Positions 1 through 64,000 of a stretch of DNA of 64,000 nt are shown here, piece after piece. Under the pieces are notes generated by a model. That model was not told the origin of the DNA. It saw only the letters and a list, made by a program, of their open reading frames with translations, and did not search any database. Origin of the DNA: Alphaproteobacteria bacterium 46_93_T64 (GTDB lineage: Bacteria > Pseudomonadota > Alphaproteobacteria > Sneathiellales > Sneathiellaceae); NCBI GenBank assembly GCA_002163135.1, contig MAAN01000017.1, forward strand, positions 62,001-126,000. Direction: 5' to 3'. Every line of letters starts with the position of its first letter. Position 1 is the stretch's first letter. Position numbers and translations under genes: made by a program.

Positions 1-183
1 AATGATTGCCCGCTCCGGCGCTTCTTGTTCGATAATATTTGCCCAAAAAAAACGACTAGCCGCATTCTCGATCAGAACAGAACGTTCCCAAATCGAATAC
101 GTTCTTACACCTGCAGGCCACAAAATACCTTCTCTTGGTTCCAATAATGCAGCAACGCCATATTCAAGTGATGAGATCTTCAT
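1..183 (-). CDS. Hypothetical protein, N-terminal fragment (cut by window edge)
   Basis: An open minus-strand frame of 61 codons starts with ATG at 183-181 and continues past the left edge. A GAGG sequence lies about 6 nt upstream of the ATG. An in-frame TGA at 204-202 rules out a much longer N-terminus. The peptide begins MKISSLEYGVAALLEPREG and is rich in Trp and aromatics further on. It has no signal peptide and no obvious membrane segment in the visible part. I do not recognise the family. It lies 72 bp downstream of the Mla-like ATPase on the same strand and could be co-transcribed with it, but it does not resemble MlaE or MlaD. The competing plus-strand frame over the same bases has no recognisable product. 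Confidence 0.5.
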   Translation of the reverse strand, partial: MKISSLEYGVAALLEPREGILWPAGVRTYSIWERSVLIENAASRFFWANIIEQEAPERAII

Positions 184-255
184 TTGTGGCCTCAATAAAG
201 TTCAAACAGAACCTATCAGACGCCTTACTTGAATACTTCGTGAGAGATGAAGTTG

Positions 256-1032
256 TTAGATGGACAATGAAGCTACAGGCATCTGGATTGGTCCATCTTT
301 TCGTTTATTCCAGAACTGGTTGACGTAAGGGTTATCGCAACCTTGCACCGTATTCGCAGCCCCCGACCAAACGCACCGCCCTTCATGTAACATGGCTATC
401 TCGTCAGAGATTTGTGCTGCGGTGGCAAGATTACTTGTAATAACAATAGCTGTACTGCCAAGTTCACGCACATTTTTGAGAATAAGCTGATTGATCACAT
501 TGCTCATGATCGGATCTAATCCTGCTGTCGGTTCATCCAAGAATAGAATGGAAGGCTCCCCAGCCAATGCACGGGCAATGCCCACACGTTTTTGCATACC
601 GCCGGACAGTTCGGATGGATAAAGATCAACAACATCAGCAGAGAGCCCCACAGCTTTCAATTTCAAGACAGCTTGATCTCGTACACTCTCACGTGTTGCT
701 CCGGGTTCTTGCAGAAGTCTAAAACCGATATTCTCCCATACGGGCAATCCGTCAAACAAACCCGACCGTTGGAACAGAATACCGAAATTCTTCAGAAACT
801 CGTCGCGGGCATTTCCCTGAAATTTGACGACTTCCTCCCCGTCCACCAAGACGGATCCTGAATCGGGTGTGACGAGACCCAATACACATTTGAGGAGCAA
901 GCTCTTTCCGGATCCTGACGGACCAATAAGCGTCAATATTTTTCCATCATCGACTTGAAGATCGACACCTTGCAGCGCGTAATTTGTCCCAAAGGATTTT
1001 TGAAGTCCTGACACTTTGAGTTTTGCAGTCAT
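256..1032 (-). CDS. MlaF/Ttg2A-like ABC transporter ATP-binding protein
   Basis: This is a 258-residue ABC ATPase, cytoplasmic, of the Mla/MCE lipid-transport type. In that family the ATPase powers phospholipid movement between inner and outer membranes together with an MlaE-type permease and an MCE-domain protein. Visible motifs are Walker A GPSGSGKS (37-44), the Q-loop FQRSGLF (Q88), the signature LSGGMQKR (142-149) and Walker B ILFLDEPTAGLDP (162 on). The TAGLDPIMS stretch after Walker B is typical of MlaF. The H-loop position, normally His, is Ser200 in VITSNLATA, which is odd. No permease or MCE gene is next to it in the window; the next gene on this strand is an unidentified fragment. 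The gene is divergent from cobC. The assignment to the ABC family is firm; the Mla role is inferred from similarity. Confidence 0.85.
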   Translation of the reverse strand: MTAKLKVSGLQKSFGTNYALQGVDLQVDDGKILTLIGPSGSGKSLLLKCVLGLVTPDSGSVLVDGEEVVKFQGNARDEFLKNFGILFQRSGLFDGLPVWENIGFRLLQEPGATRESVRDQAVLKLKAVGLSADVVDLYPSELSGGMQKRVGIARALAGEPSILFLDEPTAGLDPIMSNVINQLILKNVRELGSTAIVITSNLATAAQISDEIAMLHEGRCVWSGAANTVQGCDNPYVNQFWNKRKDGPIQMPVASLSI

Positions 1033-1155
1033 GTCTGGCGCGTGCCCTGTTTAAACGAAATGATTTTTTTAAAGTTACAGGATACGATTGCGATTTCAAA
1101 CTGCATTCTTATAACAATGCCTGCAACGAAACTTGAAAACCTGAGCGGACAAAAG

Positions 1156-2178
1156 ATGGACGAACCCTCCAAAACCTATAATCGTGACATTTTTCATGGC
1201 GGAGATCTTGCCTGGGCAAAAGCACAATACGGGTCACAAGAGGCTAACTGGATCGATCTTAGCACCGGAATAAACCCAAATGCCTACCCTGTTCCAAGCC
1301 TAAACGCGGAAATTTGGGAGCGTTTACCCGGCGCAGAACAAGAGCGCAACCTGTTACAAACAGCCAAGGCTTATTATCAAATGTCACCGACACATGAGAT
1401 TGTCGCGGCCCCCGGAACACAATCCCTACTCCAAATTCTTCCTCATTTGCGAGAGAATCTGACAGTCGGAATTTTCAGTCCAACATATGCAGAGCACGCC
1501 CACTGCTGGCTCGCCGCAGGTCACGACGTTATCGAGTTTGATGACATTAACGTCTCTCCATCATCCGCAGATGTAATCATTATTGTATCGCCTAACAATC
1601 CAACAGGTGAAATAGCAGACCAACAAATCCTACTGGATATCCATGCCAAACTTGCCGAAAAGTCAGGACTATTGATCATTGACGAAGCCTTCATGGACAT
1701 GACTCCGCAGCACTCTTTTTGCCGGTGCGCACCAAAAGAGAACGTATTAATTCTGAAATCTTTTGGGAAATTTTTCGGTCTTGCAGGTGTGCGATTAGGG
1801 TTCGCCATTGGCGATCCAACAGTGATTGATGCTTTGAAATCACGGCTTGGACCTTGGGCAGTTAGTGCAGTCGCATCCGAAATTGGCATTCAGGCCATGA
1901 AAGACACTGGATGGATAAGCGAGACCATCAAGAAGCTAAAAACCGACAGCTTACGTCTGCAAAAATTGTTGAAAGCTCACAAACTTATAGTCAAAGAGGC
2001 AACAGGTTTGTTTATTTTTGTATCGACCCCAAAAACCAGCACAGTATTCGATCATCTATGCAAACAAAGTATTCTTGTCAGGCCATTTCCGGCCCAACCC
2101 GACAAATTACGGTTCGGCTTTCCTAAATCAGAACAAGATTGGGCACGCTTAGAACATGCCCTCGCATGTATCCCCTAA
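1156..2178 (+). CDS. cobC: Threonine-phosphate decarboxylase / CobC aminotransferase-like protein
   Basis: A PLP-dependent fold-type I enzyme of 340 residues from the chosen start. In cobalamin synthesis this family decarboxylates L-threonine phosphate to (R)-1-amino-2-propanol phosphate, the aminopropanol arm that CobD attaches to cobyric acid. The N-terminus (FHGGDLAWAK then WIDLSTGINP) and the PLP-lysine motif KSFGKFFGLAGVRLGF are characteristic. The frame is open upstream to 1042. The ATG at 1156 is preferred because GAGCGGA lies about 7 nt before it and the family N-terminus begins just after; the ATG at 1117 has no ribosome site. The gene stands apart from the main cob operon, with an unrelated gene and the riboswitch between, and its stop overlaps the stop of the convergent VOC gene. 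Symbol follows Pseudomonas denitrificans usage (Salmonella CobD). Confidence 0.85.
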   Translation: MDEPSKTYNRDIFHGGDLAWAKAQYGSQEANWIDLSTGINPNAYPVPSLNAEIWERLPGAEQERNLLQTAKAYYQMSPTHEIVAAPGTQSLLQILPHLRENLTVGIFSPTYAEHAHCWLAAGHDVIEFDDINVSPSSADVIIIVSPNNPTGEIADQQILLDIHAKLAEKSGLLIIDEAFMDMTPQHSFCRCAPKENVLILKSFGKFFGLAGVRLGFAIGDPTVIDALKSRLGPWAVSAVASEIGIQAMKDTGWISETIKKLKTDSLRLQKLLKAHKLIVKEATGLFIFVSTPKTSTVFDHLCKQSILVRPFPAQPDKLRFGFPKSEQDWARLEHALACIP

Positions 2179-2591
2179 CTTTTGTCAAAAAGACTTTCCA
2201 TGTTTTTGAAGGTTTTGAATTCCATGGCATTGCCCGATGGATCATGGAGAAAGAATATCCCTTGTTCACCCGCCTCCCCTTCGAAGCGGATCCGAGGTTC
2301 GATCAAGAAAGGAATTCCTGAAGTTTTGATTTTTTCTTGCAAGACCTCCCAGTCACTCCAATCCAGAACCGCACCAAAATGCCGAACGGGAACATTGTCT
2401 CCATCCACGTCATTGGTTGTCGCGGTTTCACATTGATCGGGTTTGACGTGCGCAGAAATCTGATGACCGAAAAAATTGAAATCAATCCATTTTTCAGCTT
2501 CACGACCAACAATGCATCCTAGAACATCGGCATAGAATGCGCGGGTATCTTCAATATTCAACACAGGGAAAGCAAGATGAAATGGGGGCAT
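2175..2591 (-). CDS. VOC (glyoxalase/bleomycin-resistance/dioxygenase) family protein
   Basis: A 138-residue protein with the vicinal-oxygen-chelate fold pattern. It has an N-terminal FHLAFPVLNIEDTRAFYADVLG strand-helix unit, a central RHFGAVLDW strand, and a C-terminal FLHDPSGNAMEFKTF strand. The likely metal ligands are His5, the central His and the Glu in NAMEFK. Family members act as small metalloenzymes (glyoxalases, dioxygenases) or binding proteins; the substrate cannot be told from sequence. An AAGGA site lies 8-9 nt before the ATG. Its stop codon overlaps the cobC stop, so the two genes converge. It sits between cobC and the riboswitch-led operon, but nothing in it points to a cobalamin role. 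Confidence 0.85.
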   Translation of the reverse strand: MPPFHLAFPVLNIEDTRAFYADVLGCIVGREAEKWIDFNFFGHQISAHVKPDQCETATTNDVDGDNVPVRHFGAVLDWSDWEVLQEKIKTSGIPFLIEPRIRFEGEAGEQGIFFLHDPSGNAMEFKTFKNMESLFDKS

Positions 2592-2642
2592 GGTTTTTGT
2601 CCTTGGTTTAGCATAAGGGCGCTAAAAATAGAACGATGCGAA

Positions 2643-2672
2643 GCTTCTGTCACTTAAAGAATTGACAGAAGC
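2643..2672. repeat. Perfect 10-bp inverted repeat upstream of the cobalamin riboswitch
   Basis: GCTTCTGTCA (2643-2652) and TGACAGAAGC (2663-2672) are exact inverted copies separated by 10 nt. The element lies 51 bp before the VOC start (on the other strand) and just before the riboswitch. No gene ends here, so it is not an ordinary terminator. It could be an operator for either divergent promoter or a stem at the 5' end of the riboswitch transcript. Confidence 0.6.
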
Positions 2673-2689
2673 GCAGAAGATAATTAGCG

Positions 2690-2864
2690 TCCGGGTCGAT
2701 GGTTCCGGGGGTCACCTTCCGGATTAAAAGGGAACGCGGTGAGATTTAAACGATCAATTCCGTGGCTGTCCCCGCAACTGTAAGCGATTAGCTGTATCAC
2801 AACGCCACTGTGCAAACGGGAAGGCAGGTGCAAGTGTCATTCGCAAGCCAGGAGACCTGCCGTC
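2690..2864 (+). promoter_or_regulatory. Cobalamin (B12) riboswitch
   Basis: The conserved order of cobalamin riboswitch elements is present: AAAAGGGAACGCGGTGAGA (from about 2726), GTGGCTGTCCCCGCAACTGT (about 2762), the GCCACTG core, GGGAAGGCAGG, and the B12-box GCCAGGAGACCTGCC (about 2847-2861). In Gram-negative bacteria this RNA usually represses downstream translation or transcription when adenosylcobalamin binds. It precedes cobW-cobN-cobO-cobQ. The first strong ribosome site downstream is GGAGG at 2889-2893, which serves a short leader ORF rather than cobW itself. No terminator with a T-tract is visible between riboswitch and cobW, favouring translational control. Boundaries are approximate. 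Confidence 0.95.
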
Positions 2865-2895
2865 AAAAAACAGTTTCAAGACATGACGGAGGATC

Positions 2896-3024
2896 ATGAT
2901 GGTAAGGACCGTGAAAAACAAATTTGCTCACCAAAGAGTATCTGATCATACGTTTTTTCTGCAAGCTTTCGCTTGCGGTCAGCCTTCCGCCACACCCAAT
3001 TCATACAAGGCAATTTCACAATGA
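2896..3024 (+). CDS. Putative 42-codon leader ORF between riboswitch and cobW
   Basis: A short open frame begins with two ATG codons (2896 and 2899) after a near-consensus GGAGG (2889-2893). It ends with TGA at 3022-3024, which overlaps the cobW ATG (3021-3023) as ATGA. cobW itself has only a weak AAGG about 11 nt before its start, so ribosomes finishing this frame may restart on cobW. The predicted peptide (MMVRTVKNKFAHQRVSD...) has no recognised domain, no membrane segment and no Cys or His cluster. A 6-bp hairpin (GCAAGC, loop TTTC, GCTTGC, 2961-2976) lies inside the frame, and CATGA/TCATG (2882-2886, 2894-2898) could form a stem with the ribosome site in its loop. Translation is inferred, not shown. 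Confidence 0.45.
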   Translation: MMVRTVKNKFAHQRVSDHTFFLQAFACGQPSATPNSYKAISQ

Positions 3025-4055
3025 AGACTAATCAAAAAATTCCGGCGACAGTTATTACCGGATTTCTAGGCGCGGGAAAAACGAGCCTTATTCGCAATTT
3101 GATCGAAAACTCAGGCGGCAAACGCCTTGCCCTTATCATAAATGAATTTGGCGATTTGGGGGTCGACGGCGATGTTCTAAAAGGCTGTGGCAATGAAAAT
3201 TGCAGCGAAGAAGACATTGTGGAACTTGCAAATGGCTGCATTTGCTGCACCGTTGCAGATGATTTCCTACCAACAATTCAAATGCTTCTAGATCGCGAAG
3301 AGCGTCCGGATCATATCATTATTGAAACATCTGGGCTGGCTCTTCCAAAACCATTAATTCGGGCGTTTGGCTGGCCAGAAGTTCGTACGCAAGTGACTGT
3401 TGACGGAGTCGTAACAGTAATCGATGGCCCCGCATTTAGAGACGGACTGTTTGCATCCAACCCCGACGATGTCCAAGCCCAGCGCGAAGCGGATGAAAAT
3501 TTAGACCATGACAGTCCGCTTGAAGAACTTTTCGAAGATCAGCTTAATTGCGCTGACCTGATTGTTCTCAACAAATCAGATCTTCTAAATGAAGCTGATA
3601 CACAAAAAACAACCGCCGATATTCGTGCGCAAATTCGCCCTTCGGTAAAACTGGTCAAAACAAGCCACGGCAAACTAAATGCAGATGTTTTACTTGGCAT
3701 TGGCGCCGCTGCCGAAGATGACCTGGATATACGGAAATCACATCATGATGGCGCAGATGATCACGAACATGATGATTTCGATAGCTTTGTTATCGACCTT
3801 CCAAATCCCAAGTCTCCAGAAGAGCTGGTTGCAAAACTAGAAGTCGCCATAGAGACCCACGATATCTTGCGTGTTAAAGGTTTTATTGCTGTTGATGGAA
3901 AAGATATGCGTCTGGTTGTTCAGGGTGTTGGTAACCGTATTCAACACTATTACGACCGTGACTGGACTGCGGATGAAGATCAAATAAGCCGTCTAGTCAT
4001 CATCGGCGAGCACGGTCTTGACGAACAAGCGATCACTTCTACGATCAGAGGCTAA
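3021..4055 (+). CDS. cobW: CobW-type G3E-family GTPase
   Basis: A 344-residue COG0523/G3E GTPase that in cobalamin operons is thought to deliver metal to, or assist, the cobalt chelatase. It has Walker A TGFLGAGKTS (13-22), the metal-binding GCICC motif (Cys73, Cys75, Cys76), an ETSGLALP switch region, NKSD for guanine recognition, and a His/Asp-rich stretch HHDGADDHEHDD near residue 245 typical of metal chaperones. ATG 3021 is preferred over an upstream in-frame TTG (2973): it gives the normal family N-terminus and overlaps the leader ORF stop as ATGA. cobN starts 2 nt after its TAA, so the pair is one operon under the riboswitch. Confidence 0.93.
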   Translation: MKTNQKIPATVITGFLGAGKTSLIRNLIENSGGKRLALIINEFGDLGVDGDVLKGCGNENCSEEDIVELANGCICCTVADDFLPTIQMLLDREERPDHIIIETSGLALPKPLIRAFGWPEVRTQVTVDGVVTVIDGPAFRDGLFASNPDDVQAQREADENLDHDSPLEELFEDQLNCADLIVLNKSDLLNEADTQKTTADIRAQIRPSVKLVKTSHGKLNADVLLGIGAAAEDDLDIRKSHHDGADDHEHDDFDSFVIDLPNPKSPEELVAKLEVAIETHDILRVKGFIAVDGKDMRLVVQGVGNRIQHYYDRDWTADEDQISRLVIIGEHGLDEQAITSTIRG

Positions 4056-4057
4056 GA

Positions 4058-7000
4058 ATGCATTTACTGGCTGCAATACCGGGCGGAATAGCGGATGGAT
4101 CAGAAGCAGTAGATCTGGGTCAAACACCCGGTGACATTCTGTTTTTGTCCGCCGCTGACACAGAACTTTCCAGCCTAGCGGCAGCCTTCAAGGAACTACC
4201 CAAAGGCGCAGCCAGTTTACGCCTCGCAAATAACATGCAACTTGCCCATAACCTTAGTGTTGATATTTATGTTGAGGAAATTATCAGTGCCGCCAAACTG
4301 GTGGTTGTCAGATTACTTGGCGGAGTGAGTTACTGGACATATGGGGCTGAACAAATCACCGAATGTTGCCGTAGAAAAGGCATTAAGCTGGCGTTTTTAC
4401 CGGGTGACGATCAACCGGACGAGGAACTGACGGGCCTTAACACTGTTTCGCGTGAAGATAGTCACCGTCTTTGGCAATATTTGGTTCAGGGCGGCAGCGC
4501 GAATTATCTGGAATTCCTCAATTACTGCCAATACCTACTAGATGACAGCCAGCAATGGCAGGAACCACGCCCTCTGCTAAAAGCAGGACTTTATTGGCCT
4601 GGCATAGACAATCCAGACATCGAAAACCTGAAATCAGACTGGGTATCTGGTGCCCCCGTTGCCAGTATTGTTTTCTACCGTGCTTTATTTCAAGCAAACA
4701 ATCTGTCCCCCATTGATGATTTGATTGAAGCCCTTTCAAAACGCGGGATCAACCCGCTTCCCGTTTTTGTCTCCAGCCTGAAAGATCCTGTTTCATCAGA
4801 GATCATTGGGGATCTATTTAAAGACACCGAACCTTCGGTGATTTTAAATGCTACAGGATTTGCAGTATCCAGCCCCGGCGGAGATAGAAAAAAAACACCC
4901 TTTGACGATGCAGATTGTCCCGTATTGCAGGTAATTTTTTCAGGCGGAAACGAGGCCAGTTGGCGAGATGGAGTTAGTGGGCTTTCAGCCCGCGATATTG
5001 CTATGAATGTGGCATTGCCAGAAGTTGATGGCCGAATTTTAAGCCGCGCGGTTTCTTTTAAGGCCGATGCCGGTTTTGATAAGAACACGCAGACAAATAT
5101 CATCGCCTATAAAAGTGTTCCGGACCGCATCGATTTTGTGGCCGACCTTGCAGCGAAGTGGTCAGTGCTCCGACAAACTGAACCCGCTTCACGAAAAATC
5201 GCCCTTATCCTTGCGAACTACCCCAACAAAAATGGTCGTATCGGCAATGGCGTTGGACTGGATACACCTGCGGGGACAATTGAAGTCCTCTGCGCAATGA
5301 AGAACGCAAATTACAACATCGAAGATATTCCAAAAGACGGTAATGCCCTGATCGATGCCCTTCTTTCGGGGCCTACCAATGACCGAATATCTGAAGGTGC
5401 CCACAGGATAAGTGATTTTCGTCTTTCGTTAGCGGATTATCAGGAGTTTTTTGATCAACTGCCTGACAAACTCCAACAAGAAATATCAAGCCGCTGGGGG
5501 TCCCCCTCCAAAGACCCATTTGTAATCGACGACGAATTTCATCTTTCAATACAAAAGTATGGCAATGTGTTTGTCGGAATCCAGCCAGCGCGTGGCTATA
5601 ATATCGATCCGACGGCAAGTTACCATGATCCAGATTTGGTTCCCCCTCACGGCTATCTGGCGTTTTACACTTGGCTTAGAAATTCCGAAAAAGTCCACGC
5701 GATTGTTCACATGGGCAAGCATGGCAACATGGAGTGGCTGCCGGGGAAAAGTCTTGCCCTGTCGGAAGAATGTTACCCTGAGGCTGTCTTTGGCCCAATG
5801 CCACATATTTACCCTTTTATCGTCAACGATCCGGGCGAAGGGACGCAAGCAAAACGTCGCTCCTCTGCCGTTATCATTGATCACCTGACGCCTCCAATGA
5901 CGCGAGCGGAAAGCTACGGCCCCCTTGCCGATCTTGAGCGTCTAGTGGATGAGTATTATGAAGCGTCAGGTGTCGATCCAAGGCGGATTGCGCTCTTAAG
6001 CAAACAAATCGTCGAAATGACGCAAATATCCGGTGTCGATGTGGACTGCGGCATTGATCAAAACGACGCAGAAAATGAGCAGCTTTCCAAGTTGGACAAT
6101 TATTTATGCGAGCTTAAAGAATTACAAATTCGAGACGGCCTGCATATTTTCGGAAAATCACCAGAAGGAAGTTTGCTCGACGATCTGATTGTAGCTTTGG
6201 TCCGTATTCCTCGCGGAGATGGCACTAAAGGTGACGCCTCTCTTATCCGTGCCCTATCAAAAGATCTAGAGCTGGACGAAACCTTCGATCCTCTTGATTG
6301 CGAAATGGGCGCCGCATGGCAAGGACTGCAGCCAGCAGATCTCGAAATCCCGGGAACATGGCGCAGTAACGGCGATACGGTAGAGCGTCTGGAAGAACTC
6401 GCCCTCAAGTTAGTATCTGGTGCGGCAACCCCAAATCAGGATTGGACACAAAGCCTTGCTGTTCTCAAGCGCATTAATGAGCAACTCCGACCAACAGTAG
6501 AGCAGTGCGGCGCAAGTGAACTGCAGGGATTTCTCAGTGGATTGGACGGACATTTTGTAGCGCCCGGCCCTTCTGGCGCCCCGACACGCGGGCGCAATGA
6601 CGTCTTGCCTACTGGACGTAATTTCTATTCCGTCGATAGCAGATCTATACCCACCCCAACGGCATGGTTGCTTGGTTGGAAATCAGCTGAACGACTTATT
6701 CAACACTATCGTCAAGAAAACGGCAGTTGGCCAAAATCCATGATCCTAAGCGCATGGGGAACGTCTAACATGCGAACTGGTGGAGATGACATCGCGCAAG
6801 CGCTCGCCCTAATGGGAGTTCGCCCAAAATGGGATAATGCGTCGAACCGGGTTACAGGTTTTGAAATACTGCCCAAAGACCTTCTGGACCGTCCTCGTGT
6901 TGATGTAACACTTCGAATTTCAGGATTTTTCCGAGATGCATTCCCCCAGCAAATGGCTCTTTTTGATAGTGCAGCCCGCGCTATTTCAGAGCTTAATGAA

Positions 7001-7804
7001 GATGCAAAAACAAACCCTGCCGCAGCAAAGGTTCGTGAAGATACGATAGCTCTTCAGGCGAGTGGTCTATCCGAAGCTGAAGCTAAAAACAAAGCTAGTT
7101 TTCGCCTATTTGGATCGAAACCCGGTGCATATGGCGCAGGCTTGCAAGCCCTCATTGACGAGAAGGGCTGGTCGGACGAAGCTGATTTAGCCCGCGCCTA
7201 TGTTGCATGGGGCGGATATGCGTATGGCGCGAAAGAAGAAGGGCAAGCGGCCCACGGCCTTTTTGAATCTCGCCTCAAATCCATTGATGCCGTTATCCAT
7301 AATCAGGATAACCGCGAGCATGATCTTCTGGATAGTGATGATTACTATCAATTTGAAGGCGGAGTAACAGCTGCGGTTCGCCATTTAAAAGGTAGTCAGC
7401 CGCGCGTGTATCACAATGATCATTCTCGCCCGGAAAGCCCGAAAATCAGAACCTTGGAAGATGAAATTGGCCGAGTAGTTCGGGCACGTGCGGCCAATCC
7501 AAAATGGATTTCTGGTGTTATGCGCCATGGATATAAAGGCGCTTTTGAGATGTCGGCAACTGTTGACTATCTATTCGCCTTTGCCGCCACTGCAAAGGCT
7601 GTAAAAGACCACCATTTTGATATACTTTTTGACGCCTATATTACGGATCCTGATGTTCTAGCGTTTTTGCGGGAAAATAATCCGGATGCCTTAAAAGAGA
7701 TGCTGGAAAAATTTGATGAAGCGCTAATGCGCGGCTTGTGGCAACCTAGAAAAAACAGCTTGCGGAGCGACATCGCCGCCTTAATTGAGGAGGGAAATAA
7801 ATGA
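4058..7804 (+). CDS. cobN: Cobaltochelatase large subunit CobN
   Basis: A 1248-residue protein of the CobN/magnesium-chelatase H family, close to the usual length of about 1270. In the aerobic pathway CobN with the AAA+ partners CobS and CobT inserts cobalt into hydrogenobyrinic acid a,c-diamide using ATP. The segment HMGKHGNMEWLPGKS near residue 552 is the family signature and contains conserved His residues. Other recognisable stretches are LANYPNKNGRIGNGVGLDTP (N-terminal half) and GYKGAFEMSATVDYLFAF near the C-terminus. The stop overlaps cobO as ATGA. cobS and cobT are not in the window. The same locus carries the early-insertion chelatase CbiX, so two cobalt-insertion routes appear side by side. 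Confidence 0.95.
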   Translation: MHLLAAIPGGIADGSEAVDLGQTPGDILFLSAADTELSSLAAAFKELPKGAASLRLANNMQLAHNLSVDIYVEEIISAAKLVVVRLLGGVSYWTYGAEQITECCRRKGIKLAFLPGDDQPDEELTGLNTVSREDSHRLWQYLVQGGSANYLEFLNYCQYLLDDSQQWQEPRPLLKAGLYWPGIDNPDIENLKSDWVSGAPVASIVFYRALFQANNLSPIDDLIEALSKRGINPLPVFVSSLKDPVSSEIIGDLFKDTEPSVILNATGFAVSSPGGDRKKTPFDDADCPVLQVIFSGGNEASWRDGVSGLSARDIAMNVALPEVDGRILSRAVSFKADAGFDKNTQTNIIAYKSVPDRIDFVADLAAKWSVLRQTEPASRKIALILANYPNKNGRIGNGVGLDTPAGTIEVLCAMKNANYNIEDIPKDGNALIDALLSGPTNDRISEGAHRISDFRLSLADYQEFFDQLPDKLQQEISSRWGSPSKDPFVIDDEFHLSIQKYGNVFVGIQPARGYNIDPTASYHDPDLVPPHGYLAFYTWLRNSEKVHAIVHMGKHGNMEWLPGKSLALSEECYPEAVFGPMPHIYPFIVNDPGEGTQAKRRSSAVIIDHLTPPMTRAESYGPLADLERLVDEYYEASGVDPRRIALLSKQIVEMTQISGVDVDCGIDQNDAENEQLSKLDNYLCELKELQIRDGLHIFGKSPEGSLLDDLIVALVRIPRGDGTKGDASLIRALSKDLELDETFDPLDCEMGAAWQGLQPADLEIPGTWRSNGDTVERLEELALKLVSGAATPNQDWTQSLAVLKRINEQLRPTVEQCGASELQGFLSGLDGHFVAPGPSGAPTRGRNDVLPTGRNFYSVDSRSIPTPTAWLLGWKSAERLIQHYRQENGSWPKSMILSAWGTSNMRTGGDDIAQALALMGVRPKWDNASNRVTGFEILPKDLLDRPRVDVTLRISGFFRDAFPQQMALFDSAARAISELNEDAKTNPAAAKVREDTIALQASGLSEAEAKNKASFRLFGSKPGAYGAGLQALIDEKGWSDEADLARAYVAWGGYAYGAKEEGQAAHGLFESRLKSIDAVIHNQDNREHDLLDSDDYYQFEGGVTAAVRHLKGSQPRVYHNDHSRPESPKIRTLEDEIGRVVRARAANPKWISGVMRHGYKGAFEMSATVDYLFAFAATAKAVKDHHFDILFDAYITDPDVLAFLRENNPDALKEMLEKFDEALMRGLWQPRKNSLRSDIAALIEEGNK

Positions 7805-8436
7805 GCGAGACCACATTGACACCTGAAGAGTTGGCCCGCGCCAACGAAAAGGCCAAGAAAAAGAAAGCCGCCCGCGACAAAATGCTGGCGACAAAGACCA
7901 TCACAAAAGGCCTTCTTATGGTCCATACAGGTAAGGGAAAAGGCAAATCCACAGCCGCCTTTGGACTTGCCGCACGCGCAATTGGCAATGATATGAAGGT
8001 TGGCGTAGTCCAGTATGTAAAAGGAAAATGGGAGACCGGTGAGCGTAAAGTTCTGGAGGCATTCCCGGATCAAATTGAAATAAATACAATGGGTGAAGGT
8101 TTCACTTGGGAGACCCAAGACCGCGAACGCGATATTCGCGCAGCAGAGAAAGCTTGGGAGAAATCCAAGGAAATGATCGAGGCTTGTCGCGGTGAAAGCC
8201 CTGCCTATGACATGATCATTCTGGACGAGCTCAATATCGTTTTGCGTTATGACAGCATTGATCTGGCGGAAGTTATTGAATTTCTAAAGAATAAACCTGA
8301 AATGCTGCATGTTGTTGTAACAGGTCGCAATGCTAAAGAAGAAATGATTGAAATTGCTGATCTGGTAACCGAAATGACGCAGATAAAGCACCCATTCCGT
8401 TCAGGTGTTAAAGCACAGGTCGGGATTGAATATTAA
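7801..8436 (+). CDS. cobO: Cob(I)yrinic acid a,c-diamide adenosyltransferase (CobO/BtuR type)
   Basis: A 211-residue ATP:corrinoid adenosyltransferase that adds the 5'-deoxyadenosyl ligand to cobalt. The P-loop variant TGKGKGKSTAAFG lies at 43-55, followed by the family motifs GVVQYVKGKWETGE and MIILDELNIVLRYD, and VVVTGRNA near the end. The first 35 residues form a charged lysine-rich extension seen in many CobO proteins that may cap the active site. The gene starts inside the cobN stop (ATGA), and its TAA overlaps the cobQ start (TAATG), indicating translational coupling. Confidence 0.96.
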   Translation: MSETTLTPEELARANEKAKKKKAARDKMLATKTITKGLLMVHTGKGKGKSTAAFGLAARAIGNDMKVGVVQYVKGKWETGERKVLEAFPDQIEINTMGEGFTWETQDRERDIRAAEKAWEKSKEMIEACRGESPAYDMIILDELNIVLRYDSIDLAEVIEFLKNKPEMLHVVVTGRNAKEEMIEIADLVTEMTQIKHPFRSGVKAQVGIEY

Positions 8437-9893
8437 TGACTGCCGCCCTGATGATACAAGGCACCGGGTCTGATGTTGGCAAGTCTTTACTTGTCGCAGG
8501 CATCGCCCGTGCCTTGAATAATCGGGGATTGAAGGTTAAGCCGTTCAAACCGCAAAACATGTCAAACAACGCCGCTATCACGATTGAAGGTGGCGAGATC
8601 GGTAGAGCACAAGCCCTACAAGCCCGTGCCGCGCGAACGCCGCTTCAAAATGATATGAACCCGGTTCTACTAAAGCCGCAAACCGAAATTGGCGCGCAAG
8701 TTGTTGTTCAGGGTAAAGTTTGGGGCAATGCCAACGCTCATGACTACCAATCGATCAAACCGACACTTCTCCCGCAAGTTCTGGAGAGCTTTGAGAGATT
8801 AAAAAAGGACACCGATCTCGTCATTGTCGAAGGAGCTGGCAGTCCGGCAGAGATAAATCTTCGCAAAAATGATATCGCCAATATGGGCTTTGCAGAAGCT
8901 GCAGACATTCCAGTATTGCTGGCAGGCGATATTGATCGAGGCGGTGTTATTGCCCAGATTGTTGGCACCTATGCGCTTTTAAGCGAGACGGAAAAGGCAC
9001 GAACAAGAGGCTTCCTCATCAACAAATTTAGAGGTGATCCCACCCTGTTTGATGACGGGCTCACAATTCTGGAGGAACGCACGGGGTGGCAGAATTTTGG
9101 CGTTATCCCTTTCTTTAAGGATGCCTACAAACTTCCGCCGGAAGACGCATTTTCAATTCAAAGCCAGTTAAAAGAAAAGGTATCTGTCAACATTGCGATC
9201 CCGGTTCTATCGCGCATCGCGAATTATGACGATTTTGACCCACTAATTGCCGAGCCAGACGTCAATATTCATATGGTAAAAGCCGGAGAGCCCCTTCCAA
9301 CAGGCATGGATTTAGTCATCCTCCCGGGCTCCAAGGCAACACTGGCTGATATGCAGTATTTACGAGCCCAAGGGTGGGATACAGATATCCTCTCCCACAT
9401 TCGCCATGGCGGAAGTGTTATCGGCATCTGCGGTGGATATCAAATGCTCGGCACAGAACTGCTTGATCCTGAAGGACGAGAAGGAAACCTAACTAAAATT
9501 GATGGGCTGGGCCTTTTAGATTTCAAGACCACAATGACGGGAAATAAGAAACTTCTTGAGGAAAGCGGCACAGAACATCTGACGAAATCAAGGGTTCGCG
9601 GTTATCACATGCATTTAGGTGATACTTTTGGTCCCGCATTAGAGAGACCCATGCTTCACCTGCAATCAGGACCAGACGGGGTGATATCGAAAGATGGCGC
9701 CATTATGGGAAGCTATCTTCACGGCTTGTTTGCCAATGATGAATTCAGAACAAATCTGATAAACCGTTTTAGGCGCAATGATCAAAAATTGGAGCGTTTC
9801 GAAATACGGATCGAACAAACTCTGGATCATCTAGCGGATCATCTTGAAAAACATATAGCGATCGACCGATTGTTGGAGATCGCAGGATGTTAG
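8436..9893 (+). CDS. cobQ: Cobyric acid synthase (glutamine-hydrolysing)
   Basis: A 485-residue cytoplasmic amidotransferase that amidates the b, d, e and g carboxyls of adenosylcobyrinic acid a,c-diamide. The N-terminal ATP-binding domain resembles dethiobiotin synthetase (GTGSDVGKSLLVAGIARAL, residues 9-27; FKPQNMSNNAA). The C-terminal class I glutamine amidotransferase domain carries the nucleophile Cys in IGICGGYQMLG and the catalytic His in GSYLHGLF. The gene is the last of the riboswitch-led cobWNOQ unit. Its TAG overlaps by 4 bp the stop of cobD on the opposite strand, so the two genes converge. Confidence 0.96.
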   Translation: MTAALMIQGTGSDVGKSLLVAGIARALNNRGLKVKPFKPQNMSNNAAITIEGGEIGRAQALQARAARTPLQNDMNPVLLKPQTEIGAQVVVQGKVWGNANAHDYQSIKPTLLPQVLESFERLKKDTDLVIVEGAGSPAEINLRKNDIANMGFAEAADIPVLLAGDIDRGGVIAQIVGTYALLSETEKARTRGFLINKFRGDPTLFDDGLTILEERTGWQNFGVIPFFKDAYKLPPEDAFSIQSQLKEKVSVNIAIPVLSRIANYDDFDPLIAEPDVNIHMVKAGEPLPTGMDLVILPGSKATLADMQYLRAQGWDTDILSHIRHGGSVIGICGGYQMLGTELLDPEGREGNLTKIDGLGLLDFKTTMTGNKKLLEESGTEHLTKSRVRGYHMHLGDTFGPALERPMLHLQSGPDGVISKDGAIMGSYLHGLFANDEFRTNLINRFRRNDQKLERFEIRIEQTLDHLADHLEKHIAIDRLLEIAGC

Positions 9894-10873
9894 ATAATCT
9901 GAACGCCCGCAATGAGGCCCAGTATCAAAAGAAGAAAAACACCGCTTTTCACATACAAATTAAGGGCTTTCTTGATGTCATCCGCAGTAACATCCGGACG
10001 GCCACTAGAATTCATCCAATCGTCTTCAGTCAACTTGCCGCCATATTGCCGCGGTCCGGCCAACGCAATATCAAGCGCACCAGCGGTAGCCGCTTCTTGC
10101 CAGCCCGCATTTACGCTTTTGTGTTTGCTTGCATCCCGCATCATCGCGCCGAATGCATTACGATTGAGAGAAGCCAAACAAATCAACGCTCCGGTAAGGC
10201 GCGCGGGAATGTAGTTCACCACATCATCGAGGCGAGCGGCAAATTTTCCGAAATATTCAAATTTTTCATTCCGGTGACCGATCATGCTGTCGAGGGTATT
10301 TACAGCCTTATAAAACAGCAAACCCGGCAGCCCCAACAAAGCAAACCAGAACAAAGGTGCCACGGTGCCGTCGGAGAAATTCTCAGCGAGACTTTCGATC
10401 GCCGCACGGGCGACACCGGCCTCGTCAAGGCTGGTGGGATCACGGCCGACAATGTGACTAACTGTTGTTCGTCCGTCATCCAACGAGGTTTCAAGTCCCT
10501 GCTGCACGGCCTGAACACCCTGATACAAACCACGATAGGCAATCAGGCTGCTACAAATCAGGATATAGACAATCGCGCCGCCCGGAATTTGATCCAGCAA
10601 CGTAGTTACTGCAAATCCGGTAGCAACAGACAAAAAAATAACAACTATGGTCGCTTTTACACCAAGCAAAAAGCGAAATACGTTGCTATAAGCAGGATTG
10701 TTCAATCGATTAGCAAGCCAGCCGGTCAGATTCCCAATTGGAATGACAGGATGCGGTATAAACCGGTACACCCATTTTGGATCACCGATTATCATATCTG
10801 CGAGCAAAACAGCAAATGCGATAAAAGTCGGATCAAAAGCATGGTCGGTAATTTGCTTAATCAGGCTAGACAT
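9890..10873 (-). CDS. cobD: Adenosylcobinamide-phosphate synthase CobD/CbiB
   Basis: A 327-residue integral membrane protein that joins cobyric acid with aminopropanol (phosphate), the product of the CobC branch. The N-terminus ADMIIGDPKWVYRFIPHPVIPIGN is the family signature (usually DxxLGDP...HPV). Several hydrophobic segments follow, and SLAENFSDGTVAPLFW is a conserved loop. The frame is open for a further 73 codons upstream, but that stretch has no similarity to the family and overlaps cbiX on the other strand, so ATG 10873 is used. The gene is inverted relative to its neighbours, converging with cobQ (4-bp stop overlap) and diverging from cbiX across 111 bp. Confidence 0.93.
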   Translation of the reverse strand: MSSLIKQITDHAFDPTFIAFAVLLADMIIGDPKWVYRFIPHPVIPIGNLTGWLANRLNNPAYSNVFRFLLGVKATIVVIFLSVATGFAVTTLLDQIPGGAIVYILICSSLIAYRGLYQGVQAVQQGLETSLDDGRTTVSHIVGRDPTSLDEAGVARAAIESLAENFSDGTVAPLFWFALLGLPGLLFYKAVNTLDSMIGHRNEKFEYFGKFAARLDDVVNYIPARLTGALICLASLNRNAFGAMMRDASKHKSVNAGWQEAATAGALDIALAGPRQYGGKLTEDDWMNSSGRPDVTADDIKKALNLYVKSGVFLLLILGLIAGVQII

Positions 10874-10984
10874 GGCGCCAAGATGATACGCAACGACAAA
10901 ACCGTCAACAGCAATTTTCAGCTCATGGCGGATACAGATAATTAAGGGATGTGCCGGATAGCTGGCATGACTATGGAGTTCGAT

Positions 10985-12004
10985 ATGACAGAAAAAATTG
11001 GCGTAATGGTATGCGGTCACGGTAGCCGTGATGAAGGCGCAGTGACAGAATTTGCAGCCGTCGCAAAAGGAATTGCGGAACGTCTTCCACAATATGCAGT
11101 CGGCTCTGGTTTTCTAGAATTTGCGACCCCTATTATCCGTACCGGTTTGGATAATCTTGTGGAAAGCGGCCATAATCATATTCTCGCAGTTCCGGGAATG
11201 CTGTTCGCTGCGGGCCATGCAAAAAACGATATTCCTTCGGTTCTAAATGCCTACGCTGCCAGTCAAGACAATCTCAAAATCTCCTATGGGCGAGAACTGG
11301 GCATTGATTTAAAAATGATCCGCGCAGCTGGCGAGCGTATCAAAGAAGCCCTTGCAGCTGCTGATGATACTGTTCCCATGCACGAAACCATGTTGGTTGT
11401 TGTGGGACGTGGTGCCTCGGACCCAGACGCAAACTCCAACGTTTCCAAAGTTATGCGTATGCTCTGGGAAGGTCTTGGATTTGGTTGGGGTGAAACTGTA
11501 TATTCCGGCGTCACATTCCCGTTGGTAGAACCGGGCTTGGAACACGCTGTAAAACTTGGATACAAGCGCATCGTTGTTTTTCCATACTTCTTGTTTACCG
11601 GCATTCTTGTAAACCGTATTTATGATTACACAGATAAAGTTGCTGACAAAAATCCAGATATTGAGTTCATCAAGGCCCCATACTTGAACGATCATCCGTT
11701 GGTATTGGATTGCTTTGCAGAACGCGTCCAAGAAATTCTCGATGGCACAAACAACATGAACTGTGGCTTGTGCAAGTACCGCGAACAGGCTCTGGGCTTT
11801 GAAGATGAAGTCGGATTAGTGCAGGAAAGCCATCACCATCATGTAGAAGGCATTGGTACGGGTGATGCACAATCGCCCGACAACAGCCACGACCACAAAC
11901 ATGGGCACGACCACAGCGACGATCATGATCATGGACACCACCACCATCCCTACCCTCATGCTGACCATCCTTTAGGGCCGGTCACAATGAAAGATGATAA
12001 CTAG
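10985..12004 (+). CDS. cbiX: Sirohydrochlorin cobaltochelatase CbiX, long form with MXCXXC and His-rich tail
   Basis: A 339-residue chelatase that inserts Co(II) into sirohydrochlorin early in the anaerobic pathway. It shows the duplicated half-domains of long CbiX: GVMVCGHGSRDEG near the start and GHAKNDIPSVL later supply the metal-site histidines. The C-terminal extension has MNCGLC (258-263), matching the MXCXXC motif that binds an Fe-S cluster in Bacillus megaterium CbiX. A tail of about 17 histidines interspersed with Asp follows, probably for cobalt storage or delivery. Start 10985 is chosen because GGAG lies 6 nt upstream; three earlier in-frame ATGs lack this. It heads the cbiX-cobH-cobL-cobI-cbiG/J-cobM run. 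Confidence 0.94.
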   Translation: MTEKIGVMVCGHGSRDEGAVTEFAAVAKGIAERLPQYAVGSGFLEFATPIIRTGLDNLVESGHNHILAVPGMLFAAGHAKNDIPSVLNAYAASQDNLKISYGRELGIDLKMIRAAGERIKEALAAADDTVPMHETMLVVVGRGASDPDANSNVSKVMRMLWEGLGFGWGETVYSGVTFPLVEPGLEHAVKLGYKRIVVFPYFLFTGILVNRIYDYTDKVADKNPDIEFIKAPYLNDHPLVLDCFAERVQEILDGTNNMNCGLCKYREQALGFEDEVGLVQESHHHHVEGIGTGDAQSPDNSHDHKHGHDHSDDHDHGHHHHPYPHADHPLGPVTMKDDN

Positions 12005-12013
12005 GGTCTGCTG

Positions 12014-12643
12014 ATGTATGATTATCTGAAAGAGCCTGCGGCAATTTACGAAAAATCTTTCGCGACAGTTCAAAGCGAAGTGGATTTTTCAGGAATAACG
12101 CCGCCCCTTCAGCGCATGATTACGCGCATCATCCATGCGTGTGGTATGCCTGAGATTTTTGGCGATTTAGCGTATAGCCAGAATGTCGCAGATATTTCTG
12201 TTGCCGCCTTAAAAAACGGCGCACCTATCCTCAGCGATTGTGAAATGGTTCGACATGGTATCATCCAGAAATTTTTGCCGTCGGGCAATCAAGTTATTTG
12301 CACGTTGAATGATCCGCAAACTCCGGAGCTTTCTGCAACATTAAAAACAACGAGATCTGCTGCAGCGATTGAACTTTGGAAACCACATTTGGATGGTGCA
12401 ATCGCAGTGTTTGGCAACGCCCCAACCGCCCTTTTTCACTTACTCGAAATGATTGACGCAGGAGCTCCGAAGCCTGCTGCTATTTTGGGTTTTCCTGTTG
12501 GCTTTGTCGGCGCGGCTGAATCCAAATATGCATTGAAGGAGTTCGGTCACGATATTCCTTTCATCACACTTTGCGGCCGTAAAGGCGGAAGCGCTATGGC
12601 GGCAGCGGCTGTAAACGGTGCATCAGTGGGAGCGAGCAAATAA
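12014..12643 (+). CDS. cobH: Precorrin-8X methylmutase
   Basis: A 209-residue CobH/CbiC enzyme that moves the C-11 methyl group to C-12, giving hydrogenobyrinic acid or its cobalt form. The catalytic-His region MITRIIHACGMPE (about 35-47) and the C-terminal GFPVGFVGAAESK and TLCGRKGGSAMAAAAVN stretches are conserved in the family. The protein is cytoplasmic. An AGGG site precedes the ATG, which lies 9 nt after cbiX. cobL begins 1 nt after its stop. Confidence 0.96.
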   Translation: MYDYLKEPAAIYEKSFATVQSEVDFSGITPPLQRMITRIIHACGMPEIFGDLAYSQNVADISVAALKNGAPILSDCEMVRHGIIQKFLPSGNQVICTLNDPQTPELSATLKTTRSAAAIELWKPHLDGAIAVFGNAPTALFHLLEMIDAGAPKPAAILGFPVGFVGAAESKYALKEFGHDIPFITLCGRKGGSAMAAAAVNGASVGASK

Positions 12644-12644
12644 T

Positions 12645-13853
12645 ATGACTGCTTGGCTTTACATAATTGGTGTCGGCGACGATGGGCTCGCGTCTTTAAA
12701 TGAAGCTGCGAAAACAGCGCTTGCAGATGCGACCCTTATAATCGGCGGAGAGAGACATCTCGATATGTTGCCCGCAGATGACGCTCGTCCGAAAATGAGT
12801 TGGCCAAGCCCGTTGGTCAAACTTGTAAATGATGTGATGGATCGCAGGGGCGAAAAAATCGCAATATTGGCAACCGGTGATCCTATGCATTACGGCATTG
12901 GTGTCACATTTGCCAAACGACTACCACCTGAGGAAATGACCGTTTTTCCATCGTTGTCTGCCTTTAGCTTGGCGGCATCACGGCTTGGGTGGGATTTATC
13001 CAAGATCGTTACAATGACGTTGCATGGCAGACCATTGGAATTGATAATTCCACCCCTGAATCACTCCGCCCGAATTTTGGCACTTTCGGACAACGGTGAA
13101 ACACCTTCGAAACTGGCAACACTACTCGCCGATAAGGGATACGGAGAAAGTGTTCTTACTGTCTTGGAACATATGGGCGGGGCTGGCGAGAAAATCACCA
13201 CCAAAACAGCGTCTCAGTGGATCGGGCAAAAGTGTCAGGACTTAAACACTGTAGCGATAGAATGCGCTATGGAAGGGAACCCATCTCCCCTTACAACCAT
13301 ACCCGGTTTGCCTGATGATGCCTTCATTCATGATGGTCAACTCACGAAAAAAGAAGTGCGCGCCACGACACTTGCCGCCCTTAATCCTCTTGCAGGCCAA
13401 ATGCTCTGGGATGTGGGGGCTGGCTCTGGCTCCATCAGCATTGAATGGATGCGCATTAGTCCACTAAATCAGGCGATTGCAATTGAACATAAATCAGATC
13501 GCCTTGAGCTTATCAGCAAGAACAGTCTTCACCTTGGCGTCCCCGGATTGAAAATAATTTCAGGTAAAGCGCCAGATGCCTTGGATACACTGGCTGATCC
13601 CGATCGAATTTTTATCGGGGGAGGCCTTACAAACGATGGTGTTTTTGAGGCCTGCTGGCGACGGTTGAAAACCGGCGGCATTCTTGTGGCGAATACTGTC
13701 ACCACACAAGGTGAGGGTTTCGCCTTTACCTTGGCAGAAAAACATGACGGGGAGCTAACGCGCCTCAACTATTCACGTGCTGTAAAAATCGGCGACTTCA
13801 CTAGTTGGAAGCCCTTTAAACAAGTAACACAGTTAAGATTGGTAAAAAAATGA
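12645..13853 (+). CDS. cobL: Precorrin-6Y C5,15-methyltransferase (decarboxylating), CbiE-CbiT fusion
   Basis: A 402-residue bifunctional enzyme. The N-terminal half (about 1-200) is a CbiE-type tetrapyrrole methyltransferase (IIGVGDDGL; ATGDPMHYGIG). The C-terminal half (about 225-402) is a CbiT-type Rossmann methyltransferase (LWDVGAGSGSISIEWMR) that also decarboxylates the C-12 acetate. Together they methylate C-5 and C-15. The fusion is the usual proteobacterial CobL form. Start 12645 is preferred over an upstream in-frame ATG at 12618 inside cobH, since MTAWLYIIGVG is the family N-terminus. Its TGA overlaps the cobI ATG as ATGA. Confidence 0.95.
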   Translation: MTAWLYIIGVGDDGLASLNEAAKTALADATLIIGGERHLDMLPADDARPKMSWPSPLVKLVNDVMDRRGEKIAILATGDPMHYGIGVTFAKRLPPEEMTVFPSLSAFSLAASRLGWDLSKIVTMTLHGRPLELIIPPLNHSARILALSDNGETPSKLATLLADKGYGESVLTVLEHMGGAGEKITTKTASQWIGQKCQDLNTVAIECAMEGNPSPLTTIPGLPDDAFIHDGQLTKKEVRATTLAALNPLAGQMLWDVGAGSGSISIEWMRISPLNQAIAIEHKSDRLELISKNSLHLGVPGLKIISGKAPDALDTLADPDRIFIGGGLTNDGVFEACWRRLKTGGILVANTVTTQGEGFAFTLAEKHDGELTRLNYSRAVKIGDFTSWKPFKQVTQLRLVKK

Positions 13854-14554
13854 CAGGTACTCTGTATGGGCTTGGGATTGGACCGGGAGATCCCGATCTG
13901 ATCACACTGAAAGCCCTTAAAATTCTTCAAAGAAGCCCTGTTGTTGCGTATCCCACACTGGAAGATGGCGATAGCCTTGCACGGGCAATAGTCGCGCCAC
14001 ATTTAAGCGGAGACCAACAAGAAATCTCCATCCGCATTCCAATGGCCGTAGAGCGAAAACCAGCGCAAGATGCCTATGATATTGCGGCGGAAGAGTTAAG
14101 TGCATGTCTCGCATCAGGCAAAGATATTGCGGTCCTTTGCGAAGGAGATCCGTTCTTTTATGGATCATTTATGTATTTATTCGGCCGTATGGCAGAGAAA
14201 TTTCCGGTGGAGGTTGTTCCCGGCGTCTCCTCACTTACAGCCTGCGCAACTGCGTTGCAAACGCCGCTTTCTGCGCGCAATGACGTTCTGACAGTGTTAC
14301 CTGCACCGCTCGACAGTGAAACATTACGCGCCCGCATTGAGGCTGCAGACAGCATTGCTATTATGAAGGTGGGACGACATTTTGAACGCGTAAGGCTCCT
14401 CATCAAGCAAATGGGATTAATAGACAAAGCGCACTATATCGAGCGCGCAAGTATGGAAAATCAAAAAATTATGCCGTTAGAAGAAGTTCCTGCCGATGCA
14501 GCACCGTACTTTTCCATGATCTTGATCCACAAACGGGGGCAAGCATGGAAATAA
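13850..14554 (+). CDS. cobI: Precorrin-2 / cobalt-factor II C20-methyltransferase
   Basis: A 234-residue SAM-dependent tetrapyrrole methyltransferase that methylates C-20. Family motifs seen are GLGIGPGDPDLITLKA at the N-terminus, LCEGDPFFYGSFMYL near 105, and VVPGVSSLTACATALQTPL near 125. Whether it acts on metal-free precorrin-2 or on the cobalt form (CbiL activity) cannot be told from sequence; the neighbouring CbiX and CbiD favour the cobalt form. It overlaps cobL by 4 bp and the next gene by 10 bp. Confidence 0.94.
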   Translation: MTGTLYGLGIGPGDPDLITLKALKILQRSPVVAYPTLEDGDSLARAIVAPHLSGDQQEISIRIPMAVERKPAQDAYDIAAEELSACLASGKDIAVLCEGDPFFYGSFMYLFGRMAEKFPVEVVPGVSSLTACATALQTPLSARNDVLTVLPAPLDSETLRARIEAADSIAIMKVGRHFERVRLLIKQMGLIDKAHYIERASMENQKIMPLEEVPADAAPYFSMILIHKRGQAWK

Positions 14555-16374
14555 CGCCACCAACAGCAATTATCCTGCTGAATAACAGCGGCCGTGCGAC
14601 AGCGGATGCCTTGGCTAAGATATACCCAGAGGCCCTCATCCATGGCCTTGCAGGTCGTGTGGATAATGCGGACATTACTTTTCAGCAAACTGCCGTTCAT
14701 TTGCAGGAACTCTACAAAAGTAGAACACCAATCTTAGGAATTTGTGCGAGTGCTATTCTAGTTCGTTGCCTTGCACCAGCGCTCAACGATAAATTGGTTG
14801 AGCCTCCTGTCCTTGCCATATCAGACACAGGCTCGATGATTGTGCCCTTGCTTGGTGGCCATCACGGTGCCAATGATATGGCACGTAATATTGCAGCCAA
14901 AATTGATGGGCAAGCTGCGATAACAACTGCAAGCGATGTGCATTACAACATTGCCCTCGATAATCCGCCGACGGGTCTCGTTCTTGCAAACCCAGAAGAC
15001 ATGAAGCTTTTTGCCGGCAAATTGCTGAACGGCGAAACGATAAAAATGGTCGGGGAGCATACTTGGCTGGGCACCTCCGATTTGCCGTTCTCCAGTGACG
15101 GAATTCTTACCATACATGTGACGACCTCACCCGTTCAGGGCAATGAAACTACTCTCGTCTATCACCCCAAGACAATGTGTATTGGGGTCGGCTGCGAACG
15201 TCATGCTGAGGCTGATGAGTTGCTGCACCTTGTTAAAGCCGCTCTCAACGAAAATAACATCAGCCCGCTTGCCGTAGCGGTCGTTAGCACCATTGATCTA
15301 AAATCTGACGAACACGCTGTTCATGCAACGGCAAAACACTTTGGCATGTCTCCCAAATTCTTTAGTGCAAACAAATTGGAAGTAGAAGCAGATCGTCTCG
15401 AAAATCCATCAGATGTTGTCTTTGCTGAAGTTGGTTGTCACGGCGTAAGTGAAGGCGCGGCCCTTGCTGCAGCGGGACAACATTCAAAACTGATTGTACC
15501 AAAAAACAAATCAAAACGGGCGACGGTTGCCATCGCAGAAAGCGTGGCTCCCGTATCCCATAAAATGGTCGGTAAAATTCAGGGCAAATTATCTGTCATT
15601 GGCATCGGCCCCGGTCAAGATGCCTGGCGAACACCTGAAGCGAGCCATCTTATCTCAGAAGCGACTGATCTTGTGGCCTATGGCCTGTATATTGATCTAC
15701 TTGGTAAAACGGCACACGGTAAAACACGGCACGACTTTGGCCTAGGCGAAGAGGAAAAACGCGTTCGTTTTGCTTTGGATCTTGCCGCTGAAGGAAAAAA
15801 CGTTGCGCTGATTTCATCAGGCGACATTGGTATTTATGCCATGGCAACGCTCGTGTTTGAGTTGATAAAACGTGAAGAGCGTGGGGAATGGGATCGCCTC
15901 GACATTCAAGTGACGCCGGGTATTTCCGCCTTGCAGGCAGCAGCTGCACGCGCTGGCGCTCCTCTTGGTCATGATTTCTGCACCATTTCCTTGTCTGATC
16001 TTTTAACGCCATGGGATGCAATTGAAAAACGTCTCAAGGCCGCCGCGATGGGTGATTTTGTCGTTGCCTTCTATAATCCGGTTTCAATGAAGCGACGCAC
16101 ACAGCTACATGCCGCAAAAGCTATTCTTCTGGATCATCGTCCAGATACGACACCTGTTATTGTTGCTCGAAATCTGGGCCGTGATGATGAAAGTGTTCAG
16201 ATAATGCCGCTGATTGAACTGGATCCTGAAAAAGTGGACATGCTGACGCTGGTGATGGTTGGATCTAGCGACAGTCAAATTACAACAACAAACTCAGGCT
16301 TAAAAAACTGGGCCTATACTCCGCGTGGATATGCCGGAAAAATGGCGCCCGCGACAAAGGACTTAGACATATGA
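14545..16374 (+). CDS. cbiG-cobJ: CbiG-CobJ (CbiH) fusion: cobalt-precorrin-5A hydrolase plus precorrin-3B C17-methyltransferase
   Basis: A 609-residue fusion. Residues about 1-340 are CbiG-like: ILGICASAILVRCLAP, LLGGHHGANDMARNIA and, in the C-terminal subdomain, CIGVGCERHAEADEL and EVGCHGVSEGAALAA. CbiG opens the delta-lactone and releases the C-20 fragment. Residues about 348-600 are a CobJ/CbiH methyltransferase (LSVIGIGPGQDAWRTPEA; ISSGDIGIYAMA; VTPGISALQAAAARAGAP; VVAFYNPVS), which methylates C-17 and contracts the ring. Fusing them links consecutive steps around ring contraction. The start overlaps the end of cobI by 10 bp with GGGGGC just upstream, and the stop overlaps cobM as ATGA. 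The fusion supports an oxygen-independent ring-contraction chemistry. Confidence 0.93.
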   Translation: MEITPPTAIILLNNSGRATADALAKIYPEALIHGLAGRVDNADITFQQTAVHLQELYKSRTPILGICASAILVRCLAPALNDKLVEPPVLAISDTGSMIVPLLGGHHGANDMARNIAAKIDGQAAITTASDVHYNIALDNPPTGLVLANPEDMKLFAGKLLNGETIKMVGEHTWLGTSDLPFSSDGILTIHVTTSPVQGNETTLVYHPKTMCIGVGCERHAEADELLHLVKAALNENNISPLAVAVVSTIDLKSDEHAVHATAKHFGMSPKFFSANKLEVEADRLENPSDVVFAEVGCHGVSEGAALAAAGQHSKLIVPKNKSKRATVAIAESVAPVSHKMVGKIQGKLSVIGIGPGQDAWRTPEASHLISEATDLVAYGLYIDLLGKTAHGKTRHDFGLGEEEKRVRFALDLAAEGKNVALISSGDIGIYAMATLVFELIKREERGEWDRLDIQVTPGISALQAAAARAGAPLGHDFCTISLSDLLTPWDAIEKRLKAAAMGDFVVAFYNPVSMKRRTQLHAAKAILLDHRPDTTPVIVARNLGRDDESVQIMPLIELDPEKVDMLTLVMVGSSDSQITTTNSGLKNWAYTPRGYAGKMAPATKDLDI

Positions 16375-17147
16375 CCGTACATTTCATTGGCGCTGGCCCT
16401 GGAGCCGCTGATCTGATCACCCTGCGTGGCCGTGACCTTATCGCCACCTCCCCAGTTTGTCTTTATGCAGGATCGCTCGTCCCTGAAGAAATTGTCGCTC
16501 ATGCCGCAGACGATGCGCATGTGGTTGATACTGCGCCGTTGCATCTGGACGAAATTATGAAGGAAATGATCGACGCCGAGGCAAAAGGTTTGAATGTTGC
16601 CCGCGTCCATTCTGGAGATCCAAGTCTCTATGGCGCCATCGGAGAGCAAATGCGCCGCTTGGACGAGCTCGGAATTGATTACACGATTACACCTGGCGTT
16701 CCAGCGTTTGCTGCCGCAGCGGCAGCGTTGAAAACAGAATTCACGCTGCCAGATGTCAGCCAGACCATTATTCTGACCCGTACGTCCATGAAGGCGACGG
16801 CGATGCCAAATAATGAGGATTTGAAAACGCTGGGCAAATCAGGTGCAACACTTGCTATTCACCTGAGCGTTAGAAATATGCGCAAAGTAACGTCTGAGCT
16901 TATTCCGTTTTACGGTGAAGATTGCCCTGTTGCTGTTGTCTACCGTGCAAGTTGGCCGGACGAGATAATCATCAAAGGAACCCTTGCTGACATTCAGCAA
17001 AAAGTTCGCGCCGAAAAAATCACGCGCACAGCTTTGATTATTGTAGGTCATGTGCTGGAAGCAAAAGGTTATCGCGACAGCGCCCTGTACCACGCTGAAC
17101 ATGTTCATGTGCTCCGTCCTAAACGGAAAGCTGCAGCTGACGAATAA
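16371..17147 (+). CDS. cobM: Precorrin-4 / cobalt-precorrin-4 C11-methyltransferase
   Basis: A 258-residue SAM-dependent methyltransferase that methylates C-11. Motifs typical of CobM/CbiF are FIGAGPGAADLITLRG at the N-terminus, CLYAGSLVPEEIV, RVHSGDPSLYGAIGEQ near 82, and TPGVPAFAAAAAALKTEFTLP near 110. It is the last gene of this plus-strand run. Its final 29 bp overlap the 3' end of cobK on the opposite strand, a longer convergent overlap than elsewhere in the locus. Confidence 0.96.
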   Translation: MTVHFIGAGPGAADLITLRGRDLIATSPVCLYAGSLVPEEIVAHAADDAHVVDTAPLHLDEIMKEMIDAEAKGLNVARVHSGDPSLYGAIGEQMRRLDELGIDYTITPGVPAFAAAAAALKTEFTLPDVSQTIILTRTSMKATAMPNNEDLKTLGKSGATLAIHLSVRNMRKVTSELIPFYGEDCPVAVVYRASWPDEIIIKGTLADIQQKVRAEKITRTALIIVGHVLEAKGYRDSALYHAEHVHVLRPKRKAAADE

Positions 17148-17865
17148 GCGCATCTATCTGGCTGAAAGACTGTGCTGAAATATTGCGCGGTCTTTCAATC
17201 ATGATTACGGGAATGGATAGATTTCTGGCGGCTTCAATTTTTGCATATGTTAAATCGCCGCCACTATTCTTGCTGACCAAAACTTCTATCTGATGCTCCC
17301 GCAACAAGTTCATTTCGTCTTGCACTGAAAATGGCCCGCGAGATCTAATTTCAGTTGTAGAAGAGTCAGACGGATTAAAGTCAGCAGGCTCAATTGACCT
17401 AATAAGCAAGTCCTTGTTTTTTAGCTTTTCAAAAGCCCCTAGTTCCTGACGTCCTATCGTTAAAAAAATCCGTTTATAGGGCTCCAATTCTAGAACCGCC
17501 GTTTCAAGACTTCCCTCCACAGACCAGTTGTCGCCTGACTGTTCTTCCCATTCAGGTCGATTAAAACGCCAATATTCGATACCTTGTTCGGCGCAAACTC
17601 TCTCAGATTTTTCACTGATTGTGACTGCAAAGGGGTGACTGGCATCAATAACCAAACTGATATCCCGGTTTTTAACCAGCGCCTCCATGCCCCTAACTTC
17701 AGAAAAACCGTTTGGAAGAACTTCTCCGTTCAATGGAGTTGGCTTATTCGTACGGCCAGCCAAACTAGTAATCAGCAAAATATGGTTTAGATCCGAAATT
17801 CTTTCGTTGATTTGGACCGCTTCTGACGTTCCGCCAATAAGAAGGATTTTTTTTTGGTCAGTCAT
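17119..17865 (-). CDS. cobK: Precorrin-6A (cobalt-precorrin-6A) reductase
   Basis: A 248-residue CobK/CbiJ enzyme that reduces the macrocycle at C-18/C-19 with a nicotinamide cofactor. The nucleotide-binding start KILLIGGTSEAVQI, the mid motif VIDASHPFAV, FLTIGRQELGAF and the C-terminal LVSKNSGGDLTYAKI are all family hallmarks. It lies downstream of cbiD on the minus strand with an 8-bp overlap, so the two are co-transcribed. The C-terminus overlaps cobM by 29 bp. Confidence 0.95.
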   Translation of the reverse strand: MTDQKKILLIGGTSEAVQINERISDLNHILLITSLAGRTNKPTPLNGEVLPNGFSEVRGMEALVKNRDISLVIDASHPFAVTISEKSERVCAEQGIEYWRFNRPEWEEQSGDNWSVEGSLETAVLELEPYKRIFLTIGRQELGAFEKLKNKDLLIRSIEPADFNPSDSSTTEIRSRGPFSVQDEMNLLREHQIEVLVSKNSGGDLTYAKIEAARNLSIPVIMIERPRNISAQSFSQIDALIRQLQLSV

Positions 17866-18946
17866 CGCAGCGCCCTACCAGATTGCCTTTGCGGTCAAAA
17901 ATTATCACTTCAATCGATATTCCATCGCCGCAAACCGAGTTTGCAAAATCTTTCGCAAGTTTTGCTACGTGATCCGCAAGCTGCAATCCTGCCTTTTCTG
18001 CTTCTGTTAGGACCTGCATCGCCGTATTGGCATTCTTACAGCTTTCCACTAGGTCAGCGCTTGCGCCAACATGTACCAATTGTTCTGAAAGCCATATAAA
18101 ATCCACACTGCTTCGACCTGAGTGCAAATCCATATGGCCTTTGGCGAGTTTCGTAATTTTGGCAAATCCGCCCGCAATTGTCAGGCGATCCATAGGGTGT
18201 TTTTTTAAGTATTTCAAAACACCGCCTGCAAAATCCCCCATATCAAGCAAAGCGTAATCGGGGAGATCATAGATTGCGTTAGCAGCCTTTTCCGACGTTG
18301 ATCCGGTAGATGCGATTACATGTGTTTCACCCGCTGCCCGTGCAACATCAATACCCCGATGCAAGGACGCGATCCAGGCAGAGCACGAATATGGAACGAC
18401 AATACCGGTCGTTCCCAAAACGGATAATCCACCCAAAATTCCGAGGCGTCCGTTCATCGTGTATTTGGCAAGCTCCTCCCCATTTTCGATCGAGACCGTA
18501 ATATGGATATCAAGTGCAATGTCAAATTCCGCGCACATTTGTTTGCAAACATCTATCATCATTTGGCGCGGAACCGGATTAATGGCTGGCTCCCCAATGG
18601 CAAGTGGTAAACCTTCTCGGGTTACGGTCCCGACACCCTCGCCTGCAAAAAATTTAATTCCGTCTCCGGACTTTCCGTGACGAACACTGGAGATTATTCG
18701 AGCTTGATGAGTAACGTCCGGGTCATCTCCCGCGTCCTTAATGATGCTTGCGGTCGCAACGCCATCGATACAGTTTTCTGTTGCGAGAACGAAAGCTGGG
18801 GTTTGGCCCTTAGGAAGGGTAATCGTAACCGGATCCAAAAAATCTTGCCCAAACAATGCAGACAATGCCGACTTAGTAGCCGCTGTGGCGCAGGCACCCG
18901 TCGTCCACCCATATCGTAGTTCTTTGTCTGTTTTTGCTGCATTCAT
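17858..18946 (-). CDS. cbiD: Cobalt-precorrin-5B C1-methyltransferase
   Basis: A 362-residue CbiD that methylates C-1 in the cobalt-dependent route, replacing CobF of the aerobic route. It begins with the RYGWTTGACATAATKSAL signature. Later stretches include VGTVTREGLPLAIGEPAINP, NGRLGILGGLSVLGTTGIV and HVIASTGSTSEK. The frame is open to 19057, but ATG 18946 gives the normal N-terminus and avoids overlap with divergent cobA. Its presence is strong evidence that the ring is methylated with cobalt already bound. It is followed by cobK with an 8-bp overlap. Confidence 0.96.
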   Translation of the reverse strand: MNAAKTDKELRYGWTTGACATAATKSALSALFGQDFLDPVTITLPKGQTPAFVLATENCIDGVATASIIKDAGDDPDVTHQARIISSVRHGKSGDGIKFFAGEGVGTVTREGLPLAIGEPAINPVPRQMMIDVCKQMCAEFDIALDIHITVSIENGEELAKYTMNGRLGILGGLSVLGTTGIVVPYSCSAWIASLHRGIDVARAAGETHVIASTGSTSEKAANAIYDLPDYALLDMGDFAGGVLKYLKKHPMDRLTIAGGFAKITKLAKGHMDLHSGRSSVDFIWLSEQLVHVGASADLVESCKNANTAMQVLTEAEKAGLQLADHVAKLAKDFANSVCGDGISIEVIIFDRKGNLVGRCDD

Positions 18947-19013
18947 GGAATATTTATAAGCAATGCGACGACTGTTGGCTAGGCGAGACACGTAATGATG
19001 TGTAAAAGAAGAT

Positions 19014-19823
19014 ATGGAAAACATACTGAGCAAAATTCCTCCCTTCGAGCCGGGCACTGTCTGGCTTTTGGGAGCTGGCCCCGGCGATTTGGGTTTGTTG
19101 ACCCTCTACGCAATAGAAGGGCTCCGCCAAGCTGATGTGCTTGTATATGACGCACTAGTTAGCCGGGAAATTCTGGAACTAACGGGCCCTAATTGCGTTC
19201 TGGAATATGCGGGAAAACGGGGCGGGAAACCTTCTGCAGCTCAGCAGGATATTTCTGAACGCTTGGTAACTTTGGCCATGGAAGGGAAAAAAGTTCTACG
19301 CCTCAAGGGCGGCGACCCCTACATTTTTGGCCGCGGTGCCGAAGAAGTGCTAACACTCAAAGCAAATCATGTCCCCTTCAGAGTAATTCCGGGAATTTCT
19401 GCGGGTGTCGGCGGTCTTGCATATGCCGGTATTCCGTTGACCTATAGAGCCGTAAACTCTGCGGCGACATTCGTAACAGGTCATGACGCCAATGGCGAAA
19501 TACCGAGTGTCAATTGGGAGCATATTTCGAAAGGCTCTCCTGTTATTGTGATTTATATGGGTATGAAACATATAGATGAAATCACAAAAAAACTGATGCA
19601 CTTTGGAAGACCCGCAGACGAGCCCGTCGCCATTATTGCCAATGCCACACTCTCAAATCAGCAAGTTTTAATAACAACATTGTCAACCGCCGCAACTGAT
19701 GTGGCGAACAGCACCCTAAAACCACCAGCACTAATTGTTGTCGGCAAGGTTGTTGATTTACATGACCAACTCGGATGGTTCGCTTCAAACGCAACTGCCA
19801 CTCTTGGAGGACATTCGGGGTGA
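19014..19823 (+). CDS. cobA: Uroporphyrinogen-III C-methyltransferase
   Basis: A 269-residue SUMT that makes precorrin-2 by methylating C-2 and C-7 of uroporphyrinogen III, feeding cobalamin (and siroheme) synthesis. The motifs VWLLGAGPGDLGLLTL, YAGKRGGKPSAAQQDI, LRLKGGDPYIFGRG and VIPGISAGVGGLAYAGIPLT are diagnostic. It lacks the CysG oxidase/ferrochelatase domain, so the precorrin-2 dehydrogenase needed by CbiX must be encoded elsewhere. It begins a plus-strand operon, diverging from cbiD across 67 bp, and its TGA overlaps the cobB start as GTGA. Confidence 0.96.
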   Translation: MENILSKIPPFEPGTVWLLGAGPGDLGLLTLYAIEGLRQADVLVYDALVSREILELTGPNCVLEYAGKRGGKPSAAQQDISERLVTLAMEGKKVLRLKGGDPYIFGRGAEEVLTLKANHVPFRVIPGISAGVGGLAYAGIPLTYRAVNSAATFVTGHDANGEIPSVNWEHISKGSPVIVIYMGMKHIDEITKKLMHFGRPADEPVAIIANATLSNQQVLITTLSTAATDVANSTLKPPALIVVGKVVDLHDQLGWFASNATATLGGHSG

Positions 19824-21133
19824 CGCGCCGGGCTGCTCCATCATTGGTGATCGCGGCCCCGGCATCCGGCTCAGGTAAGACGACTGTAACATTAGCGCTT
19901 CTTCGTGCTTTCGTCCAAAGCGGCGTTAATGTCTCTTCTTTCAAGGTTGGACCCGATTACATTGATCCCGCCTTTCATCATTTAGCCTCTAAGCGTCCTT
20001 GTTTCAATTTGGACCCTTGGGCAATGAGTGCCAATACTCTGAAAAGATCCTTTGAGTACGCAGCTAAAGGCAGTGATTTGATCATTGGCGAAGGCGTCAT
20101 GGGATTGTTTGATGGTGCGCAAAATGGTCGCGGATCTACTGCCGATTTGGCCAAGATCTTAGACATCCCCATTATCTTGGTCGTTGATGCTAAAGGCCAA
20201 GCCGCAAGCGTCGGCGCACTTTTACATGGTTTTAGCAGCTTCAGAGACGACATCAAACTTGCCGGAGTTATTTTCAATTCTGTCGGCAGCGTCAATCACA
20301 AGACAATGCTTGAGGCTGCGGCCAATAAAGTAGGTATTCCCATATTGGGCGCAATTCCGAAATCAGAAACCCTTCAGCTTCCAAGAAGGCATCTAGGTCT
20401 CGTACAAGCCCGCGAAAACCCTGAAATTGAGGGTTTTCTTGATACTGCTGCGAAATTTACTGCGGAACATGTAGATCTTCAAAAACTTAAATCCATCGCA
20501 ACGTCAGTTTCTTTGGAAAGCAGCGTAACCCATACGATATCTCCACCCGGACAGAAAATCGCAATTGCCAAAGATGAAGCCTTTGCCTTTAGCTATCCCC
20601 ATCAAATTGCTGACTGGAAAGCGGCTGGCGCGGAAATTACTTTCTTTTCTCCGCTCAATGACGAAACTCCAGCGGAGACAGCTGATTACATCTATCTACC
20701 CGGTGGATATCCAGAATTACATGCAGATAAATTATCCGAGGCTGCCAATTTTAAATCAGCGCTTCGCCGCGCAGCAGAGGACAATATTGGTATTTTCGGT
20801 GAGTGCGGCGGATATATGGTTTTAGGCCGTACCCTCACCGACAAGCATGGTGTTGCTCACCCAATGCTCGATCTCTTACCTGTTGAGACCTCGTTTGAAA
20901 AACCCAAACTACATCTTGGCTACCGACATGCAAAACTGATCACTAATTCCTCAGTTGGATTTGAGGGGGCACATTTCAACGCCCATGAGTTCCACTATGC
21001 TAGTGAGATTAAAAACAGCAGCGCGCAACCTCTATTTTCACTTCAAAATGCAAAGCAGGAAGATTTGGGGTATGCTGGTGCCAAATGTGGATCTGTTGCA
21101 GGCTCATTCATTCATTTGATCGACAAGGCATGA
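19820..21133 (+). CDS. cobB: Cobyrinic acid a,c-diamide synthase CobB/CbiA
   Basis: A 437-residue glutamine-dependent amidotransferase that amidates the a and c carboxyls. The N-terminal ATP site is IAAPASGSGKTTVTLALLRAF and the C-terminal amidotransferase nucleophile lies in GIFGECGGYMVLG. It also has VGPDYIDPAFHHLAS and EGVMGLFDG. The start is GTG at 19820, supported by GGAGG (19806-19810) 9 nt upstream and by the GTGA overlap with cobA; an ATG at 19775 would lie inside cobA. cobP follows after 4 nt. Confidence 0.94.
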   Translation: MTRRAAPSLVIAAPASGSGKTTVTLALLRAFVQSGVNVSSFKVGPDYIDPAFHHLASKRPCFNLDPWAMSANTLKRSFEYAAKGSDLIIGEGVMGLFDGAQNGRGSTADLAKILDIPIILVVDAKGQAASVGALLHGFSSFRDDIKLAGVIFNSVGSVNHKTMLEAAANKVGIPILGAIPKSETLQLPRRHLGLVQARENPEIEGFLDTAAKFTAEHVDLQKLKSIATSVSLESSVTHTISPPGQKIAIAKDEAFAFSYPHQIADWKAAGAEITFFSPLNDETPAETADYIYLPGGYPELHADKLSEAANFKSALRRAAEDNIGIFGECGGYMVLGRTLTDKHGVAHPMLDLLPVETSFEKPKLHLGYRHAKLITNSSVGFEGAHFNAHEFHYASEIKNSSAQPLFSLQNAKQEDLGYAGAKCGSVAGSFIHLIDKA

Positions 21134-21137
21134 AGTG

Positions 21138-21659
21138 ATGAATAATAATTTGCCAAATATTAGTCTCGTCCTTGGGGGAGCACGATCCGGGAAAAGCCAG
21201 TTTGCCGAAAACCTTGCCCTTAAAACTGAGTTAGATCCTTATTATTTCGCCACTAGTCAGGCATATGACACTGAAATGAAGGACCGGATTTCCAAACATC
21301 AGATTGACCGCGGTGATTTATGGGCCACTCTGGAAGAGCCTCTTGAACTGTCTACGTTATTACTAAGTGAAGCACGTCCCGAACGGATAATACTGGTGGA
21401 TTGCCTCACCCTGTGGGTGACTAATTTGATGATGGCAGAAAAAGACATTGTGGATGAATTTCGAGATTTTATTGATACCCTACACAAATTAAACGGCCCC
21501 GTAATATTTGTATCGAACGAGGTAGGTCAAGGAATTGTGCCTGATAACGCGATGGCTCGAGCTTTCCGTGATTACGCCGGAAGACTTCACCAAGATATTG
21601 CGGCAATTGCAGATGACGTATATTTTATCACGGCTGGCCTTCAACAGAGACTGAAGTGA
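21138..21659 (+). CDS. cobP: Bifunctional adenosylcobinamide kinase / guanylyltransferase
   Basis: A 173-residue CobP/CobU enzyme that phosphorylates adenosylcobinamide and transfers GMP to give adenosylcobinamide-GDP. The P-loop LVLGGARSGKSQFAE (10-24), ILVDCLTLWVTNLM and VSNEVGQGIVPDNAMAR are family signatures. A GTG sits directly before the chosen ATG (21135) and could also serve as start. Very short spacings to cobB and cobS place it in one operon with them. Confidence 0.95.
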   Translation: MNNNLPNISLVLGGARSGKSQFAENLALKTELDPYYFATSQAYDTEMKDRISKHQIDRGDLWATLEEPLELSTLLLSEARPERIILVDCLTLWVTNLMMAEKDIVDEFRDFIDTLHKLNGPVIFVSNEVGQGIVPDNAMARAFRDYAGRLHQDIAAIADDVYFITAGLQQRLK

Positions 21660-21663
21660 AATC

Positions 21664-22446
21664 ATGAGCGACACCCCAACAAAAGAATATCGCCCCGGTT
21701 GGATACAGGATTTTCTAATATCACTTGTTTTCCTGACACGCCTTCCAATACCGCTTGATATAAAATTCACCATGGCAGCCGTCAGCTCAGCCAGCCGTTG
21801 TTTTCCTTTGGTTGGTATTATTGTCGGCGGGATATCTGGTGGCGTTTTTTACGGGACCTCTCTTTTACATCTCCCAGCCCTTTTATGTGCCTTTCTAGCG
21901 ATCGGAGCTCAGGTATTACTAACCGGTGCCTTACATGAAGATGCCATAGGTGATGTGGCCGACGGGTTTGGCGGCGGCGCTGACAAAGACAAAAAACTTG
22001 AGATCATGCGCGATAGCCGCGTTGGGACATATGCCGTAGTCACTTTAATACTGGTGATCGGGATGAAGGCATCAGCACTCGCAGCATTCAACGATCCCAG
22101 AATTGCCTTTGGGGTTATTTTAAGCGCCGCTGTGTTTAGCCGTGGAATGCTTACATGGGGAATGTTTTTAATGCGGCCTGCACGCGACAATGGGCTTGGG
22201 GCTAGTGCCGGCAAACCATCGTTAGTAACCGCATTGTGGGCACTATTGTTGTCTTTACTGGTGCCAATACTCACGTTGGGACCGTTTCTTGGTTCTATCG
22301 GTATACTCGCTGCCATTTGCGGTGCTCTGAGTGTCGCCGTAATTGCCGTTCGTCAGATAGGCGGTCAAACGGGCGATGTCCTTGGAAGCCTTCAGCTAGC
22401 TGCCGAAGTCTCGTTCTTGATCGCACTTTGTGCAGTGTTGATTTGA
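21664..22446 (+). CDS. cobS: Adenosylcobinamide-GDP ribazoletransferase (cobalamin synthase)
   Basis: A 260-residue integral membrane protein (CobV in Pseudomonas naming) that joins adenosylcobinamide-GDP with alpha-ribazole to complete the nucleotide loop. Typical features are the N-terminal FLTRLPIP, the metal-binding GALHEDAIGDVADGFGGGADKDKKLEIMRDSRVGTYA-like loop near 90-125, and six or so hydrophobic helices. It is the last cob gene here. It ends 4 bp from the stop of hrpB on the other strand, with no clear terminator between. Confidence 0.94.
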   Translation: MSDTPTKEYRPGWIQDFLISLVFLTRLPIPLDIKFTMAAVSSASRCFPLVGIIVGGISGGVFYGTSLLHLPALLCAFLAIGAQVLLTGALHEDAIGDVADGFGGGADKDKKLEIMRDSRVGTYAVVTLILVIGMKASALAAFNDPRIAFGVILSAAVFSRGMLTWGMFLMRPARDNGLGASAGKPSLVTALWALLLSLLVPILTLGPFLGSIGILAAICGALSVAVIAVRQIGGQTGDVLGSLQLAAEVSFLIALCAVLI

Positions 22447-22450
22447 AACC

Positions 22451-24967
22451 CTATTTACCCCGTGGCTTAGCCCGTGCAGTCGGTTCTGCTTGCAGGGGAT
22501 CATCCGGCCAATAATGCCTTGGATACTGCCCTTTCAAATCCTTCTTGACGGCGGTGTAGCTGTTTTTCCAAAAGCCTGCCAGATCTTTTGTGATTTGAGC
22601 GGGTCGCCGTGCAGGGCTCAACAAGTGGATAGAAATGGGCACGCGACCTCCTGCTAATGCCGGAATATCCGCTTGACCAAAGAGTTCCTGCAAGCGAACG
22701 GCAAGAACCGGAGCGTCAACATCCGAGTAATCCAGACGAATTTTCGATCCCGTTGGGACACTCATCTTCGCGGGTGCGATCTGTCCCAATCGCTGTTGTC
22801 CTTCCCATGAGAGCAACGTGAGCAAAATCTCTTCAAGTTTCAAACTTTGCAGTTGCGCCAAACTGTTTTTACCCGTCAGATAAGGTGTCAGCCATTTTTC
22901 CATATTCTCAAGCAACCAGCTTTTCGATAGCTCAGGCCAATCACTATATCCTTGATCATATGCTTTTGCGAAAGCAACCCGATCAATAACGGCAAGGCTA
23001 GCAGCCTCCCACGGTAGCGGGCGCATTTCCCTGTCTCTAATCGCCGTAATAAGAGCCGCTACAATATCATCTGGTGATGGGTTTTTGATACGTTTTGCAT
23101 TCAGAACCAGTGCACCCAAACAGGTCTCTTCATCCGCGATTACACGTTCTTTATCGTCGTCCCAAACAACACGTGTTCCAACCGTAATCTGATCGGAAAA
23201 TTCATCCAGTATTTGAGCGTATGAAATCGCCGCCGCCAGATAAACTCTTGCGTCGCGTCCTTTGCCATCTAAATCAGCGACAACCAGATACGGCTCTCCC
23301 GCTAACTTATCGTTTTCATGTAAAAGCGCGCCACGCCCTCCAGAAAGCCGATAACTGCTTTTTCCTTTTTTCCGAAGTTCACCAATTCTATCTGGATACG
23401 CGAGTGCTAATACAGAGCCTGTACTTCCAGTGTCCAGCATGCCTTTGTCGATTTTGAAGCGACGCCTTAAATCATCTGCACTTTGGAGCAATCGTCTATG
23501 TTCCGGTCTCGAACTTCGGTTTTTACGGGAGACATTGAGTAATTCCACCCGCGTGGCAATATCCGAATTTGGAGCATCCGGATTTCGCCGAAGGATATCG
23601 CGTTCAGATAAAAGCGCCGCCAAATCACAGGCCAAGCCCCCTTTTCCAATTTCTCGGGATTTAATAATCATTCGGGCAAGCCTTGGATGCAGTGGTAGCC
23701 TCACCATTTTCTCACCAAGCTTCGTAATTTTTCCCAAACTATCAAGCGCGCCCAACTTGATAAGCAGATCTTTCGCTTGTGCAACTAGACCGGATGGCGG
23801 TGGCGTCAGCCAGCTGAGTTCAGTTTCATCTTCCACACCCCATTTAGCCAGTTCCAGAACCAGTGGGTTTAAGTCTGCAGTCGCAATTTCTGGTTGGCTG
23901 TGCGGAACGAGTCCACGGTCTTCAGCAGCACTCCACATTCGATAGCAAATCCCCGGGCCAAGCCGCCCGGCACGTCCTTGTCTTTGATCCGCAGACGCCC
24001 GAGATATCCGCTTCATCTCCAAACGGCTCATACCACTGTTAGGGTCAAAATAAGGTTTGCGTGACAATCCGCAATCGATAACGATGTGCACCCCGTCAAT
24101 TGTCAGGCTGGTTTCTGCGATATCGGTAGAAAAAACAATTTTCCGGCGCCCATCAGGGTCCGGGTTAAGCGCCTTATCCTGATCCTTTTGAGATAAATTC
24201 CCGAACAGCGGCAGCAATGAAATATTGTTATTTTTCGCAAACGACGTCAAACCCGTCAAAGTTCGATTAATCTCACCGGCACCGGGCAAAAAGACAAGAA
24301 TGTCGCCCTCTTTATTCTCTTGAACAATCTCTTCAATCCAGCTGACCAGTACGCCTTCAAACCGACCTTTAGGCGTTCGGGAGATATGATGGGTTTCAAC
24401 CGGATATTGCCGCCCCAGGCTGGTTAAAATTGGTGCATCATCCAAAAGCTGAGACACGCCTTCCGCGTCCAGTGTGGCGGACATCACCAGAATTTTAAGA
24501 TCTTCGCGTAGGATTTCCTGTGTTTGTCGGGCTAATGCCAGTCCAAGATCCGTATTGAGATTGCGTTCGTGAAATTCATCAAAAATGATGACGCCGACAT
24601 TGCTAAGCTCAGGATCTTCTTGCAAAAAACGCGTTAAGATACCTTCGGTCACAACTTCAATTCGTGTTTTCTTACTTACCTTATTTTCAAGACGAATGCG
24701 GTAGCCCACAGTCTCGCCAACGGCTTCACCTAACAAATCAGCCATGCGCCGTGCTGCTGCACGGGCTGCAAGACGTCGTGGCTCCAACATCAGAATTTTC
24801 TTCGGTCCCAAATCCTTGAGCCCAAGCAGCCATAGCGGGACAGTTGTCGTTTTACCCGCTCCCGGTGGGGCTTGAAGGACGGCACAATTCTCTGTGTCTA
24901 ATGTTGCGACCAACTGGGGTAGAATTTCTTCGACAGGAAGACCTGTTATGGGCGGTGAATGCTTCAT
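22451..24967 (-). CDS. hrpB: ATP-dependent helicase HrpB
   Basis: An 838-residue DEAH-box helicase, cytoplasmic. It shows motif I QAPPGAGKTTTVPLW (32-46), the DEFHERN box near 130, VMSATLDAEG (motif III), FSTDIAETSLTIDGV and QRQGRAGRLGPG (motif VI). The HrpB-specific C-terminal region follows, ending near PRHYWPDDPLQAEPT. HrpB is widespread in proteobacteria; its RNA target is poorly defined. It is not related to the cobalamin genes it converges with. The RND-type exporter gene lies 39 bp upstream on the same strand. Confidence 0.95.
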   Translation of the reverse strand: MKHSPPITGLPVEEILPQLVATLDTENCAVLQAPPGAGKTTTVPLWLLGLKDLGPKKILMLEPRRLAARAAARRMADLLGEAVGETVGYRIRLENKVSKKTRIEVVTEGILTRFLQEDPELSNVGVIIFDEFHERNLNTDLGLALARQTQEILREDLKILVMSATLDAEGVSQLLDDAPILTSLGRQYPVETHHISRTPKGRFEGVLVSWIEEIVQENKEGDILVFLPGAGEINRTLTGLTSFAKNNNISLLPLFGNLSQKDQDKALNPDPDGRRKIVFSTDIAETSLTIDGVHIVIDCGLSRKPYFDPNSGMSRLEMKRISRASADQRQGRAGRLGPGICYRMWSAAEDRGLVPHSQPEIATADLNPLVLELAKWGVEDETELSWLTPPPSGLVAQAKDLLIKLGALDSLGKITKLGEKMVRLPLHPRLARMIIKSREIGKGGLACDLAALLSERDILRRNPDAPNSDIATRVELLNVSRKNRSSRPEHRRLLQSADDLRRRFKIDKGMLDTGSTGSVLALAYPDRIGELRKKGKSSYRLSGGRGALLHENDKLAGEPYLVVADLDGKGRDARVYLAAAISYAQILDEFSDQITVGTRVVWDDDKERVIADEETCLGALVLNAKRIKNPSPDDIVAALITAIRDREMRPLPWEAASLAVIDRVAFAKAYDQGYSDWPELSKSWLLENMEKWLTPYLTGKNSLAQLQSLKLEEILLTLLSWEGQQRLGQIAPAKMSVPTGSKIRLDYSDVDAPVLAVRLQELFGQADIPALAGGRVPISIHLLSPARRPAQITKDLAGFWKNSYTAVKKDLKGQYPRHYWPDDPLQAEPTARAKPRGK

Positions 24968-25006
24968 TTCTTCTTGATAGCGGGGAATACAGACCCTGTA
25001 CAGCAG

Positions 25007-27157
25007 CTAGTCGTCCATATTATTTGTCGCTCGACGAGATATAAGGCCGGAAACCACAGGGAAGACACTCAAAGCAGCGATTGCAGCCAAGGCCGCGCCA
25101 ACAACTATCATGGTCCCAAAGCGTGTTGTTGGCGGAAATTCTGAAAATGAAAAAATCAAAAACCCGATACAAATGATGCCGCTTGCAGATAAAATACCAC
25201 TTCCTTGCTCCGAAAGGGCTTCCTTCCAGCTTTCATCAGCAGACATTACTTTCATTTTGCGAGTAACTGCCAACGCCAAATGGATCAACGCGTCCACAGC
25301 CAGACCAAATGCAACGCTGACTGCTGGCGCCGAAATCACATCTAGGGGAACGGCTAACCATCCAGCACCTCCAAGTGAGATCAGCGGAATGACAGAGGCA
25401 CAAACGAGCATAGTCAACGCAAGTCTTAACTTACGCGTAACAACCCAAGCAATAACCAGAAAGATTGCCAGAAGAGATAAAGTCCCAGTTATAATGCTGC
25501 TTGTTACTAACGTAGAAAGTCGGCCCTGAAGTGCATAAACACCGCCAACGAATTCGGCTTTGAAGCCTTCTTTCTCAGCAATCGACTTTATATTTTCAAT
25601 TATTTCAGTGCGTCTTGAAGTCCGCGCCGTTTCTTTCATACGCAAAAGATAAAGAGTTTTATCACGATCCGAGTTCAGAAAATTATTCACAGCATTCTGG
25701 TTTGTATCCATCGACAGCAAACTCACCATTTCCCGCCAAGGGAGCAAAAACGCCATTGGGTGGTTATTCGCTTCGGCCAGAAGAGCCGGAAGGGATAAGA
25801 CTGTTCCGACAGACGACAGCTTCTCTAACTCTCGATGCAATGACCAGAGTTTCTTATACGCTTCAGCATTATCGAGATCAGTACCAGATTTCTGTGAAAC
25901 AACCAGTTGCAGGGGACTGCTTCCCCCATTCTCATCAATATTAGCGAGCCCTTGTGCGATCTCCCCACTCGGTTGAAAATATGACAGGAGGCTCGGGTCT
26001 GTGTTCAGTTTAAATAGCCCAGGAACGGATATCACTACAGCAGCAGCGATCACGATAACTCCAATGTATCTCAAGAAATGTCGATGACTCTTTTGAAATT
26101 CTGGCTGCTTGTTTTTCAAACTCGCCCGGCTCTTGGCTCTTGAAAGAAGTAAAAACGGCGGAAAAACCGCAAAACATGCAACAAATGCAGCAAAGACGCC
26201 GATGACGCCCCCTGCCCCCAATTGACGCAGAGGTTCGGCAGAAACGAAAAGCAGCGTGATAAATCCCAACAATGTTGTCACGGCACACCAAGCTGACGGA
26301 TAGATAGTTTTTAAAACAGCATTGGTTACTGCAGACACTGGTTCTGTCTTTTCGCGGAGCCAATTATTGGTAAGGTAGATCACCTGTGACTGGACAAGAA
26401 CAAACACAATTACAGCTAGGTTCGCAGTTAATATTCCAACGGGTTGGGCCATAAAGTGCATGATCGATAGGCATAGAAATATAGCCGTGATGCCACTGAT
26501 ACTTGCCCCAAGTGCAATCACGGGAGATCGATAGATTCCCCAAATCAGCAATGCAAAAAGGAGCAGTGCAGCTGTGCTGAATAATTTTGCATCACGGATA
26601 ATGTTTCGCCGAATTTGTTCTGCTATGTAGGGCATTCCCGAAATATGGATTTTTCCCAGCGCTCCTTTTTCAGCAAATATATCAGCTATTTCCTCTGTAG
26701 CAGAAACGAGTGTCCCCGGTGAATTTCGCGGCAAGAACGCTATGATTAACGTAGCACTCTCATCGGAATTGATTATCAAAGGTCTCCAGAACGGACTTTC
26801 CTTTGCTGCACGAGCTGATTTTGGTCCGTTGGTTAGACCAATAATTTTTGTAAATCCTCGCAGCTCTTCTAATCGATTAATGAAACGGCTGAGATCTTGA
26901 TGGTAGCCGGCAGTATAGATATTTCTGCCATCAACACTTAAAATCATAAACTCTTCAGATGGGAAAATCGCTAATATCTGTTGAGTATCGGCCATGTCAG
27001 GGTCGTCTGATCCGAAAAAGAAATCAGGTGAAATTTTTGGGCGCATTTCGACAAAGATCAGAAACAGAGCCGTCACTAACACCACAATGCTAATGGAAAG
27101 CCCAAGCCAAATTCGTGATATCTTACTTTCCTGTTTTGGCACGCCCTGTCCATCCAT
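25007..27157 (-). CDS. RND/MMPL-family membrane exporter
   Basis: A 716-residue inner-membrane protein built as two similar halves. Each half has one N-terminal helix (about 20-40 and 372-392), a large periplasmic loop, and five clustered helices (about 200-345 and 570-705). This matches the single-subunit RND superfamily/MMPL type related to hopanoid and lipid exporters, rather than tripartite drug pumps of about 1,000 residues. The substrate is unknown. No membrane-fusion or outer-membrane partner is nearby. It is divergent from the GNAT gene. Confidence 0.82.
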   Translation of the reverse strand: MDGQGVPKQESKISRIWLGLSISIVVLVTALFLIFVEMRPKISPDFFFGSDDPDMADTQQILAIFPSEEFMILSVDGRNIYTAGYHQDLSRFINRLEELRGFTKIIGLTNGPKSARAAKESPFWRPLIINSDESATLIIAFLPRNSPGTLVSATEEIADIFAEKGALGKIHISGMPYIAEQIRRNIIRDAKLFSTAALLLFALLIWGIYRSPVIALGASISGITAIFLCLSIMHFMAQPVGILTANLAVIVFVLVQSQVIYLTNNWLREKTEPVSAVTNAVLKTIYPSAWCAVTTLLGFITLLFVSAEPLRQLGAGGVIGVFAAFVACFAVFPPFLLLSRAKSRASLKNKQPEFQKSHRHFLRYIGVIVIAAAVVISVPGLFKLNTDPSLLSYFQPSGEIAQGLANIDENGGSSPLQLVVSQKSGTDLDNAEAYKKLWSLHRELEKLSSVGTVLSLPALLAEANNHPMAFLLPWREMVSLLSMDTNQNAVNNFLNSDRDKTLYLLRMKETARTSRRTEIIENIKSIAEKEGFKAEFVGGVYALQGRLSTLVTSSIITGTLSLLAIFLVIAWVVTRKLRLALTMLVCASVIPLISLGGAGWLAVPLDVISAPAVSVAFGLAVDALIHLALAVTRKMKVMSADESWKEALSEQGSGILSASGIICIGFLIFSFSEFPPTTRFGTMIVVGAALAAIAALSVFPVVSGLISRRATNNMDD

Positions 27158-27223
27158 CGTAGCTGTTGCATCTTCACGGTGAGTATTTATTCTATACTAA
27201 AAGTAATCATAACTGGGGATCAA

Positions 27224-27973
27224 ATGATCGAACAAATTGAGGCACATTCCTTTCTATCCACCCCGCCTTCTAATGAAAAGGAATATGACGGTTGGTTGTT
27301 GCGATGTGCTGGCGGACGCACTAAACGGTATAATTCTGTCAATTTTCCGACAAAACTTTCAGGCACACTCCCGATCGATGTAAAAATAGAATTCTGTGAG
27401 GATTTTTACCGAAAAGATAATATGGCCTGCCGGTTTCGAATTACCCCACTCGCCAGTCCCCATGATCTGGACGATTTATTAGTTGAGAGAGGATATGATC
27501 GAGTTGATCCCACAGATGTAAGCGTTCTTCAGCTAACTGGTTTCAATCCTCAATCGACAAATACATCAGCCCTTATATCGGATCAGATATCTGAAGCATG
27601 GATAAACAAGCTATGTGAGCTGACGGATCGTGATGCCAACCAGCGCAAGGCATTCACTGAAATGAAGGCACGATTGAAAATTCCTCACTTTTCGGCATCC
27701 ATAATCCAAGATGGAAAGATCGTCTCTGTAGGTTTTGCTACAGTTCATGATGGCATAATGGGTTTGTTTGAATTCGCGACTGATCCCAACTATAGACGGC
27801 AAGGTTTGGCTGCAAATATTGTAAATAGCTTGCTGAATTATGGACAGCAGTTAGGCGTTATCCGTGCATATATACAAGTCGTTCAAAGCAATGAAGCGGG
27901 AAAGAAATTTTGGAACGATGTGGGTTTCACAAAGGTGGAATACGAATATTCCTACCTTTGTAAAAACACCTGA
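27224..27973 (+). CDS. GNAT-family N-acetyltransferase
   Basis: A 249-residue protein with a C-terminal GNAT domain. MGLFEFATDPNYRRQGLAANIVNSLL contains the acetyl-CoA-binding R-x-x-G-x-A-type motif near residue 190. The motif is followed by AYIQVVQSNEAGKKFWNDVGF. The N-terminal part (YDGWLLRCAGGRTKRYNSVNF) resembles a family of two-domain acetyltransferases that begin by describing the whole substrate-binding half. The substrate is unknown. ATG 27224 is preferred because GGGGA lies 5-6 nt upstream; the frame is open to 27179. It converges with allA (8-bp gap). Confidence 0.85.
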   Translation: MIEQIEAHSFLSTPPSNEKEYDGWLLRCAGGRTKRYNSVNFPTKLSGTLPIDVKIEFCEDFYRKDNMACRFRITPLASPHDLDDLLVERGYDRVDPTDVSVLQLTGFNPQSTNTSALISDQISEAWINKLCELTDRDANQRKAFTEMKARLKIPHFSASIIQDGKIVSVGFATVHDGIMGLFEFATDPNYRRQGLAANIVNSLLNYGQQLGVIRAYIQVVQSNEAGKKFWNDVGFTKVEYEYSYLCKNT

Positions 27974-27981
27974 TAATCAAT

Positions 27982-28473
27982 TTAAGGTCTGTTTAAAAAC
28001 GTTTCACTGTTTTCAAAGAAGATCTCGTCGCAGTTATGACCGTCTCCGCCTCGATCAACCACAAGGAAGTTGCTGATATCATCCAGCGCCAAAACCGGAT
28101 GGTGCCATGTTCCTGCATGATAATTTACACCGAGCCCCGGTGCCGCGATAAAAGCTTTAAGGTCAGAAGGCGTTACAACTTCACCTGCTTTTGCCACAAC
28201 CACCAGATATGGCCTATTTGAAAGCGGGATAAAGGCCTGACTTCCAAGCGGATGACGCTCCACCATCTCAACGCGAAGTGGATAGCTTAAGGGAGTTGCC
28301 TGAAAAATATTGATCAAAGTACGGCCACCTTCCAACAATTCGACTTTTGCCAAATCGTGATAGCGACGGGTTGATCCATTATTGATCAGGAAAAAATCAC
28401 TTTCGGCAGTTCCAATAACATCCCCGTAAGGAGCAAAGGCTTCTTTGCTGAGTGGCTGTACATCAAGTTGCAT
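27982..28473 (-). CDS. allA: Ureidoglycolate lyase
   Basis: A 163-residue cupin-like AllA that splits ureidoglycolate into glyoxylate and urea, the last step of the purine pathway encoded here. Family stretches are PLSKEAFAPYGDVI, FQATPLSYPLRVEMVERHPLGSQAFIPL and GVNYHAGTWHHPVLAL, with the metal- and substrate-site His residues in the last. AAGGAT precedes the ATG. It is the last gene of the minus-strand operon gntR-puuE-uraD-alc-allA, 15 bp after allantoicase. Confidence 0.95.
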   Translation of the reverse strand: MQLDVQPLSKEAFAPYGDVIGTAESDFFLINNGSTRRYHDLAKVELLEGGRTLINIFQATPLSYPLRVEMVERHPLGSQAFIPLSNRPYLVVVAKAGEVVTPSDLKAFIAAPGLGVNYHAGTWHHPVLALDDISNFLVVDRGGDGHNCDEIFFENSETFLNRP

Positions 28474-28488
28474 GTTTGGATCCTTATA

Positions 28489-29490
28489 TCAGCTGATTTT
28501 GCCAAACAGGCGCAAACGACTAACGCCACCATCTGGAATAATATTTAAGCGAACATGGGAAACAGGGCCTATGTCCTGCACTTCATCCGCAAAATTATGA
28601 ATTGCATCCATGCTCAATTTTTGAGGAGGCATAAGTGTTTTCCAGAACATGCTTTGCGTAATCAGCGATTGATCCGTACCGCCCTCAACGAAAGCAGCTT
28701 GTAATGAACAGCTGTCAGGAAAATTTCCCTTAAAATGTGCCGTATCAACTTCCACGGAAGAAATGACACCAGCATGTCCAAGTTCGATAATCGCCCAGTC
28801 GTTGCCCGGTTCCCGGCGGCGGCGAGTTTCCCAACCATCACCCATATTCACTCCCCGACCTGGTGCGAGCAAGTTTGACGGCACACCAAAATGCTGGTTG
28901 TTCGCACAAACCGCACGGGCACCGTTCATCATGGATGCAAGATCAACAATTTCGTTTGCATCCCGCGCACCCCAGTTACAATTAATGCGTCCATAGACCC
29001 GAAGACGTGCTACGCCGCCATCTGGATAAATGTTCAGACGAAGATGGCTCCATGTCTCGGTGCTTTCTACACGTACCAAATGATGACTGTCTGGCCCAAG
29101 CGAGACCGATGGCACAAGAACTGACCAACTTGTGTTCGCATCAGGTTCGCCCTCAGTATAACAAGCTTCGATGGCAGCGGCCGGTGGGTAATTGCCCGTA
29201 AAATGGCTAGTATCGACATTCACACCTTCAATAACACCCGGCAGCCCAAGGCGCAGGATGCAGTGGTCATATCCTTCTCCGCGCTTACGGCGGCTTTCCC
29301 AACCATCCATCCACTTACCGTTTTCATCATATTTTCCATCGATAAAAACCGGCGTGGCAGGATCAATCAGGCGTGATTTGTCAGCAAAGAAATCATCCGT
29401 CGCAAAAATTACTTCTGCGCCCAGTCGTGGCTGGGCTAAATCAACGCAACCCGTGACAAAATCAGCTTCATCAGCAGTTAGAAAAGTCAT
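28489..29490 (-). CDS. alc: Allantoicase
   Basis: A 333-residue enzyme that hydrolyses allantoate to ureidoglycolate and urea. It consists of two similar jelly-roll repeats, visible as duplicated motifs: [20 protein letters not shown] with HFTGNYPP in the first half, and [20 protein letters not shown] with HFKGNFPD in the second. Each half also has [19 protein letters not shown] or its counterpart. GGAG lies 8 nt before the ATG. It sits between uraD and allA in the same operon. Confidence 0.96.
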
Positions 29491-29526
29491 TTCGTATTCT
29501 CCAATTTATATAAATGCGTTTGCGGC

Positions 29527-30039
29527 CTAAAGATCTTGCAGGCGAAACGCAGCAATTTTGTCAATTTCCAGAAGGGCTGTTTTGAACTCTTCTTTCGCCG
29601 AATTATCAACACGCTCTTCAAACCCTTTGAGGATTTCATGGCGATTACTGTTACGAACAGCTTTGATGAAAGGAAAACCGAATTTGTCCTTGTAAGCAGC
29701 GTTGTATTTTTGAAATTTCTCGAACTCTTCTGCCGTACATTCATTAAGTCCGGCATTTGCCTGCTCAGAAGTGGATTCGTCCGTAAGTTCGCCACGAACC
29801 GCAGCTTTTCCCGCCAAATCCGGATGGGCATTAATTAAGTCGAGCTTCATTTTGTCTGGACTGGCCGCGACAGTTTCAGCCATACATCGTGCGAGTTCAT
29901 TTGCCTTATCGTGCTCTTTGGTAAGCCCCTGATCCCACAGCGTTTCTGCTACCCACTTCGAATGTTCATAAACACCACCGAAGATATCCACGAAATCCGC
30001 TCGGCTCATTTGGCTGGGTTTATTTTTCAAATCACTCAT
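29527..30039 (-). CDS. uraD: 2-oxo-4-hydroxy-4-carboxy-5-ureidoimidazoline (OHCU) decarboxylase
   Basis: A 170-residue enzyme that decarboxylates OHCU to (S)-allantoin. The catalytic His is in INAHPDLAGKAAVRGELTDES, with the conserved Ser/Glu in the following TDESTSEQANAGL, and FGFPFIKAVRN near the C-terminus. The start is ATG 30039, supported by GGAGGG 6-7 nt upstream and by the ATGA overlap with the puuE stop. A longer in-frame extension to 30072 is discarded. Confidence 0.95.
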   Translation of the reverse strand: MSDLKNKPSQMSRADFVDIFGGVYEHSKWVAETLWDQGLTKEHDKANELARCMAETVAASPDKMKLDLINAHPDLAGKAAVRGELTDESTSEQANAGLNECTAEEFEKFQKYNAAYKDKFGFPFIKAVRNSNRHEILKGFEERVDNSAKEEFKTALLEIDKIAAFRLQDL

Positions 30040-30956
30040 GATTGTCCCTCCACCGGATGATGCTCTTGCCAATGCCGCGCGATCTCAATACGGCGCGCAA
30101 ACCAGACGTTTTCATGGGATTTCACGTATTCCAAAAATCTCTTAAGCGCCGCTATTCTGCCGGGGCGTCCAACCAGACGACAATGTAGTCCTACAGACAT
30201 CATTTTGGGGGCGTCCGCGCCTTCTTCATACAAGGTATCAAACGTATCTTTGAGATATGTAAAATACTGATCTCCGCTATTGAACCCTTGGAAGGCTGCG
30301 AAGCGCATGTCATTCACATCAAGTGTGTAGGGGACAATAAGTTGTTTTTTATCTTCCACTTCTGCCCAATACGGCAGGTCGTCATCATAGGCATCCGCGT
30401 CATAAACAAAGCCACCTTCTTCAGCGACCAATTTCCGTGTGTTGGGGCTTGTCCGCCCTGTATACCAACCAAGCGGACGCTCTCCGGTAATCCGTGTAAT
30501 AATCTCAATCGCTTTTTGCATATGCTCGCGTTCAACGTCTTCTGGAACATACTGATAATTGATCCAGCGATACCCGTGACTGCAGATCTCGTGACCTGCT
30601 TCCATGAAAGCGTTTGCGACTTCAGGATTACGTTCGAGTGCCATGGCTACCGCAAAAATAGTGAGCGGAATGTCGTATTGTTTGAACAAGCGTAAAATCC
30701 GCCATACACCAGCGCGACTACCATACTCGTAAATGGATTCCATACTAATATGACGGACGCCCTGCAGCATGTCTGCGCCGACAATTTCTGACAAAAAAGC
30801 TTCTGACGCATCATCCCCATGAAGAATACAGTTCTCGCCGCCTTCTTCATAATTCAAGACAAACTGAACAGCGACACGAGCCTTATTCGGCCATTTTGGA
30901 TCTGGCGGGTTCGCCCCGTAACCGATTAGATCTCTTGGATAGTTGTTTTCGTCCAT
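30036..30956 (-). CDS. puuE: Allantoinase PuuE (polysaccharide-deacetylase fold)
   Basis: A 306-residue metal-independent allantoinase of the PuuE type, hydrolysing allantoin to allantoate. It is unrelated to amidohydrolase allantoinases. Family features are YPRDLIGYGANPPDPKWP at the N-terminus, ALERNPEVANAFMEAGHEICSHGYRW, GWYTGRTSPNTRKLV and GLHCRLVGRPGRIAALKRF. ATG 30956 is preferred over an in-frame TTG two codons upstream. Its stop is coupled to uraD by an ATGA overlap, and gntR is 15 bp upstream on the same strand. Confidence 0.95.
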   Translation of the reverse strand: MDENNYPRDLIGYGANPPDPKWPNKARVAVQFVLNYEEGGENCILHGDDASEAFLSEIVGADMLQGVRHISMESIYEYGSRAGVWRILRLFKQYDIPLTIFAVAMALERNPEVANAFMEAGHEICSHGYRWINYQYVPEDVEREHMQKAIEIITRITGERPLGWYTGRTSPNTRKLVAEEGGFVYDADAYDDDLPYWAEVEDKKQLIVPYTLDVNDMRFAAFQGFNSGDQYFTYLKDTFDTLYEEGADAPKMMSVGLHCRLVGRPGRIAALKRFLEYVKSHENVWFARRIEIARHWQEHHPVEGQS

Positions 30957-30971
30957 TCCCAAATTTCCAGT

Positions 30972-31646
30972 TTATTTGCTACCGCCAAAAATTGCGTAGA
31001 GATCACTCTCAGGTTTATCGCCATCCAAGTTCAAGGTTTCTTCGATTGCATCCAGATGCGACAACATCAAGCTCACAGCCCGCCCCTCATCCGCATCTCG
31101 AATTGCATCAATAATGTCAGCATGTTCTTCACACGAGCAGTTTTGAGTGCCTATTTTTTTGCTTTGATACTGTACGTGGATCAAAGAAGTTCGAGAGACA
31201 AGCTCTCGCAAAAAATCTTCGAGAGATTTATTTCCAGAAATGGCCGCCAAAGCCATATGAAAGTCACCGGAAAGAGAAACCCATGTGCTGTGTTCCCCTT
31301 TTTCGATGCTAGCTTCTTCTTCTTTCAACATCGCCTCAAGGCGGCGAATATCGGTTTGACTACAGTGTTTGACAACATTGCGCATTATCCCCGCCTCGAC
31401 CACGCGTCTTGCTTCTAGAACGTCGCGCGCTTCTTCCGGCGTTGGTTCGGCAACAAACGCGCCGCGATTTGGCAAAATACAAACAACTTTTTCGTGAGCT
31501 AAACGTTGAAGGACTTTACGAACAACAGTTCTGCTAACGCCAAAAATCTCTCCCAGAACGTCTTCTGAAAGTTTAGTCCCTGGCGTCAAACGCTGCTCCA
31601 ACAACGCAGAGAACATTTGTGAATAAATCTGATCGTCTTGGCTCAT
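30972..31646 (-). CDS. GntR-family transcriptional regulator (FCD domain)
   Basis: A 224-residue DNA-binding regulator. The N-terminal winged helix (about 15-80) includes LSEDVLGEIFGVSRTVVRKVLQRLAHEKVV and LPNRGAFVAEP. The C-terminal all-helical FCD ligand-binding domain (about 90-210) has the metal-site pattern D..H...H (SLSGDFHMALAAISGN, CSCEEHADIIDAI, LMLSHLDAIEE). It is the first gene of the purine operon that includes puuE, uraD, alc and allA. The intergenic region upstream holds a FadR-type operator-like palindrome, so it probably represses both its own operon and divergent uraH. The inducer is likely a purine intermediate, by inference from context. Confidence 0.9.
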   Translation of the reverse strand: MSQDDQIYSQMFSALLEQRLTPGTKLSEDVLGEIFGVSRTVVRKVLQRLAHEKVVCILPNRGAFVAEPTPEEARDVLEARRVVEAGIMRNVVKHCSQTDIRRLEAMLKEEEASIEKGEHSTWVSLSGDFHMALAAISGNKSLEDFLRELVSRTSLIHVQYQSKKIGTQNCSCEEHADIIDAIRDADEGRAVSLMLSHLDAIEETLNLDGDKPESDLYAIFGGSK

Positions 31647-32067
31647 TTGCGCAAAAGGCCTTTTCTTTGTGAGCAGAGCAGCTGCCCTAGGCTCGGCATC
31701 ACTAGATGCAATAACACTATCAATTTAAAACAATGTATCGATAACATTGTATACAAACATTACAAACATCCATCAAGATTTTATTCCAATCCCAGCGAAC
31801 TTTTGCTCCATTTTCACGCAAATTCCTTATTTTCCAACAGCTGCTGAAGTTCACAGAAAAACAGTGCCTTCATAGAATTTTTTCTTAAACCGCGAACAAA
31901 ATTTGAAGCTAATCAACGTAGTTCATACAAACATGATAAAAACTGTAGACAATTTTTTTCATCTAATGCATCCTTTCGCCGGAAGTTGACCGCCTGATCA
32001 AATCGTCTCGATATAGAATTGACGAATTCAGAGATTAATATGCTTAGGGAACAAGACACAGGACATC
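31647..32067. other. 421-bp divergent control region between gntR and uraH
   Basis: This AT-rich region has no convincing gene. It holds the operator-like palindromes at 31730-31756. TACAAACAT occurs in tandem (31752-31760 and 31761-31769) and again at 31926-31934, and a degenerate site CTGTAGACAA lies at 31943-31952. A weak sigma-70-like promoter for uraH may be TTGACC (31986-31991) with GATATA (32010-32015). A 69-codon frame starting at 31638 looks random in composition and is not called. Confidence 0.5.
31730..31756. promoter_or_regulatory. Putative GntR (FadR-type) operator
   Basis: Two overlapping palindromes occur here. ACAATGT (31730-31736) and ACATTGT (31744-31750) form a perfect inverted repeat with a 7-nt spacer. 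TTGTATACAA (31747-31756) is a perfect 10-bp palindrome matching the TNGT-N-ACNA pattern bound by FadR-subfamily GntR proteins. The pair lies 84-110 bp upstream of the gntR start, in the region shared with uraH. Binding by the adjacent GntR protein is inferred. Confidence 0.6.
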
Positions 32068-32421
32068 ATGGGAAAATTAACAACACACATTTTGGACACA
32101 AGCTCTGGAAAACCGGGAAAAAACATCACTATTCAGCTATATGTTCTGAGAAATGAAAGCTGGGAACTCGTCAAGGAAACAGTATCCAATGACGACGGAA
32201 GATGTGACGGTCCGCTTTTAGAAGGCGCTGATTTAATTGTGGGTCAATATGAACTGGTTTTTCATGCCGGTGATTATTTTGACGCGGCGGGCATTGAATT
32301 ACCCGAACCTAAATTCCTTGATGAAATTGTTTTGAGGTTTGGTGTGCCGGATGCTGGCGAGCATTATCACGTGCCACTTCTCATGTCACCTTTCAGCTAC
32401 TCCACATATCGGGGCAGCTAA
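32068..32421 (+). CDS. uraH: 5-Hydroxyisourate hydrolase (transthyretin-like)
   Basis: A 117-residue transthyretin-like enzyme that hydrolyses 5-hydroxyisourate, the product of urate oxidation, to OHCU. The N-terminal LTTHILDTSSGKPG supplies the catalytic His, DDGRCDGPLL supplies the Arg region, and the C-terminal HYHVPLLMSPFSYSTYRGS carries the diagnostic YRGS end. There is no signal peptide, so it is cytoplasmic. AGGA precedes the ATG closely. It diverges from gntR and is followed by the purine permease. Confidence 0.96.
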   Translation: MGKLTTHILDTSSGKPGKNITIQLYVLRNESWELVKETVSNDDGRCDGPLLEGADLIVGQYELVFHAGDYFDAAGIELPEPKFLDEIVLRFGVPDAGEHYHVPLLMSPFSYSTYRGS

Positions 32422-32500
32422 TAAGAAGAAAGGATTAAGCTGACTTAGGAGGGAATGAGTTCAGCGATTGTAATGTAACTAATATAGCAGGGGGCTATTT

Positions 32501-33853
32501 ATGAGTGAAATATCGCAATCCGAAGGCAATTCCGCCTTTGATGCAGGGAAACTAACTGATCCCGATTATACACCACCGTTGATGAAAGCCGTACCTCTTG
32601 GCATTCAGCACGTACTTGCAATGTTTGCAGGCAACGTAACGGTTCCTATTATTGTCGCAAGTGCTGCCGGCCTTGCTGGCGGAGACAAAATCTATCTAAT
32701 CCAGATGGCTATGTTGGTTGCGGGTCTTGCAACCATGCTCCAAACAATCGGTGCGGGACCAATCGGCGCAAGATTGCCGATCATGCAAGGGACAAGCTTT
32801 GCATTCCTACCAGTTATTATCCCGATCGCTGCAAGTGTTAAGGGTGTCGATAGTCTTGGCATTATTTTCGGTGCTACAATTGTGGGTGGCTTGTTCCACT
32901 TTGTTCTTGGCACATTCATCGGTCGCTTCCGCGGAGCCCTTCCGCCGTTGATTACGGGCCTTGTTGTAACAGCAATTGGCCTTACATTGCTTCCAATCGG
33001 TGTCGAATATGTGGGCGGCGGCAAATTTGCTAAATTCGTCACAAAAGATTTCGGTGCGTGGTACCATGTCTTACTTGGAACGGTTGTTATTGTCATTATT
33101 CTAGCAACTAAATTTATGACCAAGGGAATGGCATCAGCGTCCGCTATTCTGATAGGCCTCGTTGCCGGTTATCTTATTGCTATTCCAATGGGCATGGTCA
33201 ATTTTGGCAATGTTGAGAATGCGGCGTGGTTTGCATGGCCTGAACCTCTTAAATATGGCATTGAGTTCCAGACTGCGGCCGTTATCGGTATGTGCTTGAT
33301 GGCAATTGTATCCGCTATTGAAACTGTTGGTGACATCTCAGGCATCACAAAAGGCGGTGCCGGACGTGAAGCAACTGATAAAGAAATCGCTGGCGGTACA
33401 ATGGCTGATGGCCTTGGCACTGCAATTGGCGGCTTGTTTGGCTCTATGCCGAACACATCTTACAGCCAAAATGTCGGTGTCATTTCGCTAACAGGTGTAA
33501 TGAGCCGTCACGTTGTGACAATCGGTGCCATCTTCTTGGTGCTGGCAGCATTCGTTCCAAAAATTGGTGCTGTTGTATCTGCCATGCCGTATGCCGTTCT
33601 TGGCGGCGGTGCGGTTATCATGTTTGGCATGATAGCAGGTGCTGGTCTTAACTTGCTTTCCGATGTGAAAATGAACCGCCGCAATATGGTTATCATTGCA
33701 GTTTCACTCAGCATTGGCCTCGGTCTTAAAGCTGAGCCTGGCGTCGTTGGAATTTTCCCAGACTGGGCAAAAATGTTGCTGACTTCAGGCCTGTTTCCTG
33801 TTGCTTTTGTATCGATTTTGCTGAACACAATTTTGCCAAAAGAAGATAATTAA
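32501..33853 (+). CDS. NCS2-family xanthine/uric acid permease
   Basis: A 450-residue membrane transporter with about 12-14 hydrophobic segments. NCS2 motifs include GIQHVLAMFAGNVTVPII near the N-terminus, the QGTSFAFLPVI stretch, the AIVSAIETVGDISGITKGG region with the conserved Glu, and SMPNTSYSQNVGVISLTGV. Family members are proton symporters for xanthine, urate or uracil. Its place between uraH and xdhA points to xanthine or urate, which is inference. AGGGGG lies 7 nt before the ATG. A strong hairpin follows the stop. Confidence 0.93.
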   Translation: MSEISQSEGNSAFDAGKLTDPDYTPPLMKAVPLGIQHVLAMFAGNVTVPIIVASAAGLAGGDKIYLIQMAMLVAGLATMLQTIGAGPIGARLPIMQGTSFAFLPVIIPIAASVKGVDSLGIIFGATIVGGLFHFVLGTFIGRFRGALPPLITGLVVTAIGLTLLPIGVEYVGGGKFAKFVTKDFGAWYHVLLGTVVIVIILATKFMTKGMASASAILIGLVAGYLIAIPMGMVNFGNVENAAWFAWPEPLKYGIEFQTAAVIGMCLMAIVSAIETVGDISGITKGGAGREATDKEIAGGTMADGLGTAIGGLFGSMPNTSYSQNVGVISLTGVMSRHVVTIGAIFLVLAAFVPKIGAVVSAMPYAVLGGGAVIMFGMIAGAGLNLLSDVKMNRRNMVIIAVSLSIGLGLKAEPGVVGIFPDWAKMLLTSGLFPVAFVSILLNTILPKEDN

Positions 33854-33874
33854 TCTTCACTGGTGAGAGACTAC

Positions 33875-33898
33875 GCCCTGACGTTTTTTCGTCAGGGC
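33875..33898 (+). terminator. Hairpin terminator after the purine permease
   Basis: GCCCTGACG (33875-33883) and CGTCAGGGC (33890-33898) form a perfect 9-bp GC-rich stem with a TTTTTT loop. A short AT-rich stretch (GACATTTAATTTTT) follows. It ends the uraH-permease unit 22 bp after the stop. The T-tract is imperfect, so termination may be partial. Confidence 0.75.
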
Positions 33899-33966
33899 GA
33901 CATTTAATTTTTGTGACCTATTTTTAGTTTATGTATTTTTTACTTTTTTAAGCGTCAGAGGCCGTC

Positions 33967-35433
33967 ATGAGAGACAAAATCCGGTTCGTCCAAAATGGAC
34001 GCGTTCGTGAATTGGAGAATGTTGACCCGACACAGACCGTCCTGAATTTTCTGCGTTATATTGATGCGGAAACAGGGACGAAAGAAGGCTGTGCGGAGGG
34101 GGACTGTGGTGCCTGCACTGTGGTTCTTGGCGAGCTCAAAGACGGAGATGTTGAGTATCAGGCTGTTAATGCTTGTATCCAGTTCTTGCCCATGTTGGAC
34201 GGCAAAGAACTTATTACTGTTGAAAATCTAAAATCAAAGGATGGCACTCTTCATCCGGTGCAACAGGCCATGGTTGAGGCGAACGGCAGCCAATGCGGTT
34301 TCTGTACTCCCGGTTTTGTCATGTCCATATTTGCTGAATTACATGGGCGTAATAGTCAGGAACTTTCTGACATTAACAATGTTCTCGCGGGCAATCTGTG
34401 TCGCTGCACCGGTTATGGTACTATTATTGATGCCGCACAAAGTGTAGCCCTGCAGGCACCGGCTGATCATATTCATGCAAGGCGCGCTCTAACTTCTGCA
34501 CTTCTCAGTGAATTACAGCAAGATGATAGTTTAGCTTTGGCCCAAGATAGCCGCCGTTATTATGCTCCTAAAACGTCTAGTGAGCTCGCTGACCTAATAG
34601 ATCAATACCCAGACGCAACAATTCTTGCCGGTGCAACCGATATCGGCCTATGGGTCACAAAGCAACATCGCCAGCTCGATAACATCATTTATGTAGGCAA
34701 CGTTACAGAGCTTAAAGAACTGAATGATGATGGAGAATATCTCAATATCGGAGCTGCGGTTACCTATAGTCACGCATGGAAGGCACTCGCCGACCTTAAT
34801 CCTGATCTGGGTGAAATTGTTCGGCGTATTGCGTCTACTCAAATTAGAAACTCAGGTACTATTGGCGGTAATGTCGCGAATGGATCCCCAATCGGTGATA
34901 TGCCGCCGCCACTCATTGCCCTGAACGCCCGCCTTATCCTTCGCTCCAAACAGGGAGCCCGCACCATTGCGCTTGAAGATTTCTTTATCGAATATGGCAG
35001 GCAAGATCTGAAGACAGGCGAATTTGTGGAAGCCTTTCAACTCCCTCTGAAAAATGAGAGTGCTATCTTTAAAGCCTACAAAATCTCAAAACGCTTTGAT
35101 CAGGATATCTCGGCCCTTTGCGGCGCGTTTAATCTTGTCCTCGACGGAAATATCGTCAAAGACATCCGAATTTGTTACGGAGGTATGGCGGGAACTCCAC
35201 ACAGAGCAGCGAAATCCGAACAATACTTACAGGGTAAGGATTGGACACTCGAAAATGTGCAGATCGCCATGACTGCAATGGCCGAAGATTACACGCCCAT
35301 GAGTGATATGCGAGCAAGTCAGGATTACCGAATGCTGGCGGCTCAAAACCTGCTCAAAAAATTCTTTATAGAGACAACGGATCCGACAACCCTCACCCGT
35401 TTGGTTGGGCATGGGAGGGTTGCTCATGCGTAA
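33967..35433 (+). CDS. xdhA: Xanthine dehydrogenase small (FeS/FAD) subunit
   Basis: A 488-residue electron-transfer subunit. The plant-type [2Fe-2S] domain has Cys42, Cys47, Cys50 and Cys70. The second [2Fe-2S] domain has Cys110, Cys113, Cys145 and Cys147 (CGFC and LCRCTGYG). The FAD domain begins near residue 195 (ATILAGATDIGLWVTKQ; TIGGNVANGSPIGDMPPPLIAL). It passes electrons from the molybdenum subunit to NAD+. GAGG lies 5 nt before the ATG. Its last 8 bp overlap the xdhB start. Confidence 0.96.
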   Translation: MRDKIRFVQNGRVRELENVDPTQTVLNFLRYIDAETGTKEGCAEGDCGACTVVLGELKDGDVEYQAVNACIQFLPMLDGKELITVENLKSKDGTLHPVQQAMVEANGSQCGFCTPGFVMSIFAELHGRNSQELSDINNVLAGNLCRCTGYGTIIDAAQSVALQAPADHIHARRALTSALLSELQQDDSLALAQDSRRYYAPKTSSELADLIDQYPDATILAGATDIGLWVTKQHRQLDNIIYVGNVTELKELNDDGEYLNIGAAVTYSHAWKALADLNPDLGEIVRRIASTQIRNSGTIGGNVANGSPIGDMPPPLIALNARLILRSKQGARTIALEDFFIEYGRQDLKTGEFVEAFQLPLKNESAIFKAYKISKRFDQDISALCGAFNLVLDGNIVKDIRICYGGMAGTPHRAAKSEQYLQGKDWTLENVQIAMTAMAEDYTPMSDMRASQDYRMLAAQNLLKKFFIETTDPTTLTRLVGHGRVAHA

Positions 35434-37762
35434 CCCAATTCCAAGTGAAACTGCAATTCGCGGCAAAGTACACAAATCCACCCCGCACGACAGCGCAGAA
35501 AAACAAGTCACCGGTGAAGCCGTCTATATTGATGATATTGGCGAACCAAAAGACATGCTGCATCTATACATCGCACAGAGCACCAAAGCTCATGCAAAAA
35601 TTCTGAAATTAGATGTAGAAGCCGTAAGGCGCGCACCGGGCGTTGCTGCTGTTTATACGGCCTCGGACGTTCCGGGCATAAATGATGCCTCCCCCATTCT
35701 TGGGGATGATCCTGTTTTCGCAGAAGATCTTGTTGAATATGTTGGGCAATCTTTATTTGTTGTGGCTGCAGACAGTATCGAGCAAGCACGCAGTGCGGCC
35801 AAACTGGCGACAATTGAGTATGAAGAGCTAGAAGCCATTATAACCGTGGACCAAGCGCTTGCAGCAGAATCCTTTGTTCTGCCAACCCGAACGCTGGAAC
35901 GCGGTTCTCCAATGCAAGCAATCGACGCTGCCGCGCACCGGATAAGTGGCCGGCTTGAAATTGGCGGGCAAGATCATTTCTATCTAGAGGGCCATATTTC
36001 TATGGCACTTCCCAAAGAAGATGGAGATGTGCACATTTTCTGCTCTACCCAACATCCAACGGAAGTTCAGCACAATGTCGCCAAATTTCTTGATGTTCCC
36101 GACCACTCGGTAACGGTTGAAGTTCGACGAATGGGCGGTGGTTTCGGTGGCAAGGAAACACAAGGTGCTTGGTTTGCTGCTATGGCGGCCTTAACTGCGA
36201 CAGATACTGGGCGCCCGGCAAAACTGCGTCTGGACCGAGATGATGACATGATCATGACCGGTAAACGGCATGATTTTGTTATTGATTATACAGCAGGTTA
36301 TAATGATGACGGCCTGCTTTCTGGAGTTGATTTTACGTTCGCATCGCGCTGCGGTCGTTCTGCCGACCTTTCTGGTGCGATTAACGATCGCACCATTTTC
36401 CATGCGGATAATTGCTATTATCTGGAACATGTCAGGATTACATCCCACCGCTGTAAAACACATACGGTCTCTAACACAGCATTTAGAGGCTTCGGCGGCC
36501 CGCAAGGAATGATTGCTGTTGAGCGGCTTATGGATGCGATTGCCCATGATCTCGGTAAAGATCCACTGGATGTGCGCAAAATTAATCTGTACGGCAAAAC
36601 TGATCGCAATGTGACCCCTTATCATATGACCGTTGAGGATAACATTGCTGGTGACATTATTGCCGAGCTTGAGAAGAAGTCCGGATACGCAGCACGTCGG
36701 GCTGAAATCCAAAAATTTAATGAAACAAGCCCGGTGATTAAAAAGGGTATATCTCTAACCCCCGTTAAATTTGGCATTTCCTTCACCACCACTTTTCTAA
36801 ATCAGGCAGGTGCTCTTCTGCATGTCTATACAGATGGCAGTGTTATGCTCAATCATGGCGGCACTGAAATGGGTCAGGGGCTATTTATTAAAGTCGCCCA
36901 AGTCGTCGCGGAAGAACTGCAGATCGATCTGGAACGAGTAAAGATAACTTCCACTACTACAGATAAAGTTCCCAATACATCAGCTACGGCGGCCTCTTCC
37001 GGCTCGGATATGAACGGTAAGGCCGCGCAGGCCGCCGCCCGAACCATAAAAGAACGCTTGATAGATTTTGCCGCAGAACACTATTCCGTCGCTAAGTCAG
37101 ATATTGAGTTTCTTCCAAACCGCGTGAGAGTTGGGAAAGAGACATATACATTTGCTGAATTAGTGAACCAAGCCTATCTGAACCGGATTTCTTTGTCTGC
37201 TACCGGATATTACCGGACGCCAAAAATTCACTATGACGCGGAAAATTACAGCGGCCGTCCTTTCTATTATTTCGCATATGGTGCTGCAGTGTCTGAGGCT
37301 GTAATTGATACACTCACGGGTGAAAACAAGATCACTCGCGTGGATATCATTCACGACACGGGAAAAAGTATTAACCCAACCATTGACCTTGGACAAATCG
37401 AAGGCGGCTTCATTCAGGGTATGGGTTGGCTCACGACAGAAGAGCTGTTTTTTGATAATTCCGGGAACCTCAAAACGCATGCACCCTCCACATATAAAAT
37501 CCCGGCCTGTAGCGATCGGCCTGAGATTTTTAATATGGAACTTTACCGCGAAGCTGAAAATGTAGAAGACAGCATCCATAAATCCAAAGCTGTGGGCGAG
37601 CCTCCCTTTATGTTGGCTATTTCAGTTTTCAATGCCCTCACAGATGCAGTCTCAAGCGTCTCGGGATACAAATTACTTCCAGCGCTAGATGCCCCTGCAA
37701 CACCCGAGAGAGTATTGATGGCTGTGCAAGAAATGCAGCCTGCTCGGAAATGTGTTTCATGA
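35426..37762 (+). CDS. xdhB: Xanthine dehydrogenase molybdopterin-binding subunit
   Basis: A 778-residue catalytic subunit that oxidises hypoxanthine and xanthine to urate at a sulfurated Mo cofactor. Family features are GEAVYIDDI at the N-terminus, the RRMGGGFGGKETQ loop, AFRGFGGPQGM, GTEMGQGLFIKVAQV and, near the C-terminus, AVGEPPFMLAISVFNAL with the base Glu. Start 35426 is chosen because GGGAGG lies about 7 nt upstream; the frame is open to 35405. The stop overlaps xdhC as ATGA. Confidence 0.96.
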   Translation: MRNPIPSETAIRGKVHKSTPHDSAEKQVTGEAVYIDDIGEPKDMLHLYIAQSTKAHAKILKLDVEAVRRAPGVAAVYTASDVPGINDASPILGDDPVFAEDLVEYVGQSLFVVAADSIEQARSAAKLATIEYEELEAIITVDQALAAESFVLPTRTLERGSPMQAIDAAAHRISGRLEIGGQDHFYLEGHISMALPKEDGDVHIFCSTQHPTEVQHNVAKFLDVPDHSVTVEVRRMGGGFGGKETQGAWFAAMAALTATDTGRPAKLRLDRDDDMIMTGKRHDFVIDYTAGYNDDGLLSGVDFTFASRCGRSADLSGAINDRTIFHADNCYYLEHVRITSHRCKTHTVSNTAFRGFGGPQGMIAVERLMDAIAHDLGKDPLDVRKINLYGKTDRNVTPYHMTVEDNIAGDIIAELEKKSGYAARRAEIQKFNETSPVIKKGISLTPVKFGISFTTTFLNQAGALLHVYTDGSVMLNHGGTEMGQGLFIKVAQVVAEELQIDLERVKITSTTTDKVPNTSATAASSGSDMNGKAAQAAARTIKERLIDFAAEHYSVAKSDIEFLPNRVRVGKETYTFAELVNQAYLNRISLSATGYYRTPKIHYDAENYSGRPFYYFAYGAAVSEAVIDTLTGENKITRVDIIHDTGKSINPTIDLGQIEGGFIQGMGWLTTEELFFDNSGNLKTHAPSTYKIPACSDRPEIFNMELYREAENVEDSIHKSKAVGEPPFMLAISVFNALTDAVSSVSGYKLLPALDAPATPERVLMAVQEMQPARKCVS

Positions 37763-38817
37763 CAGGTTGGACCAAAATAATACAGCAGGTTGAAAGCACC
37801 GATGCGCCTTCAATCCTTATAACTGTAGGGGCCGCTCGTGGCTCGACACCGCGGGAAACTGGCACTCGGATGTTAGTTACTTCCTCCCACACTTATGGAA
37901 CCATAGGCGGTGGGCAATTGGAATTTGTTGCAATCGATGCTGCGCTTAAGATGCTGGCCGAAAATGCACCCAGATCTCACCAAGTATTGAAACTTCCTTT
38001 GGGGCCAGAACTTGCGCAGTGCTGCGGTGGTTATACCGAACTATTATTAAGTACTATCGGCAACGATGACAGATGGTTTGCGGATCTAAAGAAAGCACTT
38101 GAGGGCAAGCAAAACTCTGTATTGATCACTCAACTTTCAAATTCCAAGTTGGAAAGGCGCGTACTGACAGATCCAGATGATAAGCCTGCTCTGAGCCTGG
38201 ACCTACAGACTGCGATTGATCAAAGCCTTAAATCTGGGCATTCAATTCTGATCGAGAAAGATGATAAATCAGAAAACTTCAGTCTTATTGAACCTCTCAA
38301 CGAAGAACGGTTTACGCTAACGCTATTTGGTGCGGGTCATGTGGGGAAGGCCATCGTACACGCCCTATCACCGCTTCCGTGCCGAATAAAGTGGGTGGAT
38401 TCTCGAGCTGAAGAATTCCCTGAGAACATGCCGTCCAATGTTGAGAAAATCGTTACTGATTACCCAAATAACGTTATCGAAGCATCAGCGCCAGATGGTT
38501 ACTTTCTTGTTATGACGCATAGCCATCAATTGGATTTCGAAATAACCGCAGAACTATTGAAGCGCAAAGACGGTGCATATTTGGGACTGATAGGATCAGA
38601 GACAAAACGCAAACGCTTCTTCAAAAGACTGGGGCTAAAGGGTTTTAATGACGAAGAATTGGCAACAGTAACCTGCCCTATTGGGCTCAGTATTTTACCG
38701 GGAAAACATCCTGCTGAAATCGCAATTTCAGTGGTTGCTGAAATATTACAACAACAAAGATCTCTTGGCATAAGAAAACAAGGCCAAACAGCCAACCAAG
38801 GGCACCAATTTGGATAA
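37759..38817 (+). CDS. xdhC: Xanthine dehydrogenase accessory protein XdhC
   Basis: A 352-residue Moco-binding chaperone that holds the cofactor while its sulfido ligand is added, then inserts it into XdhB. The N-terminal ILITVGAARGSTPRETGTRM and TIGGGQLEF motifs, QCCGGYTELL, and the C-terminal Rossmann-like TLFGAGHVGKAIVHAL and YLGLIGSETKRKRF segments fit XdhC. In Rhodobacter capsulatus XdhC works with the cysteine desulfurase NifS4; a NifS-like gene is at 44683. ATG 37759 overlaps the xdhB stop as ATGA; an ATG at 37750 is also possible. Confidence 0.94.
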   Translation: MTGWTKIIQQVESTDAPSILITVGAARGSTPRETGTRMLVTSSHTYGTIGGGQLEFVAIDAALKMLAENAPRSHQVLKLPLGPELAQCCGGYTELLLSTIGNDDRWFADLKKALEGKQNSVLITQLSNSKLERRVLTDPDDKPALSLDLQTAIDQSLKSGHSILIEKDDKSENFSLIEPLNEERFTLTLFGAGHVGKAIVHALSPLPCRIKWVDSRAEEFPENMPSNVEKIVTDYPNNVIEASAPDGYFLVMTHSHQLDFEITAELLKRKDGAYLGLIGSETKRKRFFKRLGLKGFNDEELATVTCPIGLSILPGKHPAEIAISVVAEILQQQRSLGIRKQGQTANQGHQFG

Positions 38818-38926
38818 GACGCAATAAAGTAAGGGAAACCTTATTGCCAATAGTATAAAGTTTAAAAATCTGGGAATGGCGAAAAAATTGATGAAAATGT
38901 CAATGCCAGACGGGGAGACGTAACGA

Positions 38927-40480
38927 ATGGATACCAAGGATACCGAGCATCCAAGACTGGAGCTCAAGGGGATTACCAAGCAGTATCCCGGCGTGCTTGC
39001 AAACGATGATATTGACCTGAAGATACTTTCAGGTGAAATTCATGCATTGCTGGGCGAAAATGGTGCAGGTAAAAGTACACTGGTAAAAGCAATATATGGT
39101 GTCCTAAAAGCAGATTCCGGTGAGATATTCTGGAACGGTACGCCAACGAACATTGCAAGCCCGCATGCCGCGCGAAGTCTCGGCATTGGTATGATCTTCC
39201 AGCATTTTTCGTTGTTTGAAGCGATGACCGTTGCCGAAAACATCGCACTTGGCATGCCAGGTCGACAAAATATGGCAGAGCTTGCGAAGAACATCATCGA
39301 GGTGTCAGAAAACTACGGGCTGCCATTGCATCCTGATCGCTATGTCCACACTCTCTCCGTGGGTGAGAAACAGCGTATTGAAATTGTGCGCTGCCTGCTA
39401 CAGAATCCCAAATTGCTTATCATGGATGAGCCAACTTCGGTTTTGACACCACAGGAAGCTGACAAGTTGTTTGAAACCTTGCGCCGCCTGTCGGCAGAGG
39501 GGGTCTCAATATTGTACATCAGTCATAAGCTGGATGAGATCAAAGCGCTGTGTCACAAGGCGACTATTCTTCGAGGTGGCCGTTATATTGCTGAATGTGA
39601 TCCCACCAAGGAAACCGCGAAAAGCCTCGCGGAAATGATGATTGGCACAAACTTAACAACGCCGCGCCATCAAGACACATCAAAGCGCGGGCCCGTCCGC
39701 CTTAAAGTTCATAATCTGTCGTTGGATAGTACAGATCAGTTTGGTGTTGATCTGAACCTGATTAATTTTGACGTCAAATGCGGTGAAATTCTGGGTATTG
39801 CCGGTGTGGCTGGCAATGGTCAGGTAGAACTATTAGAGGTATTAAGCGGCGAGCAGCTTAGTACTGATGAAGCGCATATATTGCTGGAAGGCCAGCCCAT
39901 AGGTAAACTCGGGCCTGTGGACCGCCGTAAAAACGGTATAGCGTTTGTTCCTGAAGACCGATTAGGGCATGGGTCTGTTCCCGAAATGAGCCTTGTGAAT
40001 AATGCCTTTTTAAGTGCATACCGCACTAAAAATCTACTTGATAAGGGCCTTATAAATAATAACAAGACCACAGACTTTGCAAAAGAAATTGTTGAAAAAT
40101 TCGATGTCCGCACATCAGGTGTCTCTCATGCTGCAAGTAGTTTGTCAGGGGGCAATTTACAAAAATTTATTGTCGGCCGTGAAATGTTGCAGGATCCAAA
40201 ACTGATCATTATTGCACATCCAACCTGGGGGGTTGATGCAGGAGCTGCGGCTGACATTCATCAGGCAATTATAGATCTCGCCGAAAAAGGTGCGTCTGTA
40301 TTGGTGGTAAGTCAGGATTTGGACGAGTTGTTTGCGATCAGCAACCGGATTGCCGTGATAGCTGAAGGGCGATTGTCGGTAAGCCGCGACATCCACGAGT
40401 TTACAATCGAACAAATTGGCCTGCTTATGGGCGGTACAAGTGGTTCAGGCTCTGAGAAGGAAGTTCAAAGTGTTGCTTAA
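38927..40480 (+). CDS. Nucleoside/purine ABC transporter, duplicated ATP-binding protein
   Basis: A 517-residue protein with two ABC domains in tandem. The first has LLGENGAGKSTLVKAIYG, LSVGEKQRIEIVR and LLIMDEPTSVLTPQE. The second is degenerate, as usual: its Walker A is GVAGNGQVELLEVL and its signature LSGGNLQKFIVGREM. It also has FVPEDRLGHGSVPEMSL, typical of the simple-sugar/BMP nucleoside importers (NupA, YufO, RbsA relatives). Its Walker B region reads IIIAHPTWGVDAGA rather than the common ANPTRGLD. GGGGAG lies 9 nt before the ATG. It heads a four-gene import operon within the purine locus. Confidence 0.92.
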   Translation: MDTKDTEHPRLELKGITKQYPGVLANDDIDLKILSGEIHALLGENGAGKSTLVKAIYGVLKADSGEIFWNGTPTNIASPHAARSLGIGMIFQHFSLFEAMTVAENIALGMPGRQNMAELAKNIIEVSENYGLPLHPDRYVHTLSVGEKQRIEIVRCLLQNPKLLIMDEPTSVLTPQEADKLFETLRRLSAEGVSILYISHKLDEIKALCHKATILRGGRYIAECDPTKETAKSLAEMMIGTNLTTPRHQDTSKRGPVRLKVHNLSLDSTDQFGVDLNLINFDVKCGEILGIAGVAGNGQVELLEVLSGEQLSTDEAHILLEGQPIGKLGPVDRRKNGIAFVPEDRLGHGSVPEMSLVNNAFLSAYRTKNLLDKGLINNNKTTDFAKEIVEKFDVRTSGVSHAASSLSGGNLQKFIVGREMLQDPKLIIIAHPTWGVDAGAAADIHQAIIDLAEKGASVLVVSQDLDELFAISNRIAVIAEGRLSVSRDIHEFTIEQIGLLMGGTSGSGSEKEVQSVA

Positions 40481-41543
40481 AATTGTCAAAAGGCCAGAGC
40501 CTTCAAGAAAAATGGTATATATAACGCCAATACTGGCGCTTACCCTCACCATTTTGACCGGAATGTTATTATTCTCCTTCTTGGGTGTTGATCCTGTAGA
40601 AGCGCTTAGAAATTTCTTCATTGTTCCTATCAATAATCAATACGGCGCCACCGAGCTACTGGTGAAAGCAACGCCTCTTATTCTATGTGCCATTGGCCTG
40701 TCTGTCGGGTTTAGAGCCAACGTCTGGAATATTGGGGCCGAAGGTCAGTTGACAGTGGGAGCTATTTTTGGCGGAGCATTGTTTGTCTACTTTCCCGAAA
40801 CGGAAAGTGTTTTCATGCTTCCTGCCATGATCCTATTAGGGGCCATTGGCGGTGCTTTGTGGGCAGCTATCCCTGCTTTCCTAAAAACACGTTTCAATGC
40901 CAACGAAATCCTCACAAGTTTGATGCTTGTATATGTTGCCACGCTTCTGTTAAGCCTGCTGGTGCATGGCCCGTTCCGTGATCCGGATGGTTACAATTTC
41001 CCCGAATCTAAAATATTCACTGACAGCGCAACAATGCCAATTTTGCTCGAAGGCACGCGTCTTCATTTCGGCAGTATCATTGCACTCCTTGCAGTATTAA
41101 CAACGTGGATCATGCTTGCAAAAACACTGATTGGTTTTCAGGTAAAAGTCATCGGGACGGCGCCAAAAGCAGGCGCCTATGCCGGTTTTAGCCAAAAGAA
41201 AATCATCTGGTTTAGCCTATTGTTTGGTGGTGCAATGGCAGGTCTTGCAGGAATATCAGAAGTCTCAGGCCCGGTTGGTCAGCTTCTGCCCTCCATATCT
41301 CCCGGCTACGGGTTTACAGCCATCATTGTGGCCTTCCTAGGCAGACTTCACCCCGTGGGGATTATCTTCGCAGGACTTCTTATGGCACTCACCTATCTTG
41401 GCGGTGAAACGGCCCAGATCAATTTGGGCATGCCTGTCGCCGTTACCGGTGTTTTCCAGGGGATGGTTCTTTTCTACCTTCTCGCCTGTGACGTATTTGT
41501 AAATTATCGCTTTCAACTAAATCGCTTCGGAAAGGCAGCCTAA
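40470..41543 (+). CDS. Nucleoside/purine ABC transporter permease 1
   Basis: A 357-residue inner-membrane permease of the BPD_transp_2 type, with about 8-10 hydrophobic segments. GFRANVWNIGAEGQLTVGAI is the family signature. It pairs with the next permease to form the channel. The start is GTG at 40470, which overlaps the upstream stop by 11 bp and has AAGGAAG about 7 nt before it. An upstream ATG at 40416 lies inside the ATPase gene and lacks a site. Confidence 0.9.
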   Translation: MLLKIVKRPEPSRKMVYITPILALTLTILTGMLLFSFLGVDPVEALRNFFIVPINNQYGATELLVKATPLILCAIGLSVGFRANVWNIGAEGQLTVGAIFGGALFVYFPETESVFMLPAMILLGAIGGALWAAIPAFLKTRFNANEILTSLMLVYVATLLLSLLVHGPFRDPDGYNFPESKIFTDSATMPILLEGTRLHFGSIIALLAVLTTWIMLAKTLIGFQVKVIGTAPKAGAYAGFSQKKIIWFSLLFGGAMAGLAGISEVSGPVGQLLPSISPGYGFTAIIVAFLGRLHPVGIIFAGLLMALTYLGGETAQINLGMPVAVTGVFQGMVLFYLLACDVFVNYRFQLNRFGKAA

Positions 41544-42472
41544 TGAACGGATTTGAATGGGTTGTCCCCGTAATATTGACAGTAATAACCGCAGCAACAC
41601 CTCTTGTTTTTGCTGGAATTGGTGAATTAGTGACTGAAAAAGCAGGCGTTTTGAACCTCGGCATCGAAGGTATGATGCTCGCGGGTGCTGTAACAGCGTT
41701 TGTAACCGCTACGCTTACCGGTAATTACATTCTCGCAGTCGCAGCCGGAGCTCTCGCCGGTATGTTCATGGCGTTCTTGTTTGGTGTTCTAACACTCTCT
41801 TTGATGGCAAATCAGGTAGCTACGGGCCTTGCTCTAACTCTATTTGGTATCGGCATCAGCGCCCTCATCGGACAAGATTTCGTTGGCGAGCCTGTAAAGG
41901 CACTTGAGAAACTAAACATTGCTGGCCTCACTGATCTGCCTGTGATTGGGCCAATCCTATTTGGTCAAGATGCTCTTGTTTACTTGTCCTTCTTTGTGGT
42001 TTTTGCGGTCAGCTGGTTTTTATTCAAAACGAAAGCCGGACTTATTTTACGGGCAGTAGGCGATTCTCACGACGCGGCACATTCTATCGGTTATTCCGTT
42101 ATAGGCATCCGATATCTTGCTGTTCTGTTTGGTGGTGCCATGTCCGGCATCGGCGGTGCCTATCTATCGCTCGCCTATACACCAATGTGGGCAGAAAATA
42201 TGACCGCTGGCCGCGGCTGGATTGCACTTGCGCTTATCGTATTCGCCACATGGAAGCCCGGGCTGGTTCTTGTTGGGGCTTATATGTTTGGTGGCATTAC
42301 GATTTTGCAGCTCCACGCACAGGCCGCGGGGCTTGACTTGCCATCGCAGGTATTGTCCATGTTACCGTACATCGCAACGATCGTTGTATTGGTCATTATA
42401 TCAAAAGACGAGTCGCGTATCAGAAAACACGCCCCTGCCTGCATCGGGAAGATTTTCCATCCAGCAGCGTAA
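41543..42472 (+). CDS. Nucleoside/purine ABC transporter permease 2
   Basis: A 309-residue membrane permease with about 8-9 hydrophobic helices. LVFAGIGELVTEKAGVLNLGIEGMMLAGA near the N-terminus is diagnostic of the second permease of BMP-type nucleoside importers. Its ATG overlaps the preceding stop (TAATG). The binding-protein gene follows after 39 bp. Confidence 0.93.
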   Translation: MNGFEWVVPVILTVITAATPLVFAGIGELVTEKAGVLNLGIEGMMLAGAVTAFVTATLTGNYILAVAAGALAGMFMAFLFGVLTLSLMANQVATGLALTLFGIGISALIGQDFVGEPVKALEKLNIAGLTDLPVIGPILFGQDALVYLSFFVVFAVSWFLFKTKAGLILRAVGDSHDAAHSIGYSVIGIRYLAVLFGGAMSGIGGAYLSLAYTPMWAENMTAGRGWIALALIVFATWKPGLVLVGAYMFGGITILQLHAQAAGLDLPSQVLSMLPYIATIVVLVIISKDESRIRKHAPACIGKIFHPAA

Positions 42473-42511
42473 ACGGGTAATAAAACTAGAAATTTGACAG
42501 AGGAGAGAACT

Positions 42512-43591
42512 ATGAAATTCAAAACTATGGCATCTCTGCTAGGTGCAGCAGCGGTTGCGGGCGGTATGCTCGTTTCAGGTGCAGCATCTGCAGAAGACAA
42601 AATCGGCTTTGTTTATGTTGGACCAGTGGGCGACCACGGTTGGACATACCGCCACGACATTGGCCGTCAGGCTGTTGTGAAAGCTTTGGGCGACAAAGTA
42701 AAAACAACATATGTTGAAAGCGTAAAAGAAGGACCGGACTCTGAACGCGTCATTCGCCAAATGGCTGCGAGTGGTCACAAGATCATCTTTACAACATCGT
42801 TTGGTTTCATGAACCCAACGTTGAAAGTTGCAAAGCAATTTCCAAACGTAAAGTTTGAGCACGCAACAGGTTACAAACGCGCGGACAACGTCAGCACATA
42901 TTCAGGCCGCTTCTATGAAGGCCGCTATGTTGTTGGTAAAATCGCCGGTAAGATGACAAAATCAAATATCATCGGTTATGTAGGTTCTTTCCCAATTCCT
43001 GAAGTTGTACGTGGCATTAATGCTGTTGCACTTGCAGCACGCAGCGTAAATCCAGATGTACAGATTAAAGTTACATGGGTGAACACATGGTATGATCCGG
43101 GCAAAGAAGGCGATGCAGCTAAAGCTCTTATCGACCAAGGTGCAGACATCATCCTGCAACACACAGATAGCCCTGCCCCATTACAGGTAGCAGAAAGCCG
43201 CGGCGTTTGGGCTGTTGGTCAAGCATCTGACATGAACCATTTCGCACCAAAAGCACAGCTTACTGCGATCATCGACAACTGGGATAAATACTATGTTGAA
43301 CGCGCAAAAGCAGCGCTCGACGGTTCTTGGAAATCAATGGACACATGGGCAGGCTTGAAAGCCGGCATGGTAGAACTTGCAGAATTCAACAAAGCAATTC
43401 CAGCTGATGTTGTAAAACTCGCGTCCGACACAAAGGCCGGCATCATGGATGGATCTATCCACCCATTTGCAGGCCCGTTTAATAAACAAGACGGAACCCC
43501 AGCTGTTGCTGCCGGTAAAAATCTTGAAGATGGTGTCCTTCTTGGTATGGATTGGTACGTAGAAGGTGTGCTTGGCAAACTGCCGAAATAA
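42512..43591 (+). CDS. BMP-family periplasmic substrate-binding protein
   Basis: A 359-residue exported binding protein. The signal peptide runs to about residue 29 (MKFKTMASLLGAAAVAGGML..., cleavage after ASA). There is no lipobox Cys, so it is likely a free periplasmic protein rather than a lipoprotein. The mature part starts IGFVYVGPVGDHGWTYRHDIG, typical of the Bmp/PnrA family that binds nucleosides or nucleobases. Other conserved stretches are HATGYKRADNVSTYSGRFYEGRYV and DIILQHTDSPAPLQ. AGGAGAG precedes ATG 42512. Codon choice here looks biased toward a highly expressed set (many GCA, AAA, GTT), as expected for a binding protein. A terminator follows. Confidence 0.93.
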   Translation: MKFKTMASLLGAAAVAGGMLVSGAASAEDKIGFVYVGPVGDHGWTYRHDIGRQAVVKALGDKVKTTYVESVKEGPDSERVIRQMAASGHKIIFTTSFGFMNPTLKVAKQFPNVKFEHATGYKRADNVSTYSGRFYEGRYVVGKIAGKMTKSNIIGYVGSFPIPEVVRGINAVALAARSVNPDVQIKVTWVNTWYDPGKEGDAAKALIDQGADIILQHTDSPAPLQVAESRGVWAVGQASDMNHFAPKAQLTAIIDNWDKYYVERAKAALDGSWKSMDTWAGLKAGMVELAEFNKAIPADVVKLASDTKAGIMDGSIHPFAGPFNKQDGTPAVAAGKNLEDGVLLGMDWYVEGVLGKLPK

Positions 43592-43612
43592 GCGCTAATT
43601 TTCGAACAAGAA

Positions 43613-43652
43613 CCCTCGCCGGACTTGAAGTGTTCGGCGGGGGTTTTATTTT
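43613..43652 (+). terminator. Rho-independent terminator after the BMP operon
   Basis: CCCTCGCCGGA (43613-43623) pairs with TTCGGCGGGGG (43633-43643), with two G-U or similar wobble positions and a 9-nt loop. TTTTATTTTA follows directly. It ends the four-gene ABC importer operon and separates it from the adenine deaminase gene. Confidence 0.88.
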
Positions 43653-43675
43653 ATGTGTAGCGCGAAGGAGATATC

Positions 43676-44692
43676 ATGACAGCACTCAGAAAATTTATCG
43701 AAGGCCTGCCCAAAACAGAATTACACCTTCATATTGAGGGTAGCCTTGAGCCTGAACTCATGTTTGCGTTGGCCAAACGGAACAATATCTCCCTCCCATT
43801 TAAAACCATCGAGGATGTTCGCGCAGCTTATCAATTCAGCGAACTACAGGATTTTCTGGATATCTATTATCAGGGTATGGGCGTCCTGCAAACTGAGCAA
43901 GATTTCTACGATTTGACAATGGCGTACCTGAACAAGGTCCACAGCCAGAATGTCATGCATGTGGAAATATTCTTTGACCCACAAGGGCATACAGAACGCG
44001 GCATCTCAATGGATACTGTGATCAGCGGAATTACACGCGCACTTGAAAAGGGCCAACGTGAACTGGGCATCAGCTATAAATTGATCATGTGTTTTCTTCG
44101 TCACTTAAGCGAAGACGCAGCGATGGAAACCCTGGAACAAGCGCTTCCCTTTAAAGACAAACTTTGCGGTGTCGGATTGGACTCGTCCGAACTCGGGCAT
44201 CCACCGTCCAAGTTTAAAAACGTCTTTGCCCGCGCAAAAGAAGAAGGACTGTATCTTGTCGCCCACGCAGGTGAAGAAGGCCCGCCAGCTTATGTATATG
44301 AAGCGCTGGATGTTCTTAAGATCGACAGACTTGATCACGGCAACAGAAGCCTTGAAGACGCAGATCTCACCGCACGCCTTGCGAAGTCTCAAATCGCTTT
44401 AACCGTTTGTCCTTTGTCCAATTACAAGCTCGCTGGCGTCAAGGATATGAGTAAACATCCTTTAGGAGAAATGCTGTCCAAAAATCTGAATGCCACAATA
44501 AATTCTGATGACCCTGCATATTTCGGCGGGTACATGAATGAAAATTATCTGGCTGTGACCGAAGCATTGGATCTCGGTATGGACGAAGTAATCACTTTGG
44601 CTCGAAATGGAGTTGCTGCCACTTTTTGTACTACCGCAGAAAAATCTGCCATGATGCAAAAACTGGACGACTATCTGGACCAATGGACCTGA
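43676..44692 (+). CDS. Adenine deaminase (adenosine-deaminase-like fold)
   Basis: A 338-residue metal-dependent deaminase. The zinc ligands are in ELHLHIEGS (His17, His19), VAHAGEEG, and the C-terminal Asp of NSDDPAYFGGY. The variants FFDPQGHTERGI, RHLSEDAAMETL and NSDDPAYFGGY are those of adenine deaminases of the yeast Aah1/Pseudomonas PA0148 type, rather than true adenosine deaminases (NTDDP...). It would convert adenine to hypoxanthine for XdhAB. AAGGAG lies about 7 nt before the ATG. The 3' end overlaps the next gene by 10 bp. Confidence 0.88.
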   Translation: MTALRKFIEGLPKTELHLHIEGSLEPELMFALAKRNNISLPFKTIEDVRAAYQFSELQDFLDIYYQGMGVLQTEQDFYDLTMAYLNKVHSQNVMHVEIFFDPQGHTERGISMDTVISGITRALEKGQRELGISYKLIMCFLRHLSEDAAMETLEQALPFKDKLCGVGLDSSELGHPPSKFKNVFARAKEEGLYLVAHAGEEGPPAYVYEALDVLKIDRLDHGNRSLEDADLTARLAKSQIALTVCPLSNYKLAGVKDMSKHPLGEMLSKNLNATINSDDPAYFGGYMNENYLAVTEALDLGMDEVITLARNGVAATFCTTAEKSAMMQKLDDYLDQWT

Positions 44693-45870
44693 TTGATAAA
44701 CACAGCAAAATTGTCCAGTTCGAAGGTCAGGATATTCTTTTACCTTTGTTTCTGGATCACCAGTCCACAACACCTCTTGCGCCAGAAGTGCGCGAAAAGA
44801 TGCTTGAGGTTATGGCGACCCCCGGGAACTCCGAAAGTTCAAGCCATGCTTTTGGCATTCATGCCCAAGAAATCATTCTTGAAGCACAAAGAGAAGTTGC
44901 AAACCTGATCAACGCCCATCCAGATGAAATAATTTTCACGTCAGGTGCAACAGAAGCAAACAATCTCGCCATATTCGGGAGCATGGGCGATGGCTCTCCT
45001 GAAGATAAGTTAATTACAACGAAAATCGAACATAGCTCTATTCTAGCCCCAGCCCTTGCTCTAGAAAGAAACGGGTGCCAAATTTCTAGATTACCTCTGG
45101 GATCTGATGGACGATTGGACATCTCGACGTTGGAAAGCAAAATTTCAACCGGCACGTCCCTCGTTTCGATTCAAACCGCCAACAATGAAATTGGGACGCT
45201 TCAAAATATCTCCCAGATCGGGAAAATTTGCGAAAAATCAGGAGTCGCCTTTCACACTGATGCCGCACAAGCTCTGAATTCACAAGTCATCGATGTGAAG
45301 CGAGACAGTGTCACTTTTCTCAGTCTCTCCGGCCATAAAATATATGGACCGCAAGGCATCGGCGCCTTGTTTGTTAAACGCGGCACAAAACTAGCTGCTT
45401 TAATTGTAGGTGGGGATCAACAGAACGGTATCCGTTCAGGAACTCTCCCCACTGCGTTGATTGCGGGCCTTGGGGCTGCCTGTAAACTCACTCGTCAAAA
45501 CAGGGCGGAGTTTGATCAGCATCTACAAAAAACCTCGAACCTTCTCAAACAGGAATTGCGCGATAAGCTTGGAGCTAATATTCAATTCAATGGTGCCTTA
45601 AACGCACAAATCCTGGGGTGCATAAGTGTGACGTTTAAGGACATTGATGCAGAAGATTTCCTTTTGGAAATGCCCGAAATCGCCCTGTCCACTGGATCTG
45701 CCTGTGCCTCGCAAAACATAGGTCCGTCACACGTTTTATCCGCCATTGGGTTAGATCCAACAACAGTCAGTCAAACCGTGCGAATTGGCTTAGGACGTTA
45801 TGTCACAGAGACCGAAGCACGATTTGCAGCTAATCTGCTTGCTAAGACATACTTAGATTTGGTGATTTAA
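44683..45870 (+). CDS. NifS/IscS-like cysteine desulfurase (probable Moco sulfuration partner of XdhC)
   Basis: A 395-residue PLP enzyme of the class V aminotransferase group. FLDHQSTTPLAPEVREKM is the NifS start and FTSGATEANNLAI binds PLP. The PLP-lysine lies in LSGHKIYGPQGIGALFV and the persulfide Cys in LSTGSACASQNIGPSHVL. The family removes sulfur from cysteine as a protein-bound persulfide. No isc, suf or nif genes are nearby. Its place between adenine deaminase and a globin in a purine locus containing xdhABC suggests the role known for R. capsulatus NifS4: sulfurating the XdhC-bound molybdenum cofactor. ATG 44683 overlaps the upstream stop by 10 bp; an in-frame ATG at 44626 is inside that gene. 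Confidence 0.88.
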   Translation: MDLIDKHSKIVQFEGQDILLPLFLDHQSTTPLAPEVREKMLEVMATPGNSESSSHAFGIHAQEIILEAQREVANLINAHPDEIIFTSGATEANNLAIFGSMGDGSPEDKLITTKIEHSSILAPALALERNGCQISRLPLGSDGRLDISTLESKISTGTSLVSIQTANNEIGTLQNISQIGKICEKSGVAFHTDAAQALNSQVIDVKRDSVTFLSLSGHKIYGPQGIGALFVKRGTKLAALIVGGDQQNGIRSGTLPTALIAGLGAACKLTRQNRAEFDQHLQKTSNLLKQELRDKLGANIQFNGALNAQILGCISVTFKDIDAEDFLLEMPEIALSTGSACASQNIGPSHVLSAIGLDPTTVSQTVRIGLGRYVTETEARFAANLLAKTYLDLVI

Positions 45871-46305
45871 ATGTATCCTTCCGAAAACGAAGTTAGACCC
45901 AGAAACCGCCCGGTACGTGTTCCAAATGAGAAGATCATTGAAATGGTCGACGCCTTTTACGACAGAGTGAGGGTCCATCCTTCTCTTGGTCCGATTTTCG
46001 ATAATGCTATCGGAGCACATTGGGATAGACACCTTCCAAAGATGTATCAATTTTGGTCATCCGTTCTGAACACCAGCGGTGTGTATAGTGGCAACCCAAT
46101 GAAGGTACATATCCAGCTAGCAGAGAAAATTGCGCCTGAAAATTTTGGGCAATGGTTGACGCTGTTTCAAGAAACCTTGCAGGAGCTATTCAGCGCTGAA
46201 GACGCAGAATTTATATATTGCAAAGCAGAAAATATAGCCAAGAGCTTTTCGCTCAGCATGTTTTACAATCCTGCCAACATTCACAAACTACAAAACAAAA
46301 GCTGA
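45871..46305 (+). CDS. Group III truncated haemoglobin
   Basis: A 144-residue globin of the TrHb3 group. The pattern VDAFYDRVRVHPSLGPIFDNAI, HWDRHLPKMYQFWSSVL and YSGNPMKVHIQL (with the proximal His) followed by FGQWLTLFQETLQELF is characteristic. TrHb3 proteins bind haem and small ligands such as O2 or NO; their role is not settled. The ATG follows the desulfurase stop with no gap, so it is translated with it. It converges with the LysR gene, separated by a hairpin. Confidence 0.92.
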   Translation: MYPSENEVRPRNRPVRVPNEKIIEMVDAFYDRVRVHPSLGPIFDNAIGAHWDRHLPKMYQFWSSVLNTSGVYSGNPMKVHIQLAEKIAPENFGQWLTLFQETLQELFSAEDAEFIYCKAENIAKSFSLSMFYNPANIHKLQNKS

Positions 46306-46317
46306 TATTCCAGCTTT
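46290..46317 (-). terminator. Terminator between convergent globin and LysR genes
   Basis: AAAGCTG (46298-46304) and CAGCTTT (46311-46317) form a perfect 7-bp stem with a 6-nt loop. Read on the minus strand, the stem is followed by TTGTTTTG, a reasonable T-rich tail for lysR transcripts. On the plus strand the tail is poor. The stem includes parts of both stop codons. Confidence 0.5.
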
Positions 46318-47210
46318 CACACGCCGTCTTTGAATTCCTGCTTTAAGAAATCCACCGCTAAACGCACTTTTGGCGGCACTATATTTCCAAGAGGGTAAAT
46401 TGCCGATATAGTGACGGGTCTAGGCGGTGTCTCTTTGAGGATCTCTATTAGTCTACCTGATTTCAGATCTGCCTCTACTTCCCAACGGGACTTAAGGCAG
46501 ATCCCGTATCCTGAAAGTGACCATTCACGTAGAACATCGGCGTTGTTACTGTCCAAATTTCCTGTCACAGCTATAACTTCCCTTTCCGCCCCCTCGCCGA
46601 ATTCCCACTGAAATTGTGTTGAGCCCGGAAAACGCAGTAAAAGACAATTATGCTGTAAAAGATCTGTAGGTGTTTTTGGTTTTCCCTCTCGCTTTATGTA
46701 AGATGGCGCAGCACACAATACCCGGGGACTTTCTCCTAGCTTCCGGGCAACCAGTGAACTATCTGGCAGCGTTGCAATTCGCACCGCCATATCCATCCCG
46801 TCTTTAAGCAAATCCACGAACCCATCTGATAGATGAAGTCGGATCTGTAGCTCTGGATATTCTTGTTGAAATATTGGCAAGAGAGGCGCGAGATAACGCC
46901 TTCCGAAAACAATAGGTGCAGATATTTTCAGCGTTCCTGCGGGCTTGTGGCGACGTGAAGAAAGCGCAGCCTCCGCCACGTCCACTTGCTCCAAAATACG
47001 TTTGCAGTCCTCAAAGTACAGATATGCTTCTTCAGTGGGCGCTACGTGCCGGGTGGTTCTATTGAGCAAACGAACACCGATCTGCCTTTCAAGTTTCGCC
47101 ACTCGGGCACTGATGACCGCGGTGGAAACACGGAGTTCCCGCCCTGCTTGAGAGAAACTTTTATACTCAACCACCGCGACAAATGCCGCCATATCCGTTA
47201 AATTAGCCAT
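46317..47210 (-). CDS. LysR-family transcriptional regulator
   Basis: A 297-residue LysR regulator of the AaeR/DsdC-like group. The N-terminal helix-turn-helix (about 5-65) reads DMAAFVAVVEYKSFSQAGRELRVSTAVISARVAKLERQIG. The C-terminal inducer domain includes LKISAPIVFGRRYLAPLLP and GYGICLKSRWEVEADL. It is divergent from puuD across 128 bp, the usual arrangement of a LysR regulator with its target, so puuD is a candidate. ATG 47210 is preferred; an in-frame start at 47246 adds 12 non-family residues. Confidence 0.9.
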   Translation of the reverse strand: MANLTDMAAFVAVVEYKSFSQAGRELRVSTAVISARVAKLERQIGVRLLNRTTRHVAPTEEAYLYFEDCKRILEQVDVAEAALSSRRHKPAGTLKISAPIVFGRRYLAPLLPIFQQEYPELQIRLHLSDGFVDLLKDGMDMAVRIATLPDSSLVARKLGESPRVLCAAPSYIKREGKPKTPTDLLQHNCLLLRFPGSTQFQWEFGEGAEREVIAVTGNLDSNNADVLREWSLSGYGICLKSRWEVEADLKSGRLIEILKETPPRPVTISAIYPLGNIVPPKVRLAVDFLKQEFKDGV

Positions 47211-47338
47211 ATCATTATCAATATTTTTTTGAAAGTTTGTCCACATTATAAGGCTTTTAAAAAAAAGTAAAATCCGTAAAAATGCAAGATTGAGCGATAA
47301 TTAAAAATCAGCAGATACATAATGAGCGGAGTGAGTAA

Positions 47339-48541
47339 ATGGCATTCGATGTAATGGAATGGCTTCAATTGGGAATTCGGTGGATACACATCATTACAGG
47401 TGTTGCCTGGATTGGTGCTTCCTTTTATTTCATCTGGCTCGATATGAACCTGACTCCCCCCAAACAAGGCGGACAGAAAGACAAAGACGGCGTCGGCGGA
47501 GAGCTTTGGGCAATCCACGGTGGCGGTTTCTATGAAGTCCAAAAATATAAAGCCGCACCTCCGACCCTTCCTCCTCATCTACATTGGTTCAAATACGAAG
47601 CCTACTTCACTTGGATTAGCGGTTTCGCTCTTTTAACCGTGCTCTATTATTTTGGCGCTGAAATCTACTTAATTGACAAATCAATTGCTGATATTTCTTC
47701 TGATGCTGCAATTCTTATCGGAATTGGATCATTGGTTGGCGGCTGGATCATTTATGATTTCCTTTGCCGCACCCCATTGATCCGACACCAAGGTGTATTT
47801 GGTGTCGTCCTATTCGTATTGCTTACTGCCGCGGCGTGGGGTCTTTCACAAGTGTTTAGTGGACGCGGTGCGTATATCCATGTGGGTGCAATAATAGGTA
47901 CCATCATGGCCGCAAACGTACTGATGATAATCATGCCAGGCCAGCGAGCATTGGTAAGTTCTGCTGAAAAAGGGGAAGCACCAGATCCGGAACCAGGCTT
48001 AAAAGCAAAACAACGCTCGCTTCATAACAACTATTTCACGTTACCTATTTTGTTCATTATGATCAGCAATCACTACCCTGGAACATTTGGTCATGAATAT
48101 GGTTGGGCTGTTCTTGCCGGTATTGCACTTGTCGGTATTTTGGTCCGCCATTATTTCAACTTAAAAAATCAAGGCCGGGCTAAACAAGCCTTCTACCTTC
48201 TGCCTGTTTCATTTGTTCTATTCTTCGTAATAGCCTTTGTAGCTGCGCCAAAGAAAGTTGATCTTTCAGAGGGCCCCGCAGTTTCCTTTACTCAAGTTCA
48301 GAACATTATCAGCGAGCGTTGCGTTAGTTGCCATGCGACCGAGCCTACAAGTGAAGACTTCGATACAGCTCCTAAGGCTGTAAAGCTTGAAAATAGAGCG
48401 CAGATTTTACGAGAAGTGACCCGTATTCGACAACAAGTTGTTGAAACCGACACAATGCCTCTTGGCAATGTTACAGAGATGACAGACGATGAGAGACTAA
48501 TCATTGGTCGGTGGATTGCACAAGGTGCCAAAGCCGAATAA
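47339..48541 (+). CDS. puuD: Membrane urate oxidase PuuD with C-terminal cytochrome c domain
   Basis: A 400-residue protein. The N-terminal about 300 residues form an eight- to nine-helix membrane domain starting with WLQLGIRWIHIITGVAWIGASFYFIWLD, characteristic of PuuD. It is followed by a c-type cytochrome domain with CVSCH (Cys328, Cys331, His332) and a candidate axial Met373. PuuD oxidises urate to 5-hydroxyisourate using the respiratory chain rather than O2 directly. It thus fills the step between XdhAB and UraH; no soluble uricase or HpxO is seen. GGAG lies about 7 nt before the ATG. A hairpin terminator follows. Confidence 0.93.
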   Translation: MAFDVMEWLQLGIRWIHIITGVAWIGASFYFIWLDMNLTPPKQGGQKDKDGVGGELWAIHGGGFYEVQKYKAAPPTLPPHLHWFKYEAYFTWISGFALLTVLYYFGAEIYLIDKSIADISSDAAILIGIGSLVGGWIIYDFLCRTPLIRHQGVFGVVLFVLLTAAAWGLSQVFSGRGAYIHVGAIIGTIMAANVLMIIMPGQRALVSSAEKGEAPDPEPGLKAKQRSLHNNYFTLPILFIMISNHYPGTFGHEYGWAVLAGIALVGILVRHYFNLKNQGRAKQAFYLLPVSFVLFFVIAFVAAPKKVDLSEGPAVSFTQVQNIISERCVSCHATEPTSEDFDTAPKAVKLENRAQILREVTRIRQQVVETDTMPLGNVTEMTDDERLIIGRWIAQGAKAE

Positions 48542-48554
48542 CCAAGTGAATATT

Positions 48555-48582
48555 AAGGGGCGCTATACAACTTGCGCCCCTT
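48555..48582 (+). terminator. Hairpin terminator after puuD
   Basis: AAGGGGCGC (48555-48563) and GCGCCCCTT (48574-48582) form a perfect 9-bp stem with a 10-nt loop. The following CCCCTATA is a poor T-tract, so it may be a weak or Rho-assisted terminator. It lies between puuD and the glycosyltransferase. Confidence 0.6.
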
Positions 48583-48614
48583 CCCCTATAAGATAAAAAA
48601 CGATAGGGAAATCT

Positions 48615-49634
48615 ATGAAGTTGATGCAGGCAATAGGGGGTGCTGGAAACGGCGGTGCTGAGAATTTTTTCATCCAGCTTGCTCTTGCTTTTCATAGCGC
48701 TGGCATCGATCAGCATGTGGTAACCCGTCCACACGAGATGCGAGATACACAGCTCAAAAAAGCAAGTATTTTCCACCAAAACCTAAAGTTTGGAGGGGCA
48801 CTTGATTTCGTCACTCCGATGCGACTTAACTCAATTTCCAAAAAATATAAGCCCGATATTTATTTGAGTTGGATGAGCCGTGCTGCGTCTATGACCCCTT
48901 CGGGTTCCTTTCCAAAGCTTGCGCGCTTAGGCGGATATTACAATCCAAAATATTTCAAAAAATGCGATCACTTAGTCGGAATCACTCATGATCTTTGCCG
49001 ACATGTTATTGATCAAGGATGGCCCGAAGAGCGCGTTCACTACGTCCCAAATTTCTTAAAATGGAACCCTGCGCAACCAATAAATAGATCTGACTATGAC
49101 ACACCTGAAGATGTGCCATTAATATTGGCACTGGGCAGATTACACCCTATCAAAGGTTTAGATATTGCCATTCGATCTCTGGCTCAGATTAAGGGTGCGT
49201 ATCTCTGGTTAGCGGGCGACGGCCCCCTTCGCAGTTCGCTAGAAGAACTGGCCGTAGAATACGGCGTACAAGACCGTGTACGTTTCCTCGGTTGGCGAAC
49301 GGACAAGGAAGCGTTGCTGGCGACGGCTGACATTGCCGTATTCCCGTCACGTCAAGAAGGTTTTGGGAACGTGATACTTGAGGCATGGGCCTCACGAACT
49401 CCCATCGTCGCCTCAATGGCAGAAGGCCCTGCAGCCTATATTGAACACGGAAAAACTGGAATGCTGGCCCCAATTGAGAATGTTGATACATTATCTGCAC
49501 ATATTCAGGCGTTGATAGAGAACACCAAATTACGTGATGAACTCACAACTACGGGCCACAAAAAATACGTTGAAAATTTCACTGAGCAAGTAGCAATAGC
49601 CAATTGGAAAGACCTTTTTAGCAAATTGGCTTAA
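48615..49634 (+). CDS. GT4-family glycosyltransferase
   Basis: A 339-residue cytoplasmic glycosyltransferase of the GT-B fold. The N-terminal acceptor domain begins LMQAIGGAGNGGAENFFIQLALAF, and the C-terminal nucleotide-sugar domain has ILALGRLHPIKGLDIAIRSLAQI, LWLAGDGPLRSSLEELA, and VFPSRQEGFGNVILEAWASRTPIVAS with the E-x7-E motif. It likely builds lipopolysaccharide, capsule or another glycan; no other glycan genes are next to it, so the product is unknown. Confidence 0.9.
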   Translation: MKLMQAIGGAGNGGAENFFIQLALAFHSAGIDQHVVTRPHEMRDTQLKKASIFHQNLKFGGALDFVTPMRLNSISKKYKPDIYLSWMSRAASMTPSGSFPKLARLGGYYNPKYFKKCDHLVGITHDLCRHVIDQGWPEERVHYVPNFLKWNPAQPINRSDYDTPEDVPLILALGRLHPIKGLDIAIRSLAQIKGAYLWLAGDGPLRSSLEELAVEYGVQDRVRFLGWRTDKEALLATADIAVFPSRQEGFGNVILEAWASRTPIVASMAEGPAAYIEHGKTGMLAPIENVDTLSAHIQALIENTKLRDELTTTGHKKYVENFTEQVAIANWKDLFSKLA

Positions 49635-49674
49635 GCATGTTATAATTGAGAGTACAAGAGGAAGACGACCCCTT

Positions 49675-49698
49675 AACATATATTAAAGATAATATGTT
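49675..49698. repeat. Inverted repeat upstream of the first sensor kinase
   Basis: AACATAT (49675-49681) and ATATGTT (49692-49698) are exact inverted copies with a 10-nt spacer, in an AT-rich 125-bp gap. A TATAAT at 49641-49646 could be a -10 element. The repeat may be an operator for the kinase pair or simply AT-rich chance. Confidence 0.3.
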
Positions 49699-49759
49699 CT
49701 ATAACAGCATTTATTATGTTCACTATTTAGGTCTAAGTATTTGATATTTTAGGTAGTTA

Positions 49760-51688
49760 ATGCGTAAAAATCCAAACGATAACATTGCTATTAAACAAGC
49801 AAAAACCGCTATTATAGCAGCAGTAATAGTTGGGTTACTATTCAGCATAGCTCAGCTGGCCTATGACCTTGTCAAAGAGCAACAAGGCGTCCAGCAAGAT
49901 GTGGAACACATCCTCAATAGCATGAAAGATCCAGCAACGAAGGCAGCATATAATCTTAGCTCTGATCTCGCTGAAAATGTGCTGGCAGGTGTGTTTGAAA
50001 ACCCTCAAATCAAAGAGGGCTATATATTCGCCATCTTTGGCGCTGGTGAAAACGAACTTCTTGCAGAACAGCGCAGAACCATCAAGCCATCAAATCTCGA
50101 CTGGTTTGCAAAACTTATTTTTGATGACACCAAACTATTTACTCTTAATCTTCAACTCCCGAACGAAACAGCCATTGCTGGTCTGCTTCAGATAAGGGTT
50201 GATGGACAATATCTCGCCCAGAGTTTCATAGACCGTGCGATTATCATCTTTTCCGCAGGGTTTTTGCGCAACCTTTCGCTTACCCTTGTCCTTATAATTG
50301 CTTTCTACAATACCCTAACGAAACCCATACTGAATATCTCACGCAAGATAGAGTCCATCGATGTTGAAAGGCCTGAAAATTCACTTATACAGATCCCGGA
50401 GGCTCATGAAAAAGACGAATTTGGAACACTTGTTCGCGGTATAAATACGTTTCTTACGCTTTTAGGCACCAACTTGCAGCGACGTCGTTTGGCAGAAGAT
50501 GAAAAAGAAGAAAGCATGAAAATGTTTCAGTCACTGGCCAAAGCCAGCTCTGATATCTTCTGGGAAACACATTCGGATAACAAAATAGCTCTCATCTCAG
50601 AAGACCAAATGTCTTTGGATATTAACAAACACCTGAATTTGCACGGCTCTAATCTATTTCAGTTGATGAACAGTCATTGCACTGATGAAATGCAAGAGAC
50701 TGTCCAAAAATTACGCACAGAGCCAAAAGATTTTCGCGATATTCAATTACATTTCCTAGAGGAAGGGAAACCACTCATATTGTCGTTCTACGGATCTGCA
50801 ATTTTTGATGATCGTGGAGATTTTGAGGGCTTTCTTGGTACAGCGGTGAATATTACGAAAACCGTTTTGCAAGCGCTGGAAATCGCAGATGCAAAAGACA
50901 AACTCAGACAAGCACAAAAAATGGAAGCTGTCGGCCAACTTACGGGTGGGATTGCTCATGATTTCAATAACCTGCTCGCAGTTATTATAGGTAACCTTGA
51001 ACTCATTGGAGAGAGCATCGGCGACCGACCAGAAATTCAAGCGCGTCTGTCCGCTGCCATAACTTCTGGGGAAAAGGGAGCCGTATTAACGCAACAACTT
51101 CTTTCCTTCTCACGCAAGCAGGCACTTAACCCCTGCCATGTAGATCTTAATACTCTACTTACAGATCTAACCGGAATGTTGACACGCACACTCGGCGGCG
51201 AAATTATAATCGAAACCAACTTTGAAAAGAAACTGATCAAAGGGTTTATTGATCCAACGCAGTTCGAAAACGCGATCATTAATTTGTCGATTAATGCACG
51301 GGACGCAATGCCTTCAGGCGGAACACTCTCAATCAAGACCGAGAATTATTTGCTAGTTGAACCAATGGGAACCATTTCAGGAACAATGGAACCCGGTGTT
51401 TTTGTCAGAATTACAGTTTCAGATACCGGCACTGGAATGGATAAATTTACGCTGCAAAAGGCAATGGAGCCGTTCTTTACGACAAAAGAGGTGGGTAAAG
51501 GCAGCGGCATGGGTCTTGCCATGGTATTTGGATTTATTGCCCAATCGTCGGGGCATATTCAAATTGATAGTGAATTAGAGATAGGGACAACTGTTCATCT
51601 CTATTTACCCAGTGAGAAAATTACGCCATCTGATATAGTCAAAACATTGAGTGAACCTCCAGGACTGAAAGCATTCAGTTCAGTATAA
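49760..51688 (+). CDS. Membrane sensor histidine kinase
   Basis: A 642-residue kinase. Transmembrane helices at about 15-35 and 165-188 enclose a periplasmic sensor of about 130 residues. A HAMP linker (about 190-245) and a PAS-like region (about 255-375) follow. HisKA has LTGGIAHDFNNLLAVIIGNLEL, with the phosphorylated His near 399. The HATPase has the N-box FENAIINLSINARDAMP (about 500), DTGTGMDK and GKGSGMGLAMV. It lacks the C-terminal receiver that kinases with this HDFNN motif often carry. No response regulator is adjacent. A second kinase starts 11 bp downstream. Confidence 0.92.
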   Translation: MRKNPNDNIAIKQAKTAIIAAVIVGLLFSIAQLAYDLVKEQQGVQQDVEHILNSMKDPATKAAYNLSSDLAENVLAGVFENPQIKEGYIFAIFGAGENELLAEQRRTIKPSNLDWFAKLIFDDTKLFTLNLQLPNETAIAGLLQIRVDGQYLAQSFIDRAIIIFSAGFLRNLSLTLVLIIAFYNTLTKPILNISRKIESIDVERPENSLIQIPEAHEKDEFGTLVRGINTFLTLLGTNLQRRRLAEDEKEESMKMFQSLAKASSDIFWETHSDNKIALISEDQMSLDINKHLNLHGSNLFQLMNSHCTDEMQETVQKLRTEPKDFRDIQLHFLEEGKPLILSFYGSAIFDDRGDFEGFLGTAVNITKTVLQALEIADAKDKLRQAQKMEAVGQLTGGIAHDFNNLLAVIIGNLELIGESIGDRPEIQARLSAAITSGEKGAVLTQQLLSFSRKQALNPCHVDLNTLLTDLTGMLTRTLGGEIIIETNFEKKLIKGFIDPTQFENAIINLSINARDAMPSGGTLSIKTENYLLVEPMGTISGTMEPGVFVRITVSDTGTGMDKFTLQKAMEPFFTTKEVGKGSGMGLAMVFGFIAQSSGHIQIDSELEIGTTVHLYLPSEKITPSDIVKTLSEPPGLKAFSSV

Positions 51689-51699
51689 AAAGTAGGGAA

Positions 51700-54513
51700 A
51701 TGCATCAAGAAAATCCGCAGACAACTTCGCCCGATGAAACGTTAGCGAAAAGAACATCACAGCTTCTCTCTATCATCGAGGGGCCAGCGTTTGCTCTTTC
51801 TGCAGAAGGTTTTCTTATTGAGACAAATAAGAAAGCCCTCGGTCTTTTGCTTCAAGGGAATTCTGTTGAGGACTTTGACTTTGCTGACCATATAGATGCT
51901 GCCAGTTGGTCAAGCATCCTAAAATTCCTCAATAACCCCGAAAACACTAACTCTCTAACAATTGACAATGTGCAGTATACATGTCCATCACAACACGTCT
52001 TACATTGCTCCTTACGCTGCGTTCCAAATCAAGATTTCTTTATTATTCAAGCTTCAATTAAGACTACTCTCTCCAATCAAATTAATTTTGAATTTGGAGA
52101 AAAAGGCTTCACCGATGCCATGCTTGAAGCAATTCCAGCGCCCGTTTTTTATAAAGACATTAATCACATTTATGTCGCCTGCAACCAAGAATTCTTGGAC
52201 TTTAACGGTTACACGAGAAATCAAATTATTGGAAAAAATGTTTTTGAAATAGCACCACATGAGGTCGCAAAAGTATATAGAAAGGCAGATGATGACTTGT
52301 TCGCGGTCGGCGGTAAACAAGTCTATGAAACTCAAACAGAAAATTCTTACGGAGAAAGAAAAGACGTTGTTTTTCATAAATCTGTTTTAACGGACAGTAG
52401 CGGTGAACCTATTGGACTAATAGGGATTATTCTCGATATAACCGCCAGAAAACAAGCCGAGCGAAAACTGCAAGAGAGCAAAAATATGTTCAGCGCGATT
52501 GTTGAGAACAGTCCATCGCATATATTTGTAAAAAATATTGAAGGTGAATATGTTGCTGCTAGTGAAAACCTAACGCGCATCTTTGGTTGGCCAAAAGATT
52601 ATATGCTGGAGAAAACTGATTTCGAACTTTTTTCTAAAGAGACGGCATTAGAGTTTACGAAACAGGATAAAGAAATAATTCTTGAAAGACGTGCGATATC
52701 CGAACAGACCATTATTGAGAAGAAAGACTTTCTGACGACTTTTCTCACAGTCAAGTTTCCTTTATTTGATTCACACGGCAACCCAAATGGTATCGCTGGC
52801 ATCGCGACGGATATTAGCAGTTTGGTCGCTGCAGAAGAAACACTCAAAAAATCAAAGAGCGATCTTGAGGAACAAATTAGGGAGCGGACAAAAGAGTTAT
52901 CTGAAGAGGTGGAAATTCGGAAAAATGCTGAGGGTGCATTACGCGATATGCTCGCTGCAAGCCCGGTAGCTGTCGGTATTTCTGAGATAAAAACCGGCCA
53001 AATGTCTTTTGTGAACGACAGTCTTTCTGACTTATTAGGAAAGCCAAAAGAAAAACTACTTTCAACATCGACACTAACTTTTTGGAAAAACCCAGAGGAT
53101 CGGAAACGACTTCTTAAAGAGTTTCAAAAATACGGTAAAACGAAACTCTGTGAAGTGGAAATAGTCCGTTCCGATGGTCAAGATATTTGGGTTCTCCTCA
53201 GTTGGACAAGCTTGACTATAGACGGTGAGGACAAAATCGTCTTCTGGATTAGTGACATTAGTCAAATCAAGGCTGCAGAAAAACTCCTAAGAGACTCCCA
53301 TGAAGTACTAGAAGAGCATGTCGCTCTTCGGACGCAGGAACTAGAAGCTGAAATTACTGAACGTCGGAAAGTTGAAGAAACTTTGAGAAAAAGCGAGGCG
53401 CTATTTGAGGCATCAGCGAACTCCACTTCCGACTGGTTTTGGGGAATGGACGAAAACTTTAAGTATGATTCATTTTCCGATCGTTTTGAGGAAATCACAG
53501 GTCTCGATGCAGCTAAGCTTTTGGGAAAAACACGTTGGGACGTTTCAAAAGGCAGCTTATCGGAAAAGGAATGGGGAGCTCATCGGGAGTTATTGAATAA
53601 GCACAACCCCTTCAGAGATTTTCGTTTTCCAATATTCAAACAAGACGGAAGCATATTTCACGCGTCGATCAGTGGCATGCCCATTTTCGATGAAACTGGC
53701 GCCTTTAAAGGATATCGGGGTGCTGGCCGCGACATCTCACAAGAGCTCCACGCATCGGAGCAGAAGAAGCATGTAGAAGAACAGCTTCACCAGGCCCAGA
53801 AAATGGAGGCCATTGGTCAACTCACTGGCGGTATCGCTCATGATTTCAATAACATTCTGGCAGTTATAATTGGGAATATCGAGCTTGTTAAAGACCAGCT
53901 TACAGATGATAGCTTCCTTGGCAAATACATGGACTCCGTTGAAAGTGCTGCAATGCGAGGCGCCAAGCTTACTCAAAGATTGCTGGCTTATTCAAGAAAG
54001 CAGGAATTGAGACCAACTTCCATACAACTGAATAATTTAATTGATGGCATTTTAAATTTGGTCGATCGCTTAATCGGTGAGGCGGTCAGTATTCATTGCA
54101 CATACGGAGACGAAATACCGCCTGTCATAGCGGATTCCAATCAATTGGAAAACGCACTGATGAACCTTTGCATAAACGCACGAGATTCCATGCCAAACGG
54201 CGGTGACCTTTACATTAAGACGGGAATTTTAATAGTCAACGCAGAGAATGAAGACAAACATCCCGAATTGAAACTTGGGAAATATAGCTGGCTATCTGTT
54301 ACTGACACCGGATGCGGTATGAAACCAGAAATCCTTACGCACGTGTTCGAACCGTTCTTCACTACGAAAGAAGTCGGAAAAGGAACCGGTCTTGGATTGA
54401 GTATGGTTTATGGTTTCGCTCATCAATCAAATGGGACTGTCACTCTGGAAAGCACTCCAAATGAGGGGACTACAGCAACAATCATACTGCCAAGCAGCCC
54501 CACCGAAGCTTAA
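51700..54513 (+). CDS. Cytoplasmic multi-PAS sensor histidine kinase
   Basis: A 937-residue kinase without transmembrane helices. PAS-type domains lie at about 15-130 (weak), 137-260, 262-380, 412-525 and 566-690, separated by helical coiled-coil linkers (EEQIRERTKELSEEVEIRK; EEHVALRTQELEAEITERRK). HisKA has LTGGIAHDFNNILAVIIGNIEL with His near 713, and the HATPase has NALMNLCINARDSMP and GKGTGLGLSMV. Its core is very similar to that of the preceding kinase, suggesting duplication and reuse. It also lacks a receiver domain. AGGGAA lies just before the ATG, 11 bp after the first kinase. Confidence 0.92.
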   Translation: MHQENPQTTSPDETLAKRTSQLLSIIEGPAFALSAEGFLIETNKKALGLLLQGNSVEDFDFADHIDAASWSSILKFLNNPENTNSLTIDNVQYTCPSQHVLHCSLRCVPNQDFFIIQASIKTTLSNQINFEFGEKGFTDAMLEAIPAPVFYKDINHIYVACNQEFLDFNGYTRNQIIGKNVFEIAPHEVAKVYRKADDDLFAVGGKQVYETQTENSYGERKDVVFHKSVLTDSSGEPIGLIGIILDITARKQAERKLQESKNMFSAIVENSPSHIFVKNIEGEYVAASENLTRIFGWPKDYMLEKTDFELFSKETALEFTKQDKEIILERRAISEQTIIEKKDFLTTFLTVKFPLFDSHGNPNGIAGIATDISSLVAAEETLKKSKSDLEEQIRERTKELSEEVEIRKNAEGALRDMLAASPVAVGISEIKTGQMSFVNDSLSDLLGKPKEKLLSTSTLTFWKNPEDRKRLLKEFQKYGKTKLCEVEIVRSDGQDIWVLLSWTSLTIDGEDKIVFWISDISQIKAAEKLLRDSHEVLEEHVALRTQELEAEITERRKVEETLRKSEALFEASANSTSDWFWGMDENFKYDSFSDRFEEITGLDAAKLLGKTRWDVSKGSLSEKEWGAHRELLNKHNPFRDFRFPIFKQDGSIFHASISGMPIFDETGAFKGYRGAGRDISQELHASEQKKHVEEQLHQAQKMEAIGQLTGGIAHDFNNILAVIIGNIELVKDQLTDDSFLGKYMDSVESAAMRGAKLTQRLLAYSRKQELRPTSIQLNNLIDGILNLVDRLIGEAVSIHCTYGDEIPPVIADSNQLENALMNLCINARDSMPNGGDLYIKTGILIVNAENEDKHPELKLGKYSWLSVTDTGCGMKPEILTHVFEPFFTTKEVGKGTGLGLSMVYGFAHQSNGTVTLESTPNEGTTATIILPSSPTEA

Positions 54514-54536
54514 ATCAATGTCCTCCCAAGGGCAAC

Positions 54537-55757
54537 TCAGTCAATGATTGCCTGATAAACAAGAGCTCTAAGTTCTTTTCGCAATGGATAATAACTTGAT
54601 GGCAAAAGCTGGGTCGCAAAAATGACAACAAGATCTTCTAGAGGATCAACCCAGAAGACTGTACTAGCCATTCCGCCCCAACCAAAATCGCCGGGCGACC
54701 CCATCATCTGCGCCTTAGTTGGGTCCAACATTACCCATCCACCGAGACCAAATCCGACACCAGAGAACGACACCTCTGAAAACACAGGTTGCCCCATGGA
54801 TGCAAGGTCGCCCGGCATATGATTTCGAGTAATATAATCAACAGTGCGGCTTCCCAGAAGCTGTATCTCCCCGCTGCGTCCTCGCAGCCTGATCATATTC
54901 GCAAACTTATGATAATCATTTACAGTAGACAGTAGCCCGCCACCGCCAGAAAAGCAGTTCACTGCTCCTTCCTTATAAATACTGCGTTCAGCATTTTCGA
55001 CCAGCTTAAGATTTCCCGTTTTATCCGGGGTGTAACTGGAGGCAAATTTGTGACTTTTCTCCGCTGAGATATCAAATGTAGTTTCGTTCATGCCGAGCGG
55101 CTCAAAGATCGTTTCCTTTAGGAAGACGTCCAACGATTTCCCTGAAATGATTTCAACCAGACGTCCAACGACATCCGTAGAGACACCATAATTCCAACGC
55201 GATCCCGGTTCGAATTTAAGAGGCATTTCCCCAAGACGATTTACTTCTTCTTCCAACGATCCCAAGCGTGGACCAAAATGCATTTTTTCCTGAGTGTACA
55301 GATCCTCAAGCACCCCAAGATTAAAGTCGTAAGTGAGGCCGGAACAATGGGTTAGTAAATGATGGATCGTTGGTTTGTTCTTACAGGGCTCAGTATCAGT
55401 TATTGACGCAGCATTTTCTCTTAAAACCCGCATATTTTTAAAAGCTGGTATGAATTTCTCTACTGGGTCATCAAGATGGAAAAGTCCTTGTTCATAGAGT
55501 GTCATTAAAGCAAAGGACGTGACAGGCTTGCTCATTGAATAAAAGCGCGCGATCGTATCGCTCTCCCACGCCTGTTTTGTATCAACATCAGCAAGACCTG
55601 CCCATTTTGAATAAATCACCTCACCCCCACGCGCCACGAGTGTCTGGGCTCCTGGAAGATTTCCACCGTCAATATATCGGTGCATCCACGCCGTAATATT
55701 TTCCAGTCTTTCCGTTGAAAATCCCATGGCTTCAGGTTTGCAGGTAATATCCATCAT
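54537..55757 (-). CDS. Serine beta-lactamase-like hydrolase
   Basis: A 406-residue protein of the class C beta-lactamase/EstB/penicillin-binding family. The nucleophile motif SMSK lies in RFYSMSKPVTSFALM, and the second motif is Tyr in RWNYGVSTDVVGRLVE. The third, normally KTG or HxG, reads GWGGMASTVFWVDP, a pattern common in the esterase-like members. It is likely an esterase or amidase rather than a resistance enzyme. There is no signal peptide. Two adjacent ATGs are possible starts; GAGG lies upstream. It is followed at 23 bp by the end of the convergent kinase. Confidence 0.88.
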   Translation of the reverse strand: MMDITCKPEAMGFSTERLENITAWMHRYIDGGNLPGAQTLVARGGEVIYSKWAGLADVDTKQAWESDTIARFYSMSKPVTSFALMTLYEQGLFHLDDPVEKFIPAFKNMRVLRENAASITDTEPCKNKPTIHHLLTHCSGLTYDFNLGVLEDLYTQEKMHFGPRLGSLEEEVNRLGEMPLKFEPGSRWNYGVSTDVVGRLVEIISGKSLDVFLKETIFEPLGMNETTFDISAEKSHKFASSYTPDKTGNLKLVENAERSIYKEGAVNCFSGGGGLLSTVNDYHKFANMIRLRGRSGEIQLLGSRTVDYITRNHMPGDLASMGQPVFSEVSFSGVGFGLGGWVMLDPTKAQMMGSPGDFGWGGMASTVFWVDPLEDLVVIFATQLLPSSYYPLRKELRALVYQAIID

Positions 55758-55784
55758 GTTGCCTCGATTATTGCTTTTTATTGA

Positions 55785-56636
55785 TTATGGGCGTGCCGCA
55801 ATCGTATTTTGGCTTTGTCGTCCTAAACCTTCAACTCCAAGCTCCATTTTCTGACCCGTTTTCAAATATACAGGTTCGGGTTTGACACCCATACCAACCC
55901 CTGGAGGAGTACCGGTTGAAATGATGTCGCCTGGCTCCAACGTCATGAACTCACTTAAATGTGCGACAATAGTAGGTACATCAAAAATCATGGTTTTGGT
56001 TGAACCATCTTGATAGCGATGCCCATCGACATCTAGCCACATGGACAGATCTTGAGCATCAGCGACTTCGTCACGCGTTACCATCCACGGACCCATGGGT
56101 GCGAATGTATCGTGACTTTTACCTTTAACCCACTGCCCTGAACGCTCTATCTGATAAGCTCTTTCAGACACATCATTTATGACGCAATATCCGGCCACAT
56201 AAGAGAGAGCGTCTTTAGCACTCACGTATTTCGCACGTTTACCAATTACAACACCAAGTTCCACTTCCCAATCCGTTTTTTCTGAACCTCGTGGGATCTC
56301 AACATCATCATTTGGGCCGCAGATTGCAGTTGTAGCTTTCATAAAGATAATCGGCTCTTCAGGGATTGGATTTCCGGTCTCAGCTGCATGGTCTGAGTAA
56401 TTCAAACCAATACAGATAAACTTGCCAACATTAGTTACGCAGGCTCCAATTCTTACATCAGCGCCAACGAGCGGTAAACTTGCTATGTCAACATTTGAAA
56501 TTGTCGCAAAGCCTTGCTCCGAGAGAATTTCTCCATTGATATCGTCAACATGTCCACTCAAACAACGGATGTTCCCATCTGTGTCGAGAATTCCCGGCTT
56601 TTCTTGCCCAAGCGGGCCATAACGAAGTAATTTCAC
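55785..56636 (-). CDS. Fumarylacetoacetate hydrolase-family protein
   Basis: A 283-residue enzyme of the FAH superfamily, which cleaves or hydrates beta-keto acid-type compounds using Mg2+. Family motifs are FICIGLNYSDHAAETGNPIPEEP, DWEVELGVVIGKRAK with metal ligands, GYCVINDVSERAYQ, GKSHDTFAPMGPW and GDIISTGTPPGVGMG. The likely start is GTG 56636, giving the usual KLLRYGPLGQEKPG N-terminus, with AAGGA 8-9 nt upstream. The frame is open to 56765 but that extension is not family-like. Substrate unknown; related enzymes include ureidoglycolate lyase-annotated and acylpyruvate hydrolases. Confidence 0.9.
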   Translation of the reverse strand: MKLLRYGPLGQEKPGILDTDGNIRCLSGHVDDINGEILSEQGFATISNVDIASLPLVGADVRIGACVTNVGKFICIGLNYSDHAAETGNPIPEEPIIFMKATTAICGPNDDVEIPRGSEKTDWEVELGVVIGKRAKYVSAKDALSYVAGYCVINDVSERAYQIERSGQWVKGKSHDTFAPMGPWMVTRDEVADAQDLSMWLDVDGHRYQDGSTKTMIFDVPTIVAHLSEFMTLEPGDIISTGTPPGVGMGVKPEPVYLKTGQKMELGVEGLGRQSQNTIAARP

Positions 56637-56825
56637 TTTTCTATCCTTATAAAATACATACCACGAGCTTCGGCATCTCGATATCTCATAGCTATAATAC
56701 AAAACTTGTTTCGTATTGCTATTACCACTGAACATTAATAGAGATATTACTCGATTTTTCTCCAAATTTAATGTTCTTATCTACTTCAGAATTTAATCTC
56801 GATCAAAAAAGCAAAGAAAAACTAG

Positions 56826-57596
56826 ATGATTGATCAGCTCGTAAATGACTTCAACTTGTATCACCTACTCGTCGTTTGTGGTGCCTTTTCACTAGGTGGA
56901 TTGGTTAAAGGTATTTCTTCGTTTGGCCTACCTACCGTGTCCATTCCAATTATTATTTTGATCTTACCTTTACCGTCGGCGATTTCAATCTTGGCAGCGC
57001 CATTAATACTCAGCAATCTATATCAGATGGTAATATCGGGAGATATTAAGGGCTCTATACAGCGGCACTGGAGTTTGTATCTGGCGGTTCTGTTATCTTT
57101 GCCTATTGGCGTATATTTTCTAGCAGTCGTCAACACGAACACGCTGACGATCACTCTCGGTTTCGTTCTAGTTTTTATTACGTCTCTGGAGTTATTGGGT
57201 GTTTCGTTGAAGTTTGTGAAAACACATCAAAAAATCATTGCCCCAATGGTTGGTGTCTTTTCCGGCATAATTGGCGGTATGACTTCACTGTTCGCCCTTT
57301 TACCAATCTTCTTTCTTGTGGCCATCGGCCTTGAAAAAGATCGGTTTGTTTCTGCGGTGAGTGTCATGCTTTTCTCAGGCAGTGTTGTATTGGCAATTAG
57401 CCTGCAAAAAGCCAATCACCTTGGTCCATTGGAAATCGTTTATGGACTTATTGGAATGATCCCCATAATGACGTTCATATGGATTGGAAGCCAACTTCGG
57501 AAAAGAGTTGATCAAATTCTATTCAGAAAAGTTGTTTTAATCCTTATTTTCATTGTTGGGGTTTCCATGATTTATAGGGCTACCATCGGCTTCTGA
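56826..57596 (+). CDS. TauE/SafE-family membrane permease
   Basis: A 256-residue protein with about eight hydrophobic segments, arranged as two similar halves. FSLGGLVKGISSFGLPTVSIPIIIL and MVGVFSGIIGGMTSLFALLPIFFLVAIGLEKDRF are the repeated TauE/SafE motifs. Family members export sulfite, sulfoacetate or other organic anions; no sulfur genes are near. It lies divergent from the FAH-family gene across 189 bp in which I see no other feature, and converges with the symporter-kinase. Confidence 0.85.
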   Translation: MIDQLVNDFNLYHLLVVCGAFSLGGLVKGISSFGLPTVSIPIIILILPLPSAISILAAPLILSNLYQMVISGDIKGSIQRHWSLYLAVLLSLPIGVYFLAVVNTNTLTITLGFVLVFITSLELLGVSLKFVKTHQKIIAPMVGVFSGIIGGMTSLFALLPIFFLVAIGLEKDRFVSAVSVMLFSGSVVLAISLQKANHLGPLEIVYGLIGMIPIMTFIWIGSQLRKRVDQILFRKVVLILIFIVGVSMIYRATIGF

Positions 57597-57622
57597 CAGT
57601 CGATTTCCTCTAACCACATATT

Positions 57623-60379
57623 CTAGTCAGCAGCAAAAATAACCGCGTCTTTTGCGCGAACGGGCAACGTGAATGTAAAACGTGCCCCCCCCGCTCGAGT
57701 ATTTTCCGCCCATATTTTCCCACCCAAATACGTCACAATTTGAAGGCATATGGCGAGACCAAGACCAGATCCTTGTGGCTTACTCCCTGTAAGGGACAAG
57801 GATTGATGAAACCGCTCAAATATCTTGGTTTTGAGTGGTGCCGGGACCCCCATGCCATTGTCTTCCACAGTCACACGCAAAAAATTGTCGACCTCTGAGA
57901 CGTCCAAATGAATTTTACCATCATGTGGATCACAAAACTTAATTGCGTTGGAAACCAGATTAACGACGACTTGAATAAGTTGGTCTTTGTCCGCATGTAC
58001 AGCTGATATTTTATCAGGCATCGAAGTGGTAAGTGTAATATCTTTCTCTTTAATCAAGCCATTAAGTGCGATGACAGCTTCATTTACAGCAGACAAAAGG
58101 TCTACTTCAGACAGGGTCCAGTCCATCCTGCCGGCTTCCATCTTCGCCAGATCAAGGAGCTGGTCGATTAACCGCGTTAATCGCTCACTCTCTGTAATGA
58201 TAATATCTAGAAACTGTTCGCGTTCTACAGCCGACACATCGGGATTGTCAGCTAGTATCTCTCCAAATGCTCGAAGGCTGGTAAGCGGGGTCCGCAATTC
58301 ATGGCTAACCATAGAAAGAAAATCATCTTTCAGAGAATCTAATTCTTTCAAGCGAGCATTCGCGAGCTGCAATTGCTGCGTAGCCTGTTCGAGTTCAGTC
58401 GATTTTTGCTCCAATTGATGGCTGTATTCAATGACCTGACTGGTTTCATCCAAAATACGGTATACTTCATCAATGCTGACAATTTCACCCTTAGCGATTG
58501 AGCCAATGAGCACCCGGGCTGTTGCTGAACCAATTGAGCCCGCGAGTAAGCGCTCTGCAAAATCTATCAACGCAGCGTCAACGATTTCTCCTTTGCGCAA
58601 ACTTACACCGCGCTCGACAGCAAATTGATCAAAAGCCTCTGCCACCTTCGTTATACCGACAAATCGCCCGACCAATTGCTGTAACTCTGCAACTGTTACA
58701 GATCCACGCCAATATCCACTTTCGCCTGATTTTTCAGTGAGAAGAAAGACATCAACAAAAAGCTTTGCTTGAATGCGCTCAATCGCTGTCTGTTGGGACA
58801 ATAGGGAGACAACCCAGTAGGCCCCAATATTTGCTAACATGCTCCAGAACAAGGCATGGGTCAGGCGATCAAACCCTTCCATTCCAAATAACGAATAAGG
58901 CTTCAACCACTCAAGACCAAATGGTCCCAGCTCAATAAAACTGATTGGAAGCCACCCTGATTGCGCAAGAGAGGGCAATAGAAGTGTATAAAGCCAGACA
59001 AGAAAGCCAAAGATCAACCCAACAAGAGCACCGTTGAAGGTCGCGTTCCTCCAAAAAATACCGCCAATAATGGAGGGCGCGAATTGAGCTGCTGCCGCGA
59101 AAGAGACTAGCCCGATCGTCACCAGTGAATAAGACTCGCTAGCAAACCTGTAATACCCATACCCCAAAATCAGGATCATCAGAATACTTGTTCGCCGGAT
59201 CGCCAGTAGTAACCCCGTCAGGTCAGCATTTTCATTGGCTCTAAACCATTTCCACCGCAAAATGACAGGCATGACCAGATCATTGCAAACCATTGTGCTA
59301 AGGGCAATTGATGCCACAATCACCATTGAGGTGGCCGCTGACAATCCACCAATAAAAGCAATCAGTGAGATTACAGCGTGATCATAATAGATGGGAACAG
59401 TTAGAACGAACATGTCCGCGTCTGCAGGGGCACTGGAAAATGCAAGCCGCCCCCCAATAGCAATAGGCAAAACGAATATATTGATGATCAACAAGTAGGC
59501 TGGAAATAACCAGGTCGCTTTTCGAACATATCCCTCATCTGCATTTTCAACGGCTGTAATATAGAATTGTCGAGGGAGGCATATTATGGCGGCCATGGAC
59601 AACAGTGTCATTGTCATCCAGAGACTGTAATCTGTCTCATTGCTGACAGAGAGTAATTTGTTTAGTTCTGGATCGACAGAAGCCCGTTGAAAAATGTCTG
59701 CAAATCCATCAAAAATACCATAGGTAACAAACACACCAACAGTTAAGAAAGCAATCAGCTTAACAACGGATTCAAAAGCAATAGCCGCCACCAATCCTTC
59801 ATGGTGTTCACTGGCGTCAATATGACGGGTACCAAACAAGATCGCAAAAAGCGCCAACGCAATGGCGACAATCAAAGTTGTATCAATAAAAAATATTGGT
59901 TCCAAAGGCACGCCGGGCACCTGCCCCCCGCCCGGATTGGTAACCAAAATGCGAAAGCTGGTCGCAATTGATTTAAGTTGCAGAGAAATGTAGGGCATTG
60001 TTCCGACAACTGCGATAATTGTCACCAAGCCGCCAAGCATTGAACGCTTACCATAACGAGAGGCAATAAAGTCAGCAATCGACGTAATACGCTGTTGCTT
60101 ACAGATTCTAATGATCTTGATCCAGACCGAGGACCAAAGTACGAATACAAGCGTTGGTCCCAAATAAATAGGCAAGAAATCCAACCCCGTTGTAGCGGCT
60201 CGGCCAACGCTCCCATAAAATGTCCAAGACGTGCAAAATACGGCAATCGACAGTGTGTATACGTATGGATTGCGGGATAGAAGCCTTTTTACGCTGGCCC
60301 GGGTATCCACATAATGCGCTATAGCAAAAAGCAGACCGAGATACAAAAATGAGACAATCAGAACAACACTACCGGACAT
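57623..60379 (-). CDS. Sodium/solute symporter-histidine kinase fusion (CrbS/CbrA/MxtR type)
   Basis: A 918-residue fusion. The first about 500 residues form a 12-13-helix SSS symporter-like domain (FCTSWTFYGSVGRAATTGLDFLPIYLGPTL). A STAC-type linker (VAELQQLVGRFVGITKVAEAF; LLAGSIGSATARVLIGS) and a short PAS-like helix follow. HisKA has FLSMVSHELRTPLTSLRAF with His near 693, and the HATPase has NLVSNAIKFCD and GSGLGLAIC. Such proteins sense or transport a solute; CrbS/CrbR and MxtR/ErdR control acetyl-CoA synthetase. Start 60379 is chosen because CGGAG lies 6 nt upstream; it overlaps the small upstream gene by 11 bp. acs lies two genes upstream. Confidence 0.9.
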   Translation of the reverse strand: MSGSVVLIVSFLYLGLLFAIAHYVDTRASVKRLLSRNPYVYTLSIAVFCTSWTFYGSVGRAATTGLDFLPIYLGPTLVFVLWSSVWIKIIRICKQQRITSIADFIASRYGKRSMLGGLVTIIAVVGTMPYISLQLKSIATSFRILVTNPGGGQVPGVPLEPIFFIDTTLIVAIALALFAILFGTRHIDASEHHEGLVAAIAFESVVKLIAFLTVGVFVTYGIFDGFADIFQRASVDPELNKLLSVSNETDYSLWMTMTLLSMAAIICLPRQFYITAVENADEGYVRKATWLFPAYLLIINIFVLPIAIGGRLAFSSAPADADMFVLTVPIYYDHAVISLIAFIGGLSAATSMVIVASIALSTMVCNDLVMPVILRWKWFRANENADLTGLLLAIRRTSILMILILGYGYYRFASESYSLVTIGLVSFAAAAQFAPSIIGGIFWRNATFNGALVGLIFGFLVWLYTLLLPSLAQSGWLPISFIELGPFGLEWLKPYSLFGMEGFDRLTHALFWSMLANIGAYWVVSLLSQQTAIERIQAKLFVDVFLLTEKSGESGYWRGSVTVAELQQLVGRFVGITKVAEAFDQFAVERGVSLRKGEIVDAALIDFAERLLAGSIGSATARVLIGSIAKGEIVSIDEVYRILDETSQVIEYSHQLEQKSTELEQATQQLQLANARLKELDSLKDDFLSMVSHELRTPLTSLRAFGEILADNPDVSAVEREQFLDIIITESERLTRLIDQLLDLAKMEAGRMDWTLSEVDLLSAVNEAVIALNGLIKEKDITLTTSMPDKISAVHADKDQLIQVVVNLVSNAIKFCDPHDGKIHLDVSEVDNFLRVTVEDNGMGVPAPLKTKIFERFHQSLSLTGSKPQGSGLGLAICLQIVTYLGGKIWAENTRAGGARFTFTLPVRAKDAVIFAAD

Positions 60380-60650
60380 TATAATCTCCGATATCATCCT
60401 TATCTGTGGTGATTTTTTGCTTAGTGTTTAGTTTATTTGCCTCTGGTATCTGAGGGTCCCTCTTACGAGAGCCTATGGCAATGAACAAAATCATAACCGC
60501 CCAAAATCCGTATAGATACAAGAAGCTCAACGGGAAATTGAAAACTAGTTTGGGGCTATCAAAAACGAGTATGATTGGAGGAGATATTCCCAGAAGGAAC
60601 ACACAAAACACCAATATTGCCCATTCCTTTTTTCGGCCCGTTCGTTTCAT
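60369..60650 (-). CDS. Small two-helix membrane protein coupled to the symporter-kinase
   Basis: A 93-residue protein with two hydrophobic segments (about 11-30 and 41-60) and a charged C-terminal tail. I do not recognise a named domain. It ends 11 bp inside the kinase gene, so the kinase ribosome site lies within it and the two are probably translationally coupled. Pseudomonas cbrA is similarly preceded by a small overlapping gene, cbrX. Small partner subunits of SSS transporters are another analogy. A regulatory or assembly role is inference. Confidence 0.7.
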   Translation of the reverse strand: MKRTGRKKEWAILVFCVFLLGISPPIILVFDSPKLVFNFPLSFLYLYGFWAVMILFIAIGSRKRDPQIPEANKLNTKQKITTDKDDIGDYNVR

Positions 60651-60688
60651 ACCAGTTTATCCAGTTGCATTGCTGCCACCCAATCAAC

Positions 60689-61063
60689 TTAAGCTCTGGT
60701 CTCAAGTAAATTTTTAGCCAGTTCACCAAGAACACGTGTTGAAAAAGGTTTTGTGACGAACTCGTCTGCACCCAGAGCAAGCGCCTTCTCTCGATCGGCA
60801 TCCCTGCTTTTTGCAGATAACATAATGATTTTAATTTTGTTACATGCCGGATTGTTGCGAATTTCTTCACACACAGCGAAACCATCACGCTTTGGCAGCA
60901 TGATATCTAGAAGAACCAAATCAGGCACATATTCATCAATTGCGCGTAGAGCTTGCTCCCCGTCAGATGCTATGCGAACTGTGTAGCCTGCCTGCCTCAT
61001 AATAAATTGAAGCGACAACACGATGTTTGGCTCGTCTTCTACGACAAGTACAGTATATGACAT
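60689..61063 (-). CDS. Single-domain (CheY-like) response regulator
   Basis: A 124-residue receiver with no output domain. The acidic pocket VVEDEPN, the phospho-acceptor Asp in LVLLDIMLPKRDGF, the Ser in IMLSAKSRDAD and the Lys in VTKPFS are all present. ATG 61063 gives the normal N-terminus MSYTVLVVEDE; the frame is open to 61102. It lies 38 bp upstream of the small membrane protein on the same strand, so it is the likely partner of the symporter-kinase. Lacking a DNA-binding domain, it must act on another protein or relay phosphate. Confidence 0.92.
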   Translation of the reverse strand: MSYTVLVVEDEPNIVLSLQFIMRQAGYTVRIASDGEQALRAIDEYVPDLVLLDIMLPKRDGFAVCEEIRNNPACNKIKIIMLSAKSRDADREKALALGADEFVTKPFSTRVLGELAKNLLETRA

Positions 61064-61247
61064 TAAGTCGCGGCCCCTCCCTACGGCCCGGCGACATGGC
61101 ATACTCTTCGGCGGAATTATTATCTATTCCTTTGTCAAAGCGCATTACACCACACCAATATTTTTTCAGTGTAGCGTACTATGGCCGTCCATGTCATGCG
61201 CCAATCCGTCCACCCAAATTTAGGACATCATGGCACAGACACAAAAA

Positions 61248-63191
61248 CTAGCTCCGGTTCATCCGGTTTTCTATCAACTCTTCTACAACAGACGGATCTG
61301 CAAGTGTTGAGGTATCTCCCAAACTGCCAAAATCGTTTTCTGCCACTTTGCGCAAAATACGACGCATAATCTTGCCAGAACGTGTTTTTGGAAGGCCCGG
61401 CGCCCATTGAATAAGGTCTGGCGCAGCAATAGGTCCAATTTCTTTACGCACCCATTTCACCAACTCTTTACGCAAATCTTCTGTGGGTTCAGCACCAAGT
61501 CCCAATGTCACGTAGGCATAGATTCCTTGGCCTTTAATGTCATGTGGGTAACCCACTACAGCTGCCTCTGTTACCTTCGGATGCGCAACAAGTGCACTTT
61601 CAACTTCTGCGGTTCCCATCCGATGGCCGGAGACATTGATCACATCATCCACGCGTCCGGTAATCCAATAATCTCCATCAGCATCTCGTCTCGCGCCATC
61701 ACCCGTAAAATATTTGCCACGGAATGATGCAAAATAGGTTTGGAAAAAGCGCTCGTGATCCCCATAAACGGTGCGCATTTGTCCAGGCCAGCTGTCCCGA
61801 ATGCAAAGGACGCCTTCGCACTCTCCGTCGATTTCATTACCGTCATTGTCAACCATCACAGGATCAACACCAAAGAACGGACGTGTCGCCGAACCGGGTT
61901 TCAGATCTGTGGCGCCCGGCAAGGGACTGATAAGAATACCACCCGTTTCTGTTTGCCACCACGTATCGACAATCGGGCTTTTCTTTTCCCCAACCACTTC
62001 ATAATACCAGCGCCATGCCTCAGGGTTGATCGGCTCACCGACAGATCCCAGAAGCCTCAACGAAGAACGCGACGTTGATTTAACAGGATCATCACCGGCC
62101 TGCATCAAGGCACGAATTGCCGTTGGGGCTGTATAGAAAATATTCACCTGATGCTTATCGCACACGTCCCAAAAGCGCGACATTGTTGGATAGTTTGGAA
62201 CACCTTCAAACATCAATGTTGTTGCACCATTGGCAAGCGGGCCGTACAGAATATAGCTATGGCCTGTTACCCAGCCGACATCAGCCGTGCACCAGTAGAC
62301 ATCCCCATCATGATAATCAAATACATACTGGTGGGTCATTGAGGCATACACCAGATATCCACCACTTGTATGAAGGACACCTTTTGGCTGCCCCGTTGAT
62401 CCTGAAGTATACAGAATAAACAACGGATCTTCCGCGTTCATTTCTTCAGGTTCGCATACCTCAGACGCATCTTCCATGATGTCATGATACCAAACATCAC
62501 GACCTTCAACCCAGTTGACTGCGTTGCCAGTTCTTTTGACCACAATCGAAGTTGTACAATCTGGGCAACTTTCCAGTGCTTTGTCTGTATTGTCTTTAAG
62601 CGGAATAATTCGGCCACCGCGAACGCCTTCATCTGCAGTAATCACGCATGTAGAAGCACATCCATTAATACGGCCTGCCAGAGCGTCTGGAGAAAACCCA
62701 CCGAACACAACAGAGTGAACCGCACCAATACGTGTGCAAGCCAGCATGGCGACGGCTGCTTCAACAATCATCGGCATATAAATTGTTACACGGTCACCTT
62801 TTTTAACGCCATTTGCCTTCATGGCGTTGGAGAACTTACATACTTCGCGATGTAATTCCCGGTATGTCAGTTTTTTATCATCCGTCGGCTCGTCGCCTTC
62901 CCAAATGATAGCTGTCTGGTCACCTTTGGTTTCCAAATGGCGATCAAGACAATTTGCGCTAACATTGAGCGTACCATCATGGAACCATTTGATGTGCAGG
63001 TCATTTTCATCGAACGAGACATCTTTAACTTGAGTAAAAGGCTTGATCCAGTCGATACGCTTGCCATGTTCCGCCCAGAATGTTTCCGGATCGTCAATTG
63101 ATGCCTTGTACATGGCTTCATATTTGTCGTTATCGATCCAAGCTGAATTCGCCAGATCATCAGAAACCGGATAGACTTCGTTCGTGGACAT
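61248..63191 (-). CDS. acs: Acetyl-CoA synthetase
   Basis: A 647-residue AMP-forming acetate:CoA ligase, near the usual 650. Motifs are [75 protein letters not shown] (hinge and CoA site) and [15 protein letters not shown] with the acetylatable Lys. It activates free acetate for central metabolism. ATG 63191 is chosen because AGGGGA lies about 9 nt upstream; the frame is open to 63344. It lies upstream of the response regulator and symporter-kinase on the same strand, with a 184-bp gap. Confidence 0.97.
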
Positions 63192-63262
63192 TTGCTTATT
63201 CCCCTTACACCAATCAGATGTTTTCCTGATTTGCGCACATTTCAAGATTATTGAGATGCATA

Positions 63263-63290
63263 TTCGTAACAATTCATCAGATTTTGTCAA
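63263..63290 (-). promoter_or_regulatory. Possible sigma-70 promoter of acs
   Basis: On the minus strand a perfect -35 TTGACA (63290-63285) is followed after 16 nt by TACGAA (63268-63263) as a weak -10. It lies 72 bp upstream of the acs start. This is a pattern match only. Confidence 0.35.
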
Positions 63291-63353
63291 ACGCTGCCGT
63301 AAGCAAGCGTAGTTTTGCTGAAGAAATCGCCAATTTTTTGCCAATTAATAGGA

Positions 63354-64000
63354 TTAAATCGCCAAATACTCGTGCCGAAGTTCCTTATTTTCCAACACTT
63401 CAGCTGCAGTTCCTCGAAAGGCAATCTTTCCCATATCAAGAATCAATGCTTTGTCTGCTAGTTTCAAAGCTGCAACGGCGTTCTGCTCTACAATAATTGT
63501 TGTGATGCCAAGATCGCGGACTTGCATAAGGATTTTTTCGATTTCCTCAACAATAACTGGTGCAAGTCCTTCGTATGGTTCGTCTAAAAACAGGACTTTA
63601 ATATCGCGCGCCAACGCTCTTGCAACGGCGAGCATTTGCTGCTCTCCGCCTGACATAGTGGTGCCTTCCTGGTTGCGGCGCTCTCCAAGTCTTGGAAAAT
63701 GGTCATATATTTTCTCAATGCTCCACCCTCTGGGCTCAGCGACTTGAGCTAACATCAAGTTTTCTTCCACCGTCAAACCACCAATGATGCGACGATCTTC
63801 CGGTACCAGTTGAATACCAGCCTGCGCGGCCTCATGACTTTGCATCTCATGAACAGCCTGACCGTTCAGATAGATCTCACCTTGTGTGAGCGCTGGATTA
63901 TCCACACGAGCAAGTGTCCGCAAAGTTGATGTTTTTCCAGCGCCGTTACGACCCAAAAGCGCTAAAATTTCACCCTCGGCAACATCGAAGGAAACACCTT
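63354..64000 (-). CDS. livF: Branched-chain amino acid ABC transporter ATP-binding protein LivF (5' end beyond window)
   Basis: The visible 215 residues are an ABC ATPase reading into the right edge. It shows Walker A LLGRNGAGKTSTLRTL, the signature TMSGGEQQMLAVARAL, Walker B VLFLDEPYEGLAP and the H-loop region IIVEQNAVAALKLADKALIL. The EPYEGLAP and VEQN variants are typical of LivF, where Gln/Glu precedes Asn instead of the His of other ABC proteins. It would energise uptake of branched-chain amino acids or amides (urea and short amides in some members). It lies 163 bp upstream of acs on the same strand. Confidence 0.93.
   Translation of the reverse strand, partial: GVSFDVAEGEILALLGRNGAGKTSTLRTLARVDNPALTQGEIYLNGQAVHEMQSHEAAQAGIQLVPEDRRIIGGLTVEENLMLAQVAEPRGWSIEKIYDHFPRLGERRNQEGTTMSGGEQQMLAVARALARDIKVLFLDEPYEGLAPVIVEEIEKILMQVRDLGITTIIVEQNAVAALKLADKALILDMGKIAFRGTAAEVLENKELRHEYLAI

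Follow-up and report, generated by a model that had tools for sequence, protein, structure and literature searches.

The cobW locus

Which start codon does a cobalamin (B12) riboswitch control when a short reading frame separates it from the first recognisable gene? The question is raised by the cobW locus in the 64,000-nucleotide stretch of Alphaproteobacteria bacterium 46_93_T64 that was analysed here as a whole (the window; contig MAAN01000017.1, positions 62,001 to 126,000). On the plus strand of the window, the riboswitch aptamer (RF00174) spans positions 2683-2878 (cmscan 111.9 bits, E 3.3e-27; gathering cut-off 31.5), and the first gene 3' of it is cobW (3021-4055, plus strand; TIGR02475, 542 bits), for which the closest CobW matches titled with a species or genus come from Sneathiella. 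An earlier note, made from the letters of this DNA, had pointed to a GGAGG preceding a 42-codon frame that ends exactly on the cobW start through ATGA, and to a weak ribosome site at cobW itself. Both observations were borne out. The leader Shine-Dalgarno sequence (SD) GGAGG is located at 2888-2892 and the leader frame at 2896-3024, its TGA stop (3022-3024) overlapping the cobW start within the ATGA at 3021-3024 (all plus strand), and the SD energy is -8.9 kcal/mol for the leader vs. -2.6 kcal/mol for cobW. GGAGG and ATG 2896 are separated by only 3 nt; the in-frame ATG 2899 follows at 6 nt and, given this spacing, may be the true start of the leader, which would then have 41 instead of 42 codons.

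Behind cobW, genes of the same strand that overlap or lie at most 9 nt apart continue from 4058 to 17147, i.e. cobN, cob(I)yrinate adenosyltransferase, cobQ, a 352-aa frame (9887-10945, within the cob cluster) without an NCBIfam match at 1e-10, a sirohydrochlorin-chelatase-like frame (below its cut-off), precorrin-8X methylmutase, a CbiE/CbiT fusion, cobI, a CbiG/methylase fusion, and a corrin methylase. Together with cobW, these genes are probably read as one transcript. A sigma-70 scan gave no plus-strand promoter match in 2590-3100; a TTGACA at 2662-2667, just 5' of the aptamer, recurs in many rows of our alignment A1 and is possibly a -35 element. The window also encodes cobU (21135-21659), beyond two minus-strand frames, and the leader sits at the place of cobU in several relatives, where this gene comes first after the riboswitch and just before cobW. 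A decayed cobU as the source of the leader would fit this position, but no cobU residue was visible by eye in the leaders, and the idea was set aside as a guess.

Riboswitch platform and proposed relay

The leader SD is placed in the loop of a hairpin (CATGA-CGGAGGA-TCATG, 2882-2898, plus strand) with ATG 2896 in its 3' arm, a candidate P13/L13 that is invariant across 21 intervals of the genus Sneathiella (alignment A1) save for the outermost pair, which is kept in 20 of them. Its proposed kissing partner, the aptamer loop L5 (TCCCCG, 2769-2774, plus strand), is likewise invariant in all 21, and as neither L5 nor L13 varies across the genus, no covariation can be read there. In silico, L5 (UCCCCG) and the SD loop (CGGAGGA) form a duplex of -9.0 kcal/mol with one bulged base. 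Such a bulge is described as the key to B12-dependent kissing in the accessible text of a review (PMC10907184), and its presence in the predicted L5-L13 helix supports control of the leader SD by the riboswitch. The second riboswitch of the genome (G000:C22:18002-18204, L001, minus strand) directly precedes a CbiM gene (Pfam) with an SD of its own and without a leader frame, and offers a within-genome contrast to the cobW locus. Its loops (CCCCCG and CGGUGGG) are predicted to pair at -11.0 kcal/mol, and pairs swapped between the two riboswitches gave -7.0 and -8.8 kcal/mol, the latter hardly weaker. The elements of an env8-type platform are both predicted here, i.e. a P13 hairpin whose loop contains the ribosome site and, in silico at two loci, bulged L5-L13 complementarity. 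Moreover, the leader SD, with -8.9 or -9.5 kcal/mol in each of the 21 intervals, fits the type of control described for ppe2 of Mycobacterium tuberculosis by its position and its predicted L5 complementarity.

We consider it very probable that the leader is a relay cistron between the B12 switch and cobW. At low B12 the GGAGG loop would be free and ribosomes would initiate at one of the two start codons (ATG 2896 or ATG 2899), translate the leader, terminate at ATGA, and reinitiate on cobW with its weak SD. At high B12, aptamer L5 would pair with the SD loop and block the leader start, in which case cobW would stay untranslated, as would probably, through additional overlaps, the operon genes that follow it. 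We infer leader translation, its response to B12, and reinitiation from the anatomy of the locus and from the patterns of conservation described below. If true, the riboswitch acts on a throw-away frame and not directly on any known gene, and annotations or reporters in which the riboswitch is joined directly to cobW would give a false picture of its action.

The leader frame in Sneathiella

Our sample comprised 24 genomes of the genus (the window's own and G001-G023), 21 of them with a close cobW (73-100% identity), while the cobW of G012 is distant (54%), G016 gave a weak paralogue match only, and G014 had none. In G012, which carries the same genus label, the riboswitch is followed by a DUF1636 gene and then by this distant cobW (L112, about 743-1489). 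The 21 genomes yielded 21 distinct riboswitch-cobW intervals, window included, after 12 identical genome_contigs records had been merged; cobW starts were set by alignment or similarity to the CobW of the window, and an RF00174 riboswitch was detected with Rfam in 20 of the 20 Sneathiella relatives searched.

A frame that starts from the same SD and whose stop overlaps the cobW start is present in every one of the 21 intervals, with an overlap of 4 nt in 17, 8 nt in one, 11 nt in one, and 14 nt in two. All 17 intervals in which cobW starts with ATGA use that TGA as the leader stop, and where cobW starts with ATGC or ATGT (L085, L089, L090, and L092) the leader runs in the other frame and stops 8-14 nt inside cobW. 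Counted past the first nine bases, none of the 732 codons of the leader frame is a stop, vs. 43 of 732 and 38 of 728 in the other two frames. The leaders are 33-53 codons long and fall into 17 clusters with at most 62% identity between clusters and a median of 46% over all pairs; after drift on this scale, one would not expect common descent by itself to preserve the open frames. The window and L084, its nearest relative, for example, share a leader length of 42 codons and the same ATGA at a DNA identity of only 59% in the leader, compared to 78% over 900 nt of cobW. The earlier note had suggested that the riboswitch may gate the leader and that cobW may depend on reinitiation from it, and both suggestions gain strong support from this comparison, with a hairpin that is constant but for its outer pair and a frame and overlap kept throughout at such low identity. 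The pattern it had named as evidence against itself, a leader with a frameshift or stop between an intact riboswitch and cobW, occurs in none of the 21 intervals.

A frame that is always open might also serve transcription. According to this alternative, translation of the leader would chiefly shield the RNA from Rho, and once B12 is bound the untranslated, C-rich leader would allow a putative Rho stop before cobW; the overlap with cobW would then matter less and the switch would become a transcriptional one, although such protection and translational coupling could act together. In 20 of 21 intervals, C-G skew is stronger in the leader than over the first 900 nt of cobW (means of 0.158 vs. 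-0.038), and in the CruR system a Rho site is located in a C>G region inside the uORF (accessible text of PMC9426467). However, protection alone would allow stops slightly before cobW, yet all 21 overlap its start, and several species show little skew, with a negative value in L092. We regard Rho protection as an improbable main role of the leader, with the C-rich, G-poor composition relative to cobW allowing for an additional layer of control by Rho next to the relay.

The leader peptide

In the one group of leaders that can be aligned (five species), pN/pS was about 0.93 for the leader vs. 0.06 for cobW in the same pairs. No shared motif was seen by eye among the 21 leader peptides, and the peptide of the window, the only one scanned, had no match in Pfam. 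With tblastn, this 42-aa peptide gave two matches against plasmids, both at E 7, and against 25 genomes of the order itself plus two matches at E about 0.4-0.5; in view of the lack of peptide homologues, leaders were compared by frame rather than by protein. The conserved peptide expected of a sensing leader peptide (attenuator or arrest peptide) was not found. These results and the spread of lengths (33-53 aa) make it very unlikely that the peptide itself acts, e.g. by stalling or by sensing a metal, even though the strong SD suggests that it is probably made and one group of species has alignable leaders.

The leaders thus retain their frame and its end but not their peptide sequence, and the peptide is most likely a by-product. 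A frame and a stop that are retained, and a frame that follows the start of cobW, are the outcome expected of selection for ribosome hand-over to cobW. The earlier note had expected a conserved frame, start, and ATGA with a bias towards synonymous changes, and had left it undecided whether the peptide is irrelevant or functional. Frame and overlap were indeed kept in all intervals, in 18 of 21 with the first ATG as the start, but the synonymous bias is absent, and the nearly neutral amino-acid changes favour an irrelevant peptide.

Chance expectation and initiation at cobW

Could the frame be a chance opening in an untranslated spacer? For any one species, the probability of such a frame is roughly 1-22%, and matches outside the genus exceed the shuffled rate only about twofold. 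However, dinucleotide shuffles with a random frame lead to an expectation of ~2.5 of 21, compared to the observed 21 of 21, which fall into 17 clusters of little similarity; this count permits a start anywhere within a 13-nt stretch. If only the first ATG is allowed, 18 of 21 pass, while L086 needs the second ATG and L088 and L101 a GTG a few bases on; with one rule applied to real and shuffled sequences alike, all 21 pass, compared to 0.53 on average and never more than 2 in 30 rounds of shuffling. We rate a chance opening just as unlikely as an acting peptide.

For coupling, the strength of the ribosome site of cobW itself is of interest. In all 21 intervals, pairing with the anti-SD is stronger for the leader SD than for that of cobW, the latter ranging between -2.6 and -4.3 kcal/mol in 11 intervals and between -5.5 and -7.4 kcal/mol in the other 10, where an independent cobW start is possible because of such a moderate SD. 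Well-structured cobW starts (12.6 and 12.2 kcal/mol) occur in L090 and L092, where the cobW SD is strongest. As a general cause of coupling, leader RNA hiding the cobW start was not supported (mean z of -0.37, positive in 5 of 21). It is scarcely credible that frameshifting links the leader to CobW as its N-terminal part or that CobW truly starts upstream, given that, despite an in-frame TTG at 2973 in the window and a first platform ATG in frame with cobW in L086, leader and cobW are read in different frames in 21 of 21, no conserved residues were seen, and the TIGR02475 match begins at residue 5 of the 3021 start. In L086, this first platform ATG runs into cobW without a stop, and an N-terminally extended CobW is possible there besides the coupled frame.

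Occurrence outside the genus

In other alphaproteobacteria a real gene is often located between riboswitch and cobW, i.e. cobU, a DUF1636 gene, or cbtBA. Among the cases scanned with Pfam, the intervening genes matched CobU at L038, L053, and L068, DUF1636 at L030, L076, L080, and L112, and CbtB and CbtA at L056. Eleven direct riboswitch-cobW pairs were found outside the genus, three with a relay frame (L042, L059, and L214) and seven without. In two of the seven (L134 and L229), the platform SD seems to serve cobW directly, and no relay frame was present in L041, L047, L050, L069, and L224; L031 has a 10-codon frame with ATGA and no good SD adjacent. The three relay frames encode 18 aa (L214), 24 aa (L042, again as L217), and 17 aa (L059, again as L221), have a strong SD, end on cobW with ATGA, and all belong to one family. 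In this family, 13 of 15 genomes have cobW, and an Rfam riboswitch lies directly before it at the four loci tested (L214, L217, L221, and L224), three of them with a relay frame. The family's nine other loci with cobW mostly show a cobU-like end just upstream of the gene (by eye). Comparison of these loci points to a second, separate and new occurrence of the relay in one other family (three of four loci).

A wide survey of alphaproteobacterial B12 riboswitches drew its 60 stretches, along with 30 other loci, from part of the roughly 140 matches listed. Of 115 loci entered, 105 remained once the 10 in which the box could not be located had been dropped, and 13 of the 105 follow the rule, vs. 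6.9 +/- 2.3 in shuffles (30 rounds). The sole locus from within the genus was L204, another riboswitch of Sneathiella G005, whose companion L205 was among the 10 dropped. As this excess is weak, we do not claim a class-wide rule, and outside the genus the arrangement is sporadic.

It is conceivable, though we hold it to be rather doubtful, that there is a recurring class of "contentless" relay cistrons, where selection maintains or creates an arbitrary frame, reaching from the ribosome site of the riboswitch to the following start codon, once the usual first gene (cobU or a DUF1636 gene) has ceased to separate the riboswitch from cobW. The frame would be needed because this site alone is hidden by the switch and because, without the frame, the C-rich leader would permit Rho termination. 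If true, such frames could be found only by their conserved frame and not by protein similarity, and hence may be common and missed. A route to further cases would be to seek a kept frame with a stop-start overlap instead of a kept protein.

Comparison with known systems

The closest counterpart of the proposed relay is ppe2 of M. tuberculosis (Kipkorir et al. 2024, PMC11260477). As far as the accessible text of that paper goes, a B12 riboswitch masks the SD of the short uORF uPPE2, the uORF stop and the downstream start share AUGA, ppe2 is without an obvious SD, and L5-L13 kissing is proposed; reporters showed that ppe2 expression depends on uORF translation, mainly through termination-reinitiation. 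The earlier note had seen in the cobW leader an added control layer that is not usually annotated, and such a layer is supported here but already published for ppe2. Both systems share the B12 riboswitch, the short frame, and the AUGA/ATGA overlap (here 4 nt in 17 of 21 and 8-14 nt in 4 of 21). On the other hand, the ppe2 switch has been described as a class IIb variant and is located ahead of an actinobacterial PPE gene, while the present one is alphaproteobacterial and precedes cobW and B12 biosynthesis genes, its SD is inside the proposed L13 loop, and its frame is kept genus-wide while the peptide changes freely. Coupling has been shown for ppe2 and is what we infer for the cobW leader.

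In env8, as described in the review mentioned above (PMC10907184), a small P13 hairpin has the ribosome site in its loop and pairs with L5 with a one- or two-base bulge. These features are shared by the platform predicted here, but the SD belongs to the leader frame instead of the regulated gene. The accessible text on CruR (PMC9426467) describes a first small ORF on whose translation the next genes depend, as proposed for the cobW leader, and a C>G region, as seen there. There, however, copper is sensed by a conserved peptide motif and a long gap is, according to the authors, incompatible with coupling, while the peptide of the cobW leader is unconserved and the overlap tight. The accessible texts on the small proteome of Sinorhizobium meliloti (PMC10117765) and on a SAM-II riboswitch acting at a distance (PMC9373788) describe no such relay. 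Our literature search, with most subscription papers outside its scope, returned no paper with both Sneathiella and riboswitch.

In the literature found, the relay has so far rested on one experimental case, to which comparative, genus-wide evidence can now be added. The kind of arrangement is already known from ppe2, and by its anatomy the cobW leader would work like it, as a separate member in another phylum. What appears to be new, judged from the sequences compared, is the peptide-independent conservation of a relay across a genus.
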